From Nostoc sp. CENA543 (GTDB taxonomy: Bacteria > Cyanobacteriota > Cyanobacteriia > Cyanobacteriales > Nostocaceae), in the NCBI RefSeq assembly GCF_002896875.1, contig NZ_CP023278.1:3658001-3722000 (forward strand): a stretch of DNA of 64,000 nt, read 5' to 3'. A program made the position numbers and the translations under genes. This document shows, piece after piece, positions 1-64,000 of the stretch; position 1 is the stretch's first letter, and each line of letters starts with the position of its first letter. The notes beneath the pieces are model-generated. The model saw only the letters and a list, made by a program, of their open reading frames with translations. It did not search any database and was not told the origin of the DNA.

Positions 1-2102
1 AGGGCTTGTTGATAAACTTCTGTATCTTCCTGTTGTAAAGAAAGTTGGGCGGCTAGTTGTAAATCTTCAATGGCTTTGGTGTATTGGGGGTCAGATTTAT
101 TACCTGTTAGTTGCACAATTTCATAGCGCACCATCCCCCGTTTGAGGTAAACTTTGGCGAGTTTGTCGTTAATTTTTAAGGCTTGGTCAAAGTCAACTAT
201 CGCCTGTTGGTATTGTTGCACAGAGTTGTTACTATATTGGGCGATTTGATAGCGGACAGAACCACGTTGAAAATAAGCTTCGGATTTAGCGGCGTTGAGT
301 TTCAAGGCTTGGTCAAAATCTGCGATCGCTTCTTGATATTCTTGGAGCGTATCGCTACTGTATTTAGCAATTTGGGAGTAAACAATCCCTCTTCTGATAT
401 AGGCTTCGGCTTCTTTGTCGTTGAGACTCAAAGCTTGGTTAAAATCTGCGATCGCCAGTTTATATTCTTTATCGGGGTCGTTGCTATATTCTGCCATCAT
501 ATAGCGTGCATTGCCTCGATTGACAAAGGCTTTGATTTCCTGGGGATTCAGTTGTAATGCCGCACTGTAGTCTGCTAGCGCGCCTTCGTAGTCTTTGAGA
601 TTGTAACGAGCATTACCCCGATTTACATAGGCTTTGCTGTTGTTGGGTTCTTTTTGGATGGCTTGGGTAAAGTTGTCTGCCGCCTGTTTATAGTCTCGCA
701 CTTGGTAAGCTGCATGACCTTGCTGGTAATAATCAGCAAAACTTAAGGTAGGAGGATTAACATTAGGCTGTGTAATTAAGCTTTGCTGGGCATAATGATT
801 CCGTGACACCAACGGACGGGTTAATTTCATCATCACATCTAAGTATCCCAATACCCCAAACCCCAACAAGCAACAGACTACAGGATATAGTCGCTTTCTC
901 AGACGGCGGCGTTTTGGTGCAGCACTAGGGTTAGTGGATGGCCAGTTGCTTTGGTATAAAGGCATGACTGGCAATGGTAAACCAATAGGTTGCGTCGGTG
1001 GAGAGTAGCGTCTTTTTTTGGTGGTGGTACGGGGGCGTAAATGTTCTTTTCTTTCTATCGCCTGCACGGAAGGGAAAGGATCTCTACCACCCAAGCGGAC
1101 TGATCTTTCACACCAAGGACAACTATGGAGGTGATTACTGTAGCGATGCTGGTGATTCGCACTACAAACAGTCAAAGAGTCTTCCGCTTCTGCGAGGGCG
1201 GATAACCAAGCTTGAGCTGTAGGACGCTGTTGGGGGGCGTAATGTCCATCCTCAAAGCACTGCACAAACAGTTGTTGCAATCGAGGATGCAGAATTTCCC
1301 AAGGTGGGGCAATGGGTGTAGGCAGATAAGGGACTTTGCGCTGTTGACTGTAGGTGAAATGTCCAGCCGCAATTCTGGCTTCGTAGGGTGGTGGTTCAGC
1401 AACGCCTTGGTAAATCCCAGAGAAAGGATGTGTACCTTCCATTAATAATTGGAAGATTAACACCCCTAAGCCAAAGACATCATGACTTAAATCGCGATCG
1501 TGGTGAGCAAAGATTTTATTCTGTAACTCTGGGGGTGTAAATTCCGGTTTACCCACCGGACACCGATACACCATATCGTTTTCTGAGTCACGCACTTGGA
1601 AAGAATCCGTATCTACCAAGGTAACTAAGGCTGTGTCACTAACGAGAATATTCGACTCATTGACATCGCCTACACAGTAACCACTATTATGTAAAGCGGC
1701 AAAAGCCGCCGCTAAGTTGCGAGCTGTCCGCAGCAAATACTGATAATTAAACAACGGGCAGTGTTGGCGGCGAGTTCTGGGGTTGTAAAAGTCAATGATG
1801 GGACGCATTCCCCGAATGCGGGGCATTAAAAATCCCACAATGCTTTTACTGTCATCCGTCCCCCACAATAATTCCTGTGGCCAGGCAATGGAAATATGCC
1901 CCAGATTTGCCGTTGGGTTTTCCGGTGGGTTAGCCAGCATCGCCCGTAGTTTATGGGCATGAGCGACTGTTGATTTGTGATAAACCTTAGCGACTAAATC
2001 ACCTGCGGATGGTACAGCATAAATACAAGCTTCACCACCGCGCCCCAAACTGACGCTAAGACTGAGAATTTCTTCCTGGGGAAGATAACGTAGTACCTTC
2101 AT
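1..2102 (-). CDS. Atypical Ser/Thr protein kinase with zinc-knuckle, TM segment and TPR repeats (3' end cut by window edge)
   Basis: Reading from ATG at 2102 there is one open frame of 700 codons that runs off the left edge, so the C-terminus is missing. Residues 1-300 form a kinase fold: glycine-rich loop LGRGGEACIY (19-28), Lys39, and a catalytic loop GDVNESN with Asp146 and Asn151. The usual HRD is VGD and the usual DFG is DTDSF (164-168). This DxDSF variant is typical, from memory, of the YegI-like kinases. A Cys/His cluster ending in CPWC (313-331) looks like a zinc knuckle. A basic stretch and one hydrophobic segment (406-420) follow, then at least five TPR units from about 455 of the form AxxxxxRGxxRY. 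The gene lies downstream of a PP2C phosphatase and a VWA protein on the same strand, so it is probably the kinase of a VWA/PP2C/kinase triad. Kinase activity is inferred, and the altered HRD and DFG motifs leave it open. Confidence 0.88.
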   Translation of the reverse strand, partial: MKVLRYLPQEEILSLSVSLGRGGEACIYAVPSAGDLVAKVYHKSTVAHAHKLRAMLANPPENPTANLGHISIAWPQELLWGTDDSKSIVGFLMPRIRGMRPIIDFYNPRTRRQHCPLFNYQYLLRTARNLAAAFAALHNSGYCVGDVNESNILVSDTALVTLVDTDSFQVRDSENDMVYRCPVGKPEFTPPELQNKIFAHHDRDLSHDVFGLGVLIFQLLMEGTHPFSGIYQGVAEPPPYEARIAAGHFTYSQQRKVPYLPTPIAPPWEILHPRLQQLFVQCFEDGHYAPQQRPTAQAWLSALAEAEDSLTVCSANHQHRYSNHLHSCPWCERSVRLGGRDPFPSVQAIERKEHLRPRTTTKKRRYSPPTQPIGLPLPVMPLYQSNWPSTNPSAAPKRRRLRKRLYPVVCCLLGFGVLGYLDVMMKLTRPLVSRNHYAQQSLITQPNVNPPTLSFADYYQQGHAAYQVRDYKQAADNFTQAIQKEPNNSKAYVNRGNARYNLKDYEGALADYSAALQLNPQEIKAFVNRGNARYMMAEYSNDPDKEYKLAIADFNQALSLNDKEAEAYIRRGIVYSQIAKYSSDTLQEYQEAIADFDQALKLNAAKSEAYFQRGSVRYQIAQYSNNSVQQYQQAIVDFDQALKINDKLAKVYLKRGMVRYEIVQLTGNKSDPQYTKAIEDLQLAAQLSLQQEDTEVYQQA

Positions 2103-2127
2103 GATCAATCACGGTTAAGGGTTTATT

Positions 2128-2217
2128 GGGGACTGGGGACTGGGGACTGGGAACTGGGCATTATTTCTGTTTTCCTACTCTCCCTGCTCCCTTGCACCCT
2201 GCTCCCTTGCCCCTTGC
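2128..2217. repeat. Heptameric STRR-type repeats
   Basis: The spacer between the kinase and PP2C genes holds about four tandem units of GGGGACT/GGGAACT, followed by CT-rich units such as CTCCCTTGC. These are short tandemly repeated sequences of the kind common in heterocystous cyanobacteria. No promoter or terminator can be recognised in them. Confidence 0.7.
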
Positions 2218-2218
2218 T

Positions 2219-2995
2219 TTACAAAAGGGCAGCTAAAATCAGGGTTAAGTCGTCATCAGTACGTTGGGTAATGCGCTCAGAGCCTAAAAACTTCACTAAC
2301 TGTTCTTTTGCTTCCGTTTTATCTTCTGTTTTTTCCACAAAATCGAATAAAGGCAAAAAGAACGGTTTGTGAGGTTCGCCAACAACCATATTCAAAGCCA
2401 GCATTTGTAGTCCATCGGTGAGGACTCCAAGATTTACTATGGCTTCACGCCACAGTCTCATTTGCGCTGTCTCTAAAGCACCTGGTGAAGTCAAAAAAGT
2501 CGTCTCGTTAATATATTCGCCGTTATTGGGGATGGTTAGGGCTAGTAAGTTGCCCATGCGATCCTTTGCTACTGCTAAACCATCACCAATTTGCACAGCT
2601 GCGACCATTTCTGGGGAGGCGATCGCAATAATTAAGGTAGTTGCTAAATCCTGGGGCTGTTTTTGACAAGCCGCCGCTTCATCTTCCACAGCTTTTTTCG
2701 CGGCTAGTAAGGCATCAGTTAACAGCCATTGCACTGTTTCATCTTCAGCTAAGGAGTCTTTAGTTATATTTTTCAGCGAAAGGTTTTCTATGGCTGTTTC
2801 TACAGCTACCATCGCACCGACTTTCCCTTGGCTGGCAGAACCCGCACCATCTGCGGCGGCTGCTACTAACACGTTATCAGGCAATAGTTGCCAGTGGTGG
2901 GCATCCTGACACAGCTGCTTATTTTTGATGTGGCTTGTACCACAGACAGAGGCGGCGACTACCTGCCAATGAGGGTTCTGTTTTGATGTTTTCAT
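2219..2995 (-). CDS. PP2C-type protein phosphatase
   Basis: A 258-residue protein with the metal-dependent PP2C signature: CQDAH near residue 29, AAADGAGSAS near 46 (first metal aspartate), QIGDG in the middle, LTDGL, and a C-terminal DDDLTLILA. The length fits a bare catalytic domain with no sensor or membrane part. It sits between the VWA gene and the kinase gene on the same strand with spacers of 110-180 bp filled with repeats, so co-transcription is likely but not proved. Its likely job is to dephosphorylate the partner kinase or a shared substrate, by analogy with YegK and other TerY-P triads. The family assignment is firm. The substrate is unknown. Confidence 0.85.
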   Translation of the reverse strand: MKTSKQNPHWQVVAASVCGTSHIKNKQLCQDAHHWQLLPDNVLVAAAADGAGSASQGKVGAMVAVETAIENLSLKNITKDSLAEDETVQWLLTDALLAAKKAVEDEAAACQKQPQDLATTLIIAIASPEMVAAVQIGDGLAVAKDRMGNLLALTIPNNGEYINETTFLTSPGALETAQMRLWREAIVNLGVLTDGLQMLALNMVVGEPHKPFFLPLFDFVEKTEDKTEAKEQLVKFLGSERITQRTDDDLTLILAALL

Positions 2996-3047
2996 ATATT
3001 TGTTCTGTCAGCTAGCTGTGAAAGTGTCAAGCCGCAATCTAGCTAGA

Positions 3048-3177
3048 AAGGGGGGTAAGGGTTTAGGGGTGTAAGGGTATGAGGGTGTAAGGGTAAAAAG
3101 ATTTTCATGTTTGATGAGCAAGCATTATTTCTTTTTACTTTTTACTTTTACCTTTTACCTTTTGCCTTTTGCCTTTT
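3048..3177. repeat. Two runs of heptamer-like repeats between VWA and PP2C genes
   Basis: The first run (about 3051-3100) is built of GGGTGTAAGGGT-like units. The second (about 3130-3177) is built of TTTTACC/TTTTGCC units ending at the VWA stop codon. They match the STRR style found elsewhere in this window. Confidence 0.6.
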
Positions 3178-3852
3178 CTAGATAGAACCCCAGCCAATTG
3201 GCGGTAGTGCGATTTGCTCATCTATCTGCGAATGGGAAACTGCCGACATACTAGCCGATAACCAAACAAACATTTCAATAAAATTCAGCCCTTTGAGTTT
3301 TAAAGGTGTGCGGACGGCGATTTGATTGAGGCGCATCATATTCGCGTTTTCTACACCCACGCTAAAAAAGGCTACACGTTTATTTGCTTCATCTCCTTGC
3401 AAACGAATTGCCGCTTGCTCGACTAAATGATCTAGTTCGCCTTGTGGCTCTCCATCAGTAATCATAAAGACCCACGGGCGATAATAGGCGATACCATGAG
3501 CGCGATACAAAGATTTACGCTCCTGCACCATATCTAAGGCTTTATGAATACCTGCACCCATACTAGTTAATCCTTGGGCTGTCAAAATCGGCGGATTAAA
3601 TTGATCGGCGGTGACAAAATCTTGCACTACATTGATATGACTATCAAAGGTGACGATCGCAATTTCTACTCGTCTGGCTGCTATGGAATTTTTGACTAAT
3701 TCATCTTTCAAACTCAGCAAGCCCTGGTTAAGAGCTTCTATGGCATTACCTTGCATTGAACCAGACGTATCAAGTAACAACACACAAGGACAACGTGGTT
3801 CTGGATTCTCTGCAAATTCTACTACTTCATCTAGGGTTAATGTATCACTCAT
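3178..3852 (-). CDS. VWA-domain protein, TerY-like
   Basis: A von Willebrand factor A domain protein. The MIDAS motif DTSGSM lies about 28 residues from the start, followed by a threonine-containing loop (GLTSMGAG) and ITDGEP, which complete the metal site. Its length of 224 residues with no extra domains fits TerY/YegL-type proteins. The start chosen is ATG at 3852 (MSDTLTLDEVV). A TTG at 3879 is in frame and has a better purine-rich stretch upstream, so the protein may be 9 residues longer. It is first in a minus-strand set with the PP2C and the kinase. In known triads the VWA protein is thought to be the scaffold or substrate. That role is inferred here. Confidence 0.85.
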   Translation of the reverse strand: MSDTLTLDEVVEFAENPEPRCPCVLLLDTSGSMQGNAIEALNQGLLSLKDELVKNSIAARRVEIAIVTFDSHINVVQDFVTADQFNPPILTAQGLTSMGAGIHKALDMVQERKSLYRAHGIAYYRPWVFMITDGEPQGELDHLVEQAAIRLQGDEANKRVAFFSVGVENANMMRLNQIAVRTPLKLKGLNFIEMFVWLSASMSAVSHSQIDEQIALPPIGWGSI

Positions 3853-3879
3853 AACGTTTTGTGTTATGTTATAGTCCAA

Positions 3880-4357
3880 AGCTCTATTTTCCTTTTTTCA
3901 AAGTATATATTTTCCACAGTGGAAGCCAAAAAAATTCATGGTAGATGTTTGATGGTAGCTGATCTAATCTTCATTCAACAAAGCATTTTCACCGCAATTT
4001 CTACATCTTTAATGAAATCTTAATCAGGATGCAGATAAAATAGTGAATGGTTCACATTGGAGACATTAATCTATCTACCGAAATTTATATAGAGCAAACA
4101 TAGAATATAATAAATATTTCCCATTTGCCTACATGAATTTTTAAAGATTTTGTGTGGGATTTTTATTTTTCTATATAGAAATAAAATTTTTCAAGTATCT
4201 CTATCAGCATGACAAAAAACTCGTTGTAGCTAAGATAACTTAAAAATAAGAATAGTCAAGAAAGTAAGCATTTTTACAAATTATTGCTAATTACTCAGAC
4301 AAAAAATTTAGAAAATTTCCCTCCTATTTCCCATTCTTTGTTTGTTCTCTATCAAAT
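3880..4357. other. Divergent intergenic region
   Basis: About 480 bp of AT-rich sequence between the divergent VWA gene and the PatA-like regulator. It must hold the promoters of both. A TAAAAT hexamer near 4036 could be a -10 box, but no convincing -35 goes with it. No ORF, repeat or RNA was recognised. Confidence 0.4.
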
Positions 4358-5749
4358 ATGAATCATTCTGGTACATTTACCACACTACGTCCTCAGAGTT
4401 TATTAAGACAACTAGCGAGTTGTTTAGACACCACTTGTTTACAAGCTATGAGTAACTTTGTTACTTGGTCAATTTATCTAGAAAATGGCACAATCACCTA
4501 TGCGACTCATACAGTAGAACCATTTGACAGATTAGAACGTCATTTGCGTCGCCTCAGTCAACAATTTCCCTTAGTCACTCCGCAGGTGCGTGTCCAGTTA
4601 CGCTTGCTATTTGAAACTGATTTATACAAACAAATTAACGAGCAGCAAGATTCTGATATCATTCAGCCACCAGATTATCAAGCGATTCGATGGTTAATTA
4701 ACCAGAAATATTTAGATCAGCAACAGGCTACAGTATTAATTCAAGAATTAGTCAAAGAAGTTATTGAGTCATTCTTGCTCATTAATACTGGTAATTATCA
4801 ATTAAGTGATTCATCACAAAAGTTACCTGTCATTTGTCGCTTAGATACCACAAGAGTCATAGAACGTTGTCAAAAGAGATTGCAAAATTGGCAGACTTAT
4901 TTACCAAAATTTACTTCTCCATATCAGCGTCCCTATTTGTTGCTAAATCATACAATCCCTGGTAAAACTACTCCCGAATTGCAACCCCAATTAACTTACT
5001 GGATGAAGGGTTTTAGTCTGCGTCATCTCGCTATCATTATGAATCAAGATGAAATGCAACTAGCACAATATTTATACCCTTACATCATTGCAGGGGAGAT
5101 TATTTTACATGAACCAGATCCGCCATTTGATCAGTTACCCAAAGTGGTGACAGAATTACCAGAAGCTCCTGAATATACAACAGCATTGTTAGAGAAAAAG
5201 TTAGTTGAGACAGTTGTAGAACTCAGTAGCAATGCTACTCCTATCACCCCAATTGTAGAGATCGAAAATGTGGCTATTGTCAAGCGATCGCAGATTTCCA
5301 CTTCTACAACAGCAACCAACAAAGAACTAAATAACACGAACTCTTCTCCTGAAAGAGTAATTCCCGCTACCGTTACTCCAGAAAAACTCTACAAAATCGT
5401 ATCTGTAGATGACAGTCCCACAATTTTAAAAGAAATTAGTTATTTTTTAGAAACAGAAAACTTCACTGTCATTACCATTAGTGACCCCTTAAAAGCGGCG
5501 ATGTCAATTATTAGACACAAGCCAGACTTAATTTTATTAGATTTGAATATGGCGGGAATTGATGGTTATGAATTGTGCCGGATTATCCGTAATAATTCGA
5601 TGTTTAAAAATACGCCGATTATTTTTGTTACAGGCTATAAAGGCATAGTAGATAAAGTCAAAGCCAGATTAGTAGGTGCGTCAGGATACCTAACTAAACC
5701 ATTTACCCGTGCGGAATTGTTGAAAATGGTGTTTATGCACTTGACGTGA
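4358..5749 (+). CDS. PatA-family response regulator (PATAN domain plus C-terminal receiver)
   Basis: 463 residues. The N-terminal 1-90 or so resembles the PATAN domain of PatA, PixG and TaxP1-type cyanobacterial regulators (S/F-rich start, then LRQLASCLDT and a short strand-turn-strand WSIYLENGTITYA). A helical middle follows, then a Ser/Thr-rich linker (290-340). Residues 345-463 are a complete CheY-like receiver with acidic pair Asp351/Asp352, phosphoacceptor Asp395 in LLDLNMAG, and Lys447 in LTKPF. There is no DNA-binding output, so it probably acts by protein contact. PatA controls heterocyst pattern and relatives control motility. Which process this copy serves cannot be told. No sensor kinase is adjacent. 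Confidence 0.85.
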   Translation: MNHSGTFTTLRPQSLLRQLASCLDTTCLQAMSNFVTWSIYLENGTITYATHTVEPFDRLERHLRRLSQQFPLVTPQVRVQLRLLFETDLYKQINEQQDSDIIQPPDYQAIRWLINQKYLDQQQATVLIQELVKEVIESFLLINTGNYQLSDSSQKLPVICRLDTTRVIERCQKRLQNWQTYLPKFTSPYQRPYLLLNHTIPGKTTPELQPQLTYWMKGFSLRHLAIIMNQDEMQLAQYLYPYIIAGEIILHEPDPPFDQLPKVVTELPEAPEYTTALLEKKLVETVVELSSNATPITPIVEIENVAIVKRSQISTSTTATNKELNNTNSSPERVIPATVTPEKLYKIVSVDDSPTILKEISYFLETENFTVITISDPLKAAMSIIRHKPDLILLDLNMAGIDGYELCRIIRNNSMFKNTPIIFVTGYKGIVDKVKARLVGASGYLTKPFTRAELLKMVFMHLT

Positions 5750-5764
5750 TAGGGATTGGGGACG

Positions 5765-5820
5765 AATCAATTCAAAATTCAAAATACCTTTACAGGAAGC
5801 AAGCTACAAAATTCAAAATG
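5765..5820. repeat. Dispersed repeat, copy A
   Basis: The reverse complement of this segment matches about 54050-54119 almost base for base, except that the other copy carries an extra 23 bp. It includes ATTCAAAATTCAAAAT units and the core AAGCAAGCTACAAAATTC. Confidence 0.65.
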
Positions 5821-5946
5821 AAGAAGAGTTGGGGACTGGGGACAAGGTAGACAAAGAAGAATTTATTTCCTAACTCACGCCTGATGTGAATTAGAAAAAC
5901 CTTAGATATCCAAAAAATAGCCGATGCTGGGAGCTAATGAGACTCG

Positions 5947-6009
5947 GTAGGGGCGGGTTAATCAAATATCATGAACAATTAACGATGATCTCGGTGAACC
6001 CGCCTCTAC
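5947..6009. repeat. Small inverted-repeat element
   Basis: Arms GTAGGGGCGGGTT (5947-5959) and AACCCGCCTCTAC (5997-6009) are complementary at 12 of 13 positions around a 37-nt centre. A related element with GGGCGGGTTTTGA and TCAAACCTGCC arms lies at about 12898-12957, so this is a dispersed palindromic repeat. It lies just beyond the stop codon of the PAD gene and could act as a terminator, though no T run follows. Confidence 0.6.
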
Positions 6010-6035
6010 AAATGTTTACTCCCCACTCAGCACTC

Positions 6036-8033
6036 TTAACTAAAAAACGTATCCTCAATCTCCCACCATTTTTGGGTAAAAGGTTGGCGACGTGTATTAG
6101 TTCCGCAATGAATTTCGCCTCGTTTGCGGAAGTAGGGTTCCCAATCATCGATAAAGTGACAAACTAAACCCCAAGGTTCTAAAACTTGTCGTACATAAGC
6201 CTCAAATTGACATTGATGATCCAACTTCGGCCCAAATGGTTTGGGAATACCAAGGTGCTGATTAAGGACAATCATGTTAACCATATTTGGTAAAAAAGTT
6301 TCTGCTCTCCCATAGCCATCATCTCTAAATAAAGCAGGTAGTTCAATAATATCTTCGTCGCTTAATTCTAATTCTTGTTTAAGGATTTCTCGATTCCAAT
6401 TAATGTGTTCTTGAAATTGTTGATTTTGGTTAGTTAAATCTTGATTATCAAGAATGTCTGCAACAGTAATATCGGCTGGTTTTCTGTCGAGTTTTTTGCC
6501 TTCTCTTAATAATAATTGACCATGACCTTGCTCTCGTAGATGCTTGAGAATGTTATGAGCTTGGTGGGGACTGGCTAATAGTAATTTAAATCCTTTAGCG
6601 GTAGGCGCAGGAACAAATGTCATAAACTCATCAATATGTCCTACACTCAGCCAGTCCGAAAAGATTTCTAGGGGTGCTTGAATTTTTTGAGCATAGAGAA
6701 AATCTCGCAATACTCTTAACATCCGCCGTGGTTCGGGGATAATATCCTTGCGAGTGCCGCCGAAAATCAACCGCCCCAAGGGATAGTGAACACCTTTAAC
6801 TGTAACTGGCGGAGAAACTTCTAAATTGCCAAAAGAGTCTAATTTTGTGGCTAAATAGCGACTCTTACGGGTGAGATAACCAAAGTCAATTCCTAATAGT
6901 TTGCGTTTAGGAAATTCTGCGAGTCCGCGATCGCGTGGAGAATCAAAGACGACGGGAAGTAGATGTCCTGGGGCTTGAGTGTAACCAATTTCAATCTCGT
7001 CTTGCACCCAGGGATCATCTTGATGAAACTCATAGGGGATAATATCAAGTTGGGCGTTGGCTTGAGCAACAACTTTTCTCAGTTCATCAATAAATTCTTT
7101 GTTCTCGCCACTAGATAACCGTGAAACAAATACTGTAATTGGCGATAAAGTATTAGGAGTCATGATCCAAGGTGCAACTCGAAATACTACGCGATCGCTA
7201 TACACAGATTTACCATCTTTGACCAGGCTTAAACTAATTTCAACTAAGCCGTCAAAATCAAAATCAGGATAACTCAATCCTTCAATGGCTAAAATAATAT
7301 CCCGATCAGTATCCCTAATTCTCGCTCTAGAAATACCAGGGCCAATTAACTCATAGCCGTCTCGATCTAATTCATCATAAATGCGAATGCGTTGGGCAGT
7401 ATCTTTACTAACTGATAACTCTAGTTCATATCCAGCAGGTAAATTTCTCAACCCAGCTTTACGCACAATCATGAAGCTAAAATCTTTCAGGTCAAGTAGT
7501 CCTTGAATTAAACTCGCTTCGTGATCACTCCGACTATCAGAATAGACGATATCGCGATCGCTATTCACTAATAAAACTGCACCATGACCATTACTTCCCC
7601 ATTCCCAATCACTTTTATGGGGGTTGTTAGCTTCAATAATCCCGTCTCTATCAGCATCAACATCAAGACAAACTTGCACCGCCGTCAAATCAATCCGCAA
7701 TTGTTTGAGCAGACTACCATGATCATCTTGAAAAGTAATTTGTAAACTCCGGTCAGCAATCTGATCACTAAAGGTTCTAGCTAGGAGATAAATTTGCGGA
7801 ACTTGTGTGAGAAACAAGGGAGTTTGTGTAGAAATTGATTGGTGATGATCACCCAATAATTCTATTTCTCCTGTTGTTTTGAAAATCACAACTGTACTTT
7901 GTGGTGGAGCCAGTGTTTTTAAAGCAATTTGCACTAGTCTACCAACTACCAGTACATCTTCATAGTTACTGCTACGTTTTCTACTACTCAAGCGATGCTC
8001 ATCTAAGGCTGCCAATTCTAGTAATTCAGTCAT
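6036..8033 (-). CDS. Peptidylarginine deiminase (animal-type PAD)
   Basis: A 665-residue protein that would convert peptidyl-arginine to citrulline in a Ca2+-dependent reaction. It carries all three parts of the vertebrate PAD architecture. Residues 1-115 are a cupredoxin-like N-domain. Residues 118-290 are an immunoglobulin-like middle domain with acidic Ca2+-binding signatures (DVDADRDG, then WEWGSNGHGAVLLVNSDRD). The C-terminal catalytic domain spans 295-665. Active-site residues are present: Asp345 in WVQDEIEIGY, His466 and Asp468 in VGHIDEF, and Cys643 in IHCGTN. These fall within a few residues of human PAD4 Asp350, His471, Asp473 and Cys645. There is no signal peptide, so it is probably cytoplasmic. 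The gene stands alone between divergent or unrelated neighbours. Cyanobacterial PADs have been proposed as the source of animal PADs. Function is assigned from sequence only. Confidence 0.92.
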   Translation of the reverse strand: MTELLELAALDEHRLSSRKRSSNYEDVLVVGRLVQIALKTLAPPQSTVVIFKTTGEIELLGDHHQSISTQTPLFLTQVPQIYLLARTFSDQIADRSLQITFQDDHGSLLKQLRIDLTAVQVCLDVDADRDGIIEANNPHKSDWEWGSNGHGAVLLVNSDRDIVYSDSRSDHEASLIQGLLDLKDFSFMIVRKAGLRNLPAGYELELSVSKDTAQRIRIYDELDRDGYELIGPGISRARIRDTDRDIILAIEGLSYPDFDFDGLVEISLSLVKDGKSVYSDRVVFRVAPWIMTPNTLSPITVFVSRLSSGENKEFIDELRKVVAQANAQLDIIPYEFHQDDPWVQDEIEIGYTQAPGHLLPVVFDSPRDRGLAEFPKRKLLGIDFGYLTRKSRYLATKLDSFGNLEVSPPVTVKGVHYPLGRLIFGGTRKDIIPEPRRMLRVLRDFLYAQKIQAPLEIFSDWLSVGHIDEFMTFVPAPTAKGFKLLLASPHQAHNILKHLREQGHGQLLLREGKKLDRKPADITVADILDNQDLTNQNQQFQEHINWNREILKQELELSDEDIIELPALFRDDGYGRAETFLPNMVNMIVLNQHLGIPKPFGPKLDHQCQFEAYVRQVLEPWGLVCHFIDDWEPYFRKRGEIHCGTNTRRQPFTQKWWEIEDTFFS

Positions 8034-8641
8034 AAGATTAATTGAGTTTATCTTGCTATAGAACAGACTTCAACTAACTAAACCACCTTAATCGCTTTGA
8101 AACCACTTGGAGGATTTGTTGATTTTTTTTAGAAAAATGAAATATTGCTAAATCTACTGATGTGGTCTCACTGATCCTATACTAATTTCAAAAATTGATA
8201 ACAATTTGATTAATAAATTTTTCTGATACAAGTAGCCATCATGAACCGCGTACACAAGAAGACATGAAAAAGTCTTTCCCTCACACCCCTTTTTCAATTT
8301 AGATATACCACTTATCCCTATTTATGATCACGAACAATCCACAATAATTTTTAATATACTTAATTGATTTTATACACTCTACCTGGAGTGACGCACTTTT
8401 GGGAAAAACCCTCTCTTTCTCAATCAGCACTTTGTTCTTATGTTTAAATGTGGCAGGAAAAGCCTATTTACTAAAGTCTTAATAGAATGCTAATATTTTA
8501 ATTAAATACACTAAATTGATAAACTTATAGTAGATTGCAATGTATTATCAACTTAGCTAACACAGCATTAGGACTAATCAGCTTAATATTTCACATGGTC
8601 AAGTGTAAAAATCTATGTTGTAATTTTTATTTCAGCACACG
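8034..8641. other. Intergenic region upstream of PAD gene
   Basis: About 600 bp of AT-rich DNA between two divergent genes. Only short, uncharacteristic reading frames were found. No repeats, RNA motifs or clear promoter boxes were recognised. Confidence 0.35.
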
Positions 8642-8824
8642 ATGATCTATTGGCGAAAACCTTTAACTAGGAGATTTGCCAGTCAAAAGTATTTACTATC
8701 AGTTACTTCTATAAAATTGCTGGGAGTGTTTATTACTGGTTTAATCTTCAGTTTTTTATTTACCGTTAAGGAATTGATGCTATTACCTGAGCAATACGCC
8801 GCTTTTTCACCTAAAATTCCATAA
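8642..8824 (+). CDS. Possible small membrane protein
   Basis: A 60-codon frame ending 9 bp before the nitroreductase start. The product is basic at the N-terminus (RKPLTRR) and has one hydrophobic stretch at about 24-45, so it could be a single-pass membrane peptide. No family is recognised and there is no clear Shine-Dalgarno sequence. It could equally be leader DNA of the downstream gene. The close spacing is the main argument for it. Confidence 0.3.
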   Translation: MIYWRKPLTRRFASQKYLLSVTSIKLLGVFITGLIFSFLFTVKELMLLPEQYAAFSPKIP

Positions 8825-8833
8825 TTTGTAATT

Positions 8834-9655
8834 ATGACTAATCCTACTGATTTACTTCATCGCCGCTATGGTGTAGACGCATTTAATGCAGATATTCCTT
8901 GGAATGAGACAATATCTAATTTGCTCTCTCACCGTTCCATCCGCGCTTACCTGAGTGATCCTCTACCAACAAACACTCTGGAAACTTTGATAGCAGCTGC
9001 ACAATCAGCATCTACTTCTTCTAATCTCCAGACTTGGAGTGTAGTTGCTGTTCAAGATACGACACGCAAAGAGAAGTTATCACAGTTGGCGAATAACCAA
9101 GCTCATATTCGCCAGTGTCCTTTATTTTTGGTGTGGTTAGCAGATTTGGCAAGATTAACATACATTGCGGAAAATCAAGGATTACCCCATGAAGGTTTGA
9201 ATTACCTGGAAATGTTTCTGATGGCGGCTATTGATGCCACATTAGCAGCACAAAATGCTGCGATCGCTGCTGAATCTTTGGGTTTGGGAACAGTCTACAT
9301 TGGTGCATTACGTAATCGTCCAGAAGCAGTAGCAGAGGTTTTGAATTTACCACCCCATGTTGTTGCGGTGTTTGGGTTATGTGTGGGTTATGCAGATTCA
9401 TCTATTAATGTAGAAGTGAAACCACGTTTACCCCAAGCGGCGGTATTACATCGGGAGACTTATCAGTTAGAAACACAAAAACAGGAAATTGAACTGTATA
9501 ACCAAATCATGAAACAATTTTACAGTTCTCAACAGATGAATGTTGGTGGTGATTGGTCAGAACATTCAGCTAAACGCATAGCATTTCCTGAATCTCTATC
9601 GGGACGCGATCGCCTGCGAGAAGCCTTGAACAATCTGGGGTTTGAATTGCGTTAA
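8834..9655 (+). CDS. NfsA/FRP-like nitroreductase (FMN-dependent NAD(P)H oxidoreductase)
   Basis: 273 residues with the nitroreductase fold. HRSIRAYLSDPLP near residue 32 holds the FMN-phosphate-binding arginines, and AAQSASTSSNLQTWSV near 56 is the second FMN loop. GLGTVYIGALRN near 155 and a C-terminal KPRLPQAAVLHRE are typical of the NfsA subfamily. Such enzymes reduce nitroaromatics, quinones or flavins using NADPH. The true substrate here cannot be read from sequence. It may be co-transcribed with the small frame upstream. The next gene converges on it. Confidence 0.85.
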   Translation: MTNPTDLLHRRYGVDAFNADIPWNETISNLLSHRSIRAYLSDPLPTNTLETLIAAAQSASTSSNLQTWSVVAVQDTTRKEKLSQLANNQAHIRQCPLFLVWLADLARLTYIAENQGLPHEGLNYLEMFLMAAIDATLAAQNAAIAAESLGLGTVYIGALRNRPEAVAEVLNLPPHVVAVFGLCVGYADSSINVEVKPRLPQAAVLHRETYQLETQKQEIELYNQIMKQFYSSQQMNVGGDWSEHSAKRIAFPESLSGRDRLREALNNLGFELR

Positions 9656-9682
9656 CAAAGTGCTTTTAGCATTGCATGGGTA

Positions 9683-9711
9683 TGGGATGAATTTAAACAC
9701 AAATCATCCCA
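9683..9711. terminator. Possible bidirectional terminator hairpin
   Basis: TGGGATGA (9683-9690) and TCATCCCA (9704-9711) are a perfect 8-bp inverted repeat with a 13-nt AT-rich loop. It lies between the converging nitroreductase and SDR genes. No T run follows on either strand, so it is a weak candidate. Confidence 0.3.
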
Positions 9712-9742
9712 CTAACTCATAGCACCGAATTTTGAATTGATC

Positions 9743-10492
9743 TTACCGTTCTTGCTGAGTCGGTCGAATCAGAATTTCATTCACATTCACATGGGGTGGC
9801 TGAGTTACCGCATAGGCGATCGCATTGGCGATATCTTCACTTTGCAGTGGTGTAATGGCTTTTAATCGTTCTTCAACATTTTTCTTCGCTACGGGATCGG
9901 TGACATGATTGTTGATTTCCGTCTCCACCAAACCAGGCTCAATCACCGTGATACGGATGTTATCTTTTAACACTTCCTGGCGTAATGCTTCGGAGATAGC
10001 ATTAACTCCCCATTTAGTGGCATTATATATCCCAACACCTGCACGAGCTATGCGTCCAGCTACTGATGAGATATTGACGATGTGACCACTACCTTGGGCT
10101 TGGAAAATGGGTAAAACAGCATGGGTAGTATAAAGCACACCAAAAACATTGACATCAAACATTCGCCGCCAGTCAGCAGTGTTACCGCCAGCAATATTAC
10201 CAGTTAATGCCACACCTGCATTGTTCACTAGAATATCCACTCGTCCTAACTCTGCATTTGTTTTGTGGATGAGGTTGTTAGCTTGGGTTTCGTCGGTAAC
10301 GTCAGTCACAATAGGTAAGGCTTCACCACCATTTTCAGTAATGCGTTTTGCTAATGCAGTCAAGCGATCGCCTCTTCTGGCTGCAATCACTACTTTGGCT
10401 CCTTCTGCGGCTAAAGCGATCGCTGTAGCTTCTCCAATTCCTGAAGAAGCACCGGTAACAATAGCTATCTTATTCTCTAGTTTACTTGTCAT
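9743..10492 (-). CDS. Short-chain dehydrogenase/reductase
   Basis: 249 residues of classical SDR. The cofactor site TGASSGIG is near residue 14, with AARRGDR after the second strand, which suggests NADP(H). LVNNAGVA is near 87, and the catalytic set is Ser in NISSVAG plus YNATK near 155. The overall pattern, with IEPGLVETEINNHV and a C-terminal VNEILIRPTQQ, resembles YdfG/clavulanate-dehydrogenase-like SDRs that reduce aldehydes or 3-hydroxy acids. The start is the ATG of MTSKLENK. Another gene on the same strand lies about 300 bp upstream behind its own terminator, so this gene probably has its own promoter. Confidence 0.88.
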   Translation of the reverse strand: MTSKLENKIAIVTGASSGIGEATAIALAAEGAKVVIAARRGDRLTALAKRITENGGEALPIVTDVTDETQANNLIHKTNAELGRVDILVNNAGVALTGNIAGGNTADWRRMFDVNVFGVLYTTHAVLPIFQAQGSGHIVNISSVAGRIARAGVGIYNATKWGVNAISEALRQEVLKDNIRITVIEPGLVETEINNHVTDPVAKKNVEERLKAITPLQSEDIANAIAYAVTQPPHVNVNEILIRPTQQER

Positions 10493-10684
10493 AATTTACT
10501 CCTGAATCATTTACAATGCCATACTTTAGGAGGATTGATTTCATTTTTTGAATCTATAAATTTGTGTTTATCTTAATTATTTATGCTTGGCTAACTTACC
10601 TAGTTAATCATAAGAAATTAAGAAAAATATGGCAATTAATTATGATTATTTGAGGTTTAGTAAATTAAGATTCCAGATGTCAAC

Positions 10685-10718
10685 AAAAAATATAGGCATA
10701 TTCCTCAATATACCTATA
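10685..10718 (-). terminator. Rho-independent terminator of the thioredoxin-fold gene
   Basis: Read on the minus strand, TATAGGTATATT, loop GAGG and AATATGCCTATA form a 12-bp stem with one G-U pair, followed at once by TTTTTTG. It lies about 75 bp beyond the stop at 10791, which fits termination of that gene before the SDR gene. Confidence 0.7.
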
Positions 10719-10790
10719 TTTATCAACAAATGAGGAAGGTGAAGACTAGAGAAATATTCTAATTCAAGAACAGGAAGTAGTAAGGATTCT

Positions 10791-11390
10791 TCAAACTGCG
10801 ATCGCTGGATTTTGGAAATATAGAGGTTCATTTCCTGGCTTCCATTTGATGTTACAACCAATGCTAGGTTTCTGCTCTCGGTCTACATCTCGACCAGCTA
10901 AAACAGCTGCGATCGCAGCCCGCAAATCTTTGCCAGTTACAGGGATACCATTTTGCGGACGGCTATCGTCTAACTGTCCACGATAGACAAGTTTGCGGTT
11001 TTCATCAAACAAAAAGAAGTCAGGAGTACAAGCAGCAAAAAAATCTTTAGCCGTCTTTTGTGTCTCATCAAATAGCAGAGGATAAGTTAAATCTAATTCC
11101 TGTGCAAAAACTTTTAAAAATTCCGGTGCATCATCGGGATGAGTATTAACATCATTGGCACTAATCGCCACAATTCCCAGGTTACTTTGTGCATAGTCCT
11201 TCCCTAGTTGAGCTAATTCCAACTTAATATGCTGCACAAAAGGACAATGGCGGCTCAAAAATATGACCAACAAAGCTTTCTTATGATCGAAATCTGAGAG
11301 ACTAACTATCTTACTAGAAACCACATCCGGTAAATAAAAATCAGGTGCTAAAGTACCCAAAGGTAACATTGTCGAAACAGTTCTCACCAT
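10791..11390 (-). CDS. Thioredoxin-fold (AhpC/TSA-like) redoxin
   Basis: 199 residues with a redoxin fold: LGTLAPDFYLPDV at the N-terminus and FLSRHCPFVQHI near 45. The latter gives a single CPF cysteine rather than a CxxC pair. AISANDVNTHPDD follows in the middle, then TPDFFLFDENRKLVYRGQLD and a terminal SIGCNIKWKPGNEP. This pattern belongs to a conserved thioredoxin-family group related to one-cysteine peroxiredoxins and found in many bacteria. Its reductant and substrate are unknown. The dioxygenase gene is 72 bp upstream on the same strand, so the two may be co-transcribed. A terminator follows the gene. Confidence 0.8.
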   Translation of the reverse strand: MVRTVSTMLPLGTLAPDFYLPDVVSSKIVSLSDFDHKKALLVIFLSRHCPFVQHIKLELAQLGKDYAQSNLGIVAISANDVNTHPDDAPEFLKVFAQELDLTYPLLFDETQKTAKDFFAACTPDFFLFDENRKLVYRGQLDDSRPQNGIPVTGKDLRAAIAAVLAGRDVDREQKPSIGCNIKWKPGNEPLYFQNPAIAV

Positions 11391-11462
11391 AAAACATCAA
11401 TCCTTACTTAAATCCTGAAACTTTGCGTACCTCTGCGTCGCTTTGCGTTCCTAAAACAGAAC

Positions 11463-12377
11463 TTAAACAGCTACAGCTAGACGCTTGTTATAAGCCGAAG
11501 CATCTCCTTTGATAGCCTGACTCTGTTTACCATCAATACCAACCGGAATATCACCCACAATAGTGACTCTCTGCACACGACGAGGTTGATTACCATAATC
11601 GGCAATAGCATAGTGTTGAGTGGCGCGATTATCCCAAAATGCCACATCGCCCACTTTCCAACGCCAACGCACCGTATTCTCAGGACGTGTCACATAAGAC
11701 TGCAACAGTCGGATAATATCATCAGATTCAGTGGTGGATAATCCCCGAATCTGACGCACAAACCCACCGATAAATAATCCCCGTTCTCCAGATTCAGGAT
11801 GCACTCGCACTACTGGGTGTAAAGTCTCATATACAGTTGATGTAAAAACTTTGCGATAGGCTTTAAGTTCATCAGACAGATTAACTGCTGCTTCTGCATA
11901 GTCATAGGCGTTGCTATGAACAGCCCAGAGTTCATCTGCAATTCTACGCAGGTGTTCTGGTAAATCTTGATATGCCGTTACAGAATTAGCCCAAATAGTA
12001 TCGCCACCATAGGGAGGAATTTCCAAGGCTCGTAAGACAGAACCCAGAGGAGGACGGTCTACAAAAGTTACATCAGTATGCCAATTATTTGCACGAGCAG
12101 CAGTTTTCCCATAATCTAAGTCCAAAACCTCTGGATGTTCTGTCAAAGATGGAACTGTCGGATGCGCTGTAGTTATTTCTCCAAAACGGCGCGCAAAAGC
12201 TACTTGTCCATTAGCATCAAGGTTTTGATTACGGAAGAAAATTACCTTGTATTGGATGAGAGCCTGACGAATTTCGTGGATAATGTCGTCACTAAGATTT
12301 GCACTCAAATCAATTCCTAAAATTTTCGCGCCAATGCGTCCAGCAATTGGTTTAATTTCCAAATGTTGATAAGTCAT
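11463..12377 (-). CDS. TauD/AtsK-like Fe(II)/2-oxoglutarate dioxygenase
   Basis: 304 residues, normal for TauD-family enzymes, which release sulfite or sulfate from taurine, alkanesulfonates or alkyl sulfates. The Fe(II) triad is visible as His100-x-Asp102 (WHTDVTF) and His255 (NRATQHYA). Arginines 266/267 or 270 are the likely 2-oxoglutarate contacts. NNWHTDVTFVDRPPLGSVL and GGDTIWAN recall alkylsulfatase AtsK, so alkyl sulfates may be the substrate. The gene lies within 2.2 kb of SsuB and SsuC, which supports a role in sulfur scavenging. A GGTGGG-GAGTA-CCCACC hairpin sits in the leader about 40 bp before the start. Confidence 0.87.
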   Translation of the reverse strand: MTYQHLEIKPIAGRIGAKILGIDLSANLSDDIIHEIRQALIQYKVIFFRNQNLDANGQVAFARRFGEITTAHPTVPSLTEHPEVLDLDYGKTAARANNWHTDVTFVDRPPLGSVLRALEIPPYGGDTIWANSVTAYQDLPEHLRRIADELWAVHSNAYDYAEAAVNLSDELKAYRKVFTSTVYETLHPVVRVHPESGERGLFIGGFVRQIRGLSTTESDDIIRLLQSYVTRPENTVRWRWKVGDVAFWDNRATQHYAIADYGNQPRRVQRVTIVGDIPVGIDGKQSQAIKGDASAYNKRLAVAV

Positions 12378-13050
12378 CGTTCATCCCCAGTCATATAAGT
12401 TTTTTCATTAAGTGAAGGTGGGGAGTACCCACCATTGGCGTAAATGTCAGTGAGGGAGAGCATCAGGTACAAAAATTGATATTAAGCGCGGTTATTCGTC
12501 GCTCAGTATGTTTTGCTTGTTGTTCAAGCTGTCCATCTGGTGTGTTTGTGGTGTACTGCTACTAGAACAGTAAATACTGTTTGTCTATCGTTTTATCGTG
12601 GATTAGCTCTATATTATTACACAGCACTATTCACAGCACAAGTGCTTAGGCAATAAAATATCTGGGCAGCAAAATCTCAGGTTATCTAATTATTAGTTAA
12701 TCTAATATAAAAATCATCTCCCTAGCATTGCAGCAATTAATGGGCAACAAGAACTTAAGTTACACTATACCTTCTTGCCGGATTATATTTAGTATGCTAA
12801 CTTTATGAATAACTAAATTTAAGTATTGCTAAAGTTATGCGAAAATTGCTAAAGAAGTAGTTCAAGTAGCTAACTAATTTTAGGTTTTTGATTTGTAGGG
12901 GCGGGTTTTGAGAGACATTCATGTTGGCAAAACAAATATCTTTTCAAACCTGCCTTGACTTTAGATTCAATCCAAAATTTAAAATCTAAAATTCGGATGG
13001 TCAATTTTTCAGCCAATTAATAGTTTTCAGTCCTTTCTCGGAAAATACTG
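12378..13050. other. Divergent intergenic region with hairpins
   Basis: About 670 bp between the divergent dioxygenase and MFS genes. It holds a 6-bp perfect hairpin (12417-12433) in the dioxygenase leader. It also holds an imperfect palindromic repeat of the GGGCGGGTT type at about 12898-12957 and short AAATTTAAAATCTAAAAT repeats just after that. No ORF was recognised. Promoters for both genes should lie here. Confidence 0.45.
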
Positions 13051-14370
13051 GTGCAAAAAATTAGTAACGAAAATCGTGAAGTAAACAAACTCTTGTTTAC
13101 TTCTTTGCATCTTCCACCTGCTCTGAAATCTCCAAATGTTTGTTGTTTTGTCATTGGAGAGAGTATTTCTTTTTTTGGCTCTTGGATGACTCAAATAGCC
13201 CTCGTGTGGATGGTGTATCAAATCACTAACTCAGCCATGTTAGTAGGTGTAGTTGGATTTACAAATCAATTTATGGGGTTGATTATTACACCATTAGTAG
13301 GCGTGTTATTGGATCGTTGGAATTTAAGATACGTATTACTTATTACACAGTTAGTATCTATTTTGCTTTCTGCTACTCTAGCATTTCTAACTACTAATGG
13401 TCATCTCACCGTTACGTGGATTATTATCGTTGGCATTATGCAAGGTACAGTCAAAGCTTTTGATTTACCTGCTCGTCTTGTTACTATTCCTAGATTGGTA
13501 GATAACAAAGCAGATACTTATAGTGCGATTGCAATTCATTCTTTTTTAATTAATACAGCCAAATTTGTCAGTCCCATGATTGGGGGATTTCTACTGGCTC
13601 GATATGGGGCTGCTTCTTGCTTTTTAGTTGATAGCATTAGTTGTCTACCATTTATTTCTGTTGTATTAACAGCCCAAATCAAATCAGTTGAACATAATCC
13701 TTCACTAAAGAAAACAAATATTTTTCAAAATTTACGAGAGGGGTTTGTATTTGCTTATAATTTCCTCCCTATCAGATATGTTTTAATCCTACAAATCGTA
13801 ATTTGTTTCATGGTTATGACCCATGTTAATCTCATACCCGTATTTGTGAGGGAAACTTTAAATGGCAGTGCAGAAACTTTGGGTTTTTTGATGACAGCTT
13901 CCGCACTAGGTTCAATAATCGCTGGAATTTATCTAATTTTAATGAAGGAAGCTACAAAATTAATCAAAATTATAGCGTTCTCCTCTACAATCTTAGGCTT
14001 AAGTTTAATAATTTTCTCTCGTACTCAGAATTTACCAAATTCTTTAATCTTGATCCTCATTGTGGGGATGATGAATACGCTCACATTGGCAGCTATCAGC
14101 AACTTTGTGCAATTAGTTTTAGTCGATGAAAATAAACGAGGTAGAGTCACTAGTATTTTCACGACGGGTTTTTTGGGAATATTACCTTTTGGTAATTTAT
14201 TTTTTGGTTGGCTTTCCAGTAGCATAGGTGTCAATAATGCTCTATTTTTTGGTGGTGTATGTTGTTTAATTGGAGCTTATATTTTTATCAAAAATTTACC
14301 CAAGATTAAGAATATAGTGCTTTCAGTGTATTTAGAAAACGGCGTGATTTCTACATTAAAGTCAAATTAG
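13051..14370 (+). CDS. MFS transporter, EntS/MFS_3-like
   Basis: 439 residues with about twelve hydrophobic segments. The MFS signature between TM2 and TM3 is present as GVLLDRWNLRYVLL, and SFFGSWMTQIALVWMVYQIT at the N-terminus is typical of the enterobactin-exporter-like MFS_3 group. Such proteins export siderophores, drugs or other small molecules. The substrate here is unknown. The start is GTG at 13051, with GGA eight bases before it. The gene converges on ssuB and is divergent from the dioxygenase, so it has its own promoter. Membership in the sulfur cluster is only by position. Confidence 0.85.
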   Translation: MQKISNENREVNKLLFTSLHLPPALKSPNVCCFVIGESISFFGSWMTQIALVWMVYQITNSAMLVGVVGFTNQFMGLIITPLVGVLLDRWNLRYVLLITQLVSILLSATLAFLTTNGHLTVTWIIIVGIMQGTVKAFDLPARLVTIPRLVDNKADTYSAIAIHSFLINTAKFVSPMIGGFLLARYGAASCFLVDSISCLPFISVVLTAQIKSVEHNPSLKKTNIFQNLREGFVFAYNFLPIRYVLILQIVICFMVMTHVNLIPVFVRETLNGSAETLGFLMTASALGSIIAGIYLILMKEATKLIKIIAFSSTILGLSLIIFSRTQNLPNSLILILIVGMMNTLTLAAISNFVQLVLVDENKRGRVTSIFTTGFLGILPFGNLFFGWLSSSIGVNNALFFGGVCCLIGAYIFIKNLPKIKNIVLSVYLENGVISTLKSN

Positions 14371-14501
14371 CTCAGGGAACTTACAGCAAAACCCCAACTG
14401 CTTAATATAACAGCTAGGGTTAATTTAAAATGCTACTGATTTATTCAAGTTAGAAATTGATTGCTGATCTAAATTGACAAACATCAGCAGATAAATCTTC
14501 C

Positions 14502-15284
14502 TTAATTACTCAATTCTAATAACTGCCTACTGGTATGAACATTTTCTGTTTTCATCACTTGATATAATACAGTTTCTCTAATGTTGATAAACCCATCACT
14601 ACTTCTATCTCTAGGGCGTGGTAAATTCACAGGTAAATCTAAAGCAATTTGTCCTTCTTCAATGAGAATCACTCTGTCTGCTAGTGCTACAGCTTCTTCC
14701 ACATCATGAGTTACTAAAAAGGCTGTAAATCCTCTTTCTTGCCATAAATTTTCAATCAGTTGCTGCATTTCCAAACGAGTCAGAGCGTCTAAAGCTCCTA
14801 GAGGTTCATCAAGCAGTAACAAACGTGGTTGATTCACTAAAGCTCTAGCTAAAGATACCCGTTGGCGTTGTCCTCCAGAAAGTACAGATGGCCATTCTTT
14901 AGCCCTATCTTTGAGTCCAACTTTCTCTAAAGCCCAAAGAGCCTTTTCTTCCCACTTGTCATGCAAGCCTAAACCCACGTTGTCAATCACACTTTTCCAA
15001 GGTAACAATCGAGGATCTTGAAACATGACGCGGATGGAATCACCAAGTTTACGCAATGGCTCTCCATCTAATAGTATGCCGCCACCACTTGCCTTATCCA
15101 AGCCTGATACTAGACGCAACAGAGTGCTTTTACCGCAACCACTACGCCCTACTATTGCGACAAACTCCCCTGCTTTTACTTCTAAATTCAAAGAGTTTAA
15201 GACAGTTTGCTTACCAAAAGCCTTCGTCAAATCTAGAATACTGAGTTGTGTACCTTGCACACTTGCTTGTAAATTTGCCACCAT
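14502..15284 (-). CDS. ssuB: Aliphatic sulfonate ABC transporter ATPase
   Basis: 260 residues. Walker [10 protein letters not shown] is at 46-54, the Q-loop is at [10 protein letters not shown] (87-96), the signature LSGGQRQR is at 135-142, and Walker B LLLLDE at 155-160 is followed by [24 protein letters not shown] holds the H-loop histidine. The [16 protein letters not shown] stretch is characteristic of the SsuB/TauB/NrtD group. It energises import of sulfonates together with the permease 33 bp upstream on the same strand. The C-terminal tail is slightly longer than in short homologues. Sulfonate specificity is inferred from two SsuA-like genes and a dioxygenase nearby. Confidence 0.88.
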
Positions 15285-15317
15285 TTTCTAAATCTCCTAC
15301 AATTTCAAGTTGGATAA

Positions 15318-16178
15318 TTATCTTTGTTGATAGTTGGGATTCCATGCCAAAAATTTGGTTTCTAATGTTCTGGCGATGGCATCTGCTAGCTTACCGAGCA
15401 AGGCATAAATCACAATACTCAACACCACAACATCTGTTTGCATGAATTCACGGGCATTCATTGCCATATAACCAATTCCAGAATCAGCCGCTATTGTTTC
15501 TGCCACAATTAGGGTTAACCACATAATCCCTAAAGAGAAACGAACACCGACAAGAATGGAAGATAATGCACCAGGAAAAATTATGTGCCACAAAAGTTGC
15601 GGAGTTTTTAATCCATAAACTTTGCCCATTTCAATTAATCCCGGATCTACACTACGAATACCGTGAAATGTGTTGAGATAAAGCGGGAAGAAAACTCCCA
15701 ATGACACAAGAAATAATCTAGCTTGATCACCAATACCAAACCATAAAATTACCAAGGGAATTGTTGCCAAATTAGGGATAGTACGAAGCATTTGTAAGGA
15801 ACTATCTAACAACTTTTCTGCCACACGAGAAAAGCCGTTGAGTAAGCCTAAACCAAACCCAATACTACCCCCAACTATGAAACCAGATATCGCCCGTGCA
15901 GCACTGATGCCTACGTGATGAAAGAGTTCACCACTAGCAGCTAATTTCAAGGCTGTGAATAATACACCACTAGGTGCAGGCAAAATTCTACTAGAGAGTA
16001 TTCCAAGTCTAGAAGCCGTTTCCCAAAACGTCAGGACTAAAAAAGGCACAATCCAAGGAACTATTTTCTGGACATATGGATGATTAATCAGCCATTTGAG
16101 TGATATGTGGTAGCTTTTGGTATTTCTCAGAGTAATAGTCACGTTGCTGCGCTCCGAATTCAAATTAATATACGGCAA
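15318..16178 (-). CDS. ssuC: Aliphatic sulfonate ABC transporter permease
   Basis: 286 residues with about six membrane spans of the BPD_transp_1 family. The EAA loop that contacts the ATPase reads EMGKVYGLKTPQLLWHIIFP. RILPAPSGVL near the N-terminus and IAADSGIGYMAMNARE near the C-terminus are typical of SsuC/TauC. The frame opens with TTG at 16178. An internal GTG at 16142 with GGAG ten bases upstream may be the true start, which would remove 12 residues. It forms an operon with ssuB 33 bp downstream. No binding protein is in this operon. The two candidates lie on the other strand at 18.4 and 22 kb. Confidence 0.87.
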   Translation of the reverse strand: MPYINLNSERSNVTITLRNTKSYHISLKWLINHPYVQKIVPWIVPFLVLTFWETASRLGILSSRILPAPSGVLFTALKLAASGELFHHVGISAARAISGFIVGGSIGFGLGLLNGFSRVAEKLLDSSLQMLRTIPNLATIPLVILWFGIGDQARLFLVSLGVFFPLYLNTFHGIRSVDPGLIEMGKVYGLKTPQLLWHIIFPGALSSILVGVRFSLGIMWLTLIVAETIAADSGIGYMAMNAREFMQTDVVVLSIVIYALLGKLADAIARTLETKFLAWNPNYQQR

Positions 16179-17394
16179 GGCTTTAGCCTAAAAATTTCAA
16201 ATTTTTAATCCACGTAGAAACATTTAGGCAATTGTATATTTTTTATAAGTCATGAAGAACTCTTGAGGAATGGTGTAGAGTCCGCAGACGAAGATGATTT
16301 TGCCTATAAAATTGACCCCATCTTTGAGGACTTTGTTATTAAATACAGTATATCGACCAATTTACCGTAGATTATAGCCAAAATTTTACACCAAATTCTG
16401 TAAAAAGCAACATTAAAAGATAGGAAGTAGGAAGAAAAAGATTTTGATCAGATTTTATTGATGACATCACACTCTAGGTAGGTAGAACAGGGTAAATATT
16501 TGTAGTTGTTATCAGGGAGAGAGCAAGGAGACAGAGAGCAGGGGGAGAAAAATCCAATGATTATATTTCCTCTGATTAAAGAATTTATTTTCTGGAAGTT
16601 TCTAAATACCCACAAGTTGTGGGCAATACTAATTTTGGACGAAAAGCCTAGATTAATAAACTATTCTGGAAGTTCAAACCAATACTAAGTAGAACGACTC
16701 GAAAAAACCAAACTATGTGAAGTAAGGTAAAAAGATTGGAATCTAGTTCGTAGTAAGGACTTCAGTCCTTATCAGAGGACTAAAGTCCTCTCTACGAGAC
16801 GCTTGCGCGAACACTACAAACCTTGAATTATTTACACCGTTCTACTTACCTAGCTAGTCAAGCTACGAAAGCAGCACCTAAATCCTACTCTTAGCTCGGT
16901 TGTGTTCTGGACTGTTAAAGACTGCAAAATTTGTAAAAAATTATTAGCAAACTTGTTTTGAGGCATACTTGCATTTTTCATAAAGATGTGAGATGCTCTG
17001 TTAAAGAACAAACTACGGTAAATCAATCGATTTAAAGTAGATAATAAAAATACATTACAAGTATCCCATTGACTGACTATTTAGCCAAAGTCAAGAGAGA
17101 TATGATTTGGGCTGATCAAAGACTTTTAAAGTCAAAAATATCGAATTAATTATCTTGTTAGCAAAGACATAAGATAAAGCACAGGAGTCAGAATTTGAGC
17201 TTTATCCTTGTTTTTCACGATGGGATAAATTAGTTTATGGAACTCCCTAGATGAAAAATCATGTAAATGTATTTAGAAGATAAGAATATAGGACTTCAAA
17301 ACATAACTCAACTGGGCTAAGGGAAATTTTGATCACGCCCAATAGTAAACAATCTTCAAATCTAGATTGATGAACTGAACTCAACAATTAATCT
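16179..17394. other. Long divergent intergenic region
   Basis: About 1.2 kb between ssuC and the methyltransferase gene. It contains GGGAGAGAGCAAGGAGACAG-like purine repeats near 16515, a pair of palindromes at 16755-16791, and a GAGACGCTTGCGCGAAC copy at about 16796-16812. A weak 60-codon frame near 16506 is built on the purine repeats and is not credible. The rest is AT-rich with no recognised gene or RNA. Confidence 0.45.
16755..16791. repeat. Twin perfect palindromes
   Basis: AAGGACTTCAGTCCTT (16755-16770) and AGAGGACTAAAGTCCTCT (16774-16791) are two adjacent hairpins sharing the GGACT/AGTCC core. They are followed within 10 bp by a GAGACGC...GCGAAC motif that also occurs near 54080 and, altered, near 23450. 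This looks like a composite palindromic repeat rather than a gene-specific regulator. Confidence 0.6.
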
Positions 17395-18216
17395 ATGACT
17401 CAACTGAAAACACTACCTAGTTACGATCCAACATTATTTGAGGGTGCGGCTGAGGTTTACGCTCAATATAGAACTAAATACCCGCCTGCTGTATTCGATA
17501 AACTAACGGAAATATTTCATCTAAATGGTCAAGGAAGACTGTTAGATTTAGGGACTGGCCCTGGTTTAATAGCTATTCCCCTTAGTAAGAAATTTCAGGA
17601 AGTAGTAGCGATAGATCCTGATGCAGAAATGCTGCGGGAAGCGCAACAACAAGCAGTAAAAGCAGGAGCGAATAATATTACTTGGCTAGAACAAGGTGCA
17701 GAACTGATTAACTCTAGTTTAGGAGTATTTAATCTAGCTACTATTGGTAGAGCTTTTCATTGGATGGAACGGGAACTGGTACTAGAACGCCTGTATGAAT
17801 TATTAACAGAAGATGGAGGAATCGCACTTCTTAATACTGGTGATAATCCTTGGGTAAGTTCCTTACCTTGGAAACAAGCCGCAATTGGAGTTGTGAAAAA
17901 ATGGTTAGGCGAAGAAAGACGCACTGGACAGCGTGGACAAGGTATTCGTAAACCAGTTGATCCTCCGCACGAAGTTGTCATTGCTAATTCCCAATTTGCT
18001 CGTCAAGAAGTTTATGAAGTGCCATTTGAAAAGTCTTGGACAGTCTCTAGCTATATTGGCTATCTATACACTACAGCTTTCTCCTTGAAAATTTTCTATG
18101 GCGAGCAAACGGAAGCTTTTGAAGCAGATATCACAGAAGCATTACTAGCAGTTGAGCCTTCTGGAGAATTTAAAGAAGAATTGACAGCAACAATTCATGT
18201 TGTTTGGAAACATTGA
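17395..18216 (+). CDS. Class I SAM-dependent methyltransferase
   Basis: 273 residues. Motif I is LLDLGTGPGLIAIPL near residue 49, followed by the acidic end of strand 2 in VVAIDPDAEML. The order N-terminal helix, Rossmann core and C-terminal cap fits Methyltransf_11/25 enzymes. YAQYRTKYPPAVFDKL near the N-terminus is a signature of small-molecule methyltransferases annotated as trans-aconitate or ubiquinone-type. The substrate is unknown. It is the first of four plus-strand genes in the sulfur block, but a 123-bp inverted-repeat element separates it from ssuA. Confidence 0.85.
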   Translation: MTQLKTLPSYDPTLFEGAAEVYAQYRTKYPPAVFDKLTEIFHLNGQGRLLDLGTGPGLIAIPLSKKFQEVVAIDPDAEMLREAQQQAVKAGANNITWLEQGAELINSSLGVFNLATIGRAFHWMERELVLERLYELLTEDGGIALLNTGDNPWVSSLPWKQAAIGVVKKWLGEERRTGQRGQGIRKPVDPPHEVVIANSQFARQEVYEVPFEKSWTVSSYIGYLYTTAFSLKIFYGEQTEAFEADITEALLAVEPSGEFKEELTATIHVVWKH

Positions 18217-18248
18217 ATTGCATATTTAGTAGCTTTTTAGAACTATCC

Positions 18249-18371
18249 AGGACTTACGCCAGTGTCACAATCAATGGTAGGTGCGTGACGCTATAAGTCT
18301 TATTACTACGTTCAAATCGTTTCGCAGCGTCACACACCCTACATAAAAAATATGCCAGTTGCGTAAGTCCT
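18249..18371. mobile_element. MITE-like inverted-repeat element
   Basis: Perfect 11-bp terminal inverted repeats AGGACTTACGC (18249-18259) and GCGTAAGTCCT (18361-18371) enclose a second, imperfect inverted pair (GTAGGTGCGTGACGCT and its counterpart AGCGTCACACACCCTAC). The element is 123 bp long and has no coding capacity. ACTATC occurs on both outer flanks, one base off on the left, and may be a target-site duplication. It fits a non-autonomous MITE. No transposase source is in the window. Confidence 0.65.
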
Positions 18372-18418
18372 ACTATCGTCAACCTCAACATTCAGTAGTT
18401 TTCATCAATCAATCGAAT

Positions 18419-19459
18419 ATGATTAACCGCCGTCGTTTTATCAATTTTGCCACATCTAGTGTAGGTGGTTTTTCCTTGGCTTATCTGTTGGGAAGTTGTA
18501 GCCAACAAAGCCAACAGAATGTGGCAAATAGTAGCAGTTCTCTGGAGATCAAAACTAAAGTTCTCCGCATGGGTTATCAAAGTGCAGGGGATCTCGTCCG
18601 CAATCGGCAAGTTTTGGAGAAACGCTTAGATCCATTAGGAATCAAGGTTGAATGGTTACAATTTGCCCAAGGGCCTCAACTTATGGAAGGGATGGCGGCC
18701 CGTAGGGTTGATGTGGGATCAGTGGGAGAAACACCGCCAATTTTTGCCCAAGTCGCTGGTTCAGAAATTGTTTACGTCGTTGGTACGCAAAGAACCGCAA
18801 CAACCGGCAGAAGTAGTGTGATTGCTGTTCCTCCAGAGTCCCCGCTACAAAAGCTTGAGGAGATTAAGGGACAAGAAGTATATTTTCAAAAAGGCTCGGC
18901 ATCACATTATTTTATACTAAGAGCTTTGCAGTCAATTGGTTTGACCATCAAAGACATTAAAATCAAGAGTATTCCGAATGTTGAAGCTAGGGCTGCTTTT
19001 ATCGAAGGGAAAATACCTGTTTGGGTGAGTGGAGATCCCCACTATGCGATCGCCCAAGAAATGGGTCGCATTCGTGTTCTTAGAGATGGTGTAGGGCTAG
19101 ATACTCCTGGTGGTTACTACGTCGCTGACAGGAAATTTGCACAAGAAAATCCTGGAGTGCTGAAAATAGTGATTGAAGAACTTCATGCCCTTGATAAATG
19201 GGCGGAAGCAAATCGAGATGAAGTGAAAAAATTGATGATCACAGAACAAAAACTTAAGCCAGATGTAGCTGACAAAGTCATGTCTCGTCGTACTTTCGCT
19301 GGACGTAGAGGATTAAGTCCTGCATTGATAGCAGAACAACAACGTGTAGCAGATTTGTTCTTTGAAACAGGTGTTATTCCTAAAAAAATTGATATTAAAG
19401 AAGCCTTACTTCCATCTGATTTGTATGCTGCTATTACACCAGCAGAAATTATGGTTTAG
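18419..19459 (+). CDS. ssuA: Sulfonate-type ABC substrate-binding lipoprotein (SsuA copy 1)
   Basis: 346 residues. The N-terminus MINRRRFINFATSS has a twin-arginine-like pattern and runs into a lipobox LLGSC with Cys at about residue 24, so a membrane-anchored lipoprotein is expected. The mature part is an SBP_bac_3/NMT1-like fold: LRMGYQSAGDLV, QFAQGPQLMEGMAA, DVGSVGETPPIFAQ and FQKGSASHYFILRAL, as in SsuA. The start is ATG at 18419. The frame is open upstream to a TTG at 18359, but that part is the end of the inverted-repeat element and lies before the signal sequence. A paralogue with the same motifs lies at 21993. It should feed SsuBC. Confidence 0.88.
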   Translation: MINRRRFINFATSSVGGFSLAYLLGSCSQQSQQNVANSSSSLEIKTKVLRMGYQSAGDLVRNRQVLEKRLDPLGIKVEWLQFAQGPQLMEGMAARRVDVGSVGETPPIFAQVAGSEIVYVVGTQRTATTGRSSVIAVPPESPLQKLEEIKGQEVYFQKGSASHYFILRALQSIGLTIKDIKIKSIPNVEARAAFIEGKIPVWVSGDPHYAIAQEMGRIRVLRDGVGLDTPGGYYVADRKFAQENPGVLKIVIEELHALDKWAEANRDEVKKLMITEQKLKPDVADKVMSRRTFAGRRGLSPALIAEQQRVADLFFETGVIPKKIDIKEALLPSDLYAAITPAEIMV

Positions 19460-19558
19460 ATGATGTTTTGAGAAACATTACAAACTGTTGTATGTTCAGA
19501 TGAAAGTATTGAACAGGAATTTTGCACATTTTCTCATCAGAATTATTTAACTAGATGG

Positions 19559-19577
19559 GGCGGCTAAATCAGCCGTC
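19559..19577 (+). terminator. Possible terminator after ssuA copy 1
   Basis: GGCGGCT, loop AAATC and AGCCGTC form a 7-bp stem with one G-U pair, followed by TATTTCCATTTT. It lies about 100 bp after the ssuA stop. The T run is interrupted, so the call is tentative. Confidence 0.4.
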
Positions 19578-19640
19578 TATTTCCATTTTCTGTGAACAAG
19601 CTATTAATTGTGAATCGCTATAAATGCGAGATCAAATTGC

Positions 19641-21464
19641 ATGACAAAGAAGGTAAGAATTTCTAAATCTTTTCAACGTGCTGCTAATGCACCAAATTTG
19701 CCTGATACACCATTTCGATTTATTTGTTATTTTGTGAACCAGTTTCGATGGTGGTATTTAGCAATGGTCATTTCGGAGATACTGCACGCCACTTGCGGAA
19801 TTATGCTCCCCTATGCGATAGGTGAAATTATTCGTAGCGTGACGCGATCGCCTGGAAATAACCAGCAAATTTTTGCTGCTATTAGCCAACCCTTGATGCT
19901 GTTCACCGCTTTAAGTGTCGGTGAAGTTGTCTTTGGACGAACAGCCGGACTATTGCAAACCATCCTTCATCCCATTCATCGGCAACATATTGTCCGTTCT
20001 CTATATGCTTACTTGCAACATCATTCCCATCGTTACCTGAGCAGTAGTTTTGCTGGCGCATTAGCACATCGCATCGGTGAAACTTCTTTGGGTGTAACTC
20101 AGACAATGCAAATGCTGATTACGGAATTTATGTCTGTGATCATTGTGTATATTGTCTCCACGATTTTGTTGTATCGTGTATATCCTCCTCTGGCTGCATT
20201 TGTGGGTGTGTGGGCAGTTTTGTTTATCAGTATTTCCTTTTGGCTGGCGACTCGCTGCCGAATTTACTCCCGCCGAGCCGCATCTGCTAGAAGTGAGACG
20301 ACTGGTATAATTGTAGACGCGGTAACAAATCTCAGCAGTAGCCGATTATTTGCTCGTTTGGGTTTTGAAAGACGTTATTTAAATGAGCAATTAAGGCACG
20401 AACTCAAAGAGGTGAGAAAGTCTAATTGGTATTCGGAGCGAATTCGCTGGTTTCAGTTCATCTCAGCCGCAATTTTGAAAATCGGGACTTTATATTACTC
20501 ACTTTCGCTGTGGAGTCAAGGATTAATTGCGGCGGCTGACTTTGTTGTAGCGACTAGCTTATCATTACTAATTATTAGTGAAGCCCGAAATTTAAGCCGA
20601 CGGTTTATTGAATTTTTTGAACACATCGGTAATGTTGCTAACGGTGTGCATACCATTGTTCAACCCCATGAGTTGATTGATCGCGAGCAAGCGGTCGCTC
20701 ACCCCATTACCCAAGGTAAAATTGAATTTCGGCAAGTCAATTTTAGCTACACAGATGGGAAGAAAGTCTTTGAGAATCTTTCGATCACGATCAAACCAGG
20801 AGAAAGAGTTGGCTTAGTGGGCTTTTCCGGTTCTGGAAAATCCACCTTTGTGAATTTGATTTTACGTTTATTTGATCCACAATCAGGACAAATTCTGATT
20901 GATGGGGTCGATATTCAAGATATGACTCAGGATGCTCTCCACGCGCAAATTAGCTTGATTCCGCAAGACCCCTCCCTATTTCATCGCACATTGATAGAAA
21001 ATATTCGTTACGGACGCATAGATGCAACCGATGAGGAAGTGATTGCAGCCGCACGCAAGGCTTATGCTCACGATTTTATTTGCCAAATCCAAGACGGTTA
21101 TCATTCCTTGGTAGGTGAACGTGGTGTCAAACTATCTGGAGGACAAAGACAACGAATTGCGATCGCGCGGGTAATTCTCAAAGATGCTCCTATTCTCATC
21201 TTGGATGAAGCTACATCTAGCCTCGATTCCATTACAGAAAAAGCAATTCAAGACACTTTAGATTTAGTCATGGATGGAAAAACTGTTATTGTAGTGGCTC
21301 ACAGGTTATCTACGATTGCCCATCTAGATCGTATCTTGGTATTTGATCGAGGTCGCATTGTCGAAGATGATTGTCATGATAATTTATTGGCAAATCGTGG
21401 TGCTTACTACAGGTTATGGAAAATGCAGGCTGGTGGATTTTTACCTGTAGAAATAAATAATTAA
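19641..21464 (+). CDS. ABC exporter, fused membrane and ATPase domains
   Basis: 607 residues with a type-I exporter layout. About six TM segments span 25-320. The nucleotide-binding domain from 360 has Walker A GFSGSGKST (394-402), LIPQDPSLFHRT, signature [13 protein letters not shown], Walker B ILILDEATSSLDS and H-loop VAHRLST. It resembles MsbA/McjD-like half-transporters that form homodimers and export lipids, peptides or drugs. The substrate is unknown. Its place between two ssuA-type genes on the same strand suggests a shared regulon, but the gaps (180 and 530 bp) argue against a single tight operon. Confidence 0.87.
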   Translation: MTKKVRISKSFQRAANAPNLPDTPFRFICYFVNQFRWWYLAMVISEILHATCGIMLPYAIGEIIRSVTRSPGNNQQIFAAISQPLMLFTALSVGEVVFGRTAGLLQTILHPIHRQHIVRSLYAYLQHHSHRYLSSSFAGALAHRIGETSLGVTQTMQMLITEFMSVIIVYIVSTILLYRVYPPLAAFVGVWAVLFISISFWLATRCRIYSRRAASARSETTGIIVDAVTNLSSSRLFARLGFERRYLNEQLRHELKEVRKSNWYSERIRWFQFISAAILKIGTLYYSLSLWSQGLIAAADFVVATSLSLLIISEARNLSRRFIEFFEHIGNVANGVHTIVQPHELIDREQAVAHPITQGKIEFRQVNFSYTDGKKVFENLSITIKPGERVGLVGFSGSGKSTFVNLILRLFDPQSGQILIDGVDIQDMTQDALHAQISLIPQDPSLFHRTLIENIRYGRIDATDEEVIAAARKAYAHDFICQIQDGYHSLVGERGVKLSGGQRQRIAIARVILKDAPILILDEATSSLDSITEKAIQDTLDLVMDGKTVIVVAHRLSTIAHLDRILVFDRGRIVEDDCHDNLLANRGAYYRLWKMQAGGFLPVEINN

Positions 21465-21591
21465 AATTTATCCAAAATTACTCAAAGGGATGAAAGTAAA
21501 CACCTTACTTTTATCCTTGTTGTTTTTGTAGAAAAGAACTATATAACAATACTTGATTTTGGGCAAATTATTATGGTAATCTGTCTTTAAA

Positions 21592-21633
21592 TAATTAACT
21601 ACGGTTTATTTATAGACAAAACGTAGTTAATTA
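21592..21633 (+). terminator. AT-rich hairpin after ABC exporter
   Basis: TAATTAACTACG (21592-21603) and CGTAGTTAATTA (21622-21633) are a perfect 12-bp inverted repeat around an 18-nt loop. It lies about 130 bp after the exporter stop, inside a 528-bp gap before ssuA copy 2. No T run follows, so it may be a repeat or an RNA-stability hairpin. The rest of the gap holds nothing recognisable. Confidence 0.35.
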
Positions 21634-21992
21634 CTTGGATAATTAAAATACTTGGCAAAAATATATTGGTTCTTGCATTAGTTTTATGGCACGGCATTAA
21701 AATAGCCATTTTATAGAAAGGCTCAAAAAAATCAAATCCAATCATAGCAAGGAACATAAGCTGTGATTAGATTTTATTTATTATTCGACTCCATAAAAGA
21801 ACCTGAAGAGCCAATATATTTTGGTCAAACCAAATAGCTCCTTATCCGACAACATTGCTTTGTGATGTAGAGTTGCGTAACTCTCACATTATTTTCTAAT
21901 TTGATCAAATCGATGTTTATGTTAATAAATATCGACTTGAAGGCTTTAACTTCGTTAACAAACATAATCTCAACCTCTGTTAGCAAGAAATC

Positions 21993-23183
21993 ATGTTCAC
22001 TAGTAAATCTCAACCTCACAAAATTTGGCGGCGTTTGACATCAGTCTTAGTACCAGGACTATTAACTCTAGGGTTAGTCAGTTATACGGCAGAAGCAACA
22101 AAAACTACAACCCAAGCGGTGAATAAAACACTAATAACTAATGGCAATACCACAATATCTAATAGCAATCAGGCTGAATTATCCGAACTCCAAGTATCAA
22201 AATTAAATGCCACATTACTTCCAATATCTCCAAGCTTAGTGGCTCAAGCATCAAACAAAAATAGGCAAGGAATTAAAACTAATGTACTTAGAATGGGGTA
22301 TCAACAAGCTGGTGATTTAGTTAGAATTACCGGAGTTTTGGAAAAGCGGCTAGAACCTCTGGGTGTCAAGGTAGAATGGGCACAATTTGCTCAAGGACCC
22401 CAGTTGATGGAGGCCATGAATGTAGGCAGAATTGACTTAGGTTCTGTGGGAGAGACTCCCCCGATTTTTGCTCAAGCAGCTGGTGCGCCAATTGTTTATG
22501 TTGTTGGTTCACAACGTACTGCAAATAGTGGTAAAGGTAGTGCGATCGCAGTACCTCCAGACTCTCCAATTAAAAGCGTCAGAGATTTGAAAGGAAAAAC
22601 AGTAGTTTTCCAAAGAGGTTCTGCTTCTCATTATTTTATCCTGAGAGCTTTGGAAGAAGTGGGTTTAAAACCCAATGACATTAAAATCCAAAGTATTCCT
22701 AACGTAGAAGCATCTAGTGCATTTCTAGAAGGAAAAATTCCTGTTTGGGTCACAGGCGATCCTCATTTAGCAAGAGCAGAGAAATTAGGTAAGGTAAGGA
22801 TTATTAGAAATGCCCAAGGTCTTGATACTCCTGGTAGTTACTATGTTGGACTGAGGAAGTTTGCCATTGATAACCCTACATTACTGCGAATAGTCATTGA
22901 AGAAATCGATAAAATCCAACGCTGGGCGCAAGCAAATCCCAAAGAGACTGCCAAGCTAGTAGGACAACATCAAAAACTACCTCCAGACGTGATGGATTTG
23001 GTTCTTAGTCGTCGCTCTTACGGCTTAAGAGCTATTACTCCAGAGTTAATCAGAGAGCAGCAGCGAATCGCTGATTACTTCCATAAAAATGGTGTGATTC
23101 CCAAACGAATTAATATTCAGGAAGCTACGTTGACACAGCAACAGTACGCAACCATTACTCCACCATCAATCAGCCGAAGATAG
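21993..23183 (+). CDS. ssuA: Sulfonate-type ABC substrate-binding protein (SsuA copy 2)
   Basis: 396 residues. A signal peptide (WRRLTSVLVPGLLTLGLVSY, then an Ala-rich site near residue 34) lacks a lipobox, so the product should be freely periplasmic. Residues 35-90 are a polar, Thr/Asn-rich linker not present in copy 1. The binding domain from about residue 92 matches copy 1 motif for motif (LRMGYQQAGDLV, QFAQGPQLMEAM, DLGSVGETPPIFAQ, FQRGSASHYFILRAL, IPVWVTGDPH). The two copies clearly arose by duplication and now differ in anchoring. It probably serves SsuBC, perhaps with different ligands. There is no obvious terminator after it. Confidence 0.88.
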   Translation: MFTSKSQPHKIWRRLTSVLVPGLLTLGLVSYTAEATKTTTQAVNKTLITNGNTTISNSNQAELSELQVSKLNATLLPISPSLVAQASNKNRQGIKTNVLRMGYQQAGDLVRITGVLEKRLEPLGVKVEWAQFAQGPQLMEAMNVGRIDLGSVGETPPIFAQAAGAPIVYVVGSQRTANSGKGSAIAVPPDSPIKSVRDLKGKTVVFQRGSASHYFILRALEEVGLKPNDIKIQSIPNVEASSAFLEGKIPVWVTGDPHLARAEKLGKVRIIRNAQGLDTPGSYYVGLRKFAIDNPTLLRIVIEEIDKIQRWAQANPKETAKLVGQHQKLPPDVMDLVLSRRSYGLRAITPELIREQQRIADYFHKNGVIPKRINIQEATLTQQQYATITPPSISRR

Positions 23184-23618
23184 GAGCAAAAAAAATCTCG
23201 GTGAAGTCCATTCGACATCTCAGCTAAGATATATAGCGGATTGCCACCGGATAGAGTACAGATTCATCCGCCTTAATCTGGGTTTAATTATTTTGCCTGT
23301 ACCTCACTCACGTTGAAAACCCCTATGAATCAATTCAAAATTAAAGACAGCCATCCACAAGGGGGAGTGGCGTGAACGGGTTTCCCGACTTAAGAAAACT
23401 GGCGTTGGGGTTTCTACCTACCTTGAGTAACAAGGATTTTTTCTCTGAAGAGACGCTACGTGTAGCGGTACGAAGTACGGTTTTGAACCTATACTTTTTC
23501 CGATAAATAAGCCGTTTTACCTTTAATTTTGAATATTAGCAGGGGGCAGAGGGGAAATATTTTCACCCTTGCCCCCTGCTCCCTGTCCCTCATTTCCTTC
23601 TAGAGGCGTAATTGTCAA
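23184..23618. other. Repeat-rich convergent intergenic region
   Basis: Holds an AATTCAAAATT unit, a diverged GAGACGCTACG...GCGG motif near 23450, and an inverted pair GCAGGGGGCA / TGCCCCCTGC around 23540-23582. The last could fold as a long hairpin between converging genes. No ORF was recognised. Confidence 0.45.
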
Positions 23619-23957
23619 CTAAACTTCAATTAACTTAAAACCCCAAGGTTTGAGTGCAGCTAAAGCAATTTCTTTATCTATCCCTTCGTAGACTTCCCAT
23701 TCTAGGGGATGGTCTTTTGGGTGTCCGTCGCCTACATTTCCCGCAACCTTAATAATGGGACAATTGACCAGGCGATCGCGCTCTAATCTTTTAGGGATGG
23801 CTAACTGAACCTTACGACCGATAAATTTTACTGTACTATCTTTGGCCACAGACTCACGAATTAAACAGATATCACCAGCCGTTCCCCAAGTGGTTTCGTA
23901 GATATGGAGAAACGATATATAGGTTTCTGGTTTGATGGTTCTTTTGAAAACTTTCAT
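23619..23957 (-). CDS. Conserved-looking hypothetical protein next to polyferredoxin fusion
   Basis: 112 residues, no signal peptide, no membrane segment, and no family recognised. It is mixed alpha/beta in appearance with a basic, hydrophobic pattern and a motif GNVGDGHPKDHPLEWEVY. It starts 36 bp after the stop of the 842-residue fusion gene on the same strand, so the two are probably co-transcribed and may work together. Two cysteines are present but no metal motif is visible. Confidence 0.65.
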   Translation of the reverse strand: MKVFKRTIKPETYISFLHIYETTWGTAGDICLIRESVAKDSTVKFIGRKVQLAIPKRLERDRLVNCPIIKVAGNVGDGHPKDHPLEWEVYEGIDKEIALAALKPWGFKLIEV

Positions 23958-23993
23958 GGTCTGTCATCCTAAGATTGAGGAGCGAAAAAGTTG

Positions 23994-26522
23994 CTAAAAC
24001 ACGATAATCATCCACATACTAGCAGCCAGTCCCAGAACTGTGAAATGTTGCCAAAGCATATTTTTCCAAGGTTGTTTCGCAATCTTCTGGGTTAATACCA
24101 TCGTTAACAATACTGAAAATATTAAAACGCTACCTTGTAAGAAAGCAATGACTGCGGGGTGTGCTACCAACACGGGTAATTGTTCGCTGTGTAAGCCAAA
24201 GGTAGCAAAGGTGACTGGCAAAATTTTTCCCCCTTCGCCCAAACCCAAACGCAGGTAATGGGCTAAGTTTCCGCCTAAGACTAGGGGTAAATAACCATAG
24301 GCGAGTTCGATAAATTTGCGGGGTTTGCGGCGAGGATTGAATAATTTCATGCAACCATAGGCAATAAATACTACTACCGCCGGTGTTAATAAGGCGAGAA
24401 TAGATATAGCTAAATGTAGCCAAAATTGAGTTAAATCTAACTGTAAACCCAAGCTAGCTTGCAATTCCGGTAAACGATGGAGATATATTGCCCCCAATAG
24501 TAGTAATAATAATGCCACTTCATGATTGTAGGGTACATGAGTTGTCCAGAGTTCAATTCCTGGGGGACGTAAGTTAAATTCAACGGAACGATGGGGACAG
24601 GCTTTTAAACAAGTCATGCACAATACACAATCTCGATTATCTTCTAACTGGGCGGGATGGGAATATAAAGGACAACCGTCGGTTTCCATCCCTTCCCCCT
24701 TTTCCGCACCACCTTTATAACATTGATAGGTAGTGCAGGTTGCAGAACATATCCCCTGCTGCGCCCGTAGTTCCGTCATGGAGAGTTTAGCAAATAAACC
24801 ATTCATCCCCCCAATGGGACAAAGATAACGACACCAAAACCGCCTTTCAAACAAGGCGGAAAAAATCATTGCCCCAGAGGTAATTAATAGGAGTAGACAA
24901 GCACAAAGATAGGCGGTGTTTTCTAAATCCCACAGTTCTTCCCAGAGAAAAATTAACGTAAATAAGCCAAATAAAAACCAACCGCCCCATTTTTCTGCTT
25001 TTTCTCGTGGCCAGCGTTGCAATTGGCGGGGGAATAACCACAAAGATAATTTTTGAGTGATTTCGCCGTAAATCATGAACGGACAAACAGCACACCACAC
25101 CCGCCCTAAAAAGGGGAAAACTAATAAAACTAGAGGCCACCACCAAGCCCAAAATAAATTTAAAGCAAAATTGCGATCGCGTGTTTGTGGCCCAACAAAC
25201 AACACACCGACAACTAACGCAAATGCTGCCACAGTAAAGCCATAGTTAATTTTATCTGGCCACCAATCACTCCGTAAAAACCGCCGCAACCCAGGATAGA
25301 GATTTAACAAATTGACGCGAAATTGCTTTTTCTTAGTTTCCGCCGACCAGAAAATTTCCTCTGTTAACTCGCTACCCTTCCCGACTTGCACAATTGCCCG
25401 TTCTACAAGGTTTTTCAACTCCTTGAGGTTGCCAGGGAAATCGTAAGATTGGAGACGACGCAAAGCTTCAGGGGTAATGTGGGGTTTAGTCAGACCACGC
25501 GATCGCACATACAAACTGGTGTAATATTCTACCTGGGCTTGAATATCTGCTTTCCGCACCCGTAGCGGCGGAACTTTAATCACATGACCTACACAGCGTT
25601 CAATTTGAGACTGGGCTTTTTCCGCAACTATTAAAATTCTGGCTTTACTAGTGCGGGGTGCTGCTGTTGGTTCTCCTGGCCGAGTTACGGGGGTGTAAGT
25701 GTTAGTTTTGAGTAACTGCGCTACAGGTTGTAATAACTCTGGTGGTAATTCCTGAAGATTGTTTAAAATTAAACTTCCTTCCCCTAGCCATTCTAATAGT
25801 CCTGGTTTTCCTCCAGCCCGACCAAATAAGTCTGCGCCGCTAGTTTGTAAAATTCCACAGTTAACTTTAATTATCGGTTCACGGCGTTTTGGCGAACCAA
25901 AGTGAATCAAAGCCGCAATATTATCTTTTTCTAAGCCTGGTTCGCCGAAAATTTCTACAGATTCTCTATCACCTGAAGCTTCGCGAATTTGTTCTCTGAG
26001 TCTGAGGGCGTAGCGACTCGTACCCACAATTCCCCGTTGGGCTTTCGTTACCAAATACGGCCGTAACGCCACGGAACGTTCTTGTTCATAAGTTAACGCA
26101 GATGTCACTTGGGCTAATTCTTGCGCTAACTGACGAGACAAAACCTGAGTAATTTCGGGATACTGATTAACTACATTACGGAACTCAGCCGCCGGAACAA
26201 CCCAAAGATGAGATTCAGTGACAGCTTTAATAGTGTATGGGGTAAATTCATCTAAAAGTAATTCTTTGAGGTTAATAACTGCACCTGGGAGAAAACCGCA
26301 AGGAAATACAGGATTATTTTTATGAGTGATTTCACTTTCTAGCTGACCATCTACCAGAATATAAAGTGCATTTGGGGGAGTATCTTCTAGGATGAGACTG
26401 TTTCCTTGGGGTATGACTTGGATTTGCATCAAGGGAGCGATCGCATTTAACACTGCGGATGAGAGAATCCCTAAAGTTGTGCGTTCCTGTAGCCAAATAA
26501 CCGTCTCTGGAGATTTAAGCAT
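23994..26522 (-). CDS. Fusion of cyclic-nucleotide-binding domain, degenerate NtrC-like AAA domain and NapH/NosR-type polyferredoxin
   Basis: 842 residues in three parts. Residues 15-135 resemble a CRP-like cNMP-binding beta-barrel (LYILVDGQLES, FLPGAVINLKELLL). Residues 160-385 match sigma-54-activator AAA domains, ending in YDFPGNLKELKNLVERAIV, but Walker A is GEPGLEKD (193-200), the second acidic site is LILNNLQEL, and the GAFTGA loop is missing. ATP hydrolysis and sigma-54 contact are therefore unlikely. Residues 420-842 have about seven or more TM spans. They carry CxxxCP-type motifs VWCAVCP (477-481) and CRYLCP (564-569), a Cys set at 592-601, and a 4Fe-4S motif CVLCMTCLKACP (632-643), as in NapH, NosR and CcoG. 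It is probably a membrane electron-transfer protein gated by a ligand. The electron donor and acceptor are unknown. Confidence 0.82.
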   Translation of the reverse strand: MLKSPETVIWLQERTTLGILSSAVLNAIAPLMQIQVIPQGNSLILEDTPPNALYILVDGQLESEITHKNNPVFPCGFLPGAVINLKELLLDEFTPYTIKAVTESHLWVVPAAEFRNVVNQYPEITQVLSRQLAQELAQVTSALTYEQERSVALRPYLVTKAQRGIVGTSRYALRLREQIREASGDRESVEIFGEPGLEKDNIAALIHFGSPKRREPIIKVNCGILQTSGADLFGRAGGKPGLLEWLGEGSLILNNLQELPPELLQPVAQLLKTNTYTPVTRPGEPTAAPRTSKARILIVAEKAQSQIERCVGHVIKVPPLRVRKADIQAQVEYYTSLYVRSRGLTKPHITPEALRRLQSYDFPGNLKELKNLVERAIVQVGKGSELTEEIFWSAETKKKQFRVNLLNLYPGLRRFLRSDWWPDKINYGFTVAAFALVVGVLFVGPQTRDRNFALNLFWAWWWPLVLLVFPFLGRVWCAVCPFMIYGEITQKLSLWLFPRQLQRWPREKAEKWGGWFLFGLFTLIFLWEELWDLENTAYLCACLLLLITSGAMIFSALFERRFWCRYLCPIGGMNGLFAKLSMTELRAQQGICSATCTTYQCYKGGAEKGEGMETDGCPLYSHPAQLEDNRDCVLCMTCLKACPHRSVEFNLRPPGIELWTTHVPYNHEVALLLLLLGAIYLHRLPELQASLGLQLDLTQFWLHLAISILALLTPAVVVFIAYGCMKLFNPRRKPRKFIELAYGYLPLVLGGNLAHYLRLGLGEGGKILPVTFATFGLHSEQLPVLVAHPAVIAFLQGSVLIFSVLLTMVLTQKIAKQPWKNMLWQHFTVLGLAASMWMIIVF

Positions 26523-26582
26523 AAGTTCCCCATTTTGCCTGCTTGCTGTATAACAGGAATTATCCCTGAAAACTGTTGTGTA

Positions 26583-26669
26583 ATGAGTGTATCGGATCTG
26601 CCTAATCTTTTAGTCCCCTTGGCGTTGTTGGGTTTAATTATCATAGCGGCAGTGTTTTTTAGTCGTTGA
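26583..26669 (+). CDS. Candidate 28-residue single-span membrane peptide
   Basis: ATG at 26583 opens a 28-codon frame: a short polar start MSVSDLPN, an uninterrupted hydrophobic run of about 17 residues (LVPLALLGLIIIAAVFF), and a polar SR end. This is the shape of the small one-helix subunits of photosynthetic complexes, but it does not match PetL/M/N, PsbM/T/X or PsaM/I as remembered. It lies in the divergent gap between the polyferredoxin fusion and the RTX gene. No strong Shine-Dalgarno sequence is seen. It could be chance. Confidence 0.3.
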   Translation: MSVSDLPNLLVPLALLGLIIIAAVFFSR

Positions 26670-26718
26670 TGGGGAATCCTCATATATATCGAGGTTACAT
26701 TTACCCCATCACTAAAAT

Positions 26719-29700
26719 ATGACAACGAATAATTCCACAATAGCGAAAACCGTTACGAATGTAACCTTAGAAGGAATTACCACATTTGTTTCTGGCTTTG
26801 TCCCTAGTGGCGCAGCTGGAACAGTCAACAATACTCAAACGCCTTTAGGTGGTTTATCTGGTGTTGTTTACGATGACATTAATAATGTTTACTACTCACT
26901 CTCAGACGCACGTTCCGATAGTAATGGATTAGCTCGTTTTTATACTTTTACTGCTAACTTAACTAATATTTCCACACCACAGGTAACTTTTACCAATGCT
27001 ACACCTTTAAAAACTATTAATGGGAATTTTTTCAGCTCTGGCAGTTTGAATCCAGAAGGTTTTGCTTTCACTCAGAATGGTACAGTCTTCGTGGCTTCTG
27101 AGGGTGAAGTTAATATCAATGCAGGTCGTGTTATTGATCCCTTTATTAAAGAGTTTAATTTATCTACAGGGCAGGAGGTGCGATCGCTGCCCATACCGAC
27201 AAACTTTTTACCTGTAGTCGTAGATACTAACAATAGTGGAACAGTCAATGCAGGTGACACTCAAACATCAGGTGTCCGTGATAATTTAGCATTTGAAAGC
27301 TTAACTATCACCCCCAATCAACAAACTCTATACACAGCCGTAGAAAATGCTCTCTTGCAAGATGGGGCATTAGCTACATTTAATGCAGGCTCTCGCTCGC
27401 GTATCATACAATACAATCTAGTCACAGGGCAACCAGAAAAACAATACTTATACGTAACGGAACCAGCCGCAGAAGCACCTGCTCCTCCTACAAGACCATT
27501 CGTAGGTAATGGTTTAGTTGATTTATTAGCTATTGATAACCAGGGAACATTATTAGCTTTAGAACGTTCTGTTTTGAGTGGAGGTACAGTTGCCAATACA
27601 ACTTACACAATTAAACTCTATGAAGTGAAGCTACAAAACGCTACAGATATCAGTAGCCTCAATTCACTACCAGCAGATATTTCCGCTATTCAACCAGTCC
27701 AAAAGCGACTGTTATTAACTCTCAATTCCAGTAACTCAGTTGGGAATATAGAGGGACTGGCTTTTGGCCCCACACTACCAAATGGTCGTCAGTCAATCGT
27801 GATGGTTGTTGACAATAATTTCAACACAGCCACGCAAATATTAACCCTCAGTGCAGATGTCAATCCCATATCTGTGGCTGTAAACCAAAGTAATGGTAAC
27901 GCTAGTGTGACAGAAGGCGGTGCAACAGATACTTATACACTCGTCCTCACCAGTCAACCAACTGCTAACGTCACCGTTACTATTAATTCTGGTTCACAAC
28001 TAACCACCAGTGCTACCCAGTTAGTTTTTACACCCCAAAACTGGAATATTGCTCAAACTGTCACCGTTACCGCCGTCAATGATGCCATAGCCGAAGGCAC
28101 TCACACAGGCACAATTCAACACACAGTTACTAGCAGCGATAGCAACTACAACGGTATTACTATTGCTCCCCTCACAGTTGACATCACCGATAACGACACC
28201 GCAGGCGTAACAATTACTCAAAGTGGCGGCAGCACTAATATTACCGAAGGCGGTGCCACTGATACTTACACAGTCATTCTCAACACCCAACCTACAAACG
28301 ATGTCATCATCAATATCAACCCAGGTACACAAACTACAACCAATCCCACAAGCCTCACCTTCACCGCCGCCAACTGGAATATTGCTCAAACTGTCACCGT
28401 TACCGCCGTCAATGATGCCATAGCCGAAGGTACTCACACAGGCACAATTCAACACACAGCTACTAGCAGCGATAGCAACTACAACGGTATTACTATTGCC
28501 AATGTCATTGCCAACATCACCGATAACAACACCGCAGGTGTAACAATTACCCAAAGCGGCGGCAGCACTAATATTACTGAAGGCGGTGCTACTGATACCT
28601 ACACAGTCGTCCTTAACACCCAACCCACAAACGATGTCATTATTAATCTTAATTCTGGTTTACAACTAACAACTAACCCCACAATTCTCATCTTCACCAC
28701 CACCAACTGGAATATTGCTCAAACCGTCACCGTTACCGCCATTGATGATGCCATAGCCGAAGGCACTCACACAGACACCATTCAACACACAGTCACTAGC
28801 ACTGACAGCAACTACAACGGTATTATTACTCCCCTCACCGTTAACATCACCGACAATGACTCTGCCACATCTGGAGCAACACCAGGGAACGATATCCTAC
28901 GTGGAACACCAGGCAATGACACTATAGATGGCTTCAATGGCAATGACTACATCTTCGGCAATGCAGGTGACGACACTCTTTATGGCAATAATGGCAATGA
29001 CTACATCTTCGGCAATGCAGGTGACGACACCCTTTATGGCAATGATGGCTCAGATTTCCTTTATGGCAACGAAGGTAACGACATTCTCTATGGTGGTGAT
29101 GGTAACGACAACCTTGATGGCGGTCTAGGAGATGATACCCTCATTGGTGGGAATGGCGATGATATCTACACTGTTGATAGTCCTCAAGACACTATTATTG
29201 AAACTGCTGAGGGTGGCAAAGATAAAGTCAATTCTTCTATCAATTGGATACTAGGAGACAACTTAGAAAACTTGGCTTTGACTGGCAATAATCCTATCAA
29301 CGGCACAGGTAACAATCTGAATAACCAAATCTCAGGTAATAATGCCGTCAACACCTTAAATGGGGGAGAAGGTAATGATTGGTTAATGGGTAAAGCCGGG
29401 AATGATACCCTAATTGGTGGTAATGGCAATGACCGCTTAGATGGTGGTAGCGGTAATGATATCCTCATTGGTGGTGCTGGCAATGACCAATATGAGGTAG
29501 ATAGTGTTGATGACATTATTATAGAGGCCATCGATGAGGGTATAGATACTATCTTCTCAATTGTGGAGTTACCGTTTCTGGCTGACAATGTGGAAAATTT
29601 AACTTTAGTTGGTAATGGCAATATTAACGCCACCGGCAATAATCTCAACAACCGCTTGACTGGTAATGCTGGCAATAATACTTTAATTGGTAATGGTGGT

Positions 29701-30090
29701 GATGATTTTCTCTCTGGTGGACAAGGAAATGATCTCTTAATTGGCGGTGCGGGATTTGATACCCTGGTTGGCGATGCTGGTGTCGATATTTTTGATTTAA
29801 CAGGAAGTTTAACTGCTTTTGATACTATCCGTGATTTCCAAGCAGGTGAGACTGTACGCCTGTCTGGTGCTGAGTTTGGGTTAAGTCAAATTGGTACGTT
29901 AGACGCAGGTTTATTCCGTTTGGGAACTGCGGCGCAAACTCAGAGCGATCGCTTCATTTATAATCAAGCTAAGGGTGAGTTATTCTTTGATCCTGATGGT
30001 ACTGGAGTTAATGCACAGATAAAAATTGCTGTCTTCTCTAATCGCGCGGCTTTAACTGCTGCTAGTTTTTTAGTCACCAATCTAATCTAG
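26719..30090 (+). CDS. Secreted phytase-like domain protein with three tandem repeats and RTX calcium-binding C-terminus
   Basis: 1123 residues. Residues 15-385 resemble the phytase-like (esterase-like activity of phytase) beta-propeller family: GGLSGVVYDDINNVYYSLSD, NPEGFAF, and NIEGLAFGP near the end. Three 111-residue repeats follow (about 385-720), each with VTEGGATDTYTVVL, NWNIAQTVTVTAVNDA and ITDND, like Calx-beta/cadherin-like modules. From 725 there are many RTX nonapeptides (GGxGNDxLx, for example GNDTLIGGNGNDRLDGG). The C-terminal block DTIRDFQAGETVRLSG and LFFDPDGTG fits type I secretion. There is no N-terminal signal peptide, consistent with C-terminal secretion. Calcium binding is expected. 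Enzyme activity is not proved. Confidence 0.87.
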   Translation: MTTNNSTIAKTVTNVTLEGITTFVSGFVPSGAAGTVNNTQTPLGGLSGVVYDDINNVYYSLSDARSDSNGLARFYTFTANLTNISTPQVTFTNATPLKTINGNFFSSGSLNPEGFAFTQNGTVFVASEGEVNINAGRVIDPFIKEFNLSTGQEVRSLPIPTNFLPVVVDTNNSGTVNAGDTQTSGVRDNLAFESLTITPNQQTLYTAVENALLQDGALATFNAGSRSRIIQYNLVTGQPEKQYLYVTEPAAEAPAPPTRPFVGNGLVDLLAIDNQGTLLALERSVLSGGTVANTTYTIKLYEVKLQNATDISSLNSLPADISAIQPVQKRLLLTLNSSNSVGNIEGLAFGPTLPNGRQSIVMVVDNNFNTATQILTLSADVNPISVAVNQSNGNASVTEGGATDTYTLVLTSQPTANVTVTINSGSQLTTSATQLVFTPQNWNIAQTVTVTAVNDAIAEGTHTGTIQHTVTSSDSNYNGITIAPLTVDITDNDTAGVTITQSGGSTNITEGGATDTYTVILNTQPTNDVIININPGTQTTTNPTSLTFTAANWNIAQTVTVTAVNDAIAEGTHTGTIQHTATSSDSNYNGITIANVIANITDNNTAGVTITQSGGSTNITEGGATDTYTVVLNTQPTNDVIINLNSGLQLTTNPTILIFTTTNWNIAQTVTVTAIDDAIAEGTHTDTIQHTVTSTDSNYNGIITPLTVNITDNDSATSGATPGNDILRGTPGNDTIDGFNGNDYIFGNAGDDTLYGNNGNDYIFGNAGDDTLYGNDGSDFLYGNEGNDILYGGDGNDNLDGGLGDDTLIGGNGDDIYTVDSPQDTIIETAEGGKDKVNSSINWILGDNLENLALTGNNPINGTGNNLNNQISGNNAVNTLNGGEGNDWLMGKAGNDTLIGGNGNDRLDGGSGNDILIGGAGNDQYEVDSVDDIIIEAIDEGIDTIFSIVELPFLADNVENLTLVGNGNINATGNNLNNRLTGNAGNNTLIGNGGDDFLSGGQGNDLLIGGAGFDTLVGDAGVDIFDLTGSLTAFDTIRDFQAGETVRLSGAEFGLSQIGTLDAGLFRLGTAAQTQSDRFIYNQAKGELFFDPDGTGVNAQIKIAVFSNRAALTAASFLVTNLI
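27868..28866 (+). repeat. Three tandem 333-bp coding repeats
   Basis: The GAAGGCGGTGCnACnGATAC core recurs at about 27915, 28248 and 28581, a spacing of 333 bp or 111 codons. Long stretches around AACTGGAATATTGCTCAAAC are nearly identical in all copies, which suggests recent duplication or gene conversion within the RTX gene. Confidence 0.8.
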
Positions 30091-30262
30091 ATAGGAGATA
30101 TTGAACATAGGGGGTAGGGGTTAGTGAAAGTATCATGATCTTTAGACTCAATAGTTATCACTAATAACTCGATTCAAAATCTTTCCCTGTAACCTACACC
30201 CACTAAGCGATAGAAAGTAGAAGACAAACCTCCTTTTTGCAACTATGGTAATTTTGCTGTTT

Positions 30263-30493
30263 CTAAACTATAGATAAAGCACTGTCAACTAGTTTTTTGA
30301 GTTTCAGATAAGCTTCTGGTGCTGTCAAACAATCAGTAGAGGAATTATCATAGTTGGGAATACAAAATTCCCAACTATCTGGATAGTAACGTATCACAAA
30401 AGCCGGAATCAGTTTTAACTTGACGGCTTGTTTACCCAGTTCTTGGGTTTTTTCGGCTAAAGTAACTTCGTCATGAAATAAATAGTGATTCAT
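30263..30493 (-). CDS. Small hypothetical protein
   Basis: 76 residues, soluble, with no family recognised. The sequence is balanced in charge (KTQELGKQAVKLKLIPAFVI, then SWEFCIPNYDN) and lacks low complexity, which supports real coding. It is isolated: the RTX gene converges on it and a 400-bp gap follows. Function is unknown. Confidence 0.5.
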   Translation of the reverse strand: MNHYLFHDEVTLAEKTQELGKQAVKLKLIPAFVIRYYPDSWEFCIPNYDNSSTDCLTAPEAYLKLKKLVDSALSIV

Positions 30494-30898
30494 AAAAATA
30501 ACACCAATATCTTGATTCAGTTTGAGTAATATCAGGCGTTGGTCGAGTTTTTACCTAATAACCATCACCTCTAAAGCTGTTATATACAGAAATTATGAGG
30601 AAGTTGTGAGGAATGAAAAGATAATTTAAAATTCTCTAGAATCATACCTGTATTGACGCTGTAATAGTCTTTTTTTTGGTTTGGTTAAAGAGATTTACAA
30701 GCAAAAATTATGCCTTATGTAAGTATTGTTGCTTAAACAAAGACATTAACAGTTATGTATCTATACCCAGTAGTTTGGCGGTGTTTGTAGGCTTTACCGT
30801 AATTGGATTTGTATATAGAGACAATTTTCATGTTTACTCAAGTATGGAGGAAATTGACTTTTGACCATTGAATTTTGACTTGTCCCTAGGGATTAATT
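30494..30898. other. Intergenic region before hydrolase gene
   Basis: About 400 bp. A 62-codon TTG-started frame at 30676-30864 exists but has no recognisable features and no ribosome-binding site. No repeats or terminators of note were found. Confidence 0.35.
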
Positions 30899-31705
30899 AT
30901 GCCAAAAGTAAGTTTAAACGGGATTGAATTATTTTACGATAGCAAAGGTACGGGCGAACCCTTGTTATTAATTTCTGGTTTTTTGTGTGATCATACCTAC
31001 TGGTCAGTGATCATGCCTGATTTGACTGCTCAATATCAGATAATTCGTATAGATAATCGGGGTATAGGAAGGAGTTCTGCACCAGATAATCCCTATAGCC
31101 TACAACAATTAGCCCATGATGCAGCTGCATTACTAGAACATTTAAACATTCATCAAGTACACGTTGCAGGTCATTCGATGGGGGGACAAATTGCCCAGGA
31201 ACTAGCTTTACTATATCCACAAAAGGTGAAAAGTCTAATATTACTCTCGTCTTTGGCTAAGGGAGATGAACGATTTAACCAGATTATCAGCACCTGGGGA
31301 GAACTCCTTCAGCGCATAGATACGAAGTTGTATCAACAAGTCGTATTACCCTGGATTTTCAGCGATAATTTTTACTCAATGCCAGATATGATAGAACAGC
31401 TCATTGAATGGGCTGTACATTACCCTTTCTCTCCTCCAGTTCACAGTATTTATCACCATAGTCGAGCTATTCTTGGTGCGAATACTATCAATCGTCTACA
31501 GAATATTCTTTGCCCCACTCTCATATTAGTAGGCAAACAAGATATTCTCACCCCCATGAAGTTTTCTCAGCAATTAGCCGTAGGGATTCCCAAGGCTAGA
31601 TTATCAGTGATTGACGGTGGTGGGCATGGCTTTATTATTGAATCACCCAAAATTGTCGCCAAAGAAATGCTCGACTTTCTAGCACAACTTAATTCAAAGC
31701 GTTGA
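30899..31705 (+). CDS. Alpha/beta-hydrolase
   Basis: 268 residues of the alpha/beta-hydrolase fold. The nucleophile elbow AGHSMGGQIAQ has Ser near 98. RIDNRGIGRSSAP near 52 is typical of the Abhydrolase_1 group. An acid in LVGKQDILTP near 216 and His in DGGGHGFIIESP near 243 complete the triad. The oxyanion loop is LISGFLCDHTYW. It resembles BioH, 3-oxoadipate enol-lactonase and related esterases. The substrate is unknown. The ATG start follows TAGGGATTAATT, which gives a usable AGGG. Confidence 0.85.
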   Translation: MPKVSLNGIELFYDSKGTGEPLLLISGFLCDHTYWSVIMPDLTAQYQIIRIDNRGIGRSSAPDNPYSLQQLAHDAAALLEHLNIHQVHVAGHSMGGQIAQELALLYPQKVKSLILLSSLAKGDERFNQIISTWGELLQRIDTKLYQQVVLPWIFSDNFYSMPDMIEQLIEWAVHYPFSPPVHSIYHHSRAILGANTINRLQNILCPTLILVGKQDILTPMKFSQQLAVGIPKARLSVIDGGGHGFIIESPKIVAKEMLDFLAQLNSKR

Positions 31706-32044
31706 GACATTTTACCGCTAATTATGTAATATCTTCATCCCATTAATGCAATTTATGCAATTTCAAGACTTCAGTAATACCGAATCAATGCGATGATAAA
31801 CAAGTTCATAGTGTTGTTGTTTGTTTTTATCGGCGGATACTGCTGTCAATCCGCCTATTTACTTCATAACTGGTATAAACCCTGAAGTACCTAGTTGTAG
31901 AATTATTAAAGTTTCACGATGTTACATATATATTTTCTTTTATAAAAACTTATACCAATTGGAAAAAAGAATACGACAAATGGATGTATGAAAAGCTCAC
32001 TAGTCAACCATTCCGAAATCTAAAATCTAAAATTTCAAATGGTA
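31706..32044. other. Convergent intergenic region
   Basis: About 340 bp between converging genes. Near the right end is a short AAATCTAAAATCTAAAATTTC repeat of the same style as those near 12980. No hairpin with a T run was recognised. Confidence 0.35.
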
Positions 32045-33349
32045 TTATATTGGCAGAGTGATGACAAACTGCGTTCCCTCTCCAGGGGTGGACAAACAGT
32101 CAATTTTTCCGTTGTGTTTATCCACGATAATTTGGTAGCTAATAGCTAATCCTAACCCAGTTCCCTTACCTACAGGTTTAGTCGTAAAAGAAGGCTCAAA
32201 AATTCTATCTTGTACCTCAACTGGCATACCCAAAGCATTATCGGCGATACAGACTGTCACTGTTTGTTCTTCATGCTTAAACGACGTGGTAATCGTGATT
32301 ATGTTAGTTGTATCATGAGCTATATTATGCTCCAAGCGATGTTGATGTAGTTCGTCAAAGGCATCGATTGCATTGGCAATAATATTCATAAATACTTGGT
32401 TGAGTTGCCCAGGGTAACAACTGATAGGAGGTAAGTCACTATATTTTGCTACTACTTCAATTTTAGGGCGATTTCCTTGGTCTTTGAGTCGATGTTTTAA
32501 CAACATCAAAGTGCTATCTAAACCTTCGTGAATTTGAAACTCAACTTTGTAGGATATATCAGAACGTGCAAAAGTTCTCAGAGAACAACTGATGTCTTTT
32601 AAGCGCGTGATTCCTTGATCCATTGAGGCTAGTAATTTGGGTAAATCCTCAACGATATACTCTAAATCTATCTCCTCAATTAACTCTTCAATTTCGGCAT
32701 CTGGATCAGGTAACTTTTGTTCATAGAGTTGTAATAGACGCAGCAAGTCTTGGACATACTGCTCAATATGAGTGCGATTACCCCCAAGAAAACCCACCGG
32801 ATTATTAATCTCATGTCCAATACCTGCCACCAATTGTCCCAACGTGGACATTTTCTCACTTTGAATCAGTTGTAATTGGGTTTGTTGTAACTGTTGTACA
32901 GATTGGCTTAACTCAGCTGTGCGTTCTTGCACTCGTTGTTCTAGGGTTTTGGTGAGATGAGAAATTTTCAAATGTAACTTTAAGCGTGCAATTACCTCTT
33001 CTTGCTGGAACGGTTTAGTAATATAGTCTACTGCTCCAATTTCCAGTCCTTTGACTTTATCTGTGGCATCAGATAAAGCTGTCATAAAAATAACCGGAAT
33101 ATTTTTGGTGCTGGTATGAGATTTAAGTCGTTGACAAGTTTCAAATCCATCGATACCAGGCATCATCACATCTAAGAGAATCAAGTCAGGATGAGCATAT
33201 TCTGCTTGCGCGATCGCTGATTCCCCATCGGTGGCCATGAGTGCTTTCCAACCACATCCCTGAATCGCTTCTGACAGCACTTTAAGGTTATTAGGATTGT
33301 CATCTACCAAAAGGATGTACATCGTCTGTGATAAATGATCAGTCATCAT
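32045..33349 (-). CDS. Receiver-histidine kinase (N-terminal REC, C-terminal HK)
   Basis: 434 residues. The receiver 10-125 has Asp60 in LLDVMMPG and Lys112 in ITKPF. A coiled coil (130-165) links to a DHp helix with the phosphoacceptor His179 in GIGHEINNP. The HATPase domain has [14 protein letters not shown] (N-box), ADNALGMP and [13 protein letters not shown]. This REC-first layout is common in cyanobacterial phosphorelays, where the receiver gets a phosphate from another kinase. Its start overlaps the stop of the CHASE2 kinase by 4 bp, so the two are translationally coupled and probably act in one relay. Confidence 0.92.
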
Positions 33350-36129
33350 TGGCGTGACTCCGTAGTAACAAAAGATTTAAGGAAATTACGTATTTTTGCG
33401 GTTTGGAAGTTAGCAGTCAGTTTTTTCAGCTCACTGACAAAAGTTTTCATCCGACTATCTTGTTGGAGTAGTTCTTCTATAATTCCCTCAATTGCTGGTA
33501 TATCTCCCATCATGGACAAATGATATAGTTGTTGCAGCACATCCTCTGGTGGCAACACCATCTCACTATCAGCTTGTTTCGGTGTGGGTGTAACTTGCAC
33601 GAAGTCTGCTTTCAATAGCGATCGCAAAGCTAGAAAGAGTTCATTGATTTGTAGGGGCTTGGGTAAAAATGCCGTTGCTCCAGCTTCTAAACTACGTTGG
33701 CGATGATCATCAAATACACTCGCACTAGCAACAATAATCGGAATCTTCTTAGTTTGGGGCTTCTCCTGTAAATGAACCATGAGTTCAAAGCCATCCATAT
33801 TAGGCATAGCTAAATCCAGCAAAATCACATCTGGACAATGCTCATTAGCTAGGTGTAGTCCACGTTTACCCTCACTAGCTTCTAGGACACGACAACCAAT
33901 ATCTTGCAACAAGCTAGCTAACATATAACGGTGATGTTCATCATCATCGACAATCAAAATCTGTGGCGCATTACCTTCAACAGTGTTAAATTTCTGATTG
34001 CTGGGAGAAATGATCATGGGTTGCCAATCATGATCATCTGGTGCTGGTACAGTCAAATCAAACCAAAATAGGCTACCCTCACCCAAATTACTCTGCACTT
34101 GAATCTGACTGCCCATTAAGTTAGCAATTTTTTGACTAATTGCCAGTCCTAAACCAGTACCTTCAGACTTGCGCTTAATATCACCCACTTGCTCAAAAGC
34201 CAAAAAGATTCTCTCCAATTGGTCTGGTGCCATTCCGATCCCAGTATCTTCAATTTGGAAGCGGATTCTGATCGTGGGTGGTTGGGGATGGGATGTTGTA
34301 TTTTGCTCTTTTGGCTCCGAGTCTCCAGTCTCTAGTAACTCTACCTTAAAGGTGACACTACCGTTATCTGTAAACTTGATGGCATTACCTAGTAAGTTGA
34401 TTAATACTTGCCGTAGGCGTTTTTCGTCAGTTTGAATTGCGACTGGTAAGCGATCGCTAATCAAAATTTTAAAAGCAATTCCCTTTTGTTGGGCGCGGAT
34501 GCTGCAAATCTCAGTAACACTGTGCAGAAAATTAGCTAAATGTACATTAGCCGTCTCTAAATCCAATCTCCGAGCTTCAATTTTAGACAGGTCAAGAATA
34601 TCGTTGATCAACATCAGTAAGTGTGTACCACATTGATAGATAATGTTGACACCTTCTCGGTTTTTCTCTGTCAAATTGGGCGATCGCTCTAGAACCTGGG
34701 CAAAACCCAAAATGCCATTAAGTGGTGTGCGTAACTCATGGCTCATATTCGACAAAAACTCACTTTTGGCTTGATTCGCCGCATCAGCAGCTTGCTTGGC
34801 TTCTAATAGTTCACGAGTGCGTTCTTGCACTTTTAATTCTAGAGTTTTGGAATAATCTAAAAGTTGACTATTGGCAATTTCTAATTGCTGATTTGTGGCT
34901 TCTAATTGCTGCTGTTTATAGGCGTTGGTCGAGGCAATAACACTACTAATAAATGCAAATAAAGTGGGTGTAATTGGCATTAACACACCACGCAAAAACA
35001 TTCCATAGCTACCCCCTAAAACTGCCCCACTCATACATACAGTTGCCCAAAAGATTTTACCTCCGGGAATCCGTCGTTTAGTAGGCGCACTAGCTACCCA
35101 CCAACTACCACCAGAACCTATTAAAGACCACAAAATAATCCAGGATGACGTAGCTATCCCAGAAATTCCCACTAGATTGGCTTGTCCTGTTCTTGCACCG
35201 CGCACTAATTGCAGCGCAATATTGGCATGAATTACCACCCCAGGTGTCGGTTTTTGCGCTGAAATCAAAGAAGAACTAAAGGGAGTGCTAAAAAAGTCAT
35301 TGGTACTGGAAGCCGATGAACCGATAAATACCATGCGATCGCGCATCAAATTAGGCGCAACTTTACCGGCTAACACATCACGCATGGTGACGGTGTGAAA
35401 TGCGGCTTCGGAACCATGCCAGTTGAGGAGAATTTGATAGCCTCCTAAATCATCATCGGCATAACCTGCCACATGATTTGCTAGTGGTTGGTAAGTTTGT
35501 TTACCGAGTTGGAATATCTGCCGTTTTGCATCAACGGCTTCCAAAGTGATGTTTTCCTTTTCTAGATACTTAAGAGCTACTACAGTCGCTAATCCTGGTT
35601 TAATTTTGTTATCGTCTTGGGCATCAACCGCCGTCAAAAGGGCGCGACGCACAAAGCGATCGCCATCCAAAACTAAATCAGCTATTCCTACTTGGTTATT
35701 TTTTTTCAGTTCTGGCGGCGGATTGACACGTTCACCAGTAATTTTCTCTACACCAATCAAGTTGGGAGTTGTGCGGAAAACTTCCACAAGTTGTCCATGA
35801 CCGCTACCTTCTGGCAAATCCCGATATAAATCTAATCCGATGGCACGGGGTTGTTGCGCTCGAATTTTGGTCAGTAATTCTGCTAGAGAACGATCAGGAA
35901 TCGGCCATTTACCAACTGATTGGATATCTTGTTCATCAATAGTAACAACTACAATTTCCTGGGCAATTTCACCAGATGATTGCTGACGCATCCACTGATC
36001 ACGCATTTTCCATTCCAGGAAATTAAAAAATCCCCAGGATTGTCCAACAATCACAGTTAGAGCAACCGTGGGGGTAATAATCCAAACACTACGAGTCCGT
36101 CGAATGAAGTTGTAGAATCTGTGCGACAT
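33346..36129 (-). CDS. CHASE2 hybrid histidine kinase with C-terminal receiver
   Basis: 927 residues. An N-terminal TM (15-35) is followed by a periplasmic CHASE2 sensor (about 40-310: [28 protein letters not shown]) and three TM segments (320-400). A coiled coil (405-455) leads to HisKA with His464 in MSHELRTPL. HATPase follows ([31 protein letters not shown]), then a receiver (722-840) with Asp772 and Lys824. The last 80 residues are helical without a clear phosphotransfer histidine. The kinase is coupled to the REC-kinase behind it. DUF928 and CHAT genes lie upstream on the same strand. CHASE2 ligands are unknown. Confidence 0.92.
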
Positions 36130-36213
36130 ATTTGCACTACACAGTTAATAGATATTGGTAAATGTTGGTGGAATCAAACTCCACCAACATTGAGTTCTAA
36201 TTGCTGGAGCAAT

Positions 36214-37266
36214 TTAGTTAGCAGCTACTAAAACAGGAGCTTTCACAATCTCTTGTAAGCTCACGGAAGAAAGTAATTCTTCCCATTGCTTAGTCAGAGC
36301 CACATTGCTATTTTGCTGACTGTACACTCCGGCGAGTGTGGTGACACAGTCATACCAAACACCATGTTTTCCAAATGCTGCTGCCCGTTTCAGAGGATCT
36401 TTTTCCTGCATTGCTGTGGCTAATTCAGCACTTGGTTGGATACGCTGAATCCAACCATCAACATAAGGCGTGCTGGGACTGAGTTGCCCGTCAACTTTGA
36501 CTGCCAAGAACCATTGGTAGTTTTTCCCAACAGCTAAAGTTGGTGCTTCTGCGGGTAATTTAACTCCCACTATTCCAGATTGCCCATCAATGGAAATGGT
36601 CGTTTGATACTGTGTATTACCTTGTTCATCTTTCAAGCTAAACACAGCTTCCTTAGCACCAGAGGCTGGGATATGAACCAAAATCGTGGGACGTTCTGAT
36701 ACTGTGGTACCGTAGAAGTTTTGGGGTAGGAGTGCAATTAAGGCGGCTGGGCCTGCTGAACTCACAGTTGAGGGATTTAGGTAATAAGTCCCAACGCGTG
36801 ATGCTCCCCCACTTGCTTGTGTGGGTGCGCCTTTCCCATCCACAGGTGTAAATAGATCACCTCTAGAAGCACCGCCTGTTGCTTGTCTGGGTGTGCCTTT
36901 ACCAGCTACAGGTGTGAATAGATTACCTCTAGAAGCACCGCCTGTTGCTTGTCTGGGCGCACCTTTTCCATCCACAGGTGTGAATAGATTACCTCTAGAA
37001 GCACCGCCTGTTGTTTGTCTGGGCGCACCTTTACTCGCTACAGGTGTGAATAGATTGCCTCTGGAAGCACCGCCCGTTGTTTGTTTGGGCGCGCCCTTCC
37101 CCGGCACAGGGTTAAAGAAGTTACCACGAGAAGCTCCCCCTGTAGATTGTCTGGGAGCATTATTGGTGCTTGGTGGTGTGAATGTCACAGCGTAGACACT
37201 GCTCCATGTACCACTAGCTAGCACAGCGATGACGCTCAAGGCACTAGCTAAACCTCGAAATTTCAT
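36214..37266 (-). CDS. DUF928 family secreted protein with 22-residue repeats
   Basis: 350 residues from ATG at 37266, which has AGAGAGG upstream. The longer frame to 37398 is rejected because it places 44 residues before a clear signal peptide (LASALSVIAVLASGTWSSVYA). The mature N-terminus carries about six units of 22 residues of the form GAPRQTTGGASRGNLFTPVx (30-165). The DUF928 domain follows (170-335: PSTVSSAGPAALIALLPQNF, ERPTILVHIPASG, KNYQWFLAVKVDGQ). DUF928 proteins are found in cyanobacteria next to CHASE2 and CHAT genes. Function is unknown. The gene lies between the CHAT gene (upstream) and the CHASE2 kinase (85 bp downstream). Confidence 0.87.
   Translation of the reverse strand: MKFRGLASALSVIAVLASGTWSSVYAVTFTPPSTNNAPRQSTGGASRGNFFNPVPGKGAPKQTTGGASRGNLFTPVASKGAPRQTTGGASRGNLFTPVDGKGAPRQATGGASRGNLFTPVAGKGTPRQATGGASRGDLFTPVDGKGAPTQASGGASRVGTYYLNPSTVSSAGPAALIALLPQNFYGTTVSERPTILVHIPASGAKEAVFSLKDEQGNTQYQTTISIDGQSGIVGVKLPAEAPTLAVGKNYQWFLAVKVDGQLSPSTPYVDGWIQRIQPSAELATAMQEKDPLKRAAAFGKHGVWYDCVTTLAGVYSQQNSNVALTKQWEELLSSVSLQEIVKAPVLVAAN
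36796..37160 (-). repeat. 66-bp coding tandem repeats in DUF928 gene
   Basis: About six units of 66 bp, each containing GAAGCACCGCC (plus strand) and a conserved GGTGTGAATAGATTACC block, are nearly identical in the middle copies and more diverged at the ends. They encode the 22-residue GGASRGNLFTPV repeats. Confidence 0.8.
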
Positions 37267-37452
37267 GATGATCAGCCTCTCTAGATGAAATGAGATATGG
37301 AAATTGATCTGATTGTGGGGAAGAAGCTTAAACAATCTATTGCGCCAACATTGAAAGGAATCAATGGCTACTAGCAATATAAACCACTTTGGCGACAATA
37401 AGGTAAAATTTTCTGCAAGATATTCCCAATAGCCTAAGTGAAATTACACAAG

Positions 37453-40047
37453 TTAACTCCAGTTGCCAACTAGTACAAATGCTGACCAAAAGAAAGGCTC
37501 ACGGAAGTCAGTTTGTCGAATCAAATTGATTTGGGCTTGTCGTAAGGCTTCGGCTTTTGTCAGTTGGGAATTATTCAGATAGTCATAAAAGCGCGTCATC
37601 AGCATTTCTGCGGCTTTGTCTTTGACTGGCCAAAGAGTAGCAATGGTTGAGCGCGCACCGGATTTGATGGCTAAACCTGCTAGTCCTAAAACGGCGCGAT
37701 CATCTCCAGTTGCCGTATCACAGGCACTTAATACTAATAATTCGATCGCTTTTGATGAATTACCACTACGATTTTTCAGGAGTTCGGATAATTCTTGTAC
37801 ACTGACTCTTCCATCCCAAGTTAGTAAGAAGGTATCTTCCAAACGAGAGCTAAACTGTCCGTGGGTAGCTAAGTGAACAACATTAGCTCCACTAGATTTG
37901 ACACGATCAGCAAGGGCTTGATTGGTAAATTTTTGATTCAGTAAAGTTGCTGAGGCGACTGTTTTGGAAATGCGTTTGACTTCCGATTCCACCGCAGGTA
38001 AAGCACTAAAACCATGACGTGATTGACTAATACCACCAACAATGGCATCAATATGAGATTGCTGGAGGGATTGGGCAGCCATGAGTTGCAATCCTGGAGA
38101 TAAGGCTACAGCATATTTTTCGATCAGATATTGTTGACCGTCAGATAGTGCAGCGATGGGGATGTTCCGCAACTTACCATCCAAAACAAACACCAATGTT
38201 TTGGTATTTTTCAGAGCCTGTTCTTGTTGTGCAGGGCGAATCAACCAATCATATATTTGTTGGGATAAACGCTCTCTGTCTTGGGAGTTAGAAACTGGGT
38301 TGAGGGCAACTAAGAAATTGTCGATTGTTTGCTCGATTTCAGCTTGAGATTTGCGAGTTGCATAGTAACGTAAGGGTTGTCCTGCTTGGGAGAGAATCAC
38401 CGCTAGGCGATCCGGCAGAATAATGGGATAAACTACCGTGGCGGTGGGGTCAACTTGGTCAATTTGCTGGGCTTTATCTAAACAAGCTTCTCGGAAAAAG
38501 TTATCTAGTTCGGCGATTTGCAGTGACTCAATTAATTCTCTCGCTTGTGTTAATTCTTTTTGGGTGGGTTGTGCATCTAGTAGTAAACCTACTAATTCTC
38601 GATAGACTGGTTCGACACTTTCACGGAAAGAAAACTGCACATCGGGATTTACAGCCGCCATATCACCACGCAGTGCTTTCAATGACTTGACTGCTTCAGT
38701 ATAGGCGGCAATTGCAGCTGGGCGATCGCCTTGTTGCTGATACAACTGTCCTACCTGCCATGCTGATTGAGCAATGATATCGTCGGCGGCGATTTGTCTG
38801 GCAATGTGCAGGGATTTTTGAGCTAGGGTCTGTGCCTCTGACCACTGCTTGGTGCGACTGTAGAGTTGTCCCCACTGATACAAGGCGTAAGCTTGTGCGG
38901 GAGCATCCTCTAGTTTTTGGGCAGATTTTACTGTCTCAGCCATGAGTTTAGCGGCATCTTGACGAGGTAAAACTTGGTCAGAGTTTTCTAGTCGATTTAA
39001 AGTGGCAACAAAATTGATTGCTGCATACAAGGAACTATGACTAGGCGGTAATTCTGACAACTGTTGGTATAGTTGCGGAGCCACAGGGATGGCATACTCT
39101 AGTTTGTCGTAATCTACCAACAATTTGAATCGAGCTAAATTCGCTTGCAGAGCTTCATTCGGGTTGGTAGCGGCAGCTTGTGCATCTTCAAAGTAATTGA
39201 GTGCGGATTCTGGGTCTCGGAAATCGGAAGCGACTTTACCTAAACTGGAGAGGATGGAACTTAGTTCGGTTTTAGCCCCAGTTTTTTGAGCTGTGGCTAA
39301 ACTTTGCTCTAAAACAATTTGGCTTTTTTGATCACCAATGGCGTGTAGAGCTAAACCCAGTGATCGCAATCCACTGACTTTAATTTCTGAATCTGGCATG
39401 GCTGCTAGCTTTTGGGTTAAAGCCTCTAGTTGTTGTTGCGATCGGCGATAAAATCCCAAACTTTGTAAAGCTTGTGCCTGGTTGATTTGAGTACCTAAAC
39501 TGCCTATTTGATCGCCAGCTTGTTCATAATATTTTTGTGCTTGTTGCCAACTGGTTAAGGCTGTTTCTGCTTTGCCTGTGCGTAATTGTAAATTGGCTTG
39601 AGTATTGAGGACTTGCGCCCAAACGATGGCATCAGCAGGAATCGTCTGCAAAATTTTCAGGCTTTGCTGACTCGACTGTTGAGCTGCTTCCCATTGGTTG
39701 AGTTCTTGTTGGACTAATGAAAGGTAACTGAGACTCAAAGCTTCGTTGAGGCGATCGCCTTGACTATGATAATGCTGCACAGATGCTTGCCATGCTGTTG
39801 CTGCTTCTGTAAACCGTCCTGAACGGTAGAGGTTTCTTCCCTGTTCTAACCAATTACCATTCTCAGATGTAATTGCTTTTGCGTTGTAAGTAGAAGCATA
39901 ATTTGTGGCTGCTGGCATAGATGATCTAGCAGGTGCAACCACTAAAAATAGGCTCACAATACTCAAGCAAATATAAAAAAAAGCACGTTTTTTGAGGGAG
40001 AAAACCATAAAAATTACTGATAAATTCAATATTTTTCTGACTTTCAT
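37453..40047 (-). CDS. TPR-CHAT protein (caspase-like protease domain)
   Basis: 864 residues. A signal peptide or anchor spans about 18-42 (FFYICLSIVSLFLVVAPARS). TPR-like helices fill 50-490 (LYRSGRFTEAATAWQASVQ, ALSLSYLSLVQQELNQW, and others). The C-terminal CHAT domain (about 530-864) has the caspase-type dyad His729 in HLATHG and Cys776 in LSACDTA, and ends with the family hallmark FFWSAFVLVGNW. It is probably an exported or membrane-anchored peptidase or processed effector. ATG at 40008 is an alternative start. The gene heads a minus-strand series with DUF928, CHASE2 kinase and REC-kinase. Its terminator-bounded upstream gap suggests its own promoter. Confidence 0.9.
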   Translation of the reverse strand: MKVRKILNLSVIFMVFSLKKRAFFYICLSIVSLFLVVAPARSSMPAATNYASTYNAKAITSENGNWLEQGRNLYRSGRFTEAATAWQASVQHYHSQGDRLNEALSLSYLSLVQQELNQWEAAQQSSQQSLKILQTIPADAIVWAQVLNTQANLQLRTGKAETALTSWQQAQKYYEQAGDQIGSLGTQINQAQALQSLGFYRRSQQQLEALTQKLAAMPDSEIKVSGLRSLGLALHAIGDQKSQIVLEQSLATAQKTGAKTELSSILSSLGKVASDFRDPESALNYFEDAQAAATNPNEALQANLARFKLLVDYDKLEYAIPVAPQLYQQLSELPPSHSSLYAAINFVATLNRLENSDQVLPRQDAAKLMAETVKSAQKLEDAPAQAYALYQWGQLYSRTKQWSEAQTLAQKSLHIARQIAADDIIAQSAWQVGQLYQQQGDRPAAIAAYTEAVKSLKALRGDMAAVNPDVQFSFRESVEPVYRELVGLLLDAQPTQKELTQARELIESLQIAELDNFFREACLDKAQQIDQVDPTATVVYPIILPDRLAVILSQAGQPLRYYATRKSQAEIEQTIDNFLVALNPVSNSQDRERLSQQIYDWLIRPAQQEQALKNTKTLVFVLDGKLRNIPIAALSDGQQYLIEKYAVALSPGLQLMAAQSLQQSHIDAIVGGISQSRHGFSALPAVESEVKRISKTVASATLLNQKFTNQALADRVKSSGANVVHLATHGQFSSRLEDTFLLTWDGRVSVQELSELLKNRSGNSSKAIELLVLSACDTATGDDRAVLGLAGLAIKSGARSTIATLWPVKDKAAEMLMTRFYDYLNNSQLTKAEALRQAQINLIRQTDFREPFFWSAFVLVGNWS

Positions 40048-40361
40048 AACACCATAACTATAATTATTAGCTTTGATGTTTGAAATTGAGGCAGTCGAAA
40101 ACTAAACCACAAACCCAGATATTTGTTGAGGTTGACACCCAACCGCCAGGAATGGTATTGGATTTCTATATATGCAGAAATCAATATATTTATATTGCCC
40201 AAGTATAGATTTGAAATAACGTCTAATATGAATTAAGTTTTGAAAGTATTGTAAATTTGCGAATTAGTAGAAATGCGGAAGTATTTTTAGTTAGGAATAC
40301 GGAAGAAAATTTGAGGTTTGATATTAAACAATCGCATCTTAAATTTCCATCTCCAAATGCT
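40048..40361. other. Promoter region of the CHAT-DUF928-CHASE2 series
   Basis: About 310 bp, AT-rich, directly upstream of the CHAT gene and isolated from the next gene by a strong terminator. No specific operator or -10/-35 pair could be singled out. Confidence 0.35.
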
Positions 40362-40400
40362 CAAAAAAATTGAAAGGGTCAGAAGCGAGACCCTTTCAAT
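40362..40400 (-). terminator. Strong Rho-independent terminator of the DUF423 gene
   Basis: On the minus strand ATTGAAAGGGTC and GACCCTTTCAAT form a perfect 12-bp stem around an 8-nt loop, followed by TTTTTTGA. It lies about 35 bp after the DUF423 stop and separates that gene from the CHAT series downstream. Confidence 0.85.
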
Positions 40401-40434
40401 GCAGTACGCTGCGCGCTAGCGTTTTTGATTAAAT

Positions 40435-40842
40435 CTAGATAAAACGTAACTTCCAGGCGGCGATCGCCAAAGCACCCCAGGCTAAAATAAAGGCGACTCC
40501 ACCAAAGGGTGTAATTGCACCGAGGATTTTAATTCCAGTCAGGCTCAGAGCATACAAGCTACCAGAAAAAATAACTGTACCAATAATCAAAAGCCAGCCG
40601 CTAGCTATCAAAGTAGCTGGTGGTGATGATGTCCGACTGATTAACACAGCTACTAGCAACAAAGCCAGAGCATGATACATTTGATAACGCGCACCCACAT
40701 CGAAAATTTCTAGCGATCGCTCACTAACTTTTTCTCTCAGCGCATGGGAAGCGAAAGCACCAGCCGCCACCGACAAACCACCAAAAATGGCAGCTATGCA
40801 CACAAAAATCTGCGTCAAGTTGCTTTGAAAAGAATTAGTCAT
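40435..40842 (-). CDS. DUF423 family membrane protein
   Basis: 135 residues with four hydrophobic segments. GGLSVAAGAFASHALRE near residue 21, RYQMYHALALLLVA near 52 and LGAITPFGGVAFILAW near the end are the DUF423 (YgdD-like) signature. Length is normal. It is an inner-membrane protein of unknown function. The upstream spacer is filled with repeats, and a clear terminator follows. Confidence 0.87.
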   Translation of the reverse strand: MTNSFQSNLTQIFVCIAAIFGGLSVAAGAFASHALREKVSERSLEIFDVGARYQMYHALALLLVAVLISRTSSPPATLIASGWLLIIGTVIFSGSLYALSLTGIKILGAITPFGGVAFILAWGALAIAAWKLRFI

Positions 40843-40851
40843 TAGTTGTTA

Positions 40852-40920
40852 GTCAATAGTCATTAGTCAATAGTCATTAGTTTTAGGCTCTATTCTCCAT
40901 TCCCTATTCCCTATTCCCTG
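40852..40920. repeat. STRR repeats between DUF423 and a hypothetical gene
   Basis: About three units of CATTAGTCAATAGT followed by three units of CTATTCCCTATTCC-type heptamers. There is no other structure. Confidence 0.65.
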
Positions 40921-40928
40921 TTTCTTAT

Positions 40929-41417
40929 CTAGAGATCAAAATAATATGATACTGAGCCTTCTTCGCTGACTTTAAAATTCGCGTTGAACTCTTGAGCTTT
41001 TTCGTCTAAAAATTTTCTCGCTGTTGTTGCAGGGAGTTGTGACTGCATCGCGAAGCCTAAAACGGTGATGCGCCCATCATTTTGTTGAATCATCTGATAA
41101 AAAGTAGATTGTAGGCGATCGCTCACTTGTTGCTGAAGGATTTTTTTCTCGTTTTTACTTTGCTGATATAGCCCCCAAGCTAGCCATGAACCTAAAATCA
41201 CAGTGGGTAAACCAAAAATTAAACCTTGTGTGGCAGTGGCGTTTAATAAAGATGCTCTTTCTCTATTGAAATATTCACGCACCAACTCTTCATTTTCGCC
41301 TGGGGAAATGGGTTTGAACATGGAATTCCTTTCCACTACCGCAGAGACAGAGGAAATCAAAAACGTGAATCCAAGTGTTATGAGCCAACCAGCAGCTAGC
41401 TTTTCAGCAGTCTTCAT
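40929..41417 (-). CDS. Hypothetical membrane protein
   Basis: 162 residues with two hydrophobic segments: 8-28 (AAGWLITLGFTFLISSVSAV) and about 63-85 (TQGLIFGLPTVILGSWLAW). Between them is a polar loop rich in Glu and Arg. The C-terminal 70 residues are soluble, starting with a helix KKILQQQVSDRLQSTFYQMI and then a small winged-helix-like stretch (DGRITVLGFAM, ATTARKFLDEKAQEFN). No family is recognised with certainty. It could be a membrane-tethered small regulator. Confidence 0.6.
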   Translation of the reverse strand: MKTAEKLAAGWLITLGFTFLISSVSAVVERNSMFKPISPGENEELVREYFNRERASLLNATATQGLIFGLPTVILGSWLAWGLYQQSKNEKKILQQQVSDRLQSTFYQMIQQNDGRITVLGFAMQSQLPATTARKFLDEKAQEFNANFKVSEEGSVSYYFDL

Positions 41418-41713
41418 AATTCCACTGTAGATTTAAACCTTGTCTAGTGATTTTAACCTCACTGTCTGCAAAATGGGGAGAAGAAATAAGTTCACTAGGG
41501 GTGTAGGGGTTTAAGGGTTTAAGGGTTTAGGTGTTGGGCTGGGATTGAAAAAGATCCCAGCATGGTTGGGTTGTCTCAGGGAGTGGGGCTTTTAACTCAA
41601 GGGTTAGGTTGGCGGCTTTTTCTTCCCCCTACACCCCCAAACCCCTACACCCCCCCAACGGGGATTAGTAAAAGGCAAAAGAATCTTTTACCTTTTACCC
41701 TTTGCCTTGTTTA
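41418..41713. repeat. STRR-rich spacer
   Basis: Contains GGGTTTAAGGGTTTAAGGG units near 41505, CCTACACCCCCAAACCCC units near 41630, and TTTTACC/TTTGCC units near 41680. One 83-codon frame crosses it, but it is made of repeats and is not credible. Confidence 0.6.
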
Positions 41714-42931
41714 TCAGCCGGTATACCATTCTGGAGTCAAGGGATTAGCGACGGGGGTTTCAGTGGCTCTAGTACCGTCCATAATCCAAATTGTGTCTGT
41801 ACCGGTTGTTTGATCACGCCAGTAGAGGTCTGTCTTACCATCACCGTTGTAATCACCAAGGTATGGAGACACGGCTGCACTATTGCTGGGGAGGAAGGCT
41901 TCACTGCTAACGCTGGTACCATCCATTAACCAAGCTGTGTTTTCGCCTGTGGTTTGATTGTGCCAGAAGATGTCTGTCTTACCATCACCGTTGAAGTCGC
42001 CAATGTTGGCTGTCCAGGATGAGTCAAGGGTCTTAACAGTACCTTCGGTGACGAAGATACCGTTCATTGTCCAAATCTTGTTCTCGCCGGTGGCGGTGTT
42101 GCGCCAGAGGATATCAGTTCTGAGGTCACCGTTGAAGTCTCCCAGGGTGTAACCCCAAGATGAATCTTGAGCTTGGAGATCATATTTGGTGGCTTGAGAA
42201 CCATCCATGAACCAGACGCTATTTTCGCCGGTTGTGGGGTTACGCCAGAAAATATCACTCTTACCGTTACCGTCAAAGTCAACGATAGTGGGAGTTAAAC
42301 CTACAGCTGTTGTGTCTAGAACATTGGCACTGGTAACTGTTGTACCATCCATTGTCCAGATAGCGTTCTGGCCACTGGTGGCATTATGCCAGTAGATATC
42401 TGTTTTGCGATCGCCGTTGAAGTCGCCAATGCTAGCTGTCCAACCTGCATCAACTTTTTCTAAATAGACGAAGTTAGAGACTCTTGTTCCATCCATGAGT
42501 GCGATCGCATTTTCACCTGTGGCGTTATTACGCAACAAGAAGTCTGTTTTGTTATCGTTGTTGAAATCAGCAATCTCATAACTCCAGGTGGTCAAATCAT
42601 ATTGACCTAGAGAAGCTTCTTGTACGGTTGTCGCACCATCCATGAGACGGACTAGAATCTCACCTGTTTGAGTATTTACCCAAACTCTATCGGCTTTACC
42701 ATCACCGTTAAAGTCAGGAGTAATTGCAGCACTAGTTAAATAAGGATTGGGATTTGGGTTAGCACTGTTAGTGGGGGATATGATGCTTCCTAAATCTGAC
42801 TCTATAGAAGAAGAACTAGCATAACTGCTGGGTAATGCAATATTAAAATCCGATTGAGTTTGAGAAGAAGTCAGAAGGCTTTGTGACTTTGCCAAAGATA
42901 TATCAAATGCGCTATCTTGTTCGCTCGGCAT
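41714..42931 (-). CDS. FG-GAP/VCBS repeat protein
   Basis: 405 residues. After a Ser/Asn-rich N-terminus of about 65 residues come seven propeller-blade repeats of about 48 residues. Each holds a calcium-loop DFNGDGKTD motif and a WRN-x-TTGEN-x-xWxMDGT strand pair. This is the integrin-alpha-like FG-GAP/VCBS fold. There is no signal peptide and no RTX tail, so how it would leave the cell is unclear. Binding of Ca2+ in each DxNxDxxxD loop is expected. Partner and function are unknown. The gene stands alone between repeat DNA and a 640-bp gap. Confidence 0.83.
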   Translation of the reverse strand: MPSEQDSAFDISLAKSQSLLTSSQTQSDFNIALPSSYASSSSIESDLGSIISPTNSANPNPNPYLTSAAITPDFNGDGKADRVWVNTQTGEILVRLMDGATTVQEASLGQYDLTTWSYEIADFNNDNKTDFLLRNNATGENAIALMDGTRVSNFVYLEKVDAGWTASIGDFNGDRKTDIYWHNATSGQNAIWTMDGTTVTSANVLDTTAVGLTPTIVDFDGNGKSDIFWRNPTTGENSVWFMDGSQATKYDLQAQDSSWGYTLGDFNGDLRTDILWRNTATGENKIWTMNGIFVTEGTVKTLDSSWTANIGDFNGDGKTDIFWHNQTTGENTAWLMDGTSVSSEAFLPSNSAAVSPYLGDYNGDGKTDLYWRDQTTGTDTIWIMDGTRATETPVANPLTPEWYTG

Positions 42932-43571
42932 AGTATGTTTTTATGACTGTTTGCTATTCAAGTTTTAACTCTTGAGCTAGAGATAATTCTGTTTCTAAAT
43001 AACATTTTCTTAGAAAAATTTTATTTGTCGATAACATTTGTTTTTTATAAAAATCATCGTTCAAAGACATAGCTATCAATACATGACTTTTCTATTTGAG
43101 GAATAGTTTTATTTGAACAGAAATGATGGTTAATCACTTCTTTTGTCATGCTTTACCAATAAAATAAATGAATTATGTATATTGTTACAACAGAAAAGAT
43201 ATTGAAAATGTATCGAGTTTCTAATTATCAAATCATTATGTTAGTAATGCTTGATGAAATCAGCACAATATTGATAAATGTTTGTTTGTTACTTTATTTT
43301 TTAAAATAAACTGTTTATGATAAACAGAAAATCTTTATTTGATAAATTGCTCCAAAAGTGACAGGTGATATTGTTAAAAATATCAACTGCTTCAAGAATT
43401 CGAGAAATAAATTATTTTGCAAGCGGGAGTATGAGTAAAATATCTACCTGGTTTTTGGCAAAGGTACTGAAGGTAAAGTCAAGATTAGTTAGAATAACTT
43501 CAACTAGCAACTATTAACTTTAGTTGTTAGAAGTGTAATACTATACTATAAATCGCCAATAGATTTCACCT
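42932..43571. other. Long AT-rich divergent gap
   Basis: 640 bp, very AT-rich, between the divergent FG-GAP and PepP genes. There are many A/T runs (ATTTTTTATAAAAATCATC and similar) but no ORF, tandem repeat or RNA was recognised. Promoters of both genes should be here. Confidence 0.4.
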
Positions 43572-44888
43572 ATGCAATTAGAATATCGGCAGCGTCGTGA
43601 ACAGTTAATGAGCAAAATTGGTAATGGTACAGCTATTTTCCGTAGTGCGCCAATGGCAGTTATGCACAACGATGTCGAATACAATTACCGTCAAGATAGT
43701 GATTTTTTTTACTTAACTGGCTTTAATGAACCAGAGGCAGTGGCGGTGTTAGCACCTCATCATCAAGAACATCGCTTTGTGTTGTTTGTGCAACCCAAGG
43801 AGAGAGAAAAAGAGGTTTGGACTGGTTATCGTTGTGGTGTGGAAGCGGCTAAAGAACTGTATGGTGCAGATGAAGCTCACCCCATCACCGAACTAGATGA
43901 GAAATTACCCCAATATTTAGAAAAAGCCGATCGCATTTATTATCATTTGGGACGCGATCGCCACTTTAACGATAAAGTTCTCAATCATTACCAAAATTTG
44001 CTGCGGACTTATCCGCGACGGGGAACAGGGCCAACTGCTATCGAAGATACTAGTACAATTCTGCATAGCATGAGATTAATCAAAAGCGAAGCAGAATTAG
44101 AAATGATGCGTCAAGCAGCAGCCATCGCCATTGAAGCACATAATCAAGCAATGGCGATCGCTAAACCTGGGCGTTATGAATATGAAATTCAAGCAGAAAT
44201 AGAACGCATATTTCGCCTGCGGGGTGGGATGGGGCCTGCTTATCCTTCGATTGTGGCTTCTGGTGTTAATGCCTGTGTCTTACATTACATTGAAAATAAT
44301 CGACAGATGCAGGAAAATGACCTGTTACTAATTGATGCTGGTTGTGCTTATGGTTATTACAACTCTGATATCACCAGAACATTTCCGGTAGGTGGTAAAT
44401 TTACACCAGAGCAGAAGGCATTATATGAGATCGTTTTAGCAGCCCAAAAACAAGCGATCGCCCAAGTCCAACCAGGTAATACTTTTAGCTCAGTTCATGA
44501 TGCTGCTGTCCGTGTTTTAACGGAAGGTCTGGTAGAATTGGGTATTCTCAAGGGTGAAGTGGATAAACTCATTGAGGAAGAGAAATACAAACCATACTAT
44601 ATGCACCGTACCAGCCACTGGCTAGGCTTAGATGTGCATGATGTCGGTGTTTACCAACATGGCGAAGGCAAACCGCAGATTTTGCAACCTGGGCAAGTTT
44701 TGACAGTAGAACCAGGGATTTATATAGTACCAGACACCAAACTCGCCGAAGACCAACCAGAAACAGATCCCCGATGGATAGGTATTGGAATTCGCATTGA
44801 AGATGATGTGTTAGTTACACCCACAGGACATGAAGTGCTAACAGATGGTGTTCCTAAAGCAGTAGAGGACGTGGAAAGGATTAAATAA
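43572..44888 (+). CDS. pepP: Xaa-Pro aminopeptidase (aminopeptidase P)
   Basis: 438 residues, the standard length for PepP. The N-terminal creatinase-like domain (1-170) contains NYRQDSDFFYLTGF. The pita-bread catalytic domain contains the dinuclear Mn ligands: Asp in LLLIDAGC and Asp in SDITRTF, His in the TSHWLGLDVHDVG region, Glu in TVEPGIYI and Glu in GIRIEDDVLV. It removes an N-terminal residue ahead of proline and is cytoplasmic. The start is ATG of MQLEYRQRRE. The gene is monocistronic, followed by a 7-bp-repeat stretch. Confidence 0.93.
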   Translation: MQLEYRQRREQLMSKIGNGTAIFRSAPMAVMHNDVEYNYRQDSDFFYLTGFNEPEAVAVLAPHHQEHRFVLFVQPKEREKEVWTGYRCGVEAAKELYGADEAHPITELDEKLPQYLEKADRIYYHLGRDRHFNDKVLNHYQNLLRTYPRRGTGPTAIEDTSTILHSMRLIKSEAELEMMRQAAAIAIEAHNQAMAIAKPGRYEYEIQAEIERIFRLRGGMGPAYPSIVASGVNACVLHYIENNRQMQENDLLLIDAGCAYGYYNSDITRTFPVGGKFTPEQKALYEIVLAAQKQAIAQVQPGNTFSSVHDAAVRVLTEGLVELGILKGEVDKLIEEEKYKPYYMHRTSHWLGLDVHDVGVYQHGEGKPQILQPGQVLTVEPGIYIVPDTKLAEDQPETDPRWIGIGIRIEDDVLVTPTGHEVLTDGVPKAVEDVERIK

Positions 44889-44918
44889 TTCAAGGGAATT
44901 GGGAATTGGGCTAACCAA

Positions 44919-44947
44919 TTCAAAATTCAAAATTCAAAATTCAAAAT
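44919..44947. repeat. AATTCAA heptamer STRR
   Basis: Four tandem CAAAATT units directly after pepP. Related units occur at about 5769 and 23333. Confidence 0.7.
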
Positions 44948-44992
44948 TAAAGAATTTTGGGTATTGGGCATTTAAAGTAAAATCTACCTCGT

Positions 44993-47230
44993 CTACCTTG
45001 TCTCCGATTCCCCATTCCCGATTCCCGATTCCCCATTCCCGATTCCTCTAATCAGTTTTTGAAATTCTTCATTATCAGCGATATCGTCAAAATCGATATC
45101 ATTGGCAGCGTCTTCTTGATATCTGGGATTGAGATTAATTGCTTGTTGCAGATTTTCTATCGCTAAATTGGCTTGTCTTTGTAGTGCATAACAGGCGGCT
45201 TTATTATAGAAAGCACTGGCATAATCTGGTTTAATTGCTAGTGACTTATCAAAAGAATTGATTGCTTCTTCATCTTTGCCTAATCTGACAAGAGTGTAAC
45301 CGCGTTTATCCCAAATTTTGGGAGATTCAGGTTGAGATTTTAAAGCTTCGTCAAAAGATTTGATTGCGTCTTCATATTGTTCTAACTCAATTAATGCTAA
45401 ACCACGATTTAGCCAAGCTGTAGCATCTTCTGGTTTAATTTGCGTAGCTTGATCAAAAGATTTAAAGGCTTCTTGATGTCGCTGTAAATAACCGAAAGCC
45501 ACACCGCGATCGCACCATGCTTGATGGTAATCTGGTTGAATTTTAATGGCGCGGTTGTAGGAAGCGATCGCTTGTTTATAACGTCGTAATCTAGCGAAGG
45601 TCAGCCCACATTTAAACCAGATTATAGCATCATCGGGTTTGAGTTTTACCGCTTGCTCGTAAGCTGCGATCGCCTCTTCATATTGTTTTTGTGCAAATAA
45701 GTTATCTCCCTGCACTATATAATCATCAAATGTCAATTTTGGTTGATTATTTTCCCGTGGCGGTTGAGGTTCTGGTGATGGTTCTTGTATGTTAATGACT
45801 GCGGGTTTAGCTTCCGCTAATTCTTGTAAAATTATATTCTTACGCTGTTGAGCATCTAATTGTAATTCAGATAATTGTGATACAAATTCTGTTTCTAGTT
45901 TTTCTAGTTTTTCTAAAATTAATAATTTCTGTTGTTGGGCATTAAATTGCAACTCAGAAAACTGTGAAACAAACTCTGAACCTGATTTTTCTAAATCTTC
46001 GAGAATTTGTCCTTGGCGGTTTTGAGCATCTGTTTGCAGTTCAGCCAACTTAGATGCAAACTCTGATTGTAGTTTTCTTAATTCCTGCTGAATTTGTGAT
46101 TGTGATGCTGATATCTGTGCTTTTAATAGGTTTTCTAACTCTTGAATATTTTGTAAAACTTGCTCTTTTTGGCTGTTAACTTCTGACTGAGAATTAGCTA
46201 ACTGCTGTGTAAACTCTGCTTGTATATTATTTAAATTCTCCCACAAACTATCTTTTTGTCTTTGGGTATCTGTTGTTAATCCTAATACTTGAGTTTGAAA
46301 TTCACTAACTATTGCTTGGAGATTTTCTAGTTTGATATCTTTGTGTTGCTGTACATCTGCTTGTAATGCAGCTAATTGCACACCAAATTCTGACTGTAAA
46401 TTATTTAAAATCGTAATGATATTATTTTGCTGTACCTGCGTATCGGTATATAAATTCCCTAACTGAGTATTAAACTCTAACTTGGATATTTCTAAATCGT
46501 TGAAAATTAGGTTTTGCTGGCTAGTTGTATTTTTTTGTAACTCAGTCAGATGATTGACAAACTCTGACTCATTTTTTTCTATATTTGCTATGCTTATATC
46601 TTTCTTGTCTTGGACTTCCAACTCTAATTGAGTTAATTGACTTACAGACTCAGATAACAAATGCTCAATTTTTTCTTGAAAAGTTGCGACTTCGGCGGCA
46701 ATTTTAGCTAGGTTATCAATCTTAGCTTGCAATATTTCTGATGTTACAAAAGATAAATTATCTTGCTCGGTTTTAATTTTTTGCTGTAGGTTTTCGGCTT
46801 CCCTTTCTAAAGCGCGGGTAATTCCTTTAGCTTCTTGGATGAGATTTTCTGCATCTTGCTTGACTAAAGTTAATTGTCCTTCTAGTTTTTCCACACCTTC
46901 TAAATGCGACATAGCTCTATCCACAATTTCACGGATAGCCACCCGTCGCAGTAGCCAAAATAAAGCAATTATTGCTACTGGAAATAAGCTCAAAATTACT
47001 AAACAAATATTCAGCAAGATAGTTGTCCGACTTAGTTCAGACTCTAACACCCGCTTTTGCGTTGGGACTTGGGCTAGTGTTTGATTTTGGGTGAGACTAT
47101 GCTGAGAATAGATGGATGGTGTAGATTGTCCGTTGCTGATCTCAGCAGACAACAGCAAGGGAGAAAAGACTAGGACGCTTTTCACAACTAAGGATAATAT
47201 CAATTGGTTCTGGCTCTTCATCACAACCAT
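44993..47230 (-). CDS. Membrane-anchored long coiled-coil protein with TPR domain
   Basis: 745 residues. Two hydrophobic segments lie at about 11-28 and 71-94. Residues 105-476 are coiled coil. From 223 it is built of 29-residue units starting at E223, E252, E281, E310 and E339, then a 22-residue unit (368-389), then E390, E419 and E448, of the form EFxxQLxxLQxDxQ. Residues about 510-725 are TPR repeats (YEEAIAAYEQAVKLKPDDA, for example). The last 17 residues are two GIGNGES units plus ETR, encoded by an intergenic-type heptamer repeat that has become part of the reading frame. Probably a scaffold at the membrane. No partner can be named. Confidence 0.8.
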   Translation of the reverse strand: MVVMKSQNQLILSLVVKSVLVFSPLLLSAEISNGQSTPSIYSQHSLTQNQTLAQVPTQKRVLESELSRTTILLNICLVILSLFPVAIIALFWLLRRVAIREIVDRAMSHLEGVEKLEGQLTLVKQDAENLIQEAKGITRALEREAENLQQKIKTEQDNLSFVTSEILQAKIDNLAKIAAEVATFQEKIEHLLSESVSQLTQLELEVQDKKDISIANIEKNESEFVNHLTELQKNTTSQQNLIFNDLEISKLEFNTQLGNLYTDTQVQQNNIITILNNLQSEFGVQLAALQADVQQHKDIKLENLQAIVSEFQTQVLGLTTDTQRQKDSLWENLNNIQAEFTQQLANSQSEVNSQKEQVLQNIQELENLLKAQISASQSQIQQELRKLQSEFASKLAELQTDAQNRQGQILEDLEKSGSEFVSQFSELQFNAQQQKLLILEKLEKLETEFVSQLSELQLDAQQRKNIILQELAEAKPAVINIQEPSPEPQPPRENNQPKLTFDDYIVQGDNLFAQKQYEEAIAAYEQAVKLKPDDAIIWFKCGLTFARLRRYKQAIASYNRAIKIQPDYHQAWCDRGVAFGYLQRHQEAFKSFDQATQIKPEDATAWLNRGLALIELEQYEDAIKSFDEALKSQPESPKIWDKRGYTLVRLGKDEEAINSFDKSLAIKPDYASAFYNKAACYALQRQANLAIENLQQAINLNPRYQEDAANDIDFDDIADNEEFQKLIRGIGNGESGIGNGESETR
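45002..45051. repeat. STRR forming the 3' end of the coiled-coil/TPR gene
   Basis: Units GATTCCC/CATTCCC recur seven times across the end of the gene. Their 7-bp period does not divide by three, so 21 bp encode each GIGNGES. Confidence 0.8.
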
Positions 47231-47420
47231 CCTGATGTGTTGTCAGTATTTTGCGGTGTGCTTATCTCCTAATCTATAACAGAAATGAGTTATTCACGTT
47301 GGTGGGGTGATGTTCTATAGTCGGGTGGACTGCTAGGATTGATAGCGATCGCAGTTTGAGTTTAGGAATATGCAACTTATGGTTGTAACCGCTTAACATT
47401 GTCTTTCTGTTTCCTGTTCC

Positions 47421-48170
47421 CTATTTCCCTTCTCCAGTTAATATTGAGGCCAAAAGCTCAGGACAAGATAAATGTGGGCAATGTCCAGAATCTAGCTCAA
47501 TAGCATCAACCCCTAAACGCTGGCGTGCAGCGTAGCGTGACCATACCGGAGATATTATTCTATCTTTGGTACAGACAATATATTTACGCTCAACTGAAGG
47601 CAATGCTTTGAGAGGATTCGTTTCATAAATATAAGCCATAGATTGTTGCGAACGACTTTTAGAGATTGCCCACTGTGCTACATCCGGTTGACAATCATGC
47701 AAGAACAAATCCATTAATACGGCTTCGTCAGTAAAATCTCTTCCTAGCGAAGCTGGCTCATACATATTCGGTTCAGAATGAAATTTTTCCAGTTGACTAG
47801 GGTCTTTTGGCTGGTAATTTAAGGATTTGAGCGTCTCAGCATCAAAATTATGAGCAAATTGGTCGAGTGTACTAACGCCAGGAGACGGAATCAGCGTAGC
47901 CACAAACACTAGTTGACGCACTTGCACCGCTTCTGCAACCAAAGGAACTATAGTCCCAGCCATTGAGTGACCAACTAGGACAATATCATCATCAGTTTTT
48001 GGCAGTGCTTGAATTACTGTATCTGCAAATTGCGACAAAGTAGCAGAGGCATTTTCAATTGGTAAATCCATTGCTACTGTTTTGTGACCCTGTGCTTCTA
48101 AGTGGGGAATGAGTAAATCCCAACACCAACTACCTTGGAATGCACCGTGAACTAAACAAAAAAGACTCAT
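47421..48170 (-). CDS. Alpha/beta-hydrolase, salicylate-esterase/hydroxynitrile-lyase-like
   Basis: 249 residues. It starts with the group's FCLVHGAFQGSWCWDLLIPHLEAQGH, the nucleophile Ser is in LVGHSMAGTIVP near 78, and a late His in LDSGHCPHLSCPELL completes the triad. The acid is probably Asp in CTKDRIISP. The pattern fits the plant-methylesterase-like branch (Abhydrolase_6). The substrate is unknown. There is no signal peptide. The gene is alone on its strand between repeats. Confidence 0.83.
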   Translation of the reverse strand: MSLFCLVHGAFQGSWCWDLLIPHLEAQGHKTVAMDLPIENASATLSQFADTVIQALPKTDDDIVLVGHSMAGTIVPLVAEAVQVRQLVFVATLIPSPGVSTLDQFAHNFDAETLKSLNYQPKDPSQLEKFHSEPNMYEPASLGRDFTDEAVLMDLFLHDCQPDVAQWAISKSRSQQSMAYIYETNPLKALPSVERKYIVCTKDRIISPVWSRYAARQRLGVDAIELDSGHCPHLSCPELLASILTGEGK

Positions 48171-48370
48171 AACAAGGGAATAGGGAATAGGGAATGGGGT
48201 AAAATAAACCGCTTATTTTCAGGTAAGTTTAAAAATATAATCTATCAAAAATGATTTAAGTCAATCAGTCCTCATCAATTTTCCTCCTCACAAACCCCAG
48301 AAAAGGCAAAAGCATCTTCTTCTGTCTTTTTACTTTTACCTTTTGCCTTTACTAGTCCCCCATCCTTGCC

Positions 48371-50473
48371 ATGAACATTCTCGGAATGGTAACGTCTACA
48401 AGTTGGCTGACTAGTAGAAATAGTAATAGTTCTCAAACCATGAAGCGTAGACAAAAAGTAGCCTCAATGATGAGTCTGACCTTAATCTCTGGCTACCTCT
48501 TACCACATTCCGCTATCATCGCCGCCCCACCCAGAAGCCCAGATAAGACTATTGATTGTGAGATTTTAGTTGCTGGTGGTGGACTTTCTGGCGTAGCTAC
48601 AGCTTATGAGGGTTTGTTAGCCGGAAAAAGGGTTTGCTTAACGGAAATTACTGACTGGTTGGGAGGACAAATTTCTTCACAGGGAACATCTGCATTAGAT
48701 GAACGACCTACTCAACGCAGTCGTCAGTTCTATTCTCGTGGTTATTTAGAATTACGCAATCGCATTCAAAAAAAATACGGTAAACTCAACCCTGGAGACT
48801 GTTGGGTGAGTGATTCCTGTTTTCTACCGCGTGATGCACATACCATTCTGGTGCAGATGCTCAAGGATGCGGAAAAACGGGGTAAAGGGAAGTTAGAATG
48901 GTTTCCCAATACGGTAATTAAAGAACTGACTATCTCTAAGAATGATACTAGTACAGATGGACAGTTAATTACTGGGGCGATCGCTATTCAACATCAGCCA
49001 GCTCAAGGCGCGCCACCCCTCAACACTTTGCCCCTATCACAAACTATAGAAGACGCGTATCGCTATAACAATTCGTCTCGCTTTACTAAAACTATTATTC
49101 GCTTCGTTCCTAGACAAAGTAAAAGCAAGATTCCCTGGTATGTGGTAGACGCTAGCGAAACCGGAGAAATTATTGCTTTAGCGGATGTCCCCTACCGCTT
49201 AGGTATAGATGGGCGTTCCTTCCTAGAACCTTCATCTTCCAGCACTAGTAATGATCCCTACTGCACCCAAGGCTTCACCTACACCTTTGCAATGGAGGCG
49301 ACAAAAGAACCTCAACCGCAAAAAATGCCGCCTTTTTATCTGCAATACTCTCCCTACTTTAGCTATGAGTTGGAACGGTTGGCCAATTTTGACCTAGTAT
49401 TTACCTATCGTCGCATCTGGAGTCCCAACCAAGGACAACCAACCAGTTTTAGAGGCGTTAATTTTACTGCTCCCACCCCAGGAGATATATCCATGCAAAA
49501 CTGGACTTGGGGTAATGACTACCGCCCTGGAACGGCTAAAGATAATTTAGTCTACACTCGTCAACAGTTACAAGCCACAGGACAGTTAAAACCCGGCGGT
49601 TGGATGGGTGGACTCAGAACAGAAACTTTCCGCAAAGCCGAAGAACACGCTTTATCGTACTATTATTGGCTAGTCGCCGGCACAACCGATTCCCAATTAG
49701 GAAAGGGTGTGAAAAAGCAACAAACCAATAACCGCTTTTTATCTGGTTTAGATTCCCCGATGGGGACAGTACATGGCTTATCGAAATATCCCTATATGCG
49801 GGAAGGAAGGCGCATTATCGGCCGCCCCAGTTGGGGACAACCAGGAGGTTTTACAATTTGGGAGATTGATATTTCTCGCCGTAACTACAACGATGAATAT
49901 TACCGCAAAACCCTGCCAGCGAGTATGTATCGCCAACTCAAAGCTGCTTTGGCTGGTTTGGAAGCAACATCAGTAATTTCTGGTCAAATTAAGCCAGATC
50001 AAGTGATGCGGCGGACTCGTTCTACTATTTTCCCCGATGCGGTGGGTATTGGTCACTACGCCATTGACTTTCATCCTTGTATGACAAAAAGTCCCCCAGA
50101 AGCCGCAGGTAACACAGAACGTGCTGGAGAAAGACGCGGCGGCGGACAGGCTTATCCCTTCCAAATTGCGCTGAGAGCGATGATTCCTCAAAAAGTGGAC
50201 AATTTAATTGTTGGTGGTAAAAGTATTGCTACTAGTCACATTGCGGCGGCGGCTTATCGGGTTCACTCCTTTGAATGGTCTGCTGGTGCGGCGGCGGGAA
50301 CTGTTACCGCTTTCGCCCTCAAAAATAACGTCGCACCTTACGAATTAGTAGATGATTTACCAAAGCCAGAACCCCAACTGCAAGCCTTGAAACGTCTATT
50401 AGAGAAGAATGGCAATCCTACGGCTTTTCCTGATACCTCTATTTTTAATCAAAATTGGGAAGATTGGCGGTAG
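48371..50473 (+). CDS. Exported FAD-dependent oxidoreductase
   Basis: 700 residues. The N-terminal region has a basic stretch MKRRQKVASM (residues 24-33) and a hydrophobic stretch ending PHSAIIAAPP, so a signal peptide starting at the internal ATG of MKRR is possible. The dinucleotide fold follows: ILVAGGGLSGVATAYEGLLAG, then EITDWLGGQISSQG, as in FAD_oxidored (PF12831) proteins. A C-terminal FAD contact appears as LIVGGKSIATSHIAAAAYR. Proteins of this type are found in cyanobacteria and planctomycetes with unknown substrates. No partner gene is adjacent. A terminator hairpin follows at about 110 bp. Confidence 0.82.
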   Translation: MNILGMVTSTSWLTSRNSNSSQTMKRRQKVASMMSLTLISGYLLPHSAIIAAPPRSPDKTIDCEILVAGGGLSGVATAYEGLLAGKRVCLTEITDWLGGQISSQGTSALDERPTQRSRQFYSRGYLELRNRIQKKYGKLNPGDCWVSDSCFLPRDAHTILVQMLKDAEKRGKGKLEWFPNTVIKELTISKNDTSTDGQLITGAIAIQHQPAQGAPPLNTLPLSQTIEDAYRYNNSSRFTKTIIRFVPRQSKSKIPWYVVDASETGEIIALADVPYRLGIDGRSFLEPSSSSTSNDPYCTQGFTYTFAMEATKEPQPQKMPPFYLQYSPYFSYELERLANFDLVFTYRRIWSPNQGQPTSFRGVNFTAPTPGDISMQNWTWGNDYRPGTAKDNLVYTRQQLQATGQLKPGGWMGGLRTETFRKAEEHALSYYYWLVAGTTDSQLGKGVKKQQTNNRFLSGLDSPMGTVHGLSKYPYMREGRRIIGRPSWGQPGGFTIWEIDISRRNYNDEYYRKTLPASMYRQLKAALAGLEATSVISGQIKPDQVMRRTRSTIFPDAVGIGHYAIDFHPCMTKSPPEAAGNTERAGERRGGGQAYPFQIALRAMIPQKVDNLIVGGKSIATSHIAAAAYRVHSFEWSAGAAAGTVTAFALKNNVAPYELVDDLPKPEPQLQALKRLLEKNGNPTAFPDTSIFNQNWEDWR

Positions 50474-50476
50474 CTG

Positions 50477-50559
50477 TAACAATTTTGGATTTTGGATTTT
50501 GGATTTTGGATTAAAAGTCTAGATTTTTTGGCTGTTCCAGAATCTTGAAACAATATTAC
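50477..50559. repeat. Dispersed repeat, TTTGGAT family, copy 1
   Basis: A 40-bp segment with four TTTTGGA units, followed by AAAA and CCAGAATCTTGAAACAAT, matches 60586-60650. This copy has about 18 extra bp in the middle. Confidence 0.75.
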
Positions 50560-50586
50560 AGGCACGAACAAGAAATATTCCGCAAA

Positions 50587-50619
50587 AAATCACCGAATTA
50601 TCGAAAAATTCGGTGATTT
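50587..50619. terminator. Bidirectional terminator hairpin
   Basis: AAATCACCGAATT (50587-50599) and AATTCGGTGATTT (50607-50619) form a perfect 13-bp stem with a 7-nt loop, preceded by an A run and ending in T-rich sequence. It lies between the converging FAD oxidoreductase and a small secreted protein gene. Confidence 0.8.
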
Positions 50620-50632
50620 CTATTTCACTGGT

Positions 50633-50929
50633 TCAAGAACATTCCGGTAAATCTCTTTTAGCGTAATTGCAATCAAAATAAATTAATGCGTCTCTGCTTG
50701 AGGAAAATTCACTAGTAGTTGTGTATGGTCTACTACCTGATGACGCATCTTGTAACCAAATTTTTAAATAATAAGTATTATTATCACTCTGCCATAGTTC
50801 ATAACGATATTTACCTCCCATACCTTCACTACTTAAATAGTCGGCTAAGGCTGTATTGCTTGTAGATACAAAGCTAAATGCTGTTAAAACAGCAATGACT
50901 GCTAATCTGAATAACTGATTCAATTTCAT
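50633..50929 (-). CDS. Small secreted protein
   Basis: 98 residues from ATG at 50929. A frame five residues longer exists but precedes the signal sequence. The signal peptide is clear (LFRLAVIAVLTAFSF, cut after TALA near 29-30). The mature part of about 69 residues has two cysteines near the C-terminus (FDCNYAKRDLPECS), which could form a disulfide. No family is recognised. It is probably periplasmic. Alone, it is bounded by a terminator on one side and a TetR gene on the other. Confidence 0.65.
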   Translation of the reverse strand: MKLNQLFRLAVIAVLTAFSFVSTSNTALADYLSSEGMGGKYRYELWQSDNNTYYLKIWLQDASSGSRPYTTTSEFSSSRDALIYFDCNYAKRDLPECS

Positions 50930-51006
50930 AGGAAAGCACACCATTAATAGACAATAAATTATCTATTTTTAGCTTATTTTGTTAGTATATATTTTTACAT
51001 CAGTAT

Positions 51007-51558
51007 TTATTGCAAATTGTGACAAATGCTCCTGGGTAGTTGTTGGATCACACGCTGAAAAGGTGATGGGTTATGCAATCCTTGAGAGAGAATTAATGAC
51101 CCTTGAATGGCGATCGCTACATCTTCCCCCCGATGTTTAGCCTGTTCTTCGTCCATCCCGTCTGCTATTAATACGCTAGCGATCTCATCTATCCAAGCAC
51201 GAAATAAACTTTCTACTTTGGCGTGAAATACATCACGGGCTGAACCCAGCAGCAAAATCGCAAATAAACAAGGTTGTTCCCCCTGTTCATAGAGTTCACT
51301 GAGGCGATCGCACATCCGCCGCAATCTTGTTTCCGCATCGCCATCAGAACGTAACGCTGGCAAAATATTTTCCCCTAACCATTGTTCCAAATAATCCAGC
51401 ACCGTCTCGACCATCTCATCCTTACCACCAGGAAAGTGATGATACAGGCTAGCCTTACCTAACCCAGTCGCTTCTGAAATTTTGGACAACGTTGCACCGT
51501 CGTAGCCATACTGCCGAAACAGTTGCAAGAGATACGGAATATAAGTCTGTTTGGGCAT
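51007..51558 (-). CDS. TetR-family transcriptional regulator
   Basis: 183 residues. The N-terminal helix-turn-helix reads FRQYGYDGATLSKISEATGLGKASLYHHFPGGKDEM, matching TetR_N (long stretch at residues 14-49; key residues G18, T23, K38, Y42 by position). The C-terminal ligand domain is YxaF/LmrA-like (PCLFAILLLG, IQGSLILSQGL). The gene is divergent from a PPOX-fold gene with 95 bp between them. That gap carries palindromes that suit the regulator and one overlaps a promoter, so it probably represses both directions. The inducer is unknown. Confidence 0.88.
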   Translation of the reverse strand: MPKQTYIPYLLQLFRQYGYDGATLSKISEATGLGKASLYHHFPGGKDEMVETVLDYLEQWLGENILPALRSDGDAETRLRRMCDRLSELYEQGEQPCLFAILLLGSARDVFHAKVESLFRAWIDEIASVLIADGMDEEQAKHRGEDVAIAIQGSLILSQGLHNPSPFQRVIQQLPRSICHNLQ

Positions 51559-51592
51559 TTGTTGACAATTGAAAGATTATTGCTTGTATCTG

Positions 51593-51645
51593 TTGACATT
51601 GTACCGAACGTTCGGTAAAGTACCAATATACCGCAACGAACGGTA
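51593..51645 (+). promoter_or_regulatory. Promoter with two TetR-type operators
   Basis: TTGACA (51593-51598) and TAAAGT (51616-51621) are 17 bp apart and face the PPOX gene. The perfect 16-bp palindrome TACCGAACGTTCGGTA (51602-51617) fills the spacer. A second site TACCGCAACGAACGGTA (51629-51645) keeps the TACCG/CGGTA ends. Binding would block this promoter. Confidence 0.75.
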
Positions 51646-51653
51646 AAAAATCT

Positions 51654-52262
51654 ATGCCACGCAAATTTGGAGAAATTGCCTTTACTCCTGAAGTTCAGGC
51701 TGCACAATCAGAACGAGGTTCACGGCAAACCTATGAACGCTATATTGCTAATGGCCCTGCCGGCGACACTATTACGCCACAAATTGCTGAATTTATCGCT
51801 CGTTTAGATGGATTTTATTTGGGAACAGTCAGTTCTAATGGCTATCCTTATATCCAGTTTCGCGGCGGTACACCAGGTTTTCTCAAGGTACTGGATGAAA
51901 AAACTCTGGGATTTGCTGACTTTTCGGGAAATGTGCAGTACATTACCGTCGGTAATCTTTCGGGAGAAGCCAAAGCATTCATGTTTTTGATGGATTATCG
52001 TCACCGCCAACGAATCAAAGTGTGGGGAAAAGCTGAATATATCGAAGGAGATTCAGCTTTAATTGAGCAGGTTCGTGTCCCCAATTACAAAGCAGAAATT
52101 GAACGCGTGATTCTCTTTCACGTTGAAGCAGTAAGTGAGAACTGTCCACAGCATATTCCTATCCGCTACGGCGTTGCGGAAGTAGAAGCCATGATCGCGC
52201 CTCTTGAGGCTCGGATTCAAGATTTGGAACAGCAATTAGGTAAAGCATTGAGCAATGGCTGA
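51654..52262 (+). CDS. Pyridoxamine 5'-phosphate oxidase-like flavoprotein
   Basis: 202 residues of the split-barrel PPOX fold (FYLGTVSSNGYPYIQFRGG near 59, then DFSGNVQYITVGNL and KVWGKAEYI). The N-terminal FTPEVQAAQSERGSRQTYER and the C-terminal coiled stretch (IAPLEARIQDLEQQLG) are usual in this group. It binds FMN or F420-like cofactors in relatives and may reduce or detoxify quinones. The substrate is unknown. It is first in a plus-strand unit with an NTF2-like gene 51 bp downstream and lies under TetR control as judged from the operators. Confidence 0.85.
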   Translation: MPRKFGEIAFTPEVQAAQSERGSRQTYERYIANGPAGDTITPQIAEFIARLDGFYLGTVSSNGYPYIQFRGGTPGFLKVLDEKTLGFADFSGNVQYITVGNLSGEAKAFMFLMDYRHRQRIKVWGKAEYIEGDSALIEQVRVPNYKAEIERVILFHVEAVSENCPQHIPIRYGVAEVEAMIAPLEARIQDLEQQLGKALSNG

Positions 52263-52313
52263 GAGCATTCTGCCCAGGATAGCTGATCACACTGATTGTA
52301 GGAAATACCAATC

Positions 52314-52733
52314 ATGTCTAATATTCTCAGACCTCCTTTACCTCCCTTTACCAAAGAAACGGCTGTGGCTAAAGTCCAGGCGGCGGAAGACGCTTGGAAC
52401 ACACGCAACCCTGAACAAGTCGCCTTAGCATACACAGAAGATTCGGTTTGGCGAAATCGATCAGAATTCTTCTCCGGAAGAGATAAAATCCGAGAGTTCC
52501 TCACGCGCAAATGGAATACTGAATTAGACTACCGACTCAAAAAGGAACTTTGGAGTTTCACCGACAACCGGATTTCCGTCAAATTTGAGTACGAATATCA
52601 TACCGATTCTGGTCAATGGTATCGTGCCTATGGTAATGAACAGTGGGAGTTTGCAGAAAACGGACTGATGCGACGACGGGAAGCTAGTATTAACGATGTT
52701 CCTATCCCAGAATCAGAACGTAAGTTTCATTAG
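52314..52733 (+). CDS. NTF2-like protein (DUF1348 type)
   Basis: 139 residues. The pattern [30 protein letters not shown] and [16 protein letters not shown], ending [11 protein letters not shown], fits the DUF1348 branch of the SnoaL/NTF2-like superfamily. Such cone-shaped proteins bind small hydrophobic molecules or act as small enzymes. The gene is 51 bp after the PPOX gene and presumably in the same TetR-controlled transcript. Activity is unknown. Confidence 0.85.
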
Positions 52734-52874
52734 AGGATGCCTCAGCTAATCCTTGTTAATCCTCTTGTGACCGGAATTACAATTCTTTGGGCTGTTGACT
52801 CTTGAGAGTGGACTATAGATTAAACTAATTAGTTGTAATGTAGTTTTGTAGAATTCTGTTGGTTAACTGCTCTT

Positions 52875-53201
52875 ATGGTTACAACACGTTCAGCAGTTGT
52901 TTTTGCTATGGGTACAGCACCAACTGTCACTCCCGAAAAGACTAGTCAGACTGTCCGTAAGACTTACCCTAATTATAAGGTAATTGTCTTAAATGATGAC
53001 TTTAATACTTTCCAACACGTAGCTGAGTGTTTGATCAAGTATATTCCAGGCATGACCAGCGATTTGGCTTGGGATTTAACTAATCAAGTGCATTATGAGG
53101 GACAAGCTATCGTCTGGGTAGGCCCTCAAGAACCAGCAGAATTGTATCATCAACAGCTGCGTCGGGCTGGGTTAACAATGGCCCCATTAGAGGCAGCTTA
53201 A
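52875..53201 (+). CDS. clpS: ATP-dependent Clp protease adaptor
   Basis: 108 residues. The ClpS core is clear: YKVIVLNDDFNTFQHVAECL near 36, an N-degron-binding NDDFNTF loop, then WDLTNQVHYEGQAIVWVG (His in the HYEG contact to ClpA/C) and AELYHQQLRRAGL. It delivers N-degron substrates to ClpC/ClpP. Cyanobacteria carry more than one ClpS, and this one resembles a standard copy. The next gene begins 5 bp downstream, so the two form an operon. Confidence 0.92.
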   Translation: MVTTRSAVVFAMGTAPTVTPEKTSQTVRKTYPNYKVIVLNDDFNTFQHVAECLIKYIPGMTSDLAWDLTNQVHYEGQAIVWVGPQEPAELYHQQLRRAGLTMAPLEAA

Positions 53202-53206
53202 AGATC

Positions 53207-53530
53207 ATGGCTAAATCCAGTGCAGACACATCAAAAGTTAATACTCGTAAAGATGCCAGATTAGTTTGGAATCATTCTACACATCTTCCTGGTTTGATAC
53301 CGATTTTAGAAAGGCTATGTCAAGAAGATGGGATTCAAACCATTACACCAGGGGTAATTGGTAGAGTCAAAGGTCATGCACCTAAAATGCAATTGCGCGT
53401 GTCTGTACCTATTCGGGGTGGTTACAAAATTATTGCTAGACATGGTAAGACAGTGCAGGAGGTGTTTATCCTGACGACTCTGGCGCAGGATAAACTCGAA
53501 GAAATAATTGCGATCGCCATGAAACAATAA
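53207..53530 (+). CDS. DUF2103 family protein
   Basis: 107 residues, starting 5 bp after clpS. RLVWNHSTHLPGLIPILERL near 19, ITPGVIGRVKGHAPKM near 46, and YKIIARHGKTVQEVFI near 75 fit DUF2103, a small metal-binding-like family (His in NHSTH and RHGK). It is cotranscribed with clpS, suggesting a link to proteolysis, but its function is not established. Confidence 0.8.
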   Translation: MAKSSADTSKVNTRKDARLVWNHSTHLPGLIPILERLCQEDGIQTITPGVIGRVKGHAPKMQLRVSVPIRGGYKIIARHGKTVQEVFILTTLAQDKLEEIIAIAMKQ

Positions 53531-53544
53531 AGATTGACCTCTCG

Positions 53545-53952
53545 CTATTCTTCAACTCGATGTACTGCAAATTTATGTAGCGGTAAACTCAAAATACACG
53601 AAAAAGTTAAAAAATATGACAATGCTGTTGTGATTTTCAAAGTCATGATTAAAGGCTCATAATTGTGAAAAACCATTTTTTCTAGGCCAAACGCCACACA
53701 ATAAACAAGCCAATATGTAAAACTCATTCTAAATAGAATTATCTCTGTTTCTTGCTGGTCATCATGTTTGGTATCTGGGCAGTTCCAGAGTAAACCCAAG
53801 CCAAGGATACAAGCCACAAAAGATACAGCAACTACGAATTCGTGACACAATAAATTGCTTGCGTGCATTGATGTTTTTTCCCATCTTCGGTCATTGGAAT
53901 TCAGTCTAAAGGAATATTCCGGGCGATGGTCAAAAACAGTTACAAACTGCAA
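53545..53952 (-). CDS. Hypothetical membrane protein
   Basis: 135 residues with about three hydrophobic segments (FVVAVSFVACILGLGLLW, FRMSFTYWLVYCVAFGL, MTLKITTALSYFLTFSCIL). The N-terminus is polar. The ATG of MHASNLLCHEF at residue 29 may be the true start. No family is recognised. It converges on the DUF2103 gene with 14 bp between stops. Possibly species-specific. Confidence 0.5.
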   Translation of the reverse strand: MQFVTVFDHRPEYSFRLNSNDRRWEKTSMHASNLLCHEFVVAVSFVACILGLGLLWNCPDTKHDDQQETEIILFRMSFTYWLVYCVAFGLEKMVFHNYEPLIMTLKITTALSYFLTFSCILSLPLHKFAVHRVEE

Positions 53953-54049
53953 TAAATCCCTGCAAACTGTGTTAACAAATGCAACAAGAAATATATTAGT
54001 TTTAAGTGATTAGTCATGAGGGAACGGGAAATAGGGAATAGAATCTTGT

Positions 54050-54119
54050 ACTTTGAATTTTGTAGCTTGCTTCTCTTACGAGACGCTACCGCGAACCTGT
54101 AGGGTATTTTGAATTGATT
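54050..54119. repeat. Dispersed repeat, copy B with 23-bp insertion
   Basis: Matches the reverse complement of 5765-5820. Between CTTGCTTC and CTGTA it carries 23 extra bp (54074-54096) containing GAGACGCTACCGCGAAC, a motif that also occurs at about 16796. Confidence 0.7.
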
Positions 54120-54123
54120 TGCC

Positions 54124-55488
54124 CTATTCCCTATTATCTAGTAGGGTAGTTAAGGGAATTTCGATGACAAATTCTGTACCTTTACCTATTTCAGAATTAC
54201 ACCAAATTCTTCCGTGGTGCTGTTCGACAATGATTTGGTAACTAATTGATAAACCTAATCCGGTACCTTTACCAACTGGTTTAGTAGTGAAAAATGGATC
54301 AAATAATTGGTGCTTAATATGTTCTGGTATACCTAGTCCATTATCTGCAATGCGGATAGTGATCCAATCTGGGGTAATAGATGCGGTAGAGATGGTGATT
54401 ATACCCTGATATTTGCAATCTTGATTTAAAGCGCGATCGCTATGATATCTACTACATTCTTCTACCGCATCAATTGCATTGCCCAGAATATTCATAAAGA
54501 CTTGATTAATTAGCCCAGCATAGCAGCATACTAATGGTAAATCCCCATATTCTTTAATTACTTCAATATTTGCTGCATCGCCATCAGTTGTTAAACGGTG
54601 TCCCAAAATAACTAACGTGCTATCAATACCCTCATGAATATTGACTTTCTTTAATTCAGCTTCATCTAGGCGAGAAAATGTACGCAAGGATAAAACTATC
54701 TGTCGGATACGTTCTGCACCTATTTCTAATGAAGAGACAGTTTTAGGTAAATCCTCAATGATAAAGTCTAAATCCACTTCTTGCATTTGTTGCAAAATAT
54801 TGTTTGGAGTTTCGACTACATAATTTTGGTAGAGTTTTAAAACGTGCAGAATATCTTGAGTATATTTTTGAATGTAACTCAAGTTGGCATAAATAAAATT
54901 TACCGGATTATTAATTTCGTGGGCAATTCCCGCCACAAGCTGTCCTAAACTAGACATTTTTTCAGTTTGTACTAATTGCACTTGGGCTTTTTTGAGTTTT
55001 TCATTAGCCGCTACTAATTCCGCCGTTTGTTCTTCGACTAGTTCCCGTAATTGTTCCCGATGTCGCTGAAGTTCTGCTTCTGCTGTTTGTCTAGCAGTCA
55101 CATCTCGGATAACTAAAATTGCACTAGAATCCGTATTTTTAATCTGTACATAAGCCCAAGAGACTTCTAAAATTAAGTTTTTTTCTAATCTTTTAAATTC
55201 ATAAATATCTGTAGCATTTAACTGATGTTTTAAAGCCCGAAAAACTGGGTGTAGATGTTCCGGGACAACTTCACCATTTTTACTAAGGGGCAGCAAATCA
55301 ATTAAATTAGCACCAAAGACTTGTAATCGTTGTTTATTAACTAGATGATCAAAAGTAGCATTTGACCAATTGACTTTGCCATTTTCATCAGTCCAGATAA
55401 TGGCATCAATAATAGTACCAAGTGCTACTTCCATTCTACCTAATACGGATCGTAGCTTCTCAACCAGTGGAACTGAATCAGCTTTCAC
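54124..55488 (-). CDS. PAS-domain histidine kinase
   Basis: 454 residues, no TM segment. A PAS domain (20-130: [20 protein letters not shown]) is followed by a coiled coil (135-175) and a DHp helix with His190 in [12 protein letters not shown]. The HATPase domain has [27 protein letters not shown] and [14 protein letters not shown]. Its kinase core is of the same GIxHEINNP type as the REC-kinase at 32 kb. No response regulator is adjacent, so it is an orphan kinase. The signal is unknown. Confidence 0.9.
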
Positions 55489-56057
55489 AAATTCTCCTGT
55501 GCCATTCAGCCAAATAGCTTTGATATTGTTTCATTTATTTCTATTTGTAAACGGAAGTCATAAATCCACTTAAAAAGTAACAAGTGTTTACCTGTTACCT
55601 TACCCTTGAGTCAAAAATAAATCTTATAGCCGGCCTGAGTTAAATAGGTTTCAGCCTGCATTTTTTCCGTGATTTCATTATGTCTTAATGTATAGGAGAG
55701 TGTTCCAGTTCCTATATTTCCCAAGATGAGAGGCTAATTATCTATCTCAACATTAAGTTTCCACATTTATTGTGTTGATGTTAGCTAATAGGAGGCTTCA
55801 GTTTGAATAATTCCTTGGTAGAGCTAGATTCTCTCAGACTGATGCACCATAATTTGCTGATATTGTTTTGTCTGGAAGTCCCTGAAGTTGACACTCATGA
55901 ACCCACTTACCATCCAGGTAAAGATCAATCAGCATCTAAAATAACCTATTTTGCTAAAAGCATAGCATGATTGATTTGTGCAGTGCGTGAGTCTGAAGAT
56001 ACTTCAGGGTATCCTGAAGGCTGACAGCTACTTGTATAGCTCAACTAAACGGAAACA
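55489..56057. other. Divergent gap with alternative hairpins before the antiporter
   Basis: About 570 bp between the PAS kinase and the Ca2+/H+ antiporter. Near its right end CTGAAG (55993-55998), CTTCAGG (56002-56008) and CCTGAAG (56013-56019) can fold in two mutually exclusive ways, 39-65 nt before the antiporter start. No ORF was recognised in the rest. Confidence 0.45.
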
Positions 56058-57146
56058 ATGTCAGGTAAAAACATTCTTTTTCTATGTCTTCTACTGTTTA
56101 TCCCCATTTCCTTGGCGGCACATTTCCTAGAATGGGGAGAATTAACAGTGTTTGTCACCGCAGGTTTGGCAATTTTACCTCTAGCTGGTTGGATGGGTGA
56201 AGCTACAGAAGAAATCGCTGTGGTCGTTGGGCCAAACCTGGGAGGACTATTAAACGCTACCTTTGGTAACGCTACCGAATTAATTATTGCCCTAGTGGCT
56301 TTGAATGCTGGCTTTGTTAATGTTGTCAAAGCTAGTATTACGGGTTCCATTATCAGTAATTTGCTGTTGGTAATGGGTTTTTCTATGCTTCTAGGGGGAC
56401 TACGCCATAAAGAACAGACATTTCAGCCCATTGTGGCGCGAGTTAACGCTTCCTCTATGAATTTGGCGGTGATTGCGATTTTATTACCCACAGCGATGAA
56501 TTACACCGCTAAAGGTATTGGCGAACCAGTATTACAACACCTATCTTTGGCTGTGGCTGTGGTGTTGATTTTGGTTTATGGCTTGACGCTGCTATTTTCG
56601 ATGAAAACCCACGCCTATTTATATGATGTAGGTGTGGCAGAAACAGAAGAAGAGGAAAACCATTCTCAACCAAATCTTTGGTTGTGGTCTGGAGTGTTGT
56701 TAGTTTGTACTCTATTGGTGGCGTTAGAGTCAGAGTTATTAGTGGATTCTTTAGAGGTGGCTACTTCCCAACTGGGCTTAACAGCGTTGTTTACAGGGGT
56801 AATATTAGTTCCCATTGTTGGTAACGCTGCGGAACACGCCACAGCAGTTACTGTAGCGATGAAAGATAAAATGGATCTTTCTTTATCGGTGGCTGTGGGT
56901 TCTAGTATGCAAATTGCCTTATTTGTCGCCCCTGTATTAGTAATTGCTGGATGGATACTAGGCAAGCCAATGGATTTAGATTTTCAACCATTTGAATTAG
57001 TGGCTGTAGTTGTATCTGTGCTAATTGCTAATAGTATTAGTTCTGATGGCAAATCTAATTGGTTGGAAGGGACATTACTATTAGCTGCTTATACTGTACT
57101 GGGATTTGCCTTTTACTTCCACCCACCGATTAACGGTATTGGGTAG
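56058..57146 (+). CDS. cax: Ca2+/H+ antiporter
   Basis: 362 residues with about eleven TM segments. The two alpha-repeat motifs of the CaCA superfamily are present as FGNATELIIALVALNAGFV near 73 and VGNAAEHATAVTVAMKDKMD near 254, with an acidic loop between halves (EETEEEE type, near 197). It is close in length and sequence style to cyanobacterial CAX exchangers that export Ca2+ (or Na+) against protons at the plasma membrane. An excellent terminator follows. Regulation may involve the leader hairpins. Confidence 0.9.
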   Translation: MSGKNILFLCLLLFIPISLAAHFLEWGELTVFVTAGLAILPLAGWMGEATEEIAVVVGPNLGGLLNATFGNATELIIALVALNAGFVNVVKASITGSIISNLLLVMGFSMLLGGLRHKEQTFQPIVARVNASSMNLAVIAILLPTAMNYTAKGIGEPVLQHLSLAVAVVLILVYGLTLLFSMKTHAYLYDVGVAETEEEENHSQPNLWLWSGVLLVCTLLVALESELLVDSLEVATSQLGLTALFTGVILVPIVGNAAEHATAVTVAMKDKMDLSLSVAVGSSMQIALFVAPVLVIAGWILGKPMDLDFQPFELVAVVVSVLIANSISSDGKSNWLEGTLLLAAYTVLGFAFYFHPPINGIG

Positions 57147-57182
57147 TAATGCTCAAATTTAGTTGCATATAGAAATCTTGAT

Positions 57183-57216
57183 ATCCCCAATTTTGATAAA
57201 ATTGGGGATCTTTTTT
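57183..57216 (+). terminator. Rho-independent terminator of the antiporter gene
   Basis: ATCCCCAATTTT, loop GAT and AAAATTGGGGAT form a perfect 12-bp stem followed by CTTTTTT, 37 bp after the stop codon. Confidence 0.9.
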
Positions 57217-57326
57217 GGTGAATCAATAAATTATCTCTAATTCACTAAGCCTTTATAGTCTTTAGAGTGAGACTCAGATATATTTATTCTTAGTCAAGTT
57301 GACTGGTAGTGATGAATTTATATGAG

Positions 57327-57400
57327 GGCGAACGATGGGACTCGAACCCACGAGTGGTGGAACCACAATCCACTGCCTTAACCACTTGGCTACGCTCGCC
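57327..57400 (-). tRNA. trnH: tRNA-His (GTG)
   Basis: The 74-nt minus-strand sequence folds as a cloverleaf. The anticodon stem GTGGA/TCCAC encloses TTGTGGT, so the anticodon is GTG. U8 and A9 fix the numbering so that the first G is position -1 pairing with C73, the histidine identity pair. GTTCGAGTCC is the T loop. No CCA is encoded at the 3' end. Confidence 0.97.
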
Positions 57401-57531
57401 ATTGACGTTTCTGATTATAACACTATTTTTATGAATTGATCCACCTTTTTCTATTTTTTCTCAGGAACGGACTGAATATCTCAGCAGTCTGGGGAACTTA
57501 ATCAATTTCTAGGGAGTTAAGGCCAGCGAAT

Positions 57532-57915
57532 ATGAAACTATGGAATATTGTGGTATCTTTTGGTTCTATTGGACTTGCAGCTGTGTTGGGGTTAGTGATG
57601 GCTAATACTAATCCCAGTCAGTCGGCTTATGAAGATTATGCCGTAAAACAACTAACATCATACTTAAAAAAAGATGTCTGCAATCAAACATCAAAGCTCA
57701 TAGAGAAGTTAATCAACACTAACTGTGACAAACTCATAGATTCTGCTAACCCCCAGATGCGTCAACTCCTTTCACTCACCACTGAAAAGGAAGACTTAAT
57801 TTTGTTTAGTATCTATCGCACTGAATTAAAAGTGAATAATTGGCTACCTGCTTATAGATTTGAAACTGTAGGTGCATTTAATAACTTCTATACTTATACG
57901 GCCGAGCAGCAATAG
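57532..57915 (+). CDS. DUF4359 family small membrane/secreted protein
   Basis: 127 residues. One N-terminal hydrophobic segment (IVVSFGSIGLAAVLGLVMA) serves as a signal anchor. The rest is mainly helical with two cysteines (DVCNQ and NTNCDK) that could pair. The pattern NPSQSAYEDYAVKQLTSYLK and FSIYRTEL fits DUF4359. No function is known for the family. The gene is 75 bp upstream of the kinase-GUN4 gene, same strand, so co-transcription is possible. Confidence 0.72.
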   Translation: MKLWNIVVSFGSIGLAAVLGLVMANTNPSQSAYEDYAVKQLTSYLKKDVCNQTSKLIEKLINTNCDKLIDSANPQMRQLLSLTTEKEDLILFSIYRTELKVNNWLPAYRFETVGAFNNFYTYTAEQQ

Positions 57916-57999
57916 GGACTGGGTAATGGGAAAGTATTGAGGTAACAGGTGAGCAAGATTTGGGAATCATAGGGGTTAAGCCCTGGAAAATTGCTCGTG

Positions 58000-59376
58000 A
58001 TGAAACTCTGTCCTCATATTGGTTGTTTATATTCCCACAATCCTACTACAGCCGAAGTTTGTCTCCAATGCGGTAAGCAGCTTTTACTCAATCATCGTTA
58101 TCATTTAATCCGACGTATTGGTCAGGGTGGCTTTGGTATCACATTTTTAGCAGTGGATGAACAACTCCCCGCCAAACCCTGGTGTGTCATTAAACAATTT
58201 CATTTCCCCTCCCAGTATGGTCGCAATTGTCAGCAAGCCGTGAAATTATTTCGCCAGGAGGCTGTGCGGTTAGATGGGTTACAACATCGCCAAATTCCAA
58301 AGCTGTTGGGGTATTTTGAACAGGAAAATCAGCTGTATCTAGTGGAAGAATGGATTCCTGGACAAACTCTCAAAGAGGAATTGCAGCAAAATGGCGTTTT
58401 TAGAGAGCCACAAATTCAGCAACTCTTGAAAGATTTATTACCAGTGCTGCAATTTATCCATGACAAGCAAATTATTCATCGGGACATCAAGCCAGCCAAT
58501 ATCATCCGCCATGCAAATACAGGGGAGTTATTTTTAATTGATTTTGGCATTGCTAAACACATTACCGCTACAGCTTTACTCCAAACAGGTACTACCATCG
58601 GTTCTCCTGAATATATGTCCCCTGAACAAACTAGAGGGAAAGCATTACCAGCTAGTGATTTGTACAGTTTAGGTGTCACCTGTATTCATTTATTAACCGA
58701 CATTTCCCCCTTTGATTTATTTGATGTGAGTTGCGATCGCTGGGTCTGGCGTGATTATCTTTTATCAGGGAACACTATCAGCAAGCAACTAGGCGAAATT
58801 CTTGACCAAATGCTGCAAAATGCTGTTTCGCAACGCTACAAATCGGCGGCTGAAGTTTTACAAGTCCTAAATACCTGTCCTAGCACTGTCCAGCCGCAAC
58901 AATCAGTTAACACTCTATATTCTGAGGTAGGAGTTGACTACCATAAATTACGCGATTTATTAGCTTTCAAACAATGGTCACTTGCAGACCAAGAAACTTG
59001 GGCGGTAATGTGTCAGGCTTTATCTAAGCCCACGGGTAGTTATTTTTTTATGGGTGACATCGCCAAATTACCCTGCGAAGACTTACAAATCATTGACCAA
59101 TTGTGGCTCAAATACAGTCAAGGGAGATTTGGTTTTAGTATCCAAAAGCAAATTTACGAGAGAGTTGAATGTGACTATGTCAGGTTTTGTGCGGCGGTAG
59201 GATGGCATTTATATAACTCTAATTCTCCTCCTAGTTGGCAATTTCCCCTTTATCAGTCGTTTCCAGAAGGGAATTTTCCCTCACGGGTGTGGGCTGGTGG
59301 GACTCAATGGTGGCGACATATCGAAGCCGTGGGGGCTAGGTTAGCAAATTGTAGATTGGCTGAATATTCCCCCTAG
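58000..59376 (+). CDS. Ser/Thr protein kinase with zinc ribbon and GUN4 domain
   Basis: 458 residues from ATG at 58000. A TTG nine bases upstream is less likely. An N-terminal four-cysteine ribbon lies at Cys4, Cys9, Cys21 and Cys24. The kinase domain (about 35-295) has all key residues: GQGGFG loop, Lys65, HRDIKPAN with Asp162, DFG 181-183, and the APE-like PEYMSPEQ. Residues 310-450 are a GUN4 domain (YHKLRDLLAFKQWSLADQET, then GRFGFSIQKQIYERV and WHLYNSNSP). GUN4 binds protoporphyrin IX or Mg-protoporphyrin and stimulates Mg chelatase. The fusion suggests a kinase that senses tetrapyrrole, by inference. Confidence 0.92.
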   Translation: MKLCPHIGCLYSHNPTTAEVCLQCGKQLLLNHRYHLIRRIGQGGFGITFLAVDEQLPAKPWCVIKQFHFPSQYGRNCQQAVKLFRQEAVRLDGLQHRQIPKLLGYFEQENQLYLVEEWIPGQTLKEELQQNGVFREPQIQQLLKDLLPVLQFIHDKQIIHRDIKPANIIRHANTGELFLIDFGIAKHITATALLQTGTTIGSPEYMSPEQTRGKALPASDLYSLGVTCIHLLTDISPFDLFDVSCDRWVWRDYLLSGNTISKQLGEILDQMLQNAVSQRYKSAAEVLQVLNTCPSTVQPQQSVNTLYSEVGVDYHKLRDLLAFKQWSLADQETWAVMCQALSKPTGSYFFMGDIAKLPCEDLQIIDQLWLKYSQGRFGFSIQKQIYERVECDYVRFCAAVGWHLYNSNSPPSWQFPLYQSFPEGNFPSRVWAGGTQWWRHIEAVGARLANCRLAEYSP

Positions 59377-59390
59377 CTGGGAGTGGTGAG

Positions 59391-59460
59391 TAATGAGTAA
59401 TGAGTAATGAGTAATGAGTAATGAGTAATGAGTAATGAGTAATGAGTAATGAGTAATGAG
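59391..59460. repeat. Perfect STRR, ten copies of TAATGAG
   Basis: Seventy bp of uninterrupted TAATGAG units directly after the kinase-GUN4 gene. A second run of four AATCCCC-type heptamers follows at about 59501-59531. No gene is affected. Confidence 0.95.
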
Positions 59461-59533
59461 TTGAGAAATAAATTCTACCTTGTCTACCTTGTCCCCAGTC
59501 CCTAATCCCCAATCCCCAATCCCCAATCCCCAT

Positions 59534-60037
59534 GCTAAGTTTTGAGTGCTGATTGTTGTAGAATTGAATTTATCGTTAAAGCGCAAATCAAGAGCAAAGT
59601 CGGTTTTTCCTGGACTGTTTGCTGTTCTATCCTCGAAAATCTACTTTTAAGGCTAGCTTAGAGGTAAATAAGTGTACTGAGGATAAAAGAGCGTTGTGGA
59701 TTTTCTGCCCACAGAACTGTGCTTGAGCGATCGCTGCCGTATTTACGAGTAGCTGTAAAAGCCTTTGTACAGTTCACGCTTCACTGCGATCAGCAACTAG
59801 GAAATACAGGGTTCTTCTACGTATACCTGTGAATAATATTATAAGTCTAATCAGAAATTCTGATTTTGCTGACTAATCGCCCCCAAAGCCTGCATAGGGC
59901 AGGCTTTGTTTATATAACAGGTAAAAACGTGAAATAAAGCATCTGTAGAGATTCGCGCCAGAGAGGTTACTGTAATTGAGTGAGGGTTGTTCGTGGAGAC
60001 ACTTGTGGAACAGCAAAAGCAAGGTGTAAAGGTTGAT
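59534..60037. other. Intergenic region before ftrV
   Basis: About 500 bp. It contains an isolated HIP1-like GCGATCGC near 59728. Near 59880 is a direct GCCTGC/GGCAGGC inverted pair (AAGCCTGCATAGGGCAGGCTT) that would fold as an 8-bp hairpin followed by TGTTTAT. That hairpin could be a weak terminator. The region also must hold the ftrV promoter. No ORF was recognised. Confidence 0.45.
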
Positions 60038-60259
60038 ATGAAAGTAGGCGATCGCATTCGTGTTAAAGAGTCAGTGGTAGTGTACCATCATCCTGAACAT
60101 CGCGGTAAAGCTTTTGACATCAAAGGCATAGAAGGCGAAATTGTGGATATTGTTACCCAATGGCAAGGTAGACCTGTAAGTGCTAACTTACCATTGTTAG
60201 TCCAAATTAGTAAAAAATTTAAAGTCCACTTACGTGAAGGTGAAGTGGAGCTAATCTAA
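60038..60259 (+). CDS. ftrV: Ferredoxin-thioredoxin reductase variable chain
   Basis: 73 residues from ATG at 60038, which has AAGG 7 bases upstream. A 17-residue longer TTG-started frame is rejected because it exceeds the usual length of the chain. The SH3-like barrel pattern VGDRIRVKESVVVYHHPEH, DIKGIEGEIVDIVTQWQGRP and SANLPLLV is diagnostic. It stabilises the catalytic [4Fe-4S] chain of FTR, which passes electrons from ferredoxin to thioredoxin. The catalytic-chain gene is not in this window. Confidence 0.93.
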   Translation: MKVGDRIRVKESVVVYHHPEHRGKAFDIKGIEGEIVDIVTQWQGRPVSANLPLLVQISKKFKVHLREGEVELI

Positions 60260-60264
60260 ATCTA

Positions 60265-60486
60265 CTATGGGCGGCGAAACCACCTCAAAATATTCACTTC
60301 GCCGCGCATTTTTTCTAAATCTTGGCGATTTTGTGCCGCAGTCTTGGCATACCACTCACAATAATGCTGAAACTCTAAGCGTGTTTGCACTTCATGATAA
60401 AACTGCTTAGTTGTTTGGTGTACAGCAAAACCTTCCTCAACTTGGGGCGGTAGAGCAGGTAAGACATGGGGGAGATTTTGGGACAT
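60265..60486 (-). CDS. Small hypothetical protein
   Basis: 73 residues, helical and soluble, with a pattern FYHEVQTRLEFQHYCEWYAKTAAQN suggesting a helical hairpin, and a basic aromatic end (WFRRP). No function is recognised. Its 3' end lies only 5 bp from the ftrV stop, so the two genes converge. Composition and absence of repeats support real coding. Confidence 0.6.
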   Translation of the reverse strand: MSQNLPHVLPALPPQVEEGFAVHQTTKQFYHEVQTRLEFQHYCEWYAKTAAQNRQDLEKMRGEVNILRWFRRP

Positions 60487-60585
60487 GGTTTATTTACGGT
60501 GTGAGGGTCTAAGAATTTAGGGAGGAACTAGTAACTAGCGACATACTGCTATTATCACTCGTCTATTTTAGACAGTGACACCGCA

Positions 60586-60650
60586 TAACAATTTTGGATT
60601 TTGGATTTTGGATTTTGGATTAAAATTCCAGAATCTCGAAACAATACTAC
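60586..60650. repeat. Dispersed repeat, TTTGGAT family, copy 2
   Basis: Same as the copy at 50477 but without its 18-bp middle part. Four TTTTGGA units followed by AAAATTCCAGAATCTCGAAACAAT. Confidence 0.75.
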
Positions 60651-60704
60651 CTATCCCGATTCAGTCTCATACCTGAACAAATGGTCAATAAGTCAATAAA
60701 CTAC

Positions 60705-61796
60705 TTAACAGATGATTTTGGTGTATTTTCCTGATTTTCCAGGAATTAACTCACTATATACGGCTAAAGTTTCTTTATTGACCCGTCCTACACTCAACCA
60801 TTCTAAGTTTTGTTGTGCTTGCTCTTTCCAGTAAGACAATTCATTAGGATTACTCAGTAATTCTGCTAAAGCTGTGGCTAGAGATTGACTATCTTTCGGT
60901 GGGACTAAAATACCGGCTTTGCCATTGTCTAAAGCTTCAGGAATGCCATCTACCTTAGTAGCCACAATTGCACAACCTGCTTCTCTGGCTTCTGGAATCA
61001 CCAATGGGGACGGGTCACGATGGGAGGCGAGGACGAAGATATCAGCTGCTAATAGATAGCGTTGTGGTTCTGGCTGAAAACCTTCAAAATGAATGCGATC
61101 GCTAAAAGCTGTATGCTGGGCTTTTTGGGTAAAAGCTTCCCTATCTGGGCCATTTCCTACTATATAAAGGTGTGCTTGGGGAAATTCTGGAGCTATTTGT
61201 GTGAAAGCATCGATTAACTCACTAATGCCTTTGCGCTGATACATTCCTGCCACAGTGGCGATCGCTGGATGTTGTAATTTTACAGGCTCATACTCTTTAA
61301 TATGACGAGTGCGAACACTGCCCAATGTCCCATTCGGTATTACCCGCAATTTATGCCCAGGAATCCCGCGCCGTGCCATTGATTGACAGACGGCTTTGCT
61401 CACAGCAATAACCCGATCTGCTAAACCCATAAGTATAGCACTGCGTTGAAATTCATTGTGGACTGTAGAAACTAAAGCATAGTCAGAATTAGCTTTGAGA
61501 AGTTTGCCTAACACAACCCCCGTCATCATATGAGCGTGAACGATATCTGGCTGAAAATCTTTGATAATGGCTCGATACCGTCTAACAGCCGGAATTAAAT
61601 TCGTAGGTGTTCTAGCTTGATCTAAAAGAAAATGCTGTACACCATAACTAGCTAATAATTTTTCATATTCTCCACCGGCAGATGCAACAGCCACATCATG
61701 ACCGTTTTTAGCTTGCAGACAAGCCAAGTCTACAGCTACATTGACGATGCCGTTACCAATTTCTCGGATATGATTCAAGATATGTAGTACACGCAT
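60705..61796 (-). CDS. Glycosyltransferase family 4
   Basis: 363 residues. ATG at 61796 (MRVLHILNHIRE) is preferred. A TTG 30 bp upstream gives ten more residues without family support. Two Rossmann-like halves are visible. Near 88 is DIVHAHMMTGVVLG. The C-terminal half has VAGMYQRKGISELIDAF, the sugar-nucleotide loop, and the EX7E-type stretch VIPEAREAGCAIVATKVDGIPE. This is a retaining GT4 enzyme, probably for exopolysaccharide or lipopolysaccharide. Donor and acceptor are unknown. It is alone on its strand, separated by repeats from the next gene. Confidence 0.88.
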   Translation of the reverse strand: MRVLHILNHIREIGNGIVNVAVDLACLQAKNGHDVAVASAGGEYEKLLASYGVQHFLLDQARTPTNLIPAVRRYRAIIKDFQPDIVHAHMMTGVVLGKLLKANSDYALVSTVHNEFQRSAILMGLADRVIAVSKAVCQSMARRGIPGHKLRVIPNGTLGSVRTRHIKEYEPVKLQHPAIATVAGMYQRKGISELIDAFTQIAPEFPQAHLYIVGNGPDREAFTQKAQHTAFSDRIHFEGFQPEPQRYLLAADIFVLASHRDPSPLVIPEAREAGCAIVATKVDGIPEALDNGKAGILVPPKDSQSLATALAELLSNPNELSYWKEQAQQNLEWLSVGRVNKETLAVYSELIPGKSGKYTKIIC

Positions 61797-61849
61797 TGAC
61801 TTTTCAATATTGAGTTCAAATTTCAATCATTTTGAAAATTGGTCATGGG

Positions 61850-61950
61850 GAATGGGGCATAGGGCATTGGGAATTGGGCATGGGGCATTGGTATAGAATT
61901 TCTCCCCCTACACCCTTACACCCCTACACCCTTACACCCTTACATCCTCA
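61850..61950. repeat. STRR-type repeats
   Basis: GGGGCAT/GGGAATT heptamers (61850-61890) and ACACCCTTACACCCCT units (61908-61945) between the glycosyltransferase and propeller genes. Confidence 0.65.
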
Positions 61951-61954
61951 CTCT

Positions 61955-64000
61955 TCACCCTGGTAGGCGATACATCATAACTTTGCCTTTGGCATTTTCC
62001 TCTACAAATACTAGATACTCACCATTTGAGCGTCGAAAGGCGCGAATACCATAGGGTACATCAACCCAGCCGCTTTCCCCGGCGACTTCTGCTCCCGGTG
62101 TTAGTATTTGTAGTTGCTTTCCGGTTGAGGCTTGATAGACATAGACTTCTGCTTTTTTACTGGCTACTGCAAAAACTCTGTCTCCCGCTACATCCATTGA
62201 TTTAATGTGAAGTTTGGGGTCGGTGTTGGGATTGTAAGGTAAGGCTATCCGCCAACGTAAAGTTTTCTTTTTACTCCAGTTGTCATAACGTACTATCTCC
62301 GTACCGACTAGACCCCAATCTCCATCTACATTGGGACGCTCAGTGGTATAGCCACCTAAATACATGACATCTTGTTGGGGAATATACTTGATTCTGGTCA
62401 GGGTTTTAAAGGGTGCAGGCATGGGTATTTTCTCGCCAGTACCTTGACCATAAATCGGACAGCCATTTTTATCTAATTTCTGATAAGGATAGTGTTTGAT
62501 GTAGCCAGCTTCGGCAGCTTGCCAAATATCTCCTTTGCTGTCAACTTCCCAACCCCATACAGAACCATCTTCTGCACCAAGGGTTTTATATTCGTTGCTT
62601 TGAATTGCACCATCACCATTAATATCACGCCATAACCAGCTACCATCTTTGGGTTGATTAGGTGGCCATTTGAGATGGTTTTTACCAAAAATTCCACAGG
62701 GGACAGCAATTTCACCATCAAAACGGTAGATTAACAGGCGTTCTGCCATCATTTCTGAGGAAAGATACATTAAACGCTTGCCACTGAGACGACGAACAAA
62801 GGCGGCTGTGGGTGTGGTGTGTAGTCTCCCATCGTCAGGATAACGAAATTTATCTAAGGTATAGGCTTTATATGTCCATTCTTTACCACTGTTTTTGCTG
62901 TAGTCCATGACGAAGTGTTCATTTTTAGTAAACACATCTTTACCATCACTATCAGGATCAGCGTCAGCATTATCTAGGAACTGTAAACCTAATAAACGCC
63001 ACTGGAGTTTTCCGGCGGGAGTGAATTTCCTTAAGTCTGCACCGGTGTTATTAAAACCGTTATTACTAACGTAAATATTACCGGCTTTATCTGTGCCGAC
63101 TCCAGTAATACCGTACAGTTTTGAGTCTTTGACCTGACCACGAATATTGCTATAAATTCCGCCTTTGTCGCCAAAGTTGCCGATTTTTACTGGTTTATCG
63201 GCAACTTTGTAAATTAAAATTTGCTGATTTTGACTATTATCTGCTACTAACAGTTGACCTTGGGGATTAAAGGCGATCGCAGTTGGTTTGGCGACATCTG
63301 TAATTTGTGCTAGTTGCTGTCCTTGGGGAGAATAACGGACAATCTTGGCTTGATTTTGGTGATTTTGAATCACCCATACATTATTTTGTCGGTCAATGGC
63401 GATCGCGCCTGGTTTGGTGACACTAAAACTGCGTAGTTCTTGCATGGTATCAGTGTTGAAAACACGGACGCGATTACTAGCCAGATCACTGACATATAAT
63501 TCTTTCCCAATAGTGGCTAATCCCGTCACTTCATTTTCACTATTGATGATCAGCATACTTTTATCCCAACCACGCCCCCCAGTAAAAGGCGCAGGTTTTC
63601 CAGACAAGTCATAGCGTCGGACACAATACCAAGTTGTCCCCTTTGGCGGATAATCATCCTCTGGTTTCCCTTCATGACCTTGCTGCATAGCTATATAAAG
63701 GTACTGCTGATTACCTGTAATCGCCATGCCTCCTAGCCTTCCCCAGCCATGCAAGTCATCAAATTTACCAATAACATCGCCATTTTGATAAATACCAACT
63801 TCTCGGCCTGCTTCATCCCAATGACTATTGATGTAAACTTTACCTTCCGGTGAAACATACATCCCCGCCATTTGAATTTGTACCCACTTGCTACCACCAA
63901 AAGTATTACCTATCCAAGATGTTTTATAAGATGGTTTGGTAGCTACTTTATAAGTATTGGTGGGTAATTTATTTAAAGTTCCAGATATAGAATCCCCTAT
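61955..64000 (-). CDS. NHL/YVTN-type beta-propeller protein, 5' end beyond window
   Basis: The frame is open to the right edge: 43 codons precede the first in-frame ATG at 63871 and stay homologous in style (SWIGNTFGGSKWVQIQM), so the true start lies outside. About 681 residues are visible. Repeating strand patterns such as PGAIAIDRQNNVWVIQNHQN, PTAIAFNPQGQLLVADNSQN and GVGTDKAGNIYVSNNGFNN are NHL-like blades. DINGDGAIQSNEY is an EF-hand-like Ca2+ loop or dockerin-like insert. No membrane segment is visible in this part. Binding partner and location are unknown. It is probably secreted if the missing start has a signal peptide. Confidence 0.75.
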   Translation of the reverse strand: MGDSISGTLNKLPTNTYKVATKPSYKTSWIGNTFGGSKWVQIQMAGMYVSPEGKVYINSHWDEAGREVGIYQNGDVIGKFDDLHGWGRLGGMAITGNQQYLYIAMQQGHEGKPEDDYPPKGTTWYCVRRYDLSGKPAPFTGGRGWDKSMLIINSENEVTGLATIGKELYVSDLASNRVRVFNTDTMQELRSFSVTKPGAIAIDRQNNVWVIQNHQNQAKIVRYSPQGQQLAQITDVAKPTAIAFNPQGQLLVADNSQNQQILIYKVADKPVKIGNFGDKGGIYSNIRGQVKDSKLYGITGVGTDKAGNIYVSNNGFNNTGADLRKFTPAGKLQWRLLGLQFLDNADADPDSDGKDVFTKNEHFVMDYSKNSGKEWTYKAYTLDKFRYPDDGRLHTTPTAAFVRRLSGKRLMYLSSEMMAERLLIYRFDGEIAVPCGIFGKNHLKWPPNQPKDGSWLWRDINGDGAIQSNEYKTLGAEDGSVWGWEVDSKGDIWQAAEAGYIKHYPYQKLDKNGCPIYGQGTGEKIPMPAPFKTLTRIKYIPQQDVMYLGGYTTERPNVDGDWGLVGTEIVRYDNWSKKKTLRWRIALPYNPNTDPKLHIKSMDVAGDRVFAVASKKAEVYVYQASTGKQLQILTPGAEVAGESGWVDVPYGIRAFRRSNGEYLVFVEENAKGKVMMYRLPG

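Follow-up and report, generated by a model that had tools for sequence, protein, structure and literature searches.

An intact three-domain, animal-type protein-arginine deiminase gene in the cyanobacterium Nostoc sp. CENA543

Overview

The stretch of Nostoc sp. CENA543 DNA analysed here (the window; 64,000 nucleotides, contig NZ_CP023278.1, positions 3,658,001 to 3,722,000) encodes a complete animal-type peptidylarginine deiminase (PAD or PADI), as judged by its domains, catalytic residues and position in a protein tree, and by homology the protein should citrullinate arginine side chains. It is a further member of the published three-domain cyanobacterial PADI type. We hold with good confidence the reading, taken as a whole, of a cytosolic, Ca2+-gated enzyme encoded by a solo accessory gene that would have its own promoter, be exchanged horizontally and sometimes lost, and come into action when Ca2+ rises. 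Nostocaceae include tractable laboratory strains, and an intact orthologue in a genome of this family makes knockout and citrulline proteomics feasible. Citrullination in animals, central to neutrophil traps and autoimmunity, has been proposed to stem from such cyanobacterial genes; the initial annotation mentioned this proposal, which is already in print in Cummings 2021 (PMC8826395).

The gene and its domains

Positions 6036-8033, to which the initial annotation assigned the gene but no strand, hold exactly one intact open reading frame of 665 aa on the minus strand with no internal stops, while the plus-strand frame across the same interval has many. The features of the gene are as follows.

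6036..8033, minus strand: three-domain protein-arginine deiminase gene (P0001), 665 aa (ORF, Pfam, phmmer against the PDB, tree, structure model and Foldseek)
7680..8033, minus strand: N-terminal beta domain, residues 1-118, at the place of PAD_N, which is cupredoxin-like in PADs (model, Foldseek, phmmer match to PAD4)
7218..7679, minus strand: PAD_M, residues 119-272, with Ca2+ sites 3, 4 and 6 (Pfam PF08527, 9.6e-46; ligand columns)
6060..7205, minus strand: PAD catalytic domain, residues 277-658 (Pfam PF03068, 4.5e-157, 523.5 bits against a cut-off of 25)

The resemblance to PADs is far from chance. A phmmer search of the PDB returns human PAD2 (1.3e-164), PAD3, PAD4, PAD1 and PAD6, so that the nearest solved relatives are the human enzymes, and the alignments cover residues 88-659 for PAD2 and 28-659 for PAD4, in line with the collinearity with vertebrate PADs described from the sequence at the outset. 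An hmmscan run at a maximum E of 1 lists nothing beyond PAD, PAD_M and a Crr6 match put down to chance; PAD_N is not found. The initial annotation had named a grouping with agmatine deiminases as the outcome that would count against its reading. Such a grouping is unsupported: the same scan gives no Pfam match to the PPAD or agmatine deiminase families, and Cummings 2021 (PMC8826395, section 5) treats pPAD and gADI as types separate from PADIs.

An AlphaFold2 model built from 32 rows, the two-domain lineage described below included, reached a pLDDT of 82.6 and a pTM of 0.79, and one built from 16 close relatives only was poor (pLDDT 49.8). The structure prediction and superposition proposed initially give PAD2 structures as the best Foldseek matches, with 4n2n at 41% identity, a TMq of 0.84 and a TMt of 0.85 over 664 columns, gaps included, these being whole-chain scores rather than per-domain ones. 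Residues 21-120 are predicted to form a beta domain (block pLDDT 86-93) and, since this domain is confidently modelled and the match to PAD2 spans 664 columns, the protein very probably has a PAD_N-type third domain at its N-terminus that is invisible to Pfam. This is consistent with the clade of cyanobacterial three-domain PADIs whose N-terminal domain is unseen by Pfam (Cummings 2021, PMC8826395).

The gene is the sole PAD match in the 7.2 Mb genome. Throughout, L-numbers denote loci, G-numbers genomes and WIN the window gene. Its closest relative, L012 from Nostoc sp. CMAA1605, is 96% identical, and dN/dS is 0.143 against L012, 0.126 against L013 and 0.18-0.21 in three further three-domain pairs, so the gene looks to be under purifying selection.

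Active site and calcium ligands

Residues were compared in an alignment that set the window protein beside 18 other three-domain and 18 two-domain cyanobacterial proteins, two Streptomyces proteins and residues 85-663 of human PAD2; the residue counts and the PAD tree leave out L024 and L057, both broken, and L028, whose frame is partial. The window protein and PAD2 are identical at 260 of 565 aligned residues, and the catalytic set named from the sequence at the outset aligns with that of PAD2, each residue being the same in 18/18 other three-domain sequences.

6999..7001, minus strand: catalytic Asp345 (PAD2 D351)
6636..6638, minus strand: catalytic His466 (PAD2 H471)
6630..6632, minus strand: catalytic Asp468 (PAD2 D473)
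6105..6107, minus strand: catalytic nucleophile Cys643 (PAD2 C647)

The Ca2+-binding middle domain recognised at the outset is likewise borne out, both by the PAD_M match and by its ligand residues. Kept in the window protein are Q344, E348, F401, L404 and E405 in the Ca1 columns; E346, D364, S365 and D368 in those of Ca2; N157, D159, D161, D170, D181, D184 and D383 in those of Ca3 and Ca4; and D126, D128, D130 and E134 in those of Ca6. E251 also falls in a PAD_M Ca2+ ligand column, and D383 is the counterpart of the D389 switch. In PAD2, F407, L410 and S370 also count among the Ca1 and Ca2 ligands, position 349 is Gln rather than Glu, and Ca6 has further positions besides D125 and E131. These two Ca6 positions are named in PMC8826395; the Ca3-Ca5 positions are from PMC3559651, and Glu349, Glu353 and Glu411 for Ca1 and Glu351, Asp369 and Asn373 for Ca2 from PMC13023937, PAD4 residue numbers being moved by one for PAD2. 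The switch residue is thus present, as are the residues of Ca2+ sites 1-4 and 6. Most ligands of these five sites are kept in 16-18 of the 18 three-domain relatives, with Q344 being Arg in six of the 18. At Ca5, PAD2 D169 is replaced by A173; the matching PAD4 variant, D168A, keeps its kcat according to PMC3559651.

Kinship with animal PADs

The kinship with animal PADs put forward initially is upheld by a 40-row protein tree, in which human PAD2 and the 19 cyanobacterial proteins of the three-domain type join at 100/99 and 18 two-domain cyanobacterial and two actinobacterial sequences are set apart from that clade. The 19 cyanobacterial rows by themselves reach only 89/85. With a single animal sequence (PAD2 residues 85-663), and with long branches meeting, as the tool warned, this tree cannot show the direction of transfer between cyanobacteria and animals. 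In Cummings 2021 (PMC8826395), such cyanobacterial genes are proposed as donors of animal PADIs, and the purified three-domain orthologue of Cyanothece sp. 8801 (cyanoPADI) is reported to be active and absolutely Ca2+-dependent.

Distribution and probable horizontal movement

PF03068 matches occur in 24 of 386 sampled cyanobacterial genomes, seven of them three-domain (>490 bits) and 17 two-domain by score. No genome has both types (0/24), in agreement with the statement of Cummings 2021 (PMC8826395). Among 40 relatives, the own genome included, 11 carry a PAD, eight three-domain (one broken) and three two-domain.

PAD, rpoB and alaS trees were compared in 18 genomes (L020 is not in the marker trees, and G414, with alaS in two full copies, is represented by the better match). 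In both marker trees the window, L012 and L013 are joined by L017, L018 and L019 (81/93 and 97/98), while the PAD tree places the latter three with L014, L015 and L056 (100/100). This PAD clade of six is rejected by rpoB (p-AU 3.05e-38) and by alaS (5.79e-06), a second PAD clade (L021, L022, L027, L058, L025 and L026) is also rejected by rpoB (3.37e-05) and alaS (1.75e-98). In turn, the PAD data reject the six-row (2.32e-46) and the four-row (8.12e-84) grouping of rpoB. The two markers agree on the disputed groups and differ elsewhere, several alaS forks being open. Distances point the same way, that between L019 and L014 being smaller for PAD than for rpoB (0.132 against 0.169) and that between the window and L019 larger (0.241 against 0.141).

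The conflict of the PAD tree with both marker trees suggests that the PAD gene has moved between related cyanobacteria, and it seems to have been exchanged horizontally alone. Duplication followed by loss of the other copy is an alternative with which single copies are still compatible, but the presence of one PAD match per genome in 18/18 marker-tree genomes is evidence against hidden old paralogues. All three trees agree on how the window, L012 and L013 group, and transfer is not seen on the window's own recent branch. The published claim that the cyanobacterial PADI phylogeny mirrors the species tree (Cummings 2021) is qualified by the disagreement of PAD with both markers.

Broken three-domain genes were observed in G011 (L006/L024, one TAA) and G043 (L036/L057, at least one stop), and from these copies it appears that the gene is also undergoing loss. 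Among 72,556 plasmid records only four Streptomyces or Embleya matches, 25-26% identical, were found.

A two-domain lineage, with one family lacking the catalytic cysteine

Family f2 has the two-domain PAD lineage in 57 of its 61 genomes, and f10 has it in 13 of 14. Catalytic residues were counted in 70 two-domain sequences (56 from f2, 12 from f10 and two others), leaving out G431 and G473, whose genes are in two pieces. The D-H-D-C set is kept in all 14 sequences outside f2, whereas the Cys is absent in 56/56 f2 sequences (loci L042-L052, L137-L162 and L172-L190), where it is Ser in 38, Asp in 13, Thr in two and Met, Ala or Leu in one each, the Leu row being unreliable. A single change accounts for the loss in a tree made by a quick method from 55 f2 rows; L190, with a seemingly frameshifted C-terminus, is in the count and not in this tree. 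Most f2 frames span 750-920 aa, and eight pairs have a dN/dS of 0.08-0.36. These proteins therefore look maintained and are probable pseudoenzymes, presumed inactive from their residues.

By a simple hydropathy measure, a hydrophobic N-terminal segment at the 1.6 mark is found in 61 of the 70 two-domain proteins, several of the other nine being cut at locus or contig ends, and in none of the 19 three-domain proteins. It therefore seems that the lineages occupy different compartments, the two-domain one being seemingly exported. L168 and L070 carry lipobox-like LSGC/LGGC motifs. In L069 (9231-11954) a long, variable, charged repeat of the RQELERQE type lies between the anchor and the PAD domains and gives a sub-threshold match to the histone-like HC2 model of Pfam.

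Working from six sequences per group, Cummings 2021 (PMC8826395) states that every PADI homologue conserves all catalytic residues, a claim that the Cys-less f2 family limits; the terms Microcoleus, Oscillatori and "inactive" are absent from the main text of that paper. A review (PMC9174705) describes human PADI6 as likewise missing the catalytic Cys and regarded as dead, and no paper on a bacterial peptidylarginine deiminase pseudoenzyme was found in the open-licence PMC literature.

Neighbourhood and upstream region

The statement in the initial annotation that no partner gene is adjacent extends to relatives: in 28 PAD loci (22 three-domain, broken and partial ones included, and six two-domain) no family recurs beside PAD beyond synteny between close relatives. 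The most widespread neighbours, an ABC ATPase recognised by eye (8/28) and a response regulator (7/28), represent generic sharing. The flanks and a putative promoter in the window are as follows.

4358-5749: DUF4388 response regulator, PAD flank
8834-9655: nitroreductase, PAD flank
8172..8216, minus strand: putative own promoter, a TTATTAATCAAATTGTTATCAA block with a TATAGGAT -10-like box (upstream alignment and fuzzy scan)

A scan of seven neighbours reveals no arginine-metabolism gene. The nitroreductase gene is found again in relatives, and six stretches compared with window 1-12500 as candidate empty sites (L107-L112) match only the nitroreductase gene, L107-L109 additionally matching pieces of its upstream region (8444-8765); none of the six is a clean empty site. 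A row of genes at window 3-3879 on the minus strand, for a repeat-containing kinase-like protein, a PP2C phosphatase and a vWA protein, lies beside PAD and is kept in L012; we take it to be similar to TerY-type triads. In L063, from a close relative, a 745-aa frame (about 6623-9243) separates PAD from the response regulator, two genes that are adjacent in the window.

L062 and the window share similar DNA only at 6055-8227, that is, the gene and 194 bp upstream. In a 10-row alignment, both the TTATTAATCAAATTGTTATCAA block and the TATAGGAT box recur upstream of WIN, L012, L013, L014, L015 and L056. Upstream scans covered 18 three-domain and three two-domain genes. Among the 18 three-domain regions, a fuzzy scan allowing up to four changes finds the block in the same six, and the box is found in WIN, L013, L014, L015, L017, L018, L019 and L056; neither is convincing in the other nine, and 4200 shuffled sequences give 96 matches to the box and 380 to the block. 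A sigma-70 scan yields nine sites against a shuffle mean of 9.6, the block/box site not being among them, and the promoter scan found no terminators. The window gene probably has its own promoter.

Mechanism and alternatives

By homology to PAD4, PAD2 and the assayed cyanoPADI, Ca2+ would occupy its sites in both the middle and the catalytic domain and the active cleft would form; Cys643 would then attack the guanidinium carbon of a peptidyl arginine, giving citrulline and ammonia, with Asp345 and Asp468 holding the substrate arginine and His466 acting as acid/base. The window protein itself is expected to be active and, from its N-terminus, cytosolic. Half-activation of PAD4 needs about 0.61 mM Ca2+ according to table 1 of PMC3559651. 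The enzyme would accordingly be silent at resting Ca2+ and modify cellular proteins once the cytosolic level rises strongly in stress, injury or lysis. Resting Ca2+ in bacteria, cyanobacteria included, is far below that value. Taken together with the absence of an export signal, the high requirement of PAD4 and the low resting level suggest action only in cells with a sharp rise. Neither the neighbour scan nor PADLOC finds a defence or stress context beside the window gene, so the trigger draws on the biochemistry of relatives, and we put it forward as a tentative proposal, somewhat less likely to be right than wrong. Among the matches listed, the open-licence PMC literature gives no physiological role for cyanobacterial PADs.

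A role in nitrogen metabolism, where cyanophycin or stored proteins are deiminated at their arginine side chains and ammonia is released, would suit an enzyme that acts on Arg side chains in organisms whose cyanophycin is Arg-rich, and cyanobacterial arginine catabolism is mentioned in the discussion of Cummings 2021 (PMC8826395). We consider it unlikely. Cyanophycin synthetase is above cut-off in 37 of the 40 relatives, but PAD is in 11 (eight three-domain), a profile without specific association; the exact NtcA palindrome GTAN8TAC is absent from the 400 bp upstream of the window gene, and the gene scan of the flanks gives this role no support either. One or two such palindromes do lie upstream of four of the 18 three-domain genes (L015, L023, L025 and L026), a count that carries no chance control. 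Slightly less probable still is defence or programmed death, with Ca2+ influx at infection or lysis leading to citrullination of essential Arg-rich proteins. A patchy, horizontally moved, solo gene whose product is proposed to be silent until Ca2+ floods in would fit such a role, but PADLOC has no match for PAD or for eight of nine flanking proteins, the kinase giving weak matches only (best 2.3e-11), and PAD is missing from 50,697 phage records and from a pattern scan of viral_contigs (0/4 candidates confirmed). That the enzyme is inactive or vestigial in Nostoc sp. CENA543 is very improbable: the gene is broken in G011 and G043, but here the four catalytic residues are all intact, as are nearly all Ca2+ ligands, and dN/dS is 0.13-0.14.

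The Ca2+-gated, solo three-domain PAD remains the preferred reading. A wider and rather doubtful extension of it would give cyanobacteria two PAD systems, one a cytosolic, Ca2+-gated three-domain lone accessory gene acting as a modifier triggered by damage or infection, and the other an exported two-domain protein that is near-universal and catalytically dead in f2, a bacterial parallel to PADI6.

Comparison with known systems

The closest known systems are cyanoPADI of Cyanothece sp. 8801 and the other clade Ai PADIs (PMC8826395), to which the window protein is alike in its three domains, catalytic set, animal kinship and Ca2+ sites, including the D389 switch (D383 here). The organism is different and the Ca5 ligand is Ala173, the likeness being drawn from the published description rather than from the Cyanothece sequence. 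With human PAD2 and PAD4 (PADI2, PADI4) the window protein has in common the catalytic and Ca2+ residues and a predicted fold that is alike over nearly the whole length (TM about 0.84 for PAD2); it differs in having no Pfam PAD_N match and in belonging to a bacterial host without histones. The two-domain PADs of cyanobacteria and actinobacteria have the Pfam PAD catalytic domain in common with it, but the cyanobacterial ones are only 24-29% identical to it over the alignment (n=18), have the Ca2 ligands E352 and D370 replaced in 18/18, carry a hydrophobic N-terminus in most cases and, in all f2 members examined, are without the catalytic Cys.
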